DNA from: an uncultured Oscillospiraceae bacterium
GTDB lineage: Bacteria > Bacillota > Clostridia > Oscillospirales > Oscillospiraceae
DNA: 21,908 nt
Direction of reading: 5' to 3'
NCBI GenBank assembly: GCA_934565775.1
Contig: CAKTIN010000028.1
Location: 1-21,908, forward strand
In this document: in pieces, positions 1-21,908 of the stretch
Position numbering within the stretch: position 1 is the first letter of the stretch
How the letters are laid out: the number at the start of each line of letters is the position of its first letter
Notes under the pieces: generated by a model
The model's database searches: none
The model's input: only the letters and a program-made list of their open reading frames with translations
What the model was told of the DNA's origin: nothing
Translations under genes and position numbers: made by a program

Positions 1-1078
1 GGGTATAGGCCTTGCGCTCGTAGCTCTCCCGGCGGCCGTTGCCCGTGGGCTCCGTGCCCAGGTGCATGGCGGACTGCGCGTCGCTGATGCCGGCCTTGAG
101 GATCCCGTGGTCAATGATGACGGTATCGTGGGCCAGCACGCCCTCGTCGTCAAAGAAGTAGGTGGCGACCTCGTTCTGGGCGCAGCCGTCGTGCATGGTG
201 ATCAGCTCGGAGGCCACGGGCTTGCCCACATACTGCCGGGCCAGGGCCCGGTCCTTTACGAACATATCCATCTCCACGCCGTGGCCGAAGGCCTCGTGGA
301 CGATCATGCCGGTCACATCCGGGTCGCAGATGCACTCATAGGTGCCCGGCTCAATGGGCTGGGCGTCCAGAAGCGCCTCGGCGGTCCGGACCACCGTGGG
401 GATTTGGGCCTCCATGCCCTCCAGAACCTCGGCGCCGCCCAGGTTGGAGAAGCCCTTATAGCCCACCTCCATCCGCTGGCCCCGGCCCGCTACGGCGCCA
501 AGAGCGCCGGTGGTCCACAGCACATCCTGCTCCATCTCCCGGTGCGCGGAGAGGAAGAGCTTGTGATATTCCTGATATTCCATGGCAACCATGGCGTCCA
601 GCAGCTGCTCGCTCTGCCCCAGGGCCTTTTCCCGCAGGGCGGTCAGGCGGCTGACGATGGCCTCGTCCCCCAGGTCCCTGGGATGGACGGCGTAGGACGT
701 GGCCTTAGAAAAAACGCAGGGCTCGTCTGCCAGCTTGCCATAGGCGCTCTGGTCCAGCCCCTCCGGCAGGGCCGCCGCCAGAGGCACCAGCCGGGTCTCA
801 ATCTCGGCGGCGATGGCCTCCACGGTGCTGTCCGTCAGGTCGTTGCCGCTGTATTCGGCGTAGCCCCGGCCGTCATAGACCTTGACGACCATGCCCTTAC
901 CGCCGAACATGGTGGTTTGGTTCAGCTGGGTCCCGTTCCTGGAGACCCGGTAGCCTTTTCCATCGCAATCCGTCAGAAGGACAGAGGCGTAAGAAAACTT
1001 CTCCAGCAGCTTCTCCAAAAGCCGCTTTGCGGCAGGCTTTTTCTGCGCAATATAAGCGCTGTGCTTGACTTGCTGCAA
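1..1078 (-). CDS. tldD: TldD/PmbA-family metalloprotease, N-terminal 359 codons (partial)
   Basis: The gene runs off the left edge, so its C-terminus is missing. Translation from TTG at 1078 gives a TldD/PmbA-like protein. The metal-binding HExxxH motif reads HEAFGH, with His261, Glu262 and His265 (coding bases about 283-298). This position fits the spacing known for E. coli TldD. TldD family members are cytoplasmic zinc proteases that work with PmbA/TldE on small unfolded peptides. The TTG start is chosen because AAAGGAGG lies 7 bases upstream and the coding frame begins there; no better ATG is in range. A consensus promoter precedes it, so it is probably transcribed on its own. The C-terminal metal ligand, a Cys in E. 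coli, lies outside the window. PmbA is the alternative name, but a clear HExxxH motif favours TldD. Confidence 0.88.
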   Translation of the reverse strand, partial: MQQVKHSAYIAQKKPAAKRLLEKLLEKFSYASVLLTDCDGKGYRVSRNGTQLNQTTMFGGKGMVVKVYDGRGYAEYSGNDLTDSTVEAIAAEIETRLVPLAAALPEGLDQSAYGKLADEPCVFSKATSYAVHPRDLGDEAIVSRLTALREKALGQSEQLLDAMVAMEYQEYHKLFLSAHREMEQDVLWTTGALGAVAGRGQRMEVGYKGFSNLGGAEVLEGMEAQIPTVVRTAEALLDAQPIEPGTYECICDPDVTGMIVHEAFGHGVEMDMFVKDRALARQYVGKPVASELITMHDGCAQNEVATYFFDDEGVLAHDTVIIDHGILKAGISDAQSAMHLGTEPTGNGRRESYERKAYT

Positions 1079-1121
1079 TGTAATTCCTCCTTTACCTGCG
1101 GGAGAACACCCGCTTTTCTTC

Positions 1122-1150
1122 ACTATACTCGCTTTTTCCAAAAATGTCAA
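1122..1150 (-). promoter_or_regulatory. Sigma-A promoter of the tldD-like gene
   Basis: On the minus strand, TTGACA (1150-1145) and TATAGT (1127-1122) are separated by exactly 17 bases. The start codon is about 45 bases downstream. The leader contains a short GCGGG/CCCGC hairpin just before the ribosome-binding site. Confidence 0.75.
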
Positions 1151-1158
1151 TCCACCGG

Positions 1159-1217
1159 CGGTTGCGCCGGGGAAGGGCTCGGTTGCGCCGGGGAAGGGAA
1201 CGGTTGCGCCGGGGAGA
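1159..1217. repeat. Three 21-bp-period direct repeats upstream of the tldD-like promoter
   Basis: CGGTTGCGCCGGGGAAGGG occurs at 1159 and 1180, and a copy with a slightly changed end occurs at 1201. A short partial copy (CGGTTG) follows at 1223. The period is 21 bp, two helical turns. The nearest copy ends 8 bp upstream of the -35 box, an arrangement typical of activator sites, though simple tandem duplication is also possible. Confidence 0.75.
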
Positions 1218-1228
1218 ACAGGCGGTTG

Positions 1229-1268
1229 AAAAAGCGGGAGGCGCCCCCGGTGGGGCCCTCCCGCTTTT
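1229..1268 (-). terminator. Intrinsic terminator after the small hypothetical gene
   Basis: A 12-bp perfect stem (AAAAGCGGGAGG at 1230-1241 paired with 1257-1268) is followed on the minus strand by a run of T. It separates the 1278-1496 gene from the tldD-like promoter. The A-rich and T-rich flanks could also make it work on the plus strand. Confidence 0.8.
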
Positions 1269-1277
1269 GACTTCCCG

Positions 1278-1496
1278 CTATAGATCGTCTGCGTCCTGGA
1301 CGGGGACCTCATAGGGCTCCGCCGGGACGCCGGTCCAGCTGCCCTGGGGGTCCGTGACCGGCTCCTGGAAGCATACGCCCCGCAGGCCCCCGGCCAGATT
1401 GGTCTGCCTGGGCTCCGGCCCCGGCAGCGCCGCAGCGCCGGGCAGGATCCCGGGGCCGACGCGCCGGGCCAGAGAGTCTCTGTGCCGCCTTGCCAT
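1278..1496 (-). CDS. Small hypothetical protein, 72 aa
   Basis: I do not recognise this protein. The ATG at 1496 is preferred over an upstream GTG (1502) because GGAGG lies 7 bases before it. The product begins MARRHRDS, is rich in Pro, Gly and Arg in its first half and ends with the acidic stretch VQDADDL. It has no membrane segment or signal peptide. It follows the MarR regulator by 57 bases, with no promoter visible between them, and its stop codon lies just before a strong terminator. That suggests it is the last gene of a marR operon. A hairpin in the gap can cover its ribosome-binding site. Composition resembles the host. It could be a spurious frame in GC-rich DNA, but the ribosome-binding site and terminator argue for a real gene. 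Confidence 0.55.
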   Translation of the reverse strand: MARRHRDSLARRVGPGILPGAAALPGPEPRQTNLAGGLRGVCFQEPVTDPQGSWTGVPAEPYEVPVQDADDL

Positions 1497-1503
1497 GTCC
1501 ACT

Positions 1504-1547
1504 CCTCCTTTGCTGCAAGCTTCTGCTCCAGCTTACCGCAAAGGAGG
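1504..1547 (-). promoter_or_regulatory. Hairpin that can hide the ribosome-binding site of the small gene
   Basis: On the minus strand, CCTCCTTTGC (1547-1538) can pair with GCAAAGGAGG (1513-1504), a 10-bp perfect inverted repeat with a 24-base loop. The second arm contains the whole AAAGGAGG site of the 72-aa gene. No T-run follows, so it does not look like a terminator. Confidence 0.55.
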
Positions 1548-1552
1548 CAAAA

Positions 1553-2020
1553 TTATTCGTCTTTGATGACCGTGGCGTGGGTCTGCTCCGGCAGCTCCGG
1601 CATGAGCTCCTTAGAGATGATCTGCAGCATCTGCTCCAGCTTCTCCACGTCCTCCTTGGGGAAGCGGCGGCGGATCCGGTCCGACACCGTGCCCAGATAG
1701 GCGTAATTGATATTATAGTAGTCCACATACTTTTGGGTGGGCACTAAATAGTATTCCCGCCGGTCGTCCGTGGAGCGGACCTTTTTCAGATACCCCTTGG
1801 AGACCAGATTGTTGACCTTGTAGGCTGCGTTGGGGGGCGAGATCTGGGCAAAGGTGGCAAATTCGTTGACGGTGGGGGTCCCTAAGTCGTGGATGATCTC
1901 CATGCAGAAGGTCTCCACTGTGGTGAGGCTGGCCTCCCGCTCCTGGAAGCGGCTGAACACCGATTTGTAAAAGTGCAGCTTAAATTTTGAGTAGACCTCC
2001 GCAAAATCCTGATCCAGCAT
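1553..2020 (-). CDS. MarR-family transcriptional regulator, 155 aa
   Basis: Length and layout fit the MarR family, whose members are dimeric winged-helix DNA-binding proteins that usually repress nearby genes and respond to small ligands. The helix-turn-helix lies around residues 50-85 (TPTVNEFATFAQISPPNAAY, then VNNLVSKGYL). The wing follows with the family signature STDDRREYYLVPT, where Asp and Arg residues hold the wing. The C-terminal half is a long helix with charged heptads (RFPKEDVEKLEQM), as expected for the dimer interface. The start is ATG at 2020 with a weak GGGAGC site. A TACAAT -10 box lies near 2060, and an 8-bp palindrome TTTGCAAA sits just upstream of it. That palindrome is a possible operator, but I have not shown this. 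Its target may be itself and the downstream 72-aa gene. Confidence 0.87.
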   Translation of the reverse strand: MLDQDFAEVYSKFKLHFYKSVFSRFQEREASLTTVETFCMEIIHDLGTPTVNEFATFAQISPPNAAYKVNNLVSKGYLKKVRSTDDRREYYLVPTQKYVDYYNINYAYLGTVSDRIRRRFPKEDVEKLEQMLQIISKELMPELPEQTHATVIKDE

Positions 2021-2133
2021 GGTCCCGGCTCCCTTCGATCCGATTGTTTCATTTATTGTAGCATAGTTTGCAAAGGATGGAAAGGTGCAACTTGGTAACT
2101 TTTTGTGAACCTTTCTCCGCCCGGGCCGGGGCC

Positions 2134-3117
2134 TTACCGGGAAAGCACGGTGCAGGCCTGGGAAAAGCGGCCATCCAGCCCGGCGGTGATGTAAATTTCC
2201 CCGTCCTGCGTAATGAAAACCGCCTCAAAATCTCGGCTCTCCCGCCAGAGAGCCGCGCCCTTTTCCAGCCCCAGGACGAACAGAGCCGTAGACAGGGCGT
2301 CCGCCGTGGCACCGCAGGAGGAGACGATGGTGACGCTGGCCAGGCCGGACGCCGCCGGAGCGCCGGTGGCCGGGTCCAGAATGTGGTGGTAGCGGACCCC
2401 GTCCTGTTCAAAGTACCGCTGGTAGCCCCCGGAGGTGACGACGCACGCTGTCCCGGTGATGCGCAGGGTCCCGGCATAGCCGGAGCCGAAGGGGTCCTGA
2501 ACGGCTACCTGCCAGTCTGAGCCGTCCGTCTTGACGCCGTAGGTCAGAATATTGCCCCCCAGGCTGAGGATGGCCCGGTCCGCCTGGGCCTCCTCCAGAA
2601 TTGCAAGCAGGCAGTCCGCGGCGAAGCCCTTGACGATCCCGCCCAGGTCCATCCGCCCGGAATCCAGCCAGGCCTCCCCGCCGGACAGATGAAGCTTCTC
2701 CGCCCCTCCGGCGGCCAGGGCCACCCGGCGCTCCGCCTCGCTGGGGACCCGGTAGCTGCCGGTGGTGAAGCCCCAGAGCTGCACCGCCTGGCCCAGCACC
2801 GGGTCAAAGGCTCCGCCGGTCCGGGCGGAGAGGTCCAACGCCTGCTCCAGAAGGCTCTGCTCTTGGGCGGTGAGGGCGACCCGCTGGCCCCGGTTCAGCC
2901 GCCAGACCAGGCTCTCGGTCTCGTTGACGCCGTAGCTGGCCTGGAGGGCATAGAGTGCCGCCTCCAGCCGGTCCAGGCAGTCCGCCTGCCCGCCCCAGAC
3001 CTTCAGATCCATGACCGTATCCATGGCGAACAGCTCCCGCTGCTCCGGCCCCCGGCTTCCGCAGCCGCTCAGGAGCAGTCCCAGGCACAATAGACAGCAG
3101 AACAAGCGCTTTTTCAT
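2134..3117 (-). CDS. apbE: ApbE-type FAD:protein FMN transferase lipoprotein, 327 aa
   Basis: This enzyme attaches FMN from FAD covalently to Ser/Thr residues of membrane flavoproteins such as Rnf or Nqr subunits. The protein begins with a lipoprotein signal peptide, MKKR followed by a Leu/Cys-rich stretch and the lipobox LLSGC (Cys19), so it should be anchored outside the membrane. Family motifs appear in order: MDTVMDLKVW (32-41), GGAFDPVLG (101-109), DLGGIVKGFAAD (157-168), HHILDPATGAPA (244-255) and ATADALSTA (270-278), the last with the Asp and Thr that bind magnesium. ATG at 3117 is chosen over a longer frame because GGGAGG lies 10 bases upstream and the signal peptide starts there. It has its own promoter, divergent from the ribosomal protein operon. 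No Rnf or Nqr gene is in the window. Confidence 0.93.
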   Translation of the reverse strand: MKKRLFCCLLCLGLLLSGCGSRGPEQRELFAMDTVMDLKVWGGQADCLDRLEAALYALQASYGVNETESLVWRLNRGQRVALTAQEQSLLEQALDLSARTGGAFDPVLGQAVQLWGFTTGSYRVPSEAERRVALAAGGAEKLHLSGGEAWLDSGRMDLGGIVKGFAADCLLAILEEAQADRAILSLGGNILTYGVKTDGSDWQVAVQDPFGSGYAGTLRITGTACVVTSGGYQRYFEQDGVRYHHILDPATGAPAASGLASVTIVSSCGATADALSTALFVLGLEKGAALWRESRDFEAVFITQDGEIYITAGLDGRFSQACTVLSR

Positions 3118-3151
3118 GGCAGCACATCCTCCCACAGGAAATTCTGGAGAC

Positions 3152-3180
3152 AATATAGCAGACTTTCCGGCGAATCGCAA
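3152..3180 (-). promoter_or_regulatory. Promoter of apbE
   Basis: On the minus strand, TTGCGA (3180-3175) and TATATT (3157-3152) have a 17-base spacer. The predicted start is about 30 bases before the ATG. It is divergent from the rplU promoter 40 bp away. Confidence 0.6.
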
Positions 3181-3220
3181 GACATTCCGAAAAAAATCCG
3201 GATTTTCCGGCAAAAAACCG

Positions 3221-3249
3221 TTGACAAGCCAACCTGCGTCTGCTAAAAT
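3221..3249 (+). promoter_or_regulatory. Strong promoter of the rplU-prp-rpmA operon
   Basis: A perfect TTGACA (3221-3226) and TAAAAT (3244-3249) are separated by 17 bases. Transcription should start near 3256 and give a leader of about 80 bases before rplU. Confidence 0.85.
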
Positions 3250-3255
3250 AGAAAG

Positions 3256-3330
3256 GCCGCATTGAAAAGGCTGGAAGTCCGCCCATTGGGGGGCGCCTTA
3301 AGAGCGAGACTACAATAAAGGTAGGTGCAA
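3256..3330 (+). ncRNA. Structured leader of rplU, candidate L21 leader
   Basis: Between the predicted start and the rplU ribosome-binding site the RNA can form a nested hairpin: AAGGC (3267-3271) with GCCTT (3295-3299), and inside it CGCCC (3280-3284) with the G-run before 3295. L21 leaders are known in Firmicutes at exactly this place and are thought to bind a ribosomal protein for autoregulation. I assign it by position and structure, not by a consensus match. Confidence 0.45.
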
Positions 3331-3336
3331 ACTGAA

Positions 3337-3648
3337 ATGAAAGCTGTTATCGTTACCGGTGGGAAGCAGTACACCGTGGCTGAGGGCGACGTGATCTACA
3401 TTGAGAAGCTGAACGCCGAGGCTGAGAGTGCTGTGACCTTCGATCAGGTTCTGGCTGTGCTGGATGGCGATAGCTCCAAGATCGGCGCTCCCATGGTGGA
3501 CGGCGCGAAGGTCGAGGGCAAGGTCATCAAGAACGGCAAGGGCAAGAAGATCACCGTGTTCAAGTACCGGCCCAAGAAGGACTCCAAGTCCCTGCGCGGC
3601 CATCGGCAGCCTTACACCAAGGTCGAGATCACGAAGATCGCTCTGTAA
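3337..3648 (+). CDS. rplU: 50S ribosomal protein L21
   Basis: This 103-aa protein has the usual L21 length and sequence. It starts [18 protein letters not shown], has the central VLAVLDG strand and ends with the RNA-binding stretch [19 protein letters not shown]. It binds 23S rRNA in the large subunit. The ATG at 3337 is preferred over an in-frame GTG at 3325 because the family begins with MKA or MYA and AAGGTAGG lies at proper distance. It is first in the operon with prp and rpmA; only three bases separate its stop codon from prp. Confidence 0.98.
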
Positions 3649-3651
3649 GCT

Positions 3652-3975
3652 ATGACAAAGGTAGAATTTTTCATGGACGGAGACAGGATCATCGGATTCT
3701 GCTGCTCCGGCCACAGCGGCTATGGCGAAGCCGGGCAGGACATTGTCTGCGCCGCCGTCAGCGCCGCGATCAACCTGACCGAGTGCACCGTGAATGACAT
3801 TTGCGGGGCCCGGGCCAAGGTCCGGGTGGAGGAGGCGCAGGCGCGCATCACTCTCACCCTCCCCGCTTCCTGCGATGAGGAGGAAGCCGTTCAGGCCGCG
3901 TTGGCGGGCCTGATGGTCTACCTCACCGGGCTGCGGGACGAGTATCCCGATTATCTCGATGTTTTGGAGGTGTAA
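3652..3975 (+). CDS. prp: Ribosomal-processing cysteine protease Prp
   Basis: This 107-aa protein belongs to the Prp family (formerly YsxB, DUF464). It shows the catalytic His21 in GHSGYGEAGQD and Cys33 in VCAAVS, at the spacing known for the family. In Firmicutes Prp removes the N-terminal extension of ribosomal protein L27, a step needed for ribosome function. The gene lies between rplU and rpmA, as is typical. Its substrate is encoded 3 bases downstream and carries the matching cleavage sequence. Translation is probably coupled to both neighbours, since the gaps are only three bases. Confidence 0.95.
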   Translation: MTKVEFFMDGDRIIGFCCSGHSGYGEAGQDIVCAAVSAAINLTECTVNDICGARAKVRVEEAQARITLTLPASCDEEEAVQAALAGLMVYLTGLRDEYPDYLDVLEV

Positions 3976-3978
3976 ATC

Positions 3979-4260
3979 ATGCTGAAAATTGGTATTCAGT
4001 TCTTCGCCCATAAGAAAGGCGGCGGTTCCACCAAGAACGGCCGTGACTCTGAGTCCAAGCGCCTGGGCGCCAAGCGGGCCGACGGGCAGTTCGTCCTGGC
4101 CGGCAACATCCTGGTCCGCCAGAGAGGCACGCACATTCACCCCGGTGTGAACGTGGGCATCGGCTCCGACGACACTCTGTTCGCTCTGATCGACGGCACC
4201 GTCAAGTTCGAGCGGCTGGGCAAGGACCGCAAGCAGTGCTCTGTGTACGCACGGCAGTAA
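3979..4260 (+). CDS. rpmA: 50S ribosomal protein L27 with a Prp-cleavable extension
   Basis: This 93-aa protein starts [17 protein letters not shown]. The first nine residues are the extension found in Firmicutes that have Prp, and the expected cut is after Phe9, leaving AHKKGGG as the mature N-terminus. That tail reaches into the peptidyl transferase centre. The rest ([31 protein letters not shown]) matches L27. It is the last gene of the operon and is followed by a strong terminator. Confidence 0.98.
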
Positions 4261-4268
4261 TTTCCCGA

Positions 4269-4304
4269 GGGCGTTGCAAAGGTATTTTGCAACGCCCTTT
4301 GTTT
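4269..4304 (+). terminator. Intrinsic terminator after rpmA
   Basis: A perfect 12-bp stem (GGGCGTTGCAAA at 4269-4280 with 4286-4297), a 5-base loop and the T-rich tail TTTGTTT. Confidence 0.92.
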
Positions 4305-4350
4305 ATAATAGGCTTGCAGGCTGCCTGTGGCAGCAGATGGGAGGCAGACC

Positions 4351-5625
4351 GTGTTTATCGATAAAGTAAAAATTTCCGTTGCCGCCGGGAAGGGCGGAGA
4401 CGGTGCGGTGGCGTTCCACCGGGAGAAATATGTGGCGGCCGGCGGCCCGGACGGGGGAGACGGCGGCCACGGGGGCAATATCGTCCTGCGGATCAATGAC
4501 AACCTGTCCACCCTGATGGACTTTCGCTACAAGCGGAAATATACCGCCCAGCCCGGTGCAGACGGCGCGGGCGCCCGGTGCAAGGGCAAGCGGGGGGCGG
4601 ACCTGGTGATCCAGGTGCCCCGGGGCACCGTGGTGCGGGACGCGGCCACGGAGCAGATCATCGTGGATATGTCCCAGGGGGGCGATTTTATCCTGGCCAA
4701 GGGCGGCCGGGGCGGCTGGGGCAACAAGCACTTCGCCACCCCCACCCGGCAGCTGCCCCGCTTTGCCAAGGGCGGCCTGCCCGGGGAGGCCCGGGAGGTC
4801 ATCCTGGAGCTGAAGCTTCTGGCGGACGTGGGCCTGGTGGGCTTTCCCAATGTGGGCAAATCCACATTGCTCTCCGTGACCTCCAACGCCCGGCCGAAGA
4901 TCGCCAATTACCACTTCACCACCCTGTTCCCCAACCTGGGGGTCATCTATGTGGACGAGGGCGTGTCCTTCGTCATGGCGGATATTCCCGGCATCATTGA
5001 GGGCGCCGCAGAGGGCGCGGGCCTGGGGCATGACTTCCTCCGACATATTGACCGGTGCCGCCTGCTGCTGCACATTGTGGACGTCTCCGGCTCCGAGGGC
5101 CGGGACCCGGTGGAGGATTTTGACAAGATCTGCGCCGAGCTCCACGACTACTCCGTGGACCTGAGCAACCGGCCTATGATCGTCGTGGCCAACAAGTGCG
5201 ACCTGCTGGCCCCGGACAGCGACAATTTGCAGCGGCTGAAGGACCACGCCGAGCGCCTGGGCTGCGAATTTTACGCCATTTCCGCCGCCACCACCGAGGG
5301 TACCCGGCAGCTTATGCGGGTGGTCGCGGACCGGCTGCGGCAGCTGCCTCCGGTGACGGTGTACGAGCCGGAGTATGTGAAGCCTCTGGAAGAGGCGGGG
5401 GACCCCAGCGAGCTGGAGATCGAGCACTACGGGGATACCTGGGTGATCTCCGGGGCCTGGATGGAGCGGCTGCTGAACGATGTGAACTTTGACGACTTTG
5501 AATCCCGGATGTATTTTGACCGCCAGCTGCACAAATGCGGCCTGTTCCAGCGGCTGGAGGAGATGGGCATCCAGGACGGAGAGACCGTCAGCATCTACGA
5601 TTGGGAGTTCGAGTATCAGCGCTAG
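4351..5625 (+). CDS. obgE: Obg-family GTPase (ObgE/CgtA), 424 aa
   Basis: Obg is an essential GTPase that acts in large-subunit ribosome assembly and the stress response. The order of domains is complete. The glycine-rich Obg fold spans residues 1 to about 158 (FIDKVKISVAAGKGGDG). The G domain follows, with the P-loop GFPNVGKS at 164-171, the switch motif DIPG and the specificity motif NKCD. A C-terminal OCT domain from about residue 345 is typical of Firmicutes and ends with IYDWEFEY. GTG at 4351 is chosen because the family starts with MFID and GGGAGG lies 6 bases before it; a GTG 24 bases earlier has no such site. It sits just after rpmA, its usual neighbour, but the terminator between them implies separate or readthrough transcription. 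Confidence 0.97.
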   Translation: MFIDKVKISVAAGKGGDGAVAFHREKYVAAGGPDGGDGGHGGNIVLRINDNLSTLMDFRYKRKYTAQPGADGAGARCKGKRGADLVIQVPRGTVVRDAATEQIIVDMSQGGDFILAKGGRGGWGNKHFATPTRQLPRFAKGGLPGEAREVILELKLLADVGLVGFPNVGKSTLLSVTSNARPKIANYHFTTLFPNLGVIYVDEGVSFVMADIPGIIEGAAEGAGLGHDFLRHIDRCRLLLHIVDVSGSEGRDPVEDFDKICAELHDYSVDLSNRPMIVVANKCDLLAPDSDNLQRLKDHAERLGCEFYAISAATTEGTRQLMRVVADRLRQLPPVTVYEPEYVKPLEEAGDPSELEIEHYGDTWVISGAWMERLLNDVNFDDFESRMYFDRQLHKCGLFQRLEEMGIQDGETVSIYDWEFEYQR

Positions 5626-5667
5626 GAAAAACCTGCCAAGCAAAGACACAAAACAGCAAGATTATTG

Positions 5668-5697
5668 TTGTTTTTTGCACAAAAAATGTTGTATAAT
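5668..5697 (+). promoter_or_regulatory. Promoter upstream of the AraC-family regulator
   Basis: TTGTTT (5668-5673) and a perfect TATAAT (5692-5697) are separated by 18 bases in an AT-rich stretch after obgE. The start would fall near 5703, inside the hairpin that follows. Confidence 0.6.
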
Positions 5698-5700
5698 ATA

Positions 5701-5732
5701 CCTGCCCCTGAAATGGGGGCAGGTATCTTTTT
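5701..5732 (+). terminator. Hairpin terminator at the predicted start of the araC transcript
   Basis: CCTGCCCC (5701-5708) pairs with GGGGCAGG (5716-5723), followed by TATCTTTTT. It is the only good terminator after obgE. It starts just 3 bases after the -10 box, so a transcript from that promoter would begin within its first arm and may escape it. Confidence 0.75.
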
Positions 5733-5760
5733 AATCTGATTGCGAAGGATGGGTCCTGTT

Positions 5761-6930
5761 ATGGTCAAAAACTTGAACTCCTTGACTTTCGCTGACTTCG
5801 GCACCATTCGCCCGGAGCGCCCGGCTGAGGACCGCTTGCCCGGAGGCGCGGAATGGGCGTCCGAGACCTTGCGCACCGGCGAGGTCCAAAATCAACTGTT
5901 TTATCCTGCCGCCCCGGTTTATCTGGACTATGAGAGCGGCATGACCGTCCTGGCGGCCAGCAAGGACGGCGGGCCCTTCCAGTTTTTCTATCTGGACAAG
6001 CCTGTGTGTATCCACCCGGGGATTCGCTTTGCCCTGGTGCCCTATGCGGGCAGCTCCGTGGTGCGGATGGTGGCGGCTCAGGGGAGCTGGCCCAAGATCC
6101 TCCCCCTGCCGGACAGCTTCACCGGCCTTCAGCTCTCCCGGAAGCTGGAGGTGGGCCGGATCTTTACCTTTTTCTATCAGGAGAAGGAGCTGGGCTTCTT
6201 CTTCCCCGGGGAGAGCCACCCCACCTGGGAGCTTACTTATGTGGATAAGGGCTATATTCACTCCGTGGCCGGGGGGCAGGACCTGCTCCTGGAGCAGGGG
6301 GACCTGACCCTGTACGGGCCGGACCAGTGGCATATGCAGTATACGGATACGGACTGCGCCGCCAATTACATTACCATTTCCTTTGAGCTGGCGGCGGGAG
6401 ATTTGAAGTCTCTGCTGAACCGGAAATTTGCCGCGCCGCACCAGGCGGTGGAGCTCCTGCGGCAGATGCTCCGGGAGCGGGACCGGCAGGACGAGTATGC
6501 GGACGACTGCATCATCTGCCTGCTGGGCAATCTGCTGCTGACTCTTCTGCGGGAGGGGCGGGCCATGCAGGGGACGACCTCCCTGCGCACCGCCGCCGCC
6601 ATTCAGAACGAGAACGATGTAATCAACCGGGCCCAGCGGTTCATCAGCGAGAACGTGCGGGAAAAGCTCAGCGTGCCCATGGTGGCCAAGGAGGCGGGGG
6701 TGAGCCCCTCCTATCTGACGGCGCTGTTCCACAAGAATCTGCAAATTTCCCCCGGAGAGTACATCCGCCGGATCAAGCTTCAGGAGAGCCGCCAGATGAT
6801 CCGGGAGGGCAAGCTGAATTTTACGGAAATTTCTCAGCTCTTGCAGTATTCCACCGTGCATCACTTCTCCCGGCAGTTTAAGGAGAAATTTGGCATTACC
6901 CCCACCCAATACGCGAAATCCATCCGATAA
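5761..6930 (+). CDS. AraC-family transcriptional regulator with cupin-like sensor domain, 389 aa
   Basis: The last hundred residues or so form the AraC DNA-binding domain with two helix-turn-helix units. The first reads SVPMVAKEAGVSPSYLTALF; the second contains FTEISQLLQYSTVHHFSRQF and ends with the family signature FGITPTQY. The region around residues 135-220 (HPTWELTYVDKG, DLTLYGPDQWHMQY) resembles the sugar-sensing cupin of AraC proteins. An extra N-terminal domain of about 130 residues precedes it, which I do not recognise. Such regulators usually control sugar uptake or breakdown genes, but none lies next to it, so the target is unknown. Several starts are possible (TTG 5740, ATG 5749, ATG 5761); I choose 5761 because AAGGATGGG precedes it at a good distance. 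Two hairpins follow the stop codon. Confidence 0.9.
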   Translation: MVKNLNSLTFADFGTIRPERPAEDRLPGGAEWASETLRTGEVQNQLFYPAAPVYLDYESGMTVLAASKDGGPFQFFYLDKPVCIHPGIRFALVPYAGSSVVRMVAAQGSWPKILPLPDSFTGLQLSRKLEVGRIFTFFYQEKELGFFFPGESHPTWELTYVDKGYIHSVAGGQDLLLEQGDLTLYGPDQWHMQYTDTDCAANYITISFELAAGDLKSLLNRKFAAPHQAVELLRQMLRERDRQDEYADDCIICLLGNLLLTLLREGRAMQGTTSLRTAAAIQNENDVINRAQRFISENVREKLSVPMVAKEAGVSPSYLTALFHKNLQISPGEYIRRIKLQESRQMIREGKLNFTEISQLLQYSTVHHFSRQFKEKFGITPTQYAKSIR

Positions 6931-6932
6931 GC

Positions 6933-7006
6933 AAGCGGGAGGCCAGAAGCCTCCCGCTTTCGCTGCTTTATAAAGAACAGGGAGACCCTCCGGCCTCCCG
7001 TTTTTT
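6933..7006. terminator. Two convergent terminator hairpins between araC and the pseudouridine synthase gene
   Basis: The first hairpin is an 11-bp perfect stem (AAGCGGGAGGC at 6933-6943 with 6949-6959). The second is GGGAG (6980-6984) with CTCCC (6995-6999) followed by TTTTTT at 7001-7006. They serve the plus-strand araC gene and, read in reverse, probably the minus-strand gene ending at 7033. Confidence 0.8.
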
Positions 7007-7032
7007 GTACAGACAAGGGAATGCGCGCCGGG

Positions 7033-7953
7033 CTATTCCTCCCCGGGCAGGGAGAAGGACCTGCGGAGCTTTTCCAGCACGGCCTCAAAGTAGGCGGGCC
7101 GGGGGGCGGCCACAATCACGGGCAGCCCGGTGCGGGGGTGCCGGAATTGCAGCAGCCCTGCATGGAGGCACTGGGTATCCTGCCCCAGCTCCGGCTTTTT
7201 CCGGCCGTAGACGGTGTCGCCCAGGATGGGATGGCCAATATAGGCCATATGGACCCGGATCTGATGGGTCCGGCCGGTCTCCAGGCGGCAGCGGATATGG
7301 GTGTAGCCCCGGAAGCGCTGGAGGACCTCATAATGGGTCACGGCGGGCCGCCCCAGGCGCTGGGTTACGGTCATTTTCTTCCGGTCCGTGGGATGGCGGC
7401 CGATGGGTGCGTCCACGGTGCCCCCCTCCTTCAGCTCGCCGACCACAATGGCCTCGTAGACCCGGCAGAGGGTGTGGTCCTTCAGCTGGCTGGCCAGGAC
7501 CGTGTGCGCCAGATCGTTCTTTGCGACGATCAGCAGCCCGGAGGTGTCCTTGTCGATGCGGTGGACGATCCCCGGGCGCAGCTCGCCGTTGATGCCGGAC
7601 AGGCTGTCTCCCCGGCAGTACATCAGCGCGTTGACCAGGGTGTCGTCCCAGTGCCCGGCGGCGGGATGGACCACCAGTCCCTTGGGCTTGTTGATCACCA
7701 GCACGTCCTCGTCCTCATAGACGATTTCCAGCGGAATGTCCCGGGGGGCGATGTCCACGCTCTGGGGCTCCGGGAGCTCCAGCTCGATCACGTCCCCCTG
7801 GGCGGTTTTTTCGTTCTTCTTGGCGGCCTTTCCGTTGCGCCGGACGGCGCCCGCCTCCAAAAGCCGCTGGGCGGCGCTGCGGGTGAGCCCCTCCACCGCC
7901 TGGGAGAGGAACACGTCCAGGCGCTGGCCCTCCTCCTGGCAGATCAGCTTCAT
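7033..7953 (-). CDS. RluA/RluD-family pseudouridine synthase, 306 aa
   Basis: This enzyme should convert uridines to pseudouridine in ribosomal RNA. An N-terminal S4 RNA-binding domain (residues about 12-60, RLDVFLSQAVEGLTRSAAQR) is followed by the catalytic domain. The active-site motif HRIDKDTSGLLIVAKN has the catalytic Asp134, and later motifs are ETGRTHQIRVH and GDTVYG. Length is typical for RluD-like proteins in Bacillota (YlyB type). ATG at 7953 is chosen over a longer frame because it overlaps the lspA stop codon as ATGA, with AAAGGA upstream. lspA next to an RluD-like gene is a conserved pair, and the overlap implies translational coupling. Substrate positions in rRNA cannot be read from the sequence. 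Confidence 0.93.
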   Translation of the reverse strand: MKLICQEEGQRLDVFLSQAVEGLTRSAAQRLLEAGAVRRNGKAAKKNEKTAQGDVIELELPEPQSVDIAPRDIPLEIVYEDEDVLVINKPKGLVVHPAAGHWDDTLVNALMYCRGDSLSGINGELRPGIVHRIDKDTSGLLIVAKNDLAHTVLASQLKDHTLCRVYEAIVVGELKEGGTVDAPIGRHPTDRKKMTVTQRLGRPAVTHYEVLQRFRGYTHIRCRLETGRTHQIRVHMAYIGHPILGDTVYGRKKPELGQDTQCLHAGLLQFRHPRTGLPVIVAAPRPAYFEAVLEKLRRSFSLPGEE

Positions 7954-8432
7954 GCCTTGGGCCCGTCCTTTTTCCAGAATTCCTTGTTGAAGAACAGCAG
8001 GTGGACGCACAGCAGCACCGCGCCGCAGGTGATGAAGCAGTCCGCCACGTTGAACACCGGGAAGCGGATGAACTCCGTCTCGATCATGTCCACCACATAG
8101 CCCCGGGCGGCCCGGTCAATGACGTTGCCCAGCCCGCCGCCATAGATGGCCGCCAGGCTCAGGACCTCCAGCTTGGTGAAGGGCACCCACTTTTTCCACA
8201 GAAAAAGCACAATTACCAGGGTAAACAGGGCGAATACCAGGAAAAACAGCCATTTCTGCCCCTGCAGGGCGGAAAACGCCGCTCCGTAATTGTGTACATG
8301 GGTCAGCCGCACGACCCCGGGCAGCAGGGGCACCTCGCCGCCATAGGGGATCTGCGTGAGGACCAGATATTTTGTCGCCTGATCCGCCGCGACGATCAGT
8401 CCGGCAAACAGGGCGCAAAGCGCATAAAACAT
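7950..8432 (-). CDS. lspA: Lipoprotein signal peptidase (signal peptidase II)
   Basis: LspA cuts the signal peptide from lipid-modified prolipoproteins in the membrane. The 160-aa length is standard. Four membrane segments are visible at about residues 3-21, 60-79, 88-106 and 127-147. The two catalytic aspartates are Asp115 (GYVVDMIE) and Asp131 (FPVFNVAD), and the conserved Asn48 in HNYGAAF and NVIDR (104-107) are present. ATG at 8432 is chosen since AAGGAGGAGG lies upstream and the family starts with a membrane helix here. It is expressed from a duplicated promoter and overlaps the pseudouridine synthase gene by four bases. At least two lipoprotein substrates (2134-3117 and 12455-13174) are in this window. 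Confidence 0.96.
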   Translation of the reverse strand: MFYALCALFAGLIVAADQATKYLVLTQIPYGGEVPLLPGVVRLTHVHNYGAAFSALQGQKWLFFLVFALFTLVIVLFLWKKWVPFTKLEVLSLAAIYGGGLGNVIDRAARGYVVDMIETEFIRFPVFNVADCFITCGAVLLCVHLLFFNKEFWKKDGPKA

Positions 8433-8461
8433 AGGCAGAGCCTCCTCCTTGAGATGCCAAT

Positions 8462-8490
8462 AGTGTATCACGCCCGGGCGGGAATGTCAA
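8462..8490 (-). promoter_or_regulatory. Proximal lspA promoter (copy 1)
   Basis: TTGACA (8490-8485) and TACACT (8467-8462) with a 17-base spacer. Transcription would start about 25 bases before the lspA ATG, just upstream of its ribosome-binding site. Confidence 0.75.
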
Positions 8491-8497
8491 AGCAAAT

Positions 8498-8526
8498 AGT
8501 GTATCACGCCCGGGCGGGAATGTCAA
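8498..8526 (-). promoter_or_regulatory. Distal lspA promoter (copy 2)
   Basis: This is an identical promoter (TTGACA at 8526-8521, TACACT at 8503-8498) displaced by exactly 36 bp by the tandem duplication. Confidence 0.7.
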
Positions 8527-8535
8527 AGCAAAATG

Positions 8536-8573
8536 GAAAAAGCCCCGCTTCCGCAGAGAAAACGGAAGCGGGG
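8536..8573 (-). terminator. Terminator of the 8589-9278 gene
   Basis: On the minus strand CCCCGCTTCCG (8573-8563) pairs with CGGAAGCGGGG (8553-8543), then CTTTTTCC. It separates this gene from the lspA promoters directly downstream. Confidence 0.9.
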
Positions 8574-8588
8574 GACAGATCTGGATTT

Positions 8589-9278
8589 TTACAGCTCCAC
8601 CGGGGGATGCTTGCAGGGGGCCTGGCCGTTGTGGACCGGGCTCTGCTCCTCGGCCAGCGCCTTCTGGGCCCGCTCCAGCTGCCGGGCGGCGGCAACAATC
8701 TGGGCAATGCAGAACAGCACATAGGCGTGGAACAGCAGGGCAATCAGATTGTTGACGTTGCTGAGGACCTGGGTGAACATATACACGGTGTCCGCCAGGT
8801 ACACAAGGAAGGCGATCCAGACGACCTTCGGGGACTTTTTGCTCAGAGCCCAGCACAGGAACATGGCGGCGACCATGAGCACCGCCAGCACGATCAGCAG
8901 GGGGACGGGCACGTCCCAATAGGCGTTGAGGTGACAGGAGAGATCATAGGGGAAAAACAGGGAAAACATGAGATAGGTATTGGAGACCTGGGCCAGCAGA
9001 CAGTTCGCCAGGCTCAGGATGGCGACCAGAAGCAGGGTGACCCGGTAATTGTTGAGCGACCGCTCCGCCTTGGCAAGCAGGGCCTGCGCCGGGGTGGGCT
9101 GGGGATAAGGCTGCTGATAGCCGGGCTGCTGGGGCGCACCGGCGGGCTGCCCATAATTCTGCTGGGGATAGACCGGCTGCTGGGGCGCGGGATTCGGATT
9201 GGCAGCGGGCTGCTGCGGGGCGCTGGGGCGCACCGGGGGGACGTTGTCGTATGTCGGTTCCTTGTTGAATAGGCCCAT
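8589..9278 (-). CDS. Membrane protein with Pro/Gln-rich N-terminal tail, 229 aa, function unknown
   Basis: I cannot name the family. Residues 1-65 are a low-complexity tail rich in Pro, Gln, Asn and Tyr (repeats of the type PQQP, GYQQPYPQP), likely disordered and on one side of the membrane. Four hydrophobic segments follow at about 80-97, 124-145, 151-168 and 175-197. The C-terminal 30 residues are charged and soluble. No enzyme motif is visible. ATG at 9278 has AAAGGA at a proper distance. It lies 69 bases after the 9348-9893 membrane protein gene on the same strand, without a clear promoter between, so the two may form an operon. Both begin with similar words (MGLFNKEP and MGIFSNPY), which hints at shared ancestry or role. 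Confidence 0.75.
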   Translation of the reverse strand: MGLFNKEPTYDNVPPVRPSAPQQPAANPNPAPQQPVYPQQNYGQPAGAPQQPGYQQPYPQPTPAQALLAKAERSLNNYRVTLLLVAILSLANCLLAQVSNTYLMFSLFFPYDLSCHLNAYWDVPVPLLIVLAVLMVAAMFLCWALSKKSPKVVWIAFLVYLADTVYMFTQVLSNVNNLIALLFHAYVLFCIAQIVAAARQLERAQKALAEEQSPVHNGQAPCKHPPVEL

Positions 9279-9347
9279 GATGGCACATCCTTTCTCTCTT
9301 TCTCCCCACCATCATACCATGCTTCGGGAGAAAAGGCAAGATTTTCT

Positions 9348-9893
9348 CTATTCCTCCGGGGGCGTATTGTCCTTTTTCATAAATTTTCGCATGGAAAGAG
9401 CACGAAGCGCCCCGATGATCCAGACCAGCAGCCAGATGTGGATCGCCGTATCCGCCAAAGTCAGCACCAGGGCCTTGGGACCCCCGGCCAGAATGAAGAA
9501 GATCAAAAACAGGCTGTCCAGGCTCAGCAGCACCAGCCCCGTGACCATGCCCCAGGGGTGGTCCTTGGAGGCGTACCAGCACAGGGCGTACAGCCCCAGC
9601 AGCGCCGCGCCTCCCAGAAGGGCGAAGGGCCCGGCCTGCTGCACCAGATTGCCGCTGAGCCCCAGAGTTTCCAGAATGGCGCTCATGTCAAAGCCGATGA
9701 GCAGATAGGGAAACAGCGCCCCGACGGGCATTCCGATAAAGCTTCCCTGGGTCCACCGGTCCATCAGGGCGTTCAGCGCGGTCCCCAGGGCCAGAAGGAG
9801 CAGCGCCGTGCGGCCCCGGTTGTATTTTGCCAGGAGCGCCGCCCGGCTGAACTTGTCCGGCTTGGGCCGGTAGGGGTTGGAAAAAATGCCCAT
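9348..9893 (-). CDS. Multi-pass membrane protein, 181 aa, function unknown
   Basis: I do not recognise this protein. A short basic N-terminus (MGIFSNPYRPKPDKFSR) precedes membrane segments at about 28-44, 55-73, 88-108, 114-136 and 146-165. The C-terminus is charged (RKFMKKDNTPPEE). Positive charges at the N-terminus and after the last segment suggest both ends lie inside the cell for an even number of crossings, but the second segment is weak and the count is uncertain. The start ATG at 9893 has TGGAGG 8 bases upstream and a consensus promoter further up. It is probably transcribed together with the 8589-9278 gene. Confidence 0.72.
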   Translation of the reverse strand: MGIFSNPYRPKPDKFSRAALLAKYNRGRTALLLLALGTALNALMDRWTQGSFIGMPVGALFPYLLIGFDMSAILETLGLSGNLVQQAGPFALLGGAALLGLYALCWYASKDHPWGMVTGLVLLSLDSLFLIFFILAGGPKALVLTLADTAIHIWLLVWIIGALRALSMRKFMKKDNTPPEE

Positions 9894-9919
9894 GCAATTG
9901 CCTCCAGAAGTTTTTATTT

Positions 9920-9948
9920 ATTGTACCGCATTTGGCCGGTAATTGCAA
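9920..9948 (-). promoter_or_regulatory. Promoter of the two membrane-protein genes
   Basis: On the minus strand, TTGCAA (9948-9943) and TACAAT (9925-9920) with a 17-base spacer, about 25 bases before the ATG at 9893. Confidence 0.7.
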
Positions 9949-9985
9949 CCGGAATTGTTTCTTACCGAAAAGGGGAAAATAATTA

Positions 9986-10014
9986 TTGACAAACGATAAA
10001 ATTAGTGCTATCCT
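9986..10014 (+). promoter_or_regulatory. Promoter of the DUF2975/Xre/DUF4153 operon
   Basis: TTGACA (9986-9991) and TATCCT (10009-10014) are separated by 17 bases, and the first ATG is 33 bases further on. The bases just before the -10 box read AATTAGTGC, which recurs at the same place in the promoter at 17290. Confidence 0.7.
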
Positions 10015-10046
10015 TAGGGCAACCTCAAGAAAAGGAACGATGTCCC

Positions 10047-10493
10047 ATGAAGCAAAATCTCCGTGCGGCCCGCATTACCCTGGGGGCGGTGTGGGCAAGC
10101 CTCGCCGTGCTGGCCGCCCTGGCCTTCACCATGCCAGCCCTTCTGCGGTGGTACGGCGCCCTGCGGCAAATGCCTCCGGCTCCCTGCCGGGCTATCCGCA
10201 TAGCCTTTTACCTGTGCCTGCTCCCTGCCGGGCTGGCTCTCTGGTCTCTCCGGGGAATTCTGAAGCAGATTCTGGCCGGGGCGGTGTTTACCGCCGGGAA
10301 CGTGCGGCGAATCTACCGGGTCTCCTGGTGCTGCCTGCCGGTGGCGGTCATTTGCGCCTGTGCCGCAGTGTATTATGCGCCGCTGGGCTTTGTGGCCATT
10401 TTGATGGGCTTTTTGCTTCTGACCGCCCGGGTGGTGGCGGAGGCCTTCCGGGCGGCCTGTGCCCTCCGGGAGGAGAACGAGCTGACGATCTAG
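10047..10493 (+). CDS. DUF2975-like membrane protein (YoaS type), 148 aa
   Basis: This small membrane protein is followed directly by a YozG-like regulator, the arrangement known for DUF2975 proteins in Bacillota. Four hydrophobic segments are visible, around residues 10-30, 50-68, 92-112 and 113-130. The motif LKQILAGAVFTAGNVRRIYR matches the family feature of a short loop with Phe, Asn and Arg between helices 2 and 3. ATG at 10047 is preferred to an upstream in-frame ATG (10005) because GGAAC precedes it and the upstream codons overlap the promoter. The stop codon is 9 bases before the next gene. Molecular function is unknown for the family. The assignment rests on layout and general sequence pattern. 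Confidence 0.75.
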   Translation: MKQNLRAARITLGAVWASLAVLAALAFTMPALLRWYGALRQMPPAPCRAIRIAFYLCLLPAGLALWSLRGILKQILAGAVFTAGNVRRIYRVSWCCLPVAVICACAAVYYAPLGFVAILMGFLLLTARVVAEAFRAACALREENELTI

Positions 10494-10502
10494 GAGGCGG
10501 CC

Positions 10503-10715
10503 ATGGGAATTACCGTGAATCTGGATGTGATGCTGGCCAAGCGGAAAATGTCCAGCCAGGAGCTGGCGGAGCAGGTGGGGATCACCCAGGCAAACCTGTC
10601 TATCCTCAAAACGGGGAAGGCCAAGGCCGTCCGCTTTTCCACCCTGGCGGCAATCTGCCGGGCGCTGGACTGCCAGCCGGGAGACCTGCTGGCCTATGAA
10701 AAGGAGGAATCCTAA
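10503..10715 (+). CDS. Xre/Cro-type regulator, YozG-like, 70 aa
   Basis: This is a single helix-turn-helix domain. KRKMSSQELAEQVGITQANL forms the first helices and SILKTGKAKAVRFSTLAAIC the remainder, ending with the family ending LDCQPGDLLAYE. Such small YozG proteins accompany DUF2975 membrane proteins and probably regulate their own operon. TAGGAGG lies 5 bases before the ATG, and its stop codon touches the ATG of the next gene. A sequence relative with the same ending (LDCQPADLIEYV) is encoded in the mobile element at 16933-17160. Confidence 0.92.
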   Translation: MGITVNLDVMLAKRKMSSQELAEQVGITQANLSILKTGKAKAVRFSTLAAICRALDCQPGDLLAYEKEES

Positions 10716-12359
10716 ATGAACGAGACGACAAACGGGGCATATGGCCCCAATGGGCAGCCGAGCTGCCCGCCCAATTTTCAGGGGCAGCCCAATTGCCCGC
10801 CCCCCTATCCCCCCTATCCGCCGGGAAAGCCCCGGGCGGTGCTTCCGGGCCGGGGCGGGGAGCGGGCGCTGGCCGCCGCTCTGCTTCTGCTGAGCGTTTG
10901 GACGGTCAACGCCCTGCTCTTTGGCCAGGCCCGGCTGGGCTTTGCCCTGGGGGGCTTGGGGATCGAGATTTTGTCTCTGTGCTATCTGGCCCGCCGGGGG
11001 CTGCGCCCGGGGCTCTATGGCGGCGTGCTTCTGGCTGGGTCGGCAGCGCTTCTGGGCAGCTTTGCCTGGGCGGATCACAGCCGGGGCTCCGCTCTGATCC
11101 TGCTGGCCGTTCTGGGCTGCTGGTTCCTGGGCCTGGCCCAGGCCATGGGCTGCAACCGCTATGCGCCCGGCCGGTTTACCGGGATTCTGGACGGCTTCCG
11201 GGTGGGCTTCGGGGAGACCTACGGGAAGATCGGCGCCGCCCTGCGGGGGCTGTTCCACCGGAAGGGGGAGTGCCCCAGCCGCGTGGCCGGTCCCCTGGTG
11301 GGTCTGCTGCTGGCGATCCCCATTCTGTTTTTCCTGGTGCCTCTGCTGATCAGCTCGGACGCGGCCTTTGCCGGTCTGATGGAGAACCTGTTTTGGAACC
11401 TGCTGGATCTGGACGAGATCGTCCCCAGCATTGCCGTGGGCCTGCTGCTGTTTCTGCCGGTCTATACCCGGCCCGTGGCCCTGGGAGCCCGGGGGGAGCG
11501 GGAGACGCCCAGGCCGGAGCAGCCCGGGAGCTTTCCCCCATCGGCCCTGGCGGGCTTCCTGGGGGCCATCGCCTTTTTCTATGTGCTGTACCTGATTTCT
11601 CAGTTTGCTTACTTTTTCAGCGCCTTTTCCTGGCTCCTGCCCCGGGATTTCACCCCGGCGGAGTATGCCCGGCGGGGCTTCTTTGAAATGGCGGTCCTGT
11701 GCGCGGCGGACCTGATCCTGGTCGGCACCGCCCTGGGGGGCGTGCGAAAGAAGGACGGGATTCCCGGGTATATCCGGGGGCTGTGCGCCTTTTTCTGCCT
11801 GTTTTCTCTGGTGCTCATTGCCAGCGCCTTCTCCAAAATGGCCTACTATATGGGGGCCTTTGGCCTGACGCGGCTGCGGGTGCTGACCTCGGCGTTTATG
11901 CTGTGCCTGGCAATCTGCTTCCTGGGGCTGCTGGTGCGGCTGTTTGTTCCCCGGTTCCCCTATATGAAGCTGGCCGCCGGGGCGGCGGTGGTGGTGGCCT
12001 GCGCCCTGGCCTGGGCGGATGTGGACGCCCAAGTGGCCCGGTACAATGTGACCGCCTATGAGACCGGGCGGCTGGAGAGCGTGGATGTGGACCTGCTGTC
12101 CACCCTCAAGTCCAGCGCCGCGCCCTATGTGGCCCGGCTGACCCGGGATCCGGACCCGGAGGTGTGCCAGGCTGCGTCGGACGCCATGGCCGCCTGGCAG
12201 GCGGAGCTGTTCACTCGGGACCTGACGGAGTCCGAGAACGCCCCGGCCGAGGTGGGATGGGTGCCCAACGGGGTGTTCTTCCGGGACTGGAACTGGCATC
12301 AGAGCCAGGCCCGGGCGACCATTGCGGCCTGGACCGCAGAGGAGGGCCGGGCCGGGTAA
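10716..12359 (+). CDS. DUF4153/DUF4173-type polytopic membrane protein, 547 aa
   Basis: The first 45 residues form a Pro-rich tail (CPPNFQGQPNCPPPYPPYPP). About ten or more hydrophobic segments fill residues 48-435. The central part (ISQFAYFFSAFSW then ARRGFFEMAVLCA) has the pattern of the DUF4153/DUF4173 family, membrane proteins often found beside small regulators in Bacillota. The last 110 residues, from about 438, are soluble. They contain YNVTAYETGRLESVDVDLL, a sequence seen at the C-terminus of this family, and a HEAT-like stretch about proteolysis or repeats cannot be claimed. AAGGAGG lies just before the ATG, which directly follows the regulator's stop codon. It is the third gene of the operon and ends before a strong hairpin. 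Function is unknown. Confidence 0.8.
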   Translation: MNETTNGAYGPNGQPSCPPNFQGQPNCPPPYPPYPPGKPRAVLPGRGGERALAAALLLLSVWTVNALLFGQARLGFALGGLGIEILSLCYLARRGLRPGLYGGVLLAGSAALLGSFAWADHSRGSALILLAVLGCWFLGLAQAMGCNRYAPGRFTGILDGFRVGFGETYGKIGAALRGLFHRKGECPSRVAGPLVGLLLAIPILFFLVPLLISSDAAFAGLMENLFWNLLDLDEIVPSIAVGLLLFLPVYTRPVALGARGERETPRPEQPGSFPPSALAGFLGAIAFFYVLYLISQFAYFFSAFSWLLPRDFTPAEYARRGFFEMAVLCAADLILVGTALGGVRKKDGIPGYIRGLCAFFCLFSLVLIASAFSKMAYYMGAFGLTRLRVLTSAFMLCLAICFLGLLVRLFVPRFPYMKLAAGAAVVVACALAWADVDAQVARYNVTAYETGRLESVDVDLLSTLKSSAAPYVARLTRDPDPEVCQAASDAMAAWQAELFTRDLTESENAPAEVGWVPNGVFFRDWNWHQSQARATIAAWTAEEGRAG

Positions 12360-12388
12360 GCCCCGGACGCCATAGTCGGAATAAGAAT

Positions 12389-12425
12389 AAAAGATGCGCC
12401 CTGCCACCGGCAGGGCGCATCTTTT
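12389..12425. terminator. 17-bp-stem terminator between convergent genes
   Basis: AAAAGATGCGCCCTGCC (12389-12405) pairs perfectly with 12409-12425 around a 3-base loop. Its A-rich and T-rich flanks let it act in both directions. Its core is shared with the hairpins at 13540-13562, 13688-13710 and 13836-13858. Confidence 0.92.
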
Positions 12426-12454
12426 GGATCGATATCGTTCCATGGTATTTCTAA

Positions 12455-13174
12455 TCAAACATTGTAAAGGTGCACTCCCTCGCGGCCAAAGGTCAGAGTG
12501 AACATTATACCGCCCTCCGGGCGGAACTTCGCCTTGTTGTTTCCATCGATTTCAAAGGTACCCGAGCCGCTGTAATAATTTGTGCCAAAATAGGAGTCTA
12601 AAATCTCATAAGAAAGCGTCACCGTCATGTTTTCAAGATCAATGCTCTCGATGTCGATGGTATATTCAAGTGTCTTTGAGCTCTCTGACCAAGTGCCGAG
12701 CATACGATCCCAATGCAGTTCCTCATATAGTGTGTTCCAGTGAGGGGAATTGTCAGAATTTAGATTCATAGCTTTCCAAATGTCATCGGAGCTGTAATAC
12801 TGATATACAAGCTTGGCTTCTCGCTTCATATAAAAATACTCGGCGTCAATGTTGACATCAATGGTTACTGTTTCCTGGTGCGTGCTTTCATCCGGACTTC
12901 TTTCGACCGTGTAGCTGCTGTTTACGGAGCCGTATTTTTCATAACGTTGGAGCATGGCATCGATATAACCCAAGAATAACGATTCGGGGACGCTCGAAGC
13001 TTGTGTCTCGGTTGCCGACGCAGAGGTGCCAGGCTTTTGTGATTCAGGTTTGGTTTCCGTTCTCTGTGTACTCCCCTCTGTGGGCTTGCTTTGATGGGGG
13101 ACAGTACGGCTGCCGCAAGCGCAGAGGGACAGCGCGGCGGCCACCGCCAGGAGCAGGGTAAGGACTTTTTTCAT
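12455..13174 (-). CDS. Putative lipoprotein of unknown function, 239 aa
   Basis: The N-terminus is a lipoprotein signal peptide (MKKVLTLLLAVAAALSL) with lipobox LCAC, the modified Cys probably being residue 20. Residues 21-62 form a Ser/Thr/Glu/Lys-rich linker typical of surface lipoproteins. The rest is a predicted beta-rich globular domain with many Tyr, Ser and Asp residues (SSYTVERSPDESTH, TVTLSYEILDSYFGTNYYSG). I do not recognise a family. The coding sequence is clearly poorer in GC than its neighbours on the left, which suggests transfer. The start has GAGGAACC upstream. It is transcribed from a consensus promoter divergent from the small Xre regulator at 13273, which may control it through the near-palindromes in between. 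Confidence 0.8.
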   Translation of the reverse strand: MKKVLTLLLAVAAALSLCACGSRTVPHQSKPTEGSTQRTETKPESQKPGTSASATETQASSVPESLFLGYIDAMLQRYEKYGSVNSSYTVERSPDESTHQETVTIDVNIDAEYFYMKREAKLVYQYYSSDDIWKAMNLNSDNSPHWNTLYEELHWDRMLGTWSESSKTLEYTIDIESIDLENMTVTLSYEILDSYFGTNYYSGSGTFEIDGNNKAKFRPEGGIMFTLTFGREGVHLYNV

Positions 13175-13200
13175 AAGGGTTCCTCTTTTCTATCAGAATA

Positions 13201-13252
13201 ATAACCGATATTGGTTAATATTATTATAGATCATATTCGGTTATCATGTCAA
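13201..13252 (-). promoter_or_regulatory. Lipoprotein gene promoter with candidate operators
   Basis: On the minus strand TTGACA (13252-13247) and TATAAT (13228-13223) have an 18-base spacer. ATAACCGA (13201-13208) and TCGGTTAT (13237-13244) form an inverted repeat, one arm in the spacer and one downstream of the -10 box. AACCGATATTGGTT (13203-13216) is itself palindromic except for one pair. These are likely operator sites for the neighbouring Xre protein. Confidence 0.65.
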
Positions 13253-13272
13253 GTACAAAGGGAGGATTTGGC

Positions 13273-13491
13273 ATGATTTCTTATGAAAAGTTATGGGAGG
13301 TGCTGAAGCAGCGCCATATTTCGCAGTATGCCCTGATCAAAACCTATCACATCAGTCCCGGTCAACTTACCCGGCTCAAGCGCAACGAAAGCGTCAGCAC
13401 CCATACGATCGAGATGTTTTGCAGAATTCTGCAATGCGACGTGGGCGATATTATGCAATATATCCCGGATGTTCCCGAATGTGAAAGATGA
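13273..13491 (+). CDS. Small Xre-family regulator, 72 aa
   Basis: The protein is one helix-turn-helix domain (YEKLWEVLKQRHISQYALIK, then YHISPGQLTRLKRNESVSTH) ending with the usual CRILQCDVGDIMQYI. ATG at 13273 has AAGGGAGG upstream; an earlier in-frame ATG at 13246 overlaps the divergent promoter and lacks such a site. It is divergent from the lipoprotein gene, with likely operators between, so I infer that it regulates that gene and itself. A terminator overlaps its stop codon. Confidence 0.88.
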   Translation: MISYEKLWEVLKQRHISQYALIKTYHISPGQLTRLKRNESVSTHTIEMFCRILQCDVGDIMQYIPDVPECER

Positions 13492-13516
13492 CCTGCCGGC
13501 GGCAGGCCATCTTTTT
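13485..13516 (+). terminator. Terminator of the small Xre gene
   Basis: AAGATG-CCTGCC pairs with GGCAGG-CATCTT around GGC, with one mismatch pair, followed by TTTTT. Its first arm includes the stop codon (13489-13491). Confidence 0.85.
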
Positions 13517-13530
13517 GTATTGGTTAACTA

Positions 13531-13951
13531 AATCAAAAGCGCCCTGCCGGTGGCAGGGCGCCTCTTTACCCATGGGAGGGAAAAGCTCTCGATTTGCTTA
13601 CTTCAGCGCCTCTTCGACTGCAACAGCGACGGAGACAGTAGCGCCGACCATGGAGAGCAGCGCCCGCGCTGCGGATCAAATCAAAAGCGCCCTGCCGGTG
13701 GCAGGGCGCCTCTTTACCCATGGGAGGGAAAAGCTCTCGATTTGCTTACTTCAGCGCCTCTTCGACTGCAACAGCGACGGAGACAGTAGCGCCGACCATG
13801 GAGAGCAGCGCTTGCGCTGCGGATCAAATCAAAAGCGCCCTGCCGGTGGCAGGGCGCCTCTTTACCCATGGGAGGGAAAAACTTTCGATTTGCTTACTTC
13901 AGCGCCTCTTCGACTGCAACAGCGACGGAGACAGTAGCACCGACCATGGGA
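13531..13951. repeat. 148-bp tandem array: tail of the GGGtGRT gene plus its terminator, almost three copies
   Basis: Copies start at 13531, 13679 and 13827, a period of exactly 148 bp. Each contains, read on the minus strand, the last 17 or so codons of the GGGtGRT gene, its stop codon and a GCGCCCTGCC hairpin followed by TTTTGATTT. Copies 1 and 2 are cut off after the gene sequence ending CGACCATGG and are followed by a 24-base linker with the palindrome GCAGCGC/GCGCTGC. Copy 3 instead continues into the gene and the left attachment site. Copy 3 differs from the others at a few positions. Confidence 0.9.
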
Positions 13952-13986
13952 TTGTTGCCCATGCCCAGGAAGCCCATCATTTCCAC
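13894..13986 (-). pseudogene. Displaced 3' end of the GGGtGRT gene (host remnant)
   Basis: Thirty codons and a stop encode VEMMGFLGMGNNPMVGATVS followed by VAVAVEEALK. This is the same C-terminus as the gene at the right edge except for one Lys. No start codon or upstream coding part is present. Outside the 37-bp identical core it differs from the right copy at nine bases, all third codon positions, so it comes from a diverged lineage. I read it as the original chromosomal gene end cut away by the insertion. Confidence 0.85.
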
Positions 13987-13988
13987 GT
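13952..13988. repeat. Left attachment site (attL) core, 37 bp
   Basis: These 37 bases are identical to 21691-21727 in direct orientation and lie within coding sequence for GFLGMGNNP. Similarity falls sharply on both sides: synonymous changes to the left, unrelated sequence to the right from 13989. Confidence 0.88.
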
Positions 13989-14267
13989 CAAATCCGCCTG
14001 TCGGCGGCTTTGTGCCTGCGGCGCAAGGCTTTTTCGTGCAGCAAACCCAACTTTTCACGAATCAGGAAACACGTCCCTCATTCCAATAGAATGTGCTTTC
14101 TTAACTGGCTGCATTTTATCACATCATCTGTCCACGAAACAAGCCCTTTTGACTTAATTAGACACCTTTTTCCATCTTCTTTTCTTCTCTATCATCTTTT
14201 ATCATCTCTGTATCATCCTGCCGCCAAGAGAAGGGAAAGCCAATCAAAAATAAGTGATTTCTTTTCT
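13989..14267. other. Non-coding left end of the element
   Basis: About 280 bases contain no convincing gene. They hold a small CCG/CGG hairpin next to attL and, near the inner end, three ATCATC motifs described separately. This is the expected place for integrase arm sites. Confidence 0.6.
14191..14217. promoter_or_regulatory. Three helically phased ATCATC motifs, candidate integrase arm sites
   Basis: ATCATC occurs at 14191, 14201 and 14212, spaced 10 and 11 bp, one helical turn. The inverted form (GATGTT at 20539 and GATGAT at 20549, also 10 bp apart) lies beside the integrase gene. Paired short motifs near both ends are typical of arm-binding sites of tyrosine integrases; the role here is inferred. 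Confidence 0.35.
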
Positions 14268-14307
14268 GAACCTATCCTATTATAGCGGATAGGTTCTTTT
14301 GTATAAT
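14268..14307 (+). terminator. Hairpin with T-run, directly followed by a TATAAT box
   Basis: GAACCTATCC (14268-14277) pairs perfectly with GGATAGGTTC (14287-14296), then TTTT. TATAAT follows at 14302-14307, but no good -35 box is seen at the right distance. The hairpin may insulate the element's first operon from chromosomal transcription, and the -10 box may start it. Confidence 0.65.
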
Positions 14308-14407
14308 CTGAGTGTAAAGATTGAGAGAGATAAGAAACAAAACCTCTCCAAACGAAATAAGGGTTGCGACCTACCGCCACGGCCAAGAGCCAAGAAAGGA
14401 CATCACC

Positions 14408-14908
14408 ATGAACACCACTACTTCTACTACCAACTCCACCGTCCGTTTCACCATCGACTTCTTCAAGCAGACCATCACCGGCACCAAGGCCAGCTTTGCC
14501 AAGGCCGGAAAGGGCTTCGGCCCTGAGTACGACGAACTGACTGCCAAAATGACAGCACATCCCACCTTCACGCTGACGGTCAAGGAGCAGAAGCACAAGG
14601 CAGCCAGCGCCAAGAAAACCTATGAGGGCATGGACTTCAAGTTCATGGAGGATTACATTGCGACCTTCGAGAACGCCGCTTTGACACATGAATATGAATC
14701 CGTTAAGGAGATGGCGAAGAAATGCGGAACCAAGGCTTACCCTCTGACCAAGAAGTGGTTCCTGGGCAAGTTCAGCGATAAGGAAAGCGGTTTCGATATG
14801 GATGCCGCAAAAAAGGCTATTGCCGACTTCCGTATTGAGAAGGCAATCAAGAAGTCCTCGACCAATGCTCCTTCTGACAACGCAGAACAGACCAACGAAG
14901 CAGCTTAA
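14408..14908 (+). CDS. Unknown protein A of a tandem paralogous pair, 166 aa
   Basis: No family is recognised. ATG at 14408 is chosen because AGAAAGGA lies upstream; the frame is open further but without another good site. The protein begins with a Thr/Ser-rich stretch (MNTTTSTTNST), then a probable beta hairpin (VRFTIDFFKQTITGTKASF) and a helical half rich in Lys. There is no signal peptide or membrane segment. It resembles the next gene's product in order and pattern: FTIDFFKQTITGTKASFAKA against FKFDVVTQTLTITAKFAEAM, YEGMDFKFMEDYI against YERMEKFLSAL, and EYESVKEMA..YPLTKKWFLGKF against EYTFVKDFA..YSLVRKWFTAQF. The two are 33 bases apart on one strand and surely co-transcribed. High expression is suggested by favoured codons (AAG, ACC, GGC). 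Confidence 0.82.
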   Translation: MNTTTSTTNSTVRFTIDFFKQTITGTKASFAKAGKGFGPEYDELTAKMTAHPTFTLTVKEQKHKAASAKKTYEGMDFKFMEDYIATFENAALTHEYESVKEMAKKCGTKAYPLTKKWFLGKFSDKESGFDMDAAKKAIADFRIEKAIKKSSTNAPSDNAEQTNEAA

Positions 14909-14941
14909 TCCACCCCCACATAGAAAGGAAAGGTATTTACC

Positions 14942-15412
14942 ATGGAAAAGTTCAAGTTTGATGTTGTTACCCAGACCCTGACCATTACTGCCAAGTTTGC
15001 AGAGGCCATGAATACCCCCGACAGCGATGAATACACGCTGGTGCAGAAATTCAGAGCTGATTTTCCTGCGCTGGTGATTGTCAGAAAAACCCACAAATCC
15101 GACACCCATTACACGACCAAGAGCGGAGAGAAGTTCCACTGCAACCAGTTCAAAAATCTGACCTATGAGCGTATGGAGAAGTTCCTTTCTGCCCTCCCCA
15201 AGCGTGAAAGCTATCTGCGGGAATACACCTTCGTGAAGGACTTCGCTTCTGCCGTCCAGCACAACGGTTATTCTCTGGTGCGGAAATGGTTCACGGCGCA
15301 GTTCCCCGAGTTTCGGACGAACCCTCTGTTTTATCTCACCCATTCTCCCGAGGTGGTCAATGGAATGACCTTTCTGGACGAGGAAACCAAAGCCGAAAAG
15401 AAAGCGTCCTGA
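14942..15412 (+). CDS. Unknown protein B of a tandem paralogous pair, 156 aa
   Basis: This is a diverged paralogue of the preceding gene; similarity covers nearly the whole length, as listed there. GGAAAGG lies 9 bases before the ATG. The protein is basic and soluble, with a beta-rich first third and a helical second half that contains the shared KWF motif (RKWFTAQFPE). The C-terminus is charged (DEETKAEKKAS). Function is unknown; the small basic fold and place in the element would suit a DNA-associated or structural role, but this is only a guess. A 16-bp inverted repeat follows its stop codon. Confidence 0.82.
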   Translation: MEKFKFDVVTQTLTITAKFAEAMNTPDSDEYTLVQKFRADFPALVIVRKTHKSDTHYTTKSGEKFHCNQFKNLTYERMEKFLSALPKRESYLREYTFVKDFASAVQHNGYSLVRKWFTAQFPEFRTNPLFYLTHSPEVVNGMTFLDEETKAEKKAS

Positions 15413-15420
15413 TTTTGAAT

Positions 15421-15462
15421 CACACTATTAACATTGGAAAATACCATATTTTCCAATGTTAA
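15421..15462. repeat. Palindrome upstream of the 15495-16142 gene
   Basis: TTAACATTGGAAAATA (15428-15443) pairs perfectly with 15447-15462 around a 3-base centre. The left arm is extended by CACACTA at 15421. No T-run follows on either strand, so a protein-binding site is more likely than a terminator. The motif recurs at 16152-16204. Confidence 0.85.
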
Positions 15463-15494
15463 CAGCCCACTTGAATGTTCCAGAAGGAGGAGCC

Positions 15495-16142
15495 ATGTTA
15501 GAAGAAAAGACCTACACGCTCCCTCAGCTTGCCCAAGAGCTGGGAGGGGCAGCAGACCGTCAGAGCGTTCTGAAAAAGCTGCAACGGCGAGGGATTGCCT
15601 ACACCGCAGATGGCCGAGGCACAAAGCTGAAAATCACGATTCAATCCATTCCAGATCGTTTCCCAACCTATTGCATCCGAGAATTGCAATTCGCCCCCAA
15701 TTCCGACTTTGAAAAAGTCCGCAACCTGTTCTATTACTGCTTCAATGACGAGGAATTCTTCACCTATCCCGATGAACGAAAAGCTGCGGCCTTGGAGGAA
15801 TGCGGCCACCATGTCTCACGGCAGAGTATCGCCGTCTACCTGCAAAAACTCTATGATTTGGGTCTCTGGTCCAAGAGCAGTCAGGAATTTGTCTACTACT
15901 TTGCTCACGGCGGACTTTACCGAGAAGCCGACAAGCAGGAATACTTGGAGGCATGGCACGACTACTGGGGCTGGAAAGAGAGATTCGGCGGAGAGCTGAA
16001 AATTGTCTGCCCGATGATTCTTGAAAAATACGACGGTTTTCCGAGAAAGCAGGCCGTCCCCGAAGCTAACGCCATGGAACAGGAGGCAATTCAGACGCTG
16101 ATTGCCCTCACCAATGAAAGCTATGAACGGGCATATGGGTAA
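15495..16142 (+). CDS. Unknown protein with N-terminal helix-turn-helix-like region, 215 aa
   Basis: No family is recognised with confidence. ATG at 15495 follows AGAAGGAGG. Residues 5-45 (YTLPQLAQELGGAADRQSVL, then RRGIAYTADGRG) look like a MerR- or wing-type helix-turn-helix. The middle is rich in aromatic residues (FYYCFNDEEFFTYP, FVYYFAHGGLY, YLEAWHDYWGW). No membrane segment is present. The gene stands alone between two related palindromes, one 33 bases upstream and one 9 bases downstream of the stop codon. This is what one expects for a DNA-binding protein with its own sites, such as a regulator or a replication initiator. Both roles are inferences from layout. Confidence 0.75.
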   Translation: MLEEKTYTLPQLAQELGGAADRQSVLKKLQRRGIAYTADGRGTKLKITIQSIPDRFPTYCIRELQFAPNSDFEKVRNLFYYCFNDEEFFTYPDERKAAALEECGHHVSRQSIAVYLQKLYDLGLWSKSSQEFVYYFAHGGLYREADKQEYLEAWHDYWGWKERFGGELKIVCPMILEKYDGFPRKQAVPEANAMEQEAIQTLIALTNESYERAYG

Positions 16143-16151
16143 ATTTGAACC

Positions 16152-16204
16152 ACACTGTTAACATTGGAAATAGAAAAGAATTATATCCAGTGTTAATAGT
16201 GTGA
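16152..16204. repeat. Imperfect 22-bp inverted repeat downstream of the 15495-16142 gene
   Basis: The arm at 16152-16173 and the reverse complement of 16183-16204 agree at 19 of 22 positions. Both carry the motif CACACTRTTAACAYTGGA, also present at 15421-15438. No T-run is nearby. Confidence 0.82.
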
Positions 16205-16281
16205 CTTAAAAAAGCAAAACAGGACAGTCCATCTATTCCATTTTCCATAAAGAGTAGAAGAAAAATGAAGGAGGCAAAATA

Positions 16282-16473
16282 ATGAGCCTAATTGATGATT
16301 ATTTTAAGGACGTGCCTGAATACTACGATTCCATGTGCATGGACGGTTATACCCCTGAGCAGATCAGATACGCCCTCCACAAGAAAATGAACAGGCAGCA
16401 GGAAGAACAGGAAGCGCTTGCGGATTCTGTTGATTCCATCAAGGTAAAGAGCGAGGTGAAAATCAAACGATGA
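16282..16473 (+). CDS. Small acidic protein of unknown function, 63 aa
   Basis: GAAGGAGG lies 8 bases before the ATG. The product starts with an acidic segment (MSLIDDYFKDVPEYYDSMCM), then a probable helix (TPEQIRYALHKKMNRQQEEQ) and a basic end. I do not recognise it. Its stop codon overlaps the start of the next small gene (ATGA), so the two are translated together. It is likely to be part of a complex with its partner. Confidence 0.72.
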   Translation: MSLIDDYFKDVPEYYDSMCMDGYTPEQIRYALHKKMNRQQEEQEALADSVDSIKVKSEVKIKR

Positions 16474-16625
16474 GCGAGAAGAAAGAGGACAAGAAGAAAA
16501 AGAAGCAGTCCGTCCTTGAGAAGGAGATTTTCAGCATTATGGAAAAGTCTATGAAAACTGCGCTGGATGCAGCAGTGGACGATTTGCTGAAGGACTGGGA
16601 CAAGGAAATCAAAATCAAGCTATAA
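16470..16625 (+). CDS. Very small charged protein, 51 aa, coupled to the preceding gene
   Basis: The ATG at 16470 overlaps the preceding stop codon. The product starts MSEKKEDKKKKKQSVLEKEI, a Lys-rich tail, followed by an amphipathic helix (FSIMEKSMKTALDAAVDDLL) and KDWDKEIKIKL. No family is recognised. The tight overlap and the strong terminator right after the stop codon support a real gene despite the short length. Confidence 0.65.
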   Translation: MSEKKEDKKKKKQSVLEKEIFSIMEKSMKTALDAAVDDLLKDWDKEIKIKL

Positions 16626-16628
16626 GAG

Positions 16629-16678
16629 AAACGGCAAGCCGACACAAGGAAAACCCTTGGTTGGCTTGCCGTTTTTTT
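16629..16678 (+). terminator. Terminator after the two small genes
   Basis: AAACGGCAAGCC (16629-16640) pairs with GGCTTGCCGTTT (16663-16674). A smaller CAAGG/CCTTG stem sits in the loop, and a run of seven T begins at 16672. Confidence 0.93.
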
Positions 16679-16932
16679 CGTTTTCTGCCGTCTGCGCCGT
16701 GTGGCGTGAAAAAGGGCTGTCCGCAAACAGACCTGAAAACCGTTCTTTGAAATCAAACCCTCTCTTGGTAGGAGCGCAGTCCACGCCTTTTTTCGTTCGG
16801 TGGGAAGTTGCCTGTCTTTCCTGTAATACAGCCCCCTGTTCAATCAACCATTTGGTTTCGCAGACACTTTTGGCTCCTGAAAAGCACCCCTGAAAGCGCC
16901 CCAAAACGCAGACTTTCTGTTCAGGAAATACG
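16679..16932. other. Non-coding gap between convergent genes
   Basis: About 250 bases have short open frames on both strands without ribosome-binding sites. I see no clear structure beyond short T-rich patches, and no terminator for the minus-strand Xre gene that ends at 16933. Confidence 0.5.
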
Positions 16933-17160
16933 TCAGCCCCTTTCGCTGACATCGTCCTCTTTTACATACTCGATCAGATCGGCAGGCTGGCAGTCCAGCA
17001 GAGCGCAGATTGTGTCCAACGTTTTCCACGACACCAGTTCCCTATGCCTCAGCTGTTGGAGGTAGGACTGACCAATCAGTTTTTCTTCACGGATTTTGGT
17101 AGAGGTGTAGCCTTTCTTTTTCAGCTCTGCCAACACGTCTACCTTGTACCGGATTGCCAT
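16933..17160 (-). CDS. Xre-family repressor of the element, 75 aa
   Basis: The protein is a single helix-turn-helix domain: VLAELKKKGYTSTKIREEKL, then IGQSYLQQLRHRELVSWKTL, with the recognition helix in the second stretch, and the usual ending LDCQPADLIEYV. ATG at 17160 is chosen because AAAAGGAGG lies 8 bases upstream; longer in-frame starts overlap the promoter. It is divergent from the 17417 gene. Three copies of a 17-bp near-palindrome lie between them, one at its own -35 box and one filling the spacer of the opposite promoter. I infer that it represses itself and the rightward operon. It most resembles small phage and plasmid regulators. Confidence 0.88.
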   Translation of the reverse strand: MAIRYKVDVLAELKKKGYTSTKIREEKLIGQSYLQQLRHRELVSWKTLDTICALLDCQPADLIEYVKEDDVSERG

Positions 17161-17188
17161 AAAATGCGCCTCCTTTTCCATTGTCCTT

Positions 17189-17217
17189 ATTCTATCACAG
17201 ATATGCACTAAAATCAA
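17189..17217 (-). promoter_or_regulatory. Promoter of the element's Xre repressor
   Basis: On the minus strand TTGATT (17217-17212) and TAGAAT (17194-17189) have a 17-base spacer. Operator 1 (17205-17221) covers the -35 box. Confidence 0.75.
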
Positions 17218-17289
17218 GTGCTAATTTTGAACAAATAAAGCACCAGATATTAGTGCAATATATCAATAGACAGCACCAGTAATTAGTGC
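17205..17289. promoter_or_regulatory. Three 17-bp operators of the Xre repressor
   Basis: GCACTAAAATCAAGTGC (17205-17221), GCACCAGATATTAGTGC (17240-17256) and GCACCAGTAATTAGTGC (17273-17289) share arms GCAC and GTGC at a fixed 17-bp length. Centres are 35 and 33 bp apart, a little over three helical turns. Confidence 0.82.
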
Positions 17290-17295
17290 TATAAT
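17267..17295 (+). promoter_or_regulatory. Rightward promoter with an operator as its spacer
   Basis: TAGACA (17267-17272) and TATAAT (17290-17295) are separated by exactly 17 bases, and those 17 bases are operator 3. It drives the 17417 gene after a leader of about 115 bases. Confidence 0.8.
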
Positions 17296-17416
17296 ATTCT
17301 TGTAATTGAGGGGCAGCCAATTTCAACACTGCCTGTTGTAAGCCCCCTGAACAACCCACAAAGGAGCGGCGACAGCACGGAGAGACGGCAAAACAAACAC
17401 AAAGGAGAAACCGACA

Positions 17417-17695
17417 ATGTCTAAAATCGAACTGCTTGCCAAGATTGAACTGCTGAACAAATACGAAGCCATGATGGAGGAACTCAAAGCCGAGGCCGAC
17501 ACCATCCGCAACACCATCAAGGCAGAGATGGAAGCCAGAGAGGTAGAGGAACTGATTGCTGGACAGTACATCGTCCGATACACTGCCGTCCTCTCCAACC
17601 GATTTGACAGCACTGCATTCAAAAAGGTGATGCCTGAGGTCTACAAGGCCTACACCAAGCAGGTTTCCAGCCGTCGCTTCACCATCAGCGCCTAA
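17417..17695 (+). CDS. Short coiled-coil protein, Gp157-like, 92 aa
   Basis: AAAGGAG precedes the ATG. The first half is a long helix with coiled-coil heptads (IELLAKIELLNKYEAMMEEL and onward to about residue 43). The second half contains IVRYTAVLSNRFDSTAFKKV and ends SSRRFTIS. This layout, a coiled coil followed by a small domain with NRFD-AFKK, is common in small proteins of clostridial phages and conjugative elements and recalls the Gp157 group. Function is unknown; in phages such genes often lie beside recombination genes. Here it is the first gene of the repressor-controlled operon and the serine resolvase follows. The family name is tentative. Confidence 0.75.
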   Translation: MSKIELLAKIELLNKYEAMMEELKAEADTIRNTIKAEMEAREVEELIAGQYIVRYTAVLSNRFDSTAFKKVMPEVYKAYTKQVSSRRFTISA

Positions 17696-17703
17696 AAAAG
17701 AAA

Positions 17704-17737
17704 CCCTCTCCATGGGCTTGCAGGCTCATGGAGAGGG
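17704..17737. terminator. Hairpin before the resolvase gene
   Basis: CCCTCTCCATG (17704-17714) pairs perfectly with CATGGAGAGGG (17727-17737). A T-run follows only on the minus strand (TTTCTTTTTT), so as a terminator it would stop leftward transcription. On the plus strand it sits just before the ribosome-binding site of the resolvase gene and may limit its expression. Confidence 0.65.
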
Positions 17738-17753
17738 AAGGAGGGATTGCAGG

Positions 17754-18341
17754 ATGAAAAGAGGATATTCCAGATGCTCCACCAATGAAACCAAGCAGGA
17801 CATTGGCAGACAGGTACGGGAACTGAAAGCCGCTGGCGCAGAGATTGTCTACATGGAGTACGAACACGGAGACGCCAAGGTGAAAAGCCAGCAGGCGCAG
17901 ATGTTCGCAGACGCCGAGGCAGGCGACACCATTCTTGTGTTGGAGGTTCCCAGATTGGCCAGAAGCACCCAGCAGCTTTGTGAGATCATCGAGATTATCC
18001 GAGAAAAGCGTCTGCGGCTGGTGATTCTGGGCAGTATCACGCTGGACTGTCGGGAGGGCAAGGCAGACCCCATGAGCGAGGCGTTTCTGCAAATGGCAGG
18101 CGTGTTCAGCCAATTGGAGCTTGCCATGATACGAAGCCGTGTGCGCTCTGGTATGGCGAACGCCAAAGCCAAGGGAAAGCGAATCGGCAGGCCGCAGGTG
18201 GGCAAGGAGGACATTCCCGCAAATTTCCTGAGGCACTATCCTGCATTCAAAAACGGAACGCTGAATGTTTCGGAATTGGCAAGGGTTTGCGATTTGAGCA
18301 GGACGACGGTTTATAAATACCTTTCGCTTTTGGAGGGGTAA
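17754..18341 (+). CDS. Serine recombinase (resolvase/invertase family), 195 aa
   Basis: The catalytic domain starts GYSRCSTNETKQD, with nucleophile Ser9 and Arg7 at their family places. It continues with TILVLEVPRLARSTQQL (the Arg70-Ser71 motif) and QLELAMIRSRVRSGMANAKA, the long E-helix with the conserved Arg residues. The C-terminus (GTLNVSELARVCDLSRTTVYKYL) is the helix-turn-helix that reads the site. Length is that of a small resolvase, not of a large integrase. ATG at 17754 is chosen because GGAAGGAGGG precedes it. It could resolve dimers of the element, invert DNA or act as a regulator; no recombination site next to it is obvious. It is probably transcribed with the 17417 gene and ends at a strong terminator. 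Confidence 0.93.
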   Translation: MKRGYSRCSTNETKQDIGRQVRELKAAGAEIVYMEYEHGDAKVKSQQAQMFADAEAGDTILVLEVPRLARSTQQLCEIIEIIREKRLRLVILGSITLDCREGKADPMSEAFLQMAGVFSQLELAMIRSRVRSGMANAKAKGKRIGRPQVGKEDIPANFLRHYPAFKNGTLNVSELARVCDLSRTTVYKYLSLLEG

Positions 18342-18342
18342 C

Positions 18343-18374
18343 GGAAAAGGGTGCCGATTGCGGCACCCTTTTCC
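18343..18374. terminator. 14-bp bidirectional terminator
   Basis: GGAAAAGGGTGCCG (18343-18356) pairs perfectly with 18361-18374 around ATTG. It lies between the resolvase gene and the convergent 18377 gene. Confidence 0.9.
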
Positions 18375-18376
18375 TG

Positions 18377-18577
18377 CTATTTTCGGTCAATCACTTTTTT
18401 GCCCTCTGGCAAAATACGATAGAGCCGTTTTCCATTGTTCCAAGTAACTTCAATCATCCTATTTTCTAGGCAGAAGTCAATAACGCCAGCAGCCGCTTTC
18501 CTGTCAATTGCGTCTGCGGAATATGTATCACTGCCAAAGAAGAAAGAATGCAGAAATTCCGTGCTGCGCTGAATCAT
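18377..18577 (-). CDS. Small hypothetical protein, 66 aa, downstream of the PH-like/SHOCT gene
   Basis: I do not recognise it. The product starts MIQRSTEFLHSFFFG and its second half (AAGVIDFCLENRMIEVTWNN, then RLYRILPEGKKVI) looks like the last helix and the wing of a small winged-helix domain. The ATG is 3 bases after the stop codon of the gene upstream, with only a weak GGGA site, so it depends on coupled translation. It is flanked by a strong terminator. The close coupling suggests that it works with the PH-like/SHOCT protein. Confidence 0.65.
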   Translation of the reverse strand: MIQRSTEFLHSFFFGSDTYSADAIDRKAAAGVIDFCLENRMIEVTWNNGKRLYRILPEGKKVIDRK

Positions 18578-18580
18578 ATT

Positions 18581-19186
18581 TTACAATCCCAGCAACTGCT
18601 TTTTCTTCGCATCAAATTCTTCTTGAGAGATAACGCCGCTGTCGAGCAAATCTTTATACTTTTTCAGTTCATCGGCATTGCTCTGGGGAATTTCCGGCTT
18701 AATTGTTGCTTGTGCGATTGGCTGCTTTGAATCCTGCCGTTCAATAAGAAGTTTACTGATTGCCTTGTACAGTTCGTCACGATTGCTAAGCATCCCAAAT
18801 TTAATTGCGCCGGAGGCGGATGTTATCGTTATGCTATGAAACACACCACTTCCAACCGCAGATACAGAATCCAGCGGCAAATCAACCCGCTTTCCGAACG
18901 CTGCCGTTCCAAATACTCTTTTGTTAGTGATTGTCAATTCAACTCTGGAATATACCATTGGGAAAATCGCTGCAACAGCAATAAAAGCAATACCTATCGG
19001 CCACAAAAATGTGTGAAGGTCACTGCAATGTATTACATTGTACATGAGCGATTTGTTGCGATAACCGGGATCAATCATTTGGTCAATGAATGGTATTAAA
19101 ACGCACACCATACCGACGAGTCCAATTACATAATAGAATAGGGTAAATCGTTGTTTTTCGCCTTTGATAATGATTTTTTCTTCCAT
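18581..19186 (-). CDS. Membrane protein with PH-like domain and C-terminal SHOCT domain, 201 aa
   Basis: Two membrane segments (about 15-33 and 62-79) are followed by a beta-rich stretch, residues 82-150, with the bacterial PH-like pattern (RVELTITNKRVFGTAAFGKR, LPLDSVSAVGSG). The C-terminus (172-201) is a SHOCT domain: DELKKYKDLLDSGVISQEEF, then DAKKKQLLGL. SHOCT is a short helical module often found at the end of bacterial membrane proteins, probably for binding partners or oligomer formation. ATG at 19186 is chosen because GGAGG lies 7 bases upstream; an ATG at 19192 is too close to it. No promoter is seen directly before it. The nearest is at 19397-19425, and the RNA between ends in a terminator next to the ribosome-binding site. 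Expression should therefore need readthrough. Confidence 0.85.
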   Translation of the reverse strand: MEEKIIIKGEKQRFTLFYYVIGLVGMVCVLIPFIDQMIDPGYRNKSLMYNVIHCSDLHTFLWPIGIAFIAVAAIFPMVYSRVELTITNKRVFGTAAFGKRVDLPLDSVSAVGSGVFHSITITSASGAIKFGMLSNRDELYKAISKLLIERQDSKQPIAQATIKPEIPQSNADELKKYKDLLDSGVISQEEFDAKKKQLLGL

Positions 19187-19200
19187 AGCCATTCCTCCAT

Positions 19201-19234
19201 AAAATAAAAAGTGCGCCTACCGAAGTAGACGCAC
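19201..19234 (-). terminator. UUCG-capped terminator just before the PH-like/SHOCT gene
   Basis: On the minus strand GTGCGTCTAC (19234-19225) pairs with GTAGGCGCAC (19220-19211), ten pairs including one G-U, around TTCG. TTTTTATTTT follows at once, and GGAGG begins 2 bases later. Confidence 0.93.
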
Positions 19235-19390
19235 AAAAAACGCAAACTCCGATAGTCGCCAAACTAACTGATATAGCAAGAGCCTTGCCTATACACAGCA
19301 GAATTTGCATTTTTATCAAATTCAATGCGTATAGGCAAAAAGAGTAGACTATCCCCATAGGCTCCATCTTATCTATTCAGTTAGTTTGGC
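19201..19390 (-). ncRNA. Structured RNA with likely pseudoknot, candidate cis-regulatory element
   Basis: The predicted start is 19390, the first base of stem P1: GCCAAACTAACTGA (19390-19377) with TCAGTTAGTTTGGC (19271-19258), extendable by four pairs past one bulged base. Inside is P2, TTGCCTATAC (19338-19329) with GTATAGGCAA (19294-19285), and P3, GAATTTG (19323-19317) with CAAATTC (19307-19301). GATAGTC (19353-19347), between P1 and P2, can pair with GACTATC (19257-19251), which directly follows P1, forming a pseudoknot. The terminator at 19234-19201 ends the RNA. GTCTAC (19349-19344), overlapping the pseudoknot strand, can instead pair with GTAGGC (19220-19215) in the terminator, a possible antiterminator. 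I match it to no known riboswitch or small RNA class. Confidence 0.7.
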
Positions 19391-19396
19391 ACGGTT

Positions 19397-19425
19397 ATCA
19401 TACCACATCCGCCTGCAAATATCAA
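19397..19425 (-). promoter_or_regulatory. Promoter of the structured RNA
   Basis: On the minus strand TTGATA (19425-19420) and TATGAT (19402-19397) have a 17-base spacer. Seven bases beyond the -10 box is 19390, the first base of stem P1. Confidence 0.78.
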
Positions 19426-19504
19426 CGGCTAAGATTTGAAACTTACACTTTTTTCTTCGCTTTTGGTGTGATACAATAGAGAAAAACTTCTGCGGGGTGC
19501 GGGT

Positions 19505-20515
19505 ATGGCAAATTACGGGAAATACTACATTGCCGAACGGCTTCTGATTCTGAAGCAGTATCTGGAAGCCAATGCTGGCAAGAACAGAATTGTCACCCGT
19601 GGAGAGCTGGAAGGACTTCTGAGGGAACACGGTATCAATGTTGAGAAGAAAACTCTCTATGCGGATTTCGCCGCTTTGGGGGACATCTGCGGCTTACAGC
19701 TGGAATACGACGTTCACAAGAAGGGCTATCGGCTCCTGAACCCACCCTTTGAGCCTTACGAGTTGCGACTTCTGGTGGACAGCGTGCAGTCCTCCAAGTT
19801 CATCACCCAAGAGAAAGCAAAGGAGATCACCGCCAAGGTCAAGCGATTTGCGGGCAAGGACACCGTGGAGAGCCTGAGCCGTGAAAACCACGTTGCCAAC
19901 CGTATCAGGAGCATGAACGAAAGCGTGGTGAAGGATGCCGACCGCATCCACGAGGCCATCCGCAAGGACCTGAAAATTGGATTCCGTTACTTTCACTACA
20001 CCCCCGCCACGGGAAAGGAAAAGACCTATTCCAAGGACGGTCAGCAGCTGATCGTCAGCCCCTATGCCCTTCTTTGGAACAACGGCAACTATTATCTCTA
20101 CGCCTACGACGGGAAGAAATTCCGCTATTACCGTGTGGACCGCATGGAGCGCATCAGCCAGCCGCTGGCGATTTCAAGAGACGGGAAAGCCCTTTACCGT
20201 GAAAAGGACGTTACCGTCCAAAAGGCAAAGGTTTTCGATATGTACGGCGGGCAGGCATACAACGTACGAATGCGCTTCCGCAACGAGTTGGCGGACGCCG
20301 TGGTGGACCAGTTCGGCAAGGACATGATGATGATTCCCGACGATGCCGACCATTTCATCATCACTGCCCCCGTAGAGATCAGCCCCACCTTCTTTGCGTG
20401 GGTTGCGACGTTTGGCAGACGGGTGAAGATACTATCCCCAGAGCCTGTCGTTGCAAAAATGCGGGAATTTCTGCAAAAATCCTTGGATATGTATCAAAAT
20501 GATGGAGAGGCGTGA
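19505..20515 (+). CDS. WYL-domain transcriptional regulator, 336 aa
   Basis: The N-terminal 75 residues form a winged helix (RIVTRGELEGLLREHGINVE, then KKTLYADFAALGDICGL). The WYL domain follows at about 155-240 with FRYFHYTP, the variant core NGNYYLYAYDGKKFRYYRVD and Arg210/Arg213. A C-terminal extension (about 245-330) ends with VKILSPEPVVAKMREFLQKS. WYL proteins bind nucleic acids or nucleotides and often regulate mobile elements and defence genes. The start is ATG at 19505 with a GC-rich, weak site (GGGGTGCGGG). A TACAAT box lies at 19472-19477 without a good -35 box. It is divergent from the structured RNA and adjacent to the integrase gene, so control of either is plausible but not shown. 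Confidence 0.92.
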   Translation: MANYGKYYIAERLLILKQYLEANAGKNRIVTRGELEGLLREHGINVEKKTLYADFAALGDICGLQLEYDVHKKGYRLLNPPFEPYELRLLVDSVQSSKFITQEKAKEITAKVKRFAGKDTVESLSRENHVANRIRSMNESVVKDADRIHEAIRKDLKIGFRYFHYTPATGKEKTYSKDGQQLIVSPYALLWNNGNYYLYAYDGKKFRYYRVDRMERISQPLAISRDGKALYREKDVTVQKAKVFDMYGGQAYNVRMRFRNELADAVVDQFGKDMMMIPDDADHFIITAPVEISPTFFAWVATFGRRVKILSPEPVVAKMREFLQKSLDMYQNDGEA

Positions 20516-20528
20516 AAACACCTCTCCA
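20503..20528. terminator. Hairpin between the convergent WYL and integrase genes
   Basis: TGGAGAGG (20503-20510) pairs with CCTCTCCA (20521-20528), plus two inner pairs past one mismatch. The WYL stop codon lies in the loop. The tail TTTGCTT is only fairly T-rich. Confidence 0.6.
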
Positions 20529-20538
20529 TTTGCTTATA

Positions 20539-20554
20539 GATGTTAAAAGATGAT
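20539..20554. promoter_or_regulatory. Candidate right-end integrase arm sites
   Basis: GATGTT (20539) and GATGAT (20549), 10 bp apart, with flanks GATGTTAAAAGATGATAG that closely match the reverse complement of the left-end motifs at 14190-14206. They lie just beyond the integrase stop codon. Confidence 0.35.
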
Positions 20555-20562
20555 AGAAAACG

Positions 20563-21498
20563 CTAGGCTTTCATGCGAACCCGCTCCTGCTTCAGACTTC
20601 GGATAATGTTCACCTTGTCCACGTCCTCTTTCAAGTCGCTGGTCAGAATATTCAGATAGTTTTCCGTGATTGCCAAGCTGCTATGACCTAGTATCTTTTG
20701 GAGTGTCACCACGGAGCCGCCCATGGTTGCCCATTTCTTTGCGAAGGTATGCCGAAAACGGTGAACGCCAGTCTGTTCCAGCCCTCTTTCGTGGCAATAG
20801 TCCCAGATGGCATGGTAGCAGCTGCTTCTTGTGAGCTGTTTTCCGTACACCGAGCAGAAAAGCCAATCGTCAGCCACGCCGCCACGATACTGCAAATATT
20901 CCTGTAAAATCTTCACAATATCCTCATTCAGAGGGATAATCAGAGGCTTTCGGTTCTTTGTCGTATTGACATAGACCACACCGTTGTCAAAATCCACGTC
21001 TCTGATTTTGATGTTGACCAAGCTGTTCTGCCGAACGCCAGTAGAAAGCAGGAAATTCACAATCACCCAGCTTCGGTAGGTGGAAAAGATGCACTTGCGG
21101 ACGTCGGGCTTTTTCAGGAGCTTCCGCAGTTCTTCGTCCGTGTAGGTCTGAATGGGCACTTTGTCTGCTTTTGGAAGGGGAATCTCAAAGTGTGGGACAT
21201 ACCCACATTTCATAAAAAAGCGCATCAGGGTTTTCAGGTCTCTGGCATACGTCCCCATGGAAACTTCATTCAAATTCGGGTCATCACGCAAAGCAATGTA
21301 GAACTTCTGCATGGTCTGCTGATTCAAAGAGGAAATCGGCGTATTGGGTGGAATCCTCTTGTAAATCTGTTTGACGGATTCCTGATAATGGTGGATGGTT
21401 CCGTCCCGTAAATTCCTTGCCTTGCAGTCCAGAATATATTCTTGGAATCCGTCGCTGAACGTCTTTTCTCTTGGGAAGCACATCCTCATTTTCTTCAT
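20563..21498 (-). CDS. int: Tyrosine recombinase (integrase) of the element, 311 aa
   Basis: This enzyme inserts and excises the element. Residues 10-105 form the SAM-like core-binding domain (FQEYILDCKARNLRDGTIHH). The catalytic domain holds all the active residues: Arg156 (STGVRQNSL), Lys181 (TTKNRKPL), His246 and Arg249 (HRFRHTFA), His272 (LGHSS) and nucleophile Tyr281 (ENYLN). There is no separate N-terminal arm-binding domain beyond about 10 residues, so it is of the short XerC-like type. ATG at 21498 is chosen over longer frames because AGGGGTG precedes it and the upstream codons overlap the terminator hairpin at 21527-21568. It lies next to the right attachment site and reads away from it, as is usual. 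No excisionase is recognised; the 51-, 63- or 66-aa proteins are possible candidates by size only. Confidence 0.95.
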   Translation of the reverse strand: MKKMRMCFPREKTFSDGFQEYILDCKARNLRDGTIHHYQESVKQIYKRIPPNTPISSLNQQTMQKFYIALRDDPNLNEVSMGTYARDLKTLMRFFMKCGYVPHFEIPLPKADKVPIQTYTDEELRKLLKKPDVRKCIFSTYRSWVIVNFLLSTGVRQNSLVNIKIRDVDFDNGVVYVNTTKNRKPLIIPLNEDIVKILQEYLQYRGGVADDWLFCSVYGKQLTRSSCYHAIWDYCHERGLEQTGVHRFRHTFAKKWATMGGSVVTLQKILGHSSLAITENYLNILTSDLKEDVDKVNIIRSLKQERVRMKA

Positions 21499-21515
21499 CA
21501 AAAACACCCCTAAAA

Positions 21516-21568
21516 CAGCAAAAACAGGAAGCACATCTTGCCGGATTTCTTCGGCAGGACGTGCTTCC
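21516..21568 (-). terminator. Element-borne terminator between the GGGtGRT gene and the integrase gene
   Basis: On the minus strand a stem of about 17 bp (outer arms GGAAGCAC at 21527-21534 and GTGCTTCC at 21561-21568, one mismatch and one G-U pair) is followed by TGTTTTTGCTGTTTT. It stops transcription from the host gene before the integrase gene. Confidence 0.85.
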
Positions 21569-21629
21569 TTGCTTCATTTTTGCGAAAAGTGGGGTTTGAA
21601 CTTTTTGGTTCAAAAGAAGGGGTTTAACC

Positions 21630-21908
21630 TTACTTCTTCAGCGCTTCCTCAACTGCAACAGCCACGGAAACGGTGGCGCCGACCATGGGGTTGTTGCCCA
21701 TGCCCAGGAAGCCCATCATTTCCACGTGTGCGGGCACGGAGGAGGAACCGGCGAACTGGGCGTCGGAGTGCATCCGGCCCATGGTATCGGTCATGCCATA
21801 GGAGGCGGGACCGGCAGCCATGTTATCGGGGTGCAGGGTACGGCCCGTGCCGCCGCCGGAGGCCACGGAGAAGTACTTCTTGCCCTGCTCCACGCACTCC
21901 TTCTTGTA
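21630..21908 (-). CDS. GGGtGRT family protein, C-terminal 92 codons (partial)
   Basis: The gene enters from the right edge; only the end is present. The sequence contains GGGTGRTLHPDN, which gives the family its informal name in clostridial genomes, then MTDTMGRMHSDAQFAGSSS and VPAHVEMMGFLGMGNNP, and ends VAVEEALKK. The function of the family is, to my knowledge, not settled, so I give none. The codons from 21727 down are supplied by the mobile element after recombination in the 37-bp core, and the product differs from the displaced host end only by one extra Lys. The gene is therefore probably still functional. My family name rests on memory of this motif. Confidence 0.72.
   Translation of the reverse strand, partial: YKKECVEQGKKYFSVASGGGTGRTLHPDNMAAGPASYGMTDTMGRMHSDAQFAGSSSVPAHVEMMGFLGMGNNPMVGATVSVAVAVEEALKK
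21691..21727. repeat. Right attachment site (attR) core, 37 bp
   Basis: Identical to 13952-13988, in the same orientation, inside the coding sequence of the GGGtGRT gene. The crossover lies somewhere in these 37 bases. Confidence 0.88.

Follow-up and report, generated by a model that had tools for sequence, protein, structure and literature searches.

The window, that is, the whole 21,908-nt stretch of DNA that was analysed, carries on its minus strand a sigma-70-type promoter, a folded RNA ending in an intrinsic terminator and, directly behind the terminator, the gene of a 203-aa protein with a C-terminal SHOCT domain. A sequence-only reading of this region had placed the transcription start at the first base of a 14-bp closing stem, with nested stems inside it and a UUCG-capped terminator whose T-run touches the ribosome-binding site of the gene. 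These elements were all recovered: the spacing of the -10 box fits a start at that base, the closing and nested stems are found in the fold of the window sequence, and GGAGG and the start codon come directly after the terminator. The "PH-like" label given to the downstream protein was dropped, as Pfam gives SHOCT alone at E <= 0.001. Relatives of the protein suggest a start codon at 19186 (MEEK...).

The predicted fold of the 192-nt RNA lies 7.5 sd below dinucleotide shuffles, and 0 of 200 shuffles were as low. The promoter scan returned four promoter-like sites versus 2.9 in shuffles; we call the promoter of the RNA because its position is conserved in the family, not because of the scan itself. 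That no other promoter serves the gene, as had been claimed, agrees with the scan of 18300-19700, where the scan places the two other promoter matches on the minus strand at 18645, inside the SHOCT gene, and at 18480, after it. The elements of the locus are listed below.

19425-19397, minus: sigma-70-type promoter, TTGATA-17-TATGAT, with TG before the -10 (promoter scan; conserved position)
19390-19201, minus: folded RNA, 192 nt folded (secondary-structure prediction)
19390-19377 with 19271-19258, minus: closing stem P1, 14 bp (window fold; covariation)
19390-19377, minus: 5' strand of P1, its first base the predicted transcription start (spacing; fold)
19271-19258, minus: 3' strand of P1 (covariation)
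19376-19373 with 19276-19273, minus: nested helix, 4 bp (predicted on the window sequence)
19365-19279, minus: P2/P3 domain (predicted on the window sequence)
19365-19359 with 19285-19279, minus: nested helix in the P2/P3 domain (predicted on the window sequence)
19356-19341, minus: small 4-bp hairpin in the P2/P3 domain (window prediction)
19337-19326 with 19297-19286, minus: nested helix in the P2/P3 domain (predicted on the window sequence)
19323-19317 with 19307-19301, minus: apical hairpin in the P2/P3 domain (window prediction)
19314-19299, minus: P3 strand, AAAAAUGCAAAUUCUG, the 5' strand of the conserved pseudoknot, its A-run nearly invariant (covariation; conservation)
19257-19235, minus: switch strand X, the linker between P1 and the terminator (covariation)
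19314-19299 with 19251-19236, minus: conserved pseudoknot, 16 bp, P3 strand with X (covariation)
19255-19246 with 19226-19217, minus: conserved antiterminator, 10 bp, X with part of the terminator (covariation)
19226-19217, minus: 3' strand of the antiterminator, made up of the end of the terminator 5' stem, the loop and the start of the 3' stem
19234-19211, minus: intrinsic terminator, 10-bp stem, UUCG loop (terminator scan; covariation)
19210-19201, minus: T-run of the terminator
about 19198-19194, minus: GGAGG ribosome-binding site, directly after the T-run
18581..19192, minus: downstream gene, 203-aa protein with C-terminal SHOCT domain (ORF; Pfam)

The GC part of the pseudoknot helix at 19251-19236 abuts a U5 tract, and the two together could act as a pause or weak terminator ahead of the main one.

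The integrase island

The RNA and its SHOCT gene sit on an island of roughly 7.7 kb with a tyrosine integrase (20563-21534), a WYL regulator and a resolvase. The earlier suggestion of a mobile-element RNA is thus borne out for the window copy; the family as a whole is broader than SHOCT genes. Further features of the island and of the rest of the window are as follows.

13897-13988 and 21636-21727: 92-nt direct repeats, 90% identical, at the island ends
13530-13949: 148-nt tandem repeat, 2.8 copies, every copy carrying the same gene end plus a hairpin, by the left end of the island
15414-15440 and 16144-16170: 27-nt direct repeat, 93% identical, in the island, just upstream of or between ORFs
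18343-18374, plus: strong 14-bp terminator-like hairpin, between the resolvase gene and a 66-aa ORF
18377-18577, minus: 66-aa ORF without a Pfam match
8459-8532: 36-nt unit repeated 2.1 times at 100% identity

The 92-nt repeat corresponds to a gene's 3' end, ...NPMVGATVSVAVAVEEALKK, possibly of the family named GGGtGRT, and because the repeats coincide with a gene 3' end they look like an integration site in the end of a gene. The 148-nt tandem copies are possibly scars of earlier integrations, and the 27-nt repeat is possibly an operator. By eye, a similar "...NNPMVG..." gene end was seen near the SHOCT match in L133 (4858-5029) and L099 (5707 region), which suggests a recurrent integration site at this gene end in two other genomes.

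A family of related RNAs in gut Clostridia

Relatives of the SHOCT protein were fetched as 80 loci from viral contigs and as the best 80 of 282 from genome contigs. A descriptor scan found the layout of the window in 31 places, of which five, unlike the rest, were dropped by eye and 26, the window included, were kept as a first alignment. The model built from these 26 copies, R1, has 176 positions, and its only base pairs are those of P1 and the terminator. The R1 scan of loci took in 100 sources (the window, L001, the 80 genome-contig loci and 18 of the 80 viral loci) and gave matches with E <= 2.2e-6 in 34 of the genome-contig loci, 24 of which had served to build the model. In 32 of these 34 loci the RNA precedes the SHOCT match and shares its strand; in L125 it follows the match, and in L089 it is on the opposite strand.

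The first six whole genomes scanned with R1 had 5 to 13 matches each among those listed. From the order to which G001 belongs, 51 of 147 genomes had matches, with up to 15 listed matches per genome, and from its class 78 of 291 did, G001 itself being counted in both although it was found through SHOCT. The per-genome counts in the order, class and phylum surveys come from 9-18 scored candidates per genome and may include weak antisense shadows of the palindromic stem. Among 249 genomes drawn from the phylum, in a manner not given, G001 itself was the only one with a match, and set against the class count this makes the RNA family seem lineage-restricted. The genomes behind named contigs had R1 matches in 8 of 20 cases, labelled Ruminococcus (2), Ruminococcaceae, Eubacterium, Oscillospiraceae (L149) and Clostridia (3). 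Five Lachnospiraceae, two Oscillibacter and one each of Roseburia, Tyzzerella, Erysipelotrichaceae, Eubacteriales and Oscillospiraceae (L140) among the same 20 had none. The named sequences are nearly all MAGs. For the window, the two named ObgE relatives within the top 120 point to an uncultured Oscillospiraceae/Ruminococcaceae bacterium as host.

Plasmids and phages were both considered as main carriers and set aside: plasmid searches gave no match, and searches of phages turned up two faecal records without annotation, MT835503.1 and MT835845.1, the second of which looks bacterial rather than phage, given its lipoprotein genes. Exact-pattern scans of viral contigs returned 0 hits.

The search against all Rfam models that had been proposed along with the original description was run, and cmscan with Rfam 15 found no match in the window above the gathering cut-off; the scan of 20 homologous loci found five tRNA genes and nothing else. 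Under permissive settings, the region 19100-19600 gave sub-threshold matches to DUF805b (12.5 of 35.6 bits, E 1.2, opposite strand), shuA_thermo (21.1 of 58, E 1.5) and trpB (20.3 of 59, E 2.4), and three more at E 3-9. A literature search found no paper joining SHOCT with a riboswitch or the SHOCT domain with an RNA motif, and the words "SHOCT", "Ruminococc" and "Oscillo" are absent from the main text of the 50-genomes paper (PMC11109978). On this evidence the folded RNA belongs to a large RNA family of uncultured gut Clostridia, whose members are likely switches and which has apparently not been described before. If confirmed, it would be an abundant RNA attenuator family of these bacteria that the Rfam 15 models missed in the 21 sequences scanned.

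Covariation and competing helices

The main alignment comprises 110 copies, and the hold-out 35 copies that were not used for R1, plus the window. Both took in part of the fetched loci, so that places from the genome surveys were aligned only if fetched as loci, and both left out loci repeating a place already included (e.g., L162-L164, L174, L175, L178, L185, L202, L212, L224, L273, L274, L276, L279 and L280). Scores were compared with those of shuffled controls, which leave in the relatedness that inflates covariation scores.

P1 and the terminator together have 95.3% of cells paired, two-sided changes at 22 of 24 pairs and a score of 0.549 versus 0.179 in shuffles across the 110 sequences, although these counts lean towards the structure because the alignments are anchored by R1, which contains both helices; the hold-out gave 94.6% and 0.466 versus 0.182. 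P1 alone has two-sided changes at 13 of 14 pairs, with 95.0% of cells paired.

Between P1 and the terminator lies strand X, which takes part in two further conserved and mutually exclusive helices. The pseudoknot between X and the P3 strand, which is outside the base pairs of R1, is 86.9% paired in the 110 sequences, with two-sided changes at 11 of 16 pairs and a score of 0.297 versus 0.218 in shuffles; sliding it by one to three columns lowers the score to 0.043-0.106. The hold-out values are 89.4% paired and 0.211 versus 0.170. The antiterminator between X and the terminator is 83.5% paired, with two-sided changes at 9 of 10 pairs and a score of 0.270 versus 0.184 in shuffles, falling to 0.027-0.093 when slid by one to three columns. 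In the hold-out it is 88.6% paired and scores 0.195 versus 0.130, with two-sided changes at just 3 of 10 pairs, a number reached by 33 of 500 shuffles. The count of further pair types in the hold-out was reached by 112 of 500 shuffles for the pseudoknot and by 307 of 500 for the antiterminator.

The covariance check on homologues thus agreed with the sequence-only reading for the closing stem and the terminator, and found little covariation for the pseudoknot and the inner stems that it had proposed. Its pseudoknot, GATAGTC (19353-19347) with GACTATC (19257-19251), does exist as a complement in the window but is not conserved across the family: 46.5% of cells are paired in the 110 sequences, and the score of 0.132, against 0.118 in shuffles, was reached by 39 of 500 shuffles and became 0.100 when the pairing was slid by -1. 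The 35 further copies plus the window gave 52.7% paired and 0.135 versus 0.101, with 7 of 500 shuffles reaching the score and 0.121 when slid by -1. The 6-bp alternative pairing seen between this region and the terminator is real, and its full extent is the conserved 10-bp antiterminator. P2 and P3 vary widely in length and form across copies, and the consensus fold of 26 long-type copies retains the apical hairpin and two pairs of the small hairpin only, with little covariation, so that the inner helices of P2 and P3 are weakly supported. Nearly every position with a conservation of 80% or more belongs to P1, the pseudoknot, the antiterminator, the terminator or the apical hairpin, the exceptions being single bases such as 19348 and 19315.

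Predicted energies match this picture of one strand with two partners. With its own partner versus that of another row, X pairs at a median of -17.5 versus -13.2 kcal/mol in the pseudoknot and -17.3 versus -12.6 kcal/mol in the antiterminator. Median energies in 109 copies (109 of the 110 rows were usable for upstream and energy statistics) are -16.5 kcal/mol for the terminator, -16.1 for the antiterminator and -17.5 for the pseudoknot duplex. For 79 of 109 copies the gap between terminator and antiterminator is no larger than 3 kcal/mol, and in 51 copies the balance favours the antiterminator. Freeing the P3 strand has a median cost of 7.7, leaving -9.9 before the loop penalty. Since X resembles the local partner of P3 (GAGUUUG versus GAAUUUG in the window), P3 can swap partners, and the similar energies of the three helices suggest a poised attenuator.

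We consider the RNA to be, probably, a conditional transcription attenuator coupled to its own promoter, in which pairing of X with P3 would turn the gene off and pairing of X with the terminator would turn it on. Transcription would start at the first base of P1; P1 would close, and X would then emerge with a choice of two partners. Should X settle on the A-rich P3 strand, forming the pseudoknot, the terminator would be left free, transcription would stop and a folded RNA of about 190 nt would remain. Should P3 be kept occupied, X would instead take the 5' half and loop of the terminator, no terminator would form and polymerase would enter the gene. The signal would then act on P3, and it would more likely be a protein or an RNA than a metabolite, because almost no nucleotide is conserved outside the helices. 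Three-way strand competition at similar energies is unusually clear here and makes switching directly testable.

Downstream genes and rival explanations

The promoter and the RNA behave as one unit, as judged by the fixed spacing of the -10 and P1 in comparison with random places. Under a lenient rule and within a 22-nt search range, a -10-like box precedes P1 in 109 of 109 copies and lies exactly 6 nt before it in 81, the same rule giving 1920 of 5000 random places in range and 91 at the exact distance. The motif TGnTAnnnT stands before P1 in 98 of the 109. On the other side of the RNA, an ORF of at least 35 codons preceded by a Shine-Dalgarno (SD) sequence begins no more than 150 nt beyond the terminator in 91 of 108 copies (no more than 60 nt in 74), at a median of 19 nt, compared with 23 of 94 other terminators of the same loci (9 within 60 nt) and 156 of 957 random places (55). 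Two of the 110 copies were left out of this count, having less than 200 nt downstream, and one of the 91 ORFs (L221:1951) runs through the next RNA. Linkage holds in the loci from genome searches (63 of 75; 54 within 60 nt), in the SHOCT-seeded loci with the window and L001 (28 of 33; 20 within 60 nt) and in the hold-out (27 of 35; 15 within 60 nt).

The downstream protein set holds 90 of the 91 products, one of two overlapping L221 frames being left out; 28 come from SHOCT-seeded loci, the window and L001, and 62 from genome-search loci (L162 and up). Pfam matches among the 90 cover 55 families, among them SHOCT (18), Zn_Ribbon_1 (6), LRR_5 (4), AMP-binding (3), SLH (2), HTH_17 (2) and an EcoRI-type methylase (1). 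Matches among the 62 genome-search proteins cover 48 families, with Zn_Ribbon_1 (6), LRR_5 (4), AMP-binding (3), SLH (2) and single matches to LiaF, CHAP, M23 and others. SHOCT was considered as the defining partner and given up: the first sample was SHOCT-seeded, and among the 62 proteins SHOCT is absent from the 25 of 48 families listed, so that at most one member of the 62 has it. A C-terminal SHOCT pattern, which finds 15 in the 90 proteins where Pfam finds 18, occurs in none of the 62. As raw counts by simple rules, a membrane segment or signal is present in 53 of the 90 proteins (36 of the 62) and a lipobox in 15.

Close copies of the RNA stand before different genes. The RNAs of L143, L182 and L188 are 94-96% identical, with terminator stems that differ yet still pair, and their flanks, 300 nt downstream and 250 nt ahead of the promoter, align no better than chance (47-53%). 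Two of these loci, L182 and L188, come from G001 and have stretches of 141 nt (93.6%) and 114 nt (86.8%) in common farther upstream, differently spaced, which allows for a longer duplication with later change and speaks against the simple movement of one unit. An FtsH-type gene (Pfam M41, AAA), the promoter and the RNA (99%) are common to L144 and L165/L269; the similarity breaks off some 9 nt past the RNA and picks up again near a transposase gene of IS200-like type (Y1_Tnp). Between the RNA and Y1_Tnp, L144 has a SHOCT protein and L269 unrelated sequence, in which a 131-aa ORF shows neither a Pfam match nor a clear SD start. A MITE-like test found most copies diverged; a few pairs that precede different genes reach 94-99% identity. 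Complete units also occur in tandem, three in L221 (1752-2314) and four in L222 (1879-3641), with pairs in L186/L224, L223, L251, G329 and G445. Each unit in L221 and L222 has its own promoter-like sequence, RNA and terminator, the upstream units have no convincing gene directly after them, and the 300-nt stretches after two L222 units are 99% identical.

One tentative reading of these comparisons, which we think rather doubtful, is that promoter, RNA and terminator form a shared "socket" in which the RNA is fixed or copied while the cargo behind it is swapped, so that one signal or trans-acting RNA would rule the accessory genes of the clade, with surface, mobile-element and defence-like genes as the cargo. 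Its odds are lowered by the further upstream segments shared by two near-identical copies, which may reflect a longer duplication. The attenuator family, if confirmed, would offer a case of a regulatory RNA seemingly more stable in the genome than the gene behind it.

The attenuator reading takes up the earlier proposal of an RNA switch or attenuator of an unnamed class, which gains support from the blank Rfam result, the mutually exclusive conserved helices, the adjacency of terminator and ribosome-binding site and the gene linkage. An intrinsic terminator lies between promoter and gene, and the conserved antiterminator is exclusive with it. Against attenuation stand the fixed distance between promoter and P1, which simple cis-attenuation does not need, the 17 of 108 copies (8 of 35 in the hold-out) without an SD-preceded ORF within 150 nt, the low share of hold-out copies (15 of 35) whose ORF begins within 60 nt, and the seven upstream array units that keep all three helices, which the simple model does not explain. 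The main rival is an independent family of stable small RNAs with its own promoter and terminator and a 5' end protected in P1, which would act in trans and reach the gene by leakage or capture. The fixed promoter spacing and the several copies in many genomes favour it, and it accounts for tandem units without a gene between them at least as well as attenuation does. We nevertheless regard it as unlikely, if far from negligible, given that an SD sequence and ORF follow the terminator so much more often than they follow control terminators, and that the conserved antiterminator pairing would be needless for a plain small RNA. The two could be partly true side by side, since termination yields a discrete RNA under either reading.

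A strict riboswitch for a metabolite or second messenger, in which the P1-P3 domain would be the aptamer, would share the terminator/antiterminator platform and the pseudoknot, and would fit the presence of several copies in one genome in front of diverse accessory and surface genes, but the confinement of conserved positions almost entirely to helices and the variable length and form of P2/P3 make it quite improbable. We rate as highly unlikely a DNA-level recombination site, a folded attC-like hairpin at which genes are inserted. It would explain near-identical units before different genes, the tandem arrays and the resumption of similarity after one ORF in L144 versus L165/L269; however, the promoter, the U-tracts and the abundant G-U pairs (UG is the commonest type at pseudoknot column 144, in 54 sequences) point to RNA, and an unsystematic look at the far end of the exchanged stretch noticed no matching site. 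Ribosome-mediated attenuation through a leader peptide was rejected as scarcely credible: the window leader does contain an AUG and a 94-aa frame running through it, but an SD sequence with a start codon inside P1-P1 occurs in 28 of 110 copies only, no leader ORF is conserved and a helix from the 5' end leaves scant room for one.

Transcription-terminating riboswitches and protein-controlled attenuators work by letting a strand choose between an upstream partner and the terminator stem, with the terminator just before the ribosome-binding site. The RNA family resembles them in both the choice of strand and the place of the terminator, and differs from them in having no Rfam match, a fixed promoter with its start at P1, unrelated genes behind it and no conserved aptamer-like core that we could find. 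T-box leaders also choose between terminator and antiterminator in Gram-positive bacteria; unlike them, the present RNAs have no Rfam T-box match, and the downstream Pfam families listed are not amino-acid genes. In type III toxin-antitoxin systems a terminator separates the RNA from the toxin gene. The present RNA is likewise a folded RNA beside a protein gene, as is the prophage RNA of AbiF/RCd22, which is reported to neutralise and down-regulate its neighbour (PMC12373285). Unlike these, it has no Rfam match, and its downstream proteins are diverse rather than one toxin family, as the spread of Pfam families in both protein sets indicates. Tandem riboswitches (PMC9481103) stand in series of more than one copy before a gene; in L221 and L222, by comparison, each copy has its own promoter-like sequence and terminator. 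If the attenuator is confirmed, many poorly known surface and mobile-element genes would be joined in one regulon.

As a minor observation, 11 of 101 copies have a tRNA gene in the 400 nt before the RNA (seven with both on one strand), and none of 108 has one in the 400 nt after it; the loci of the main alignment contain 23 tRNAs in 515 kb overall.
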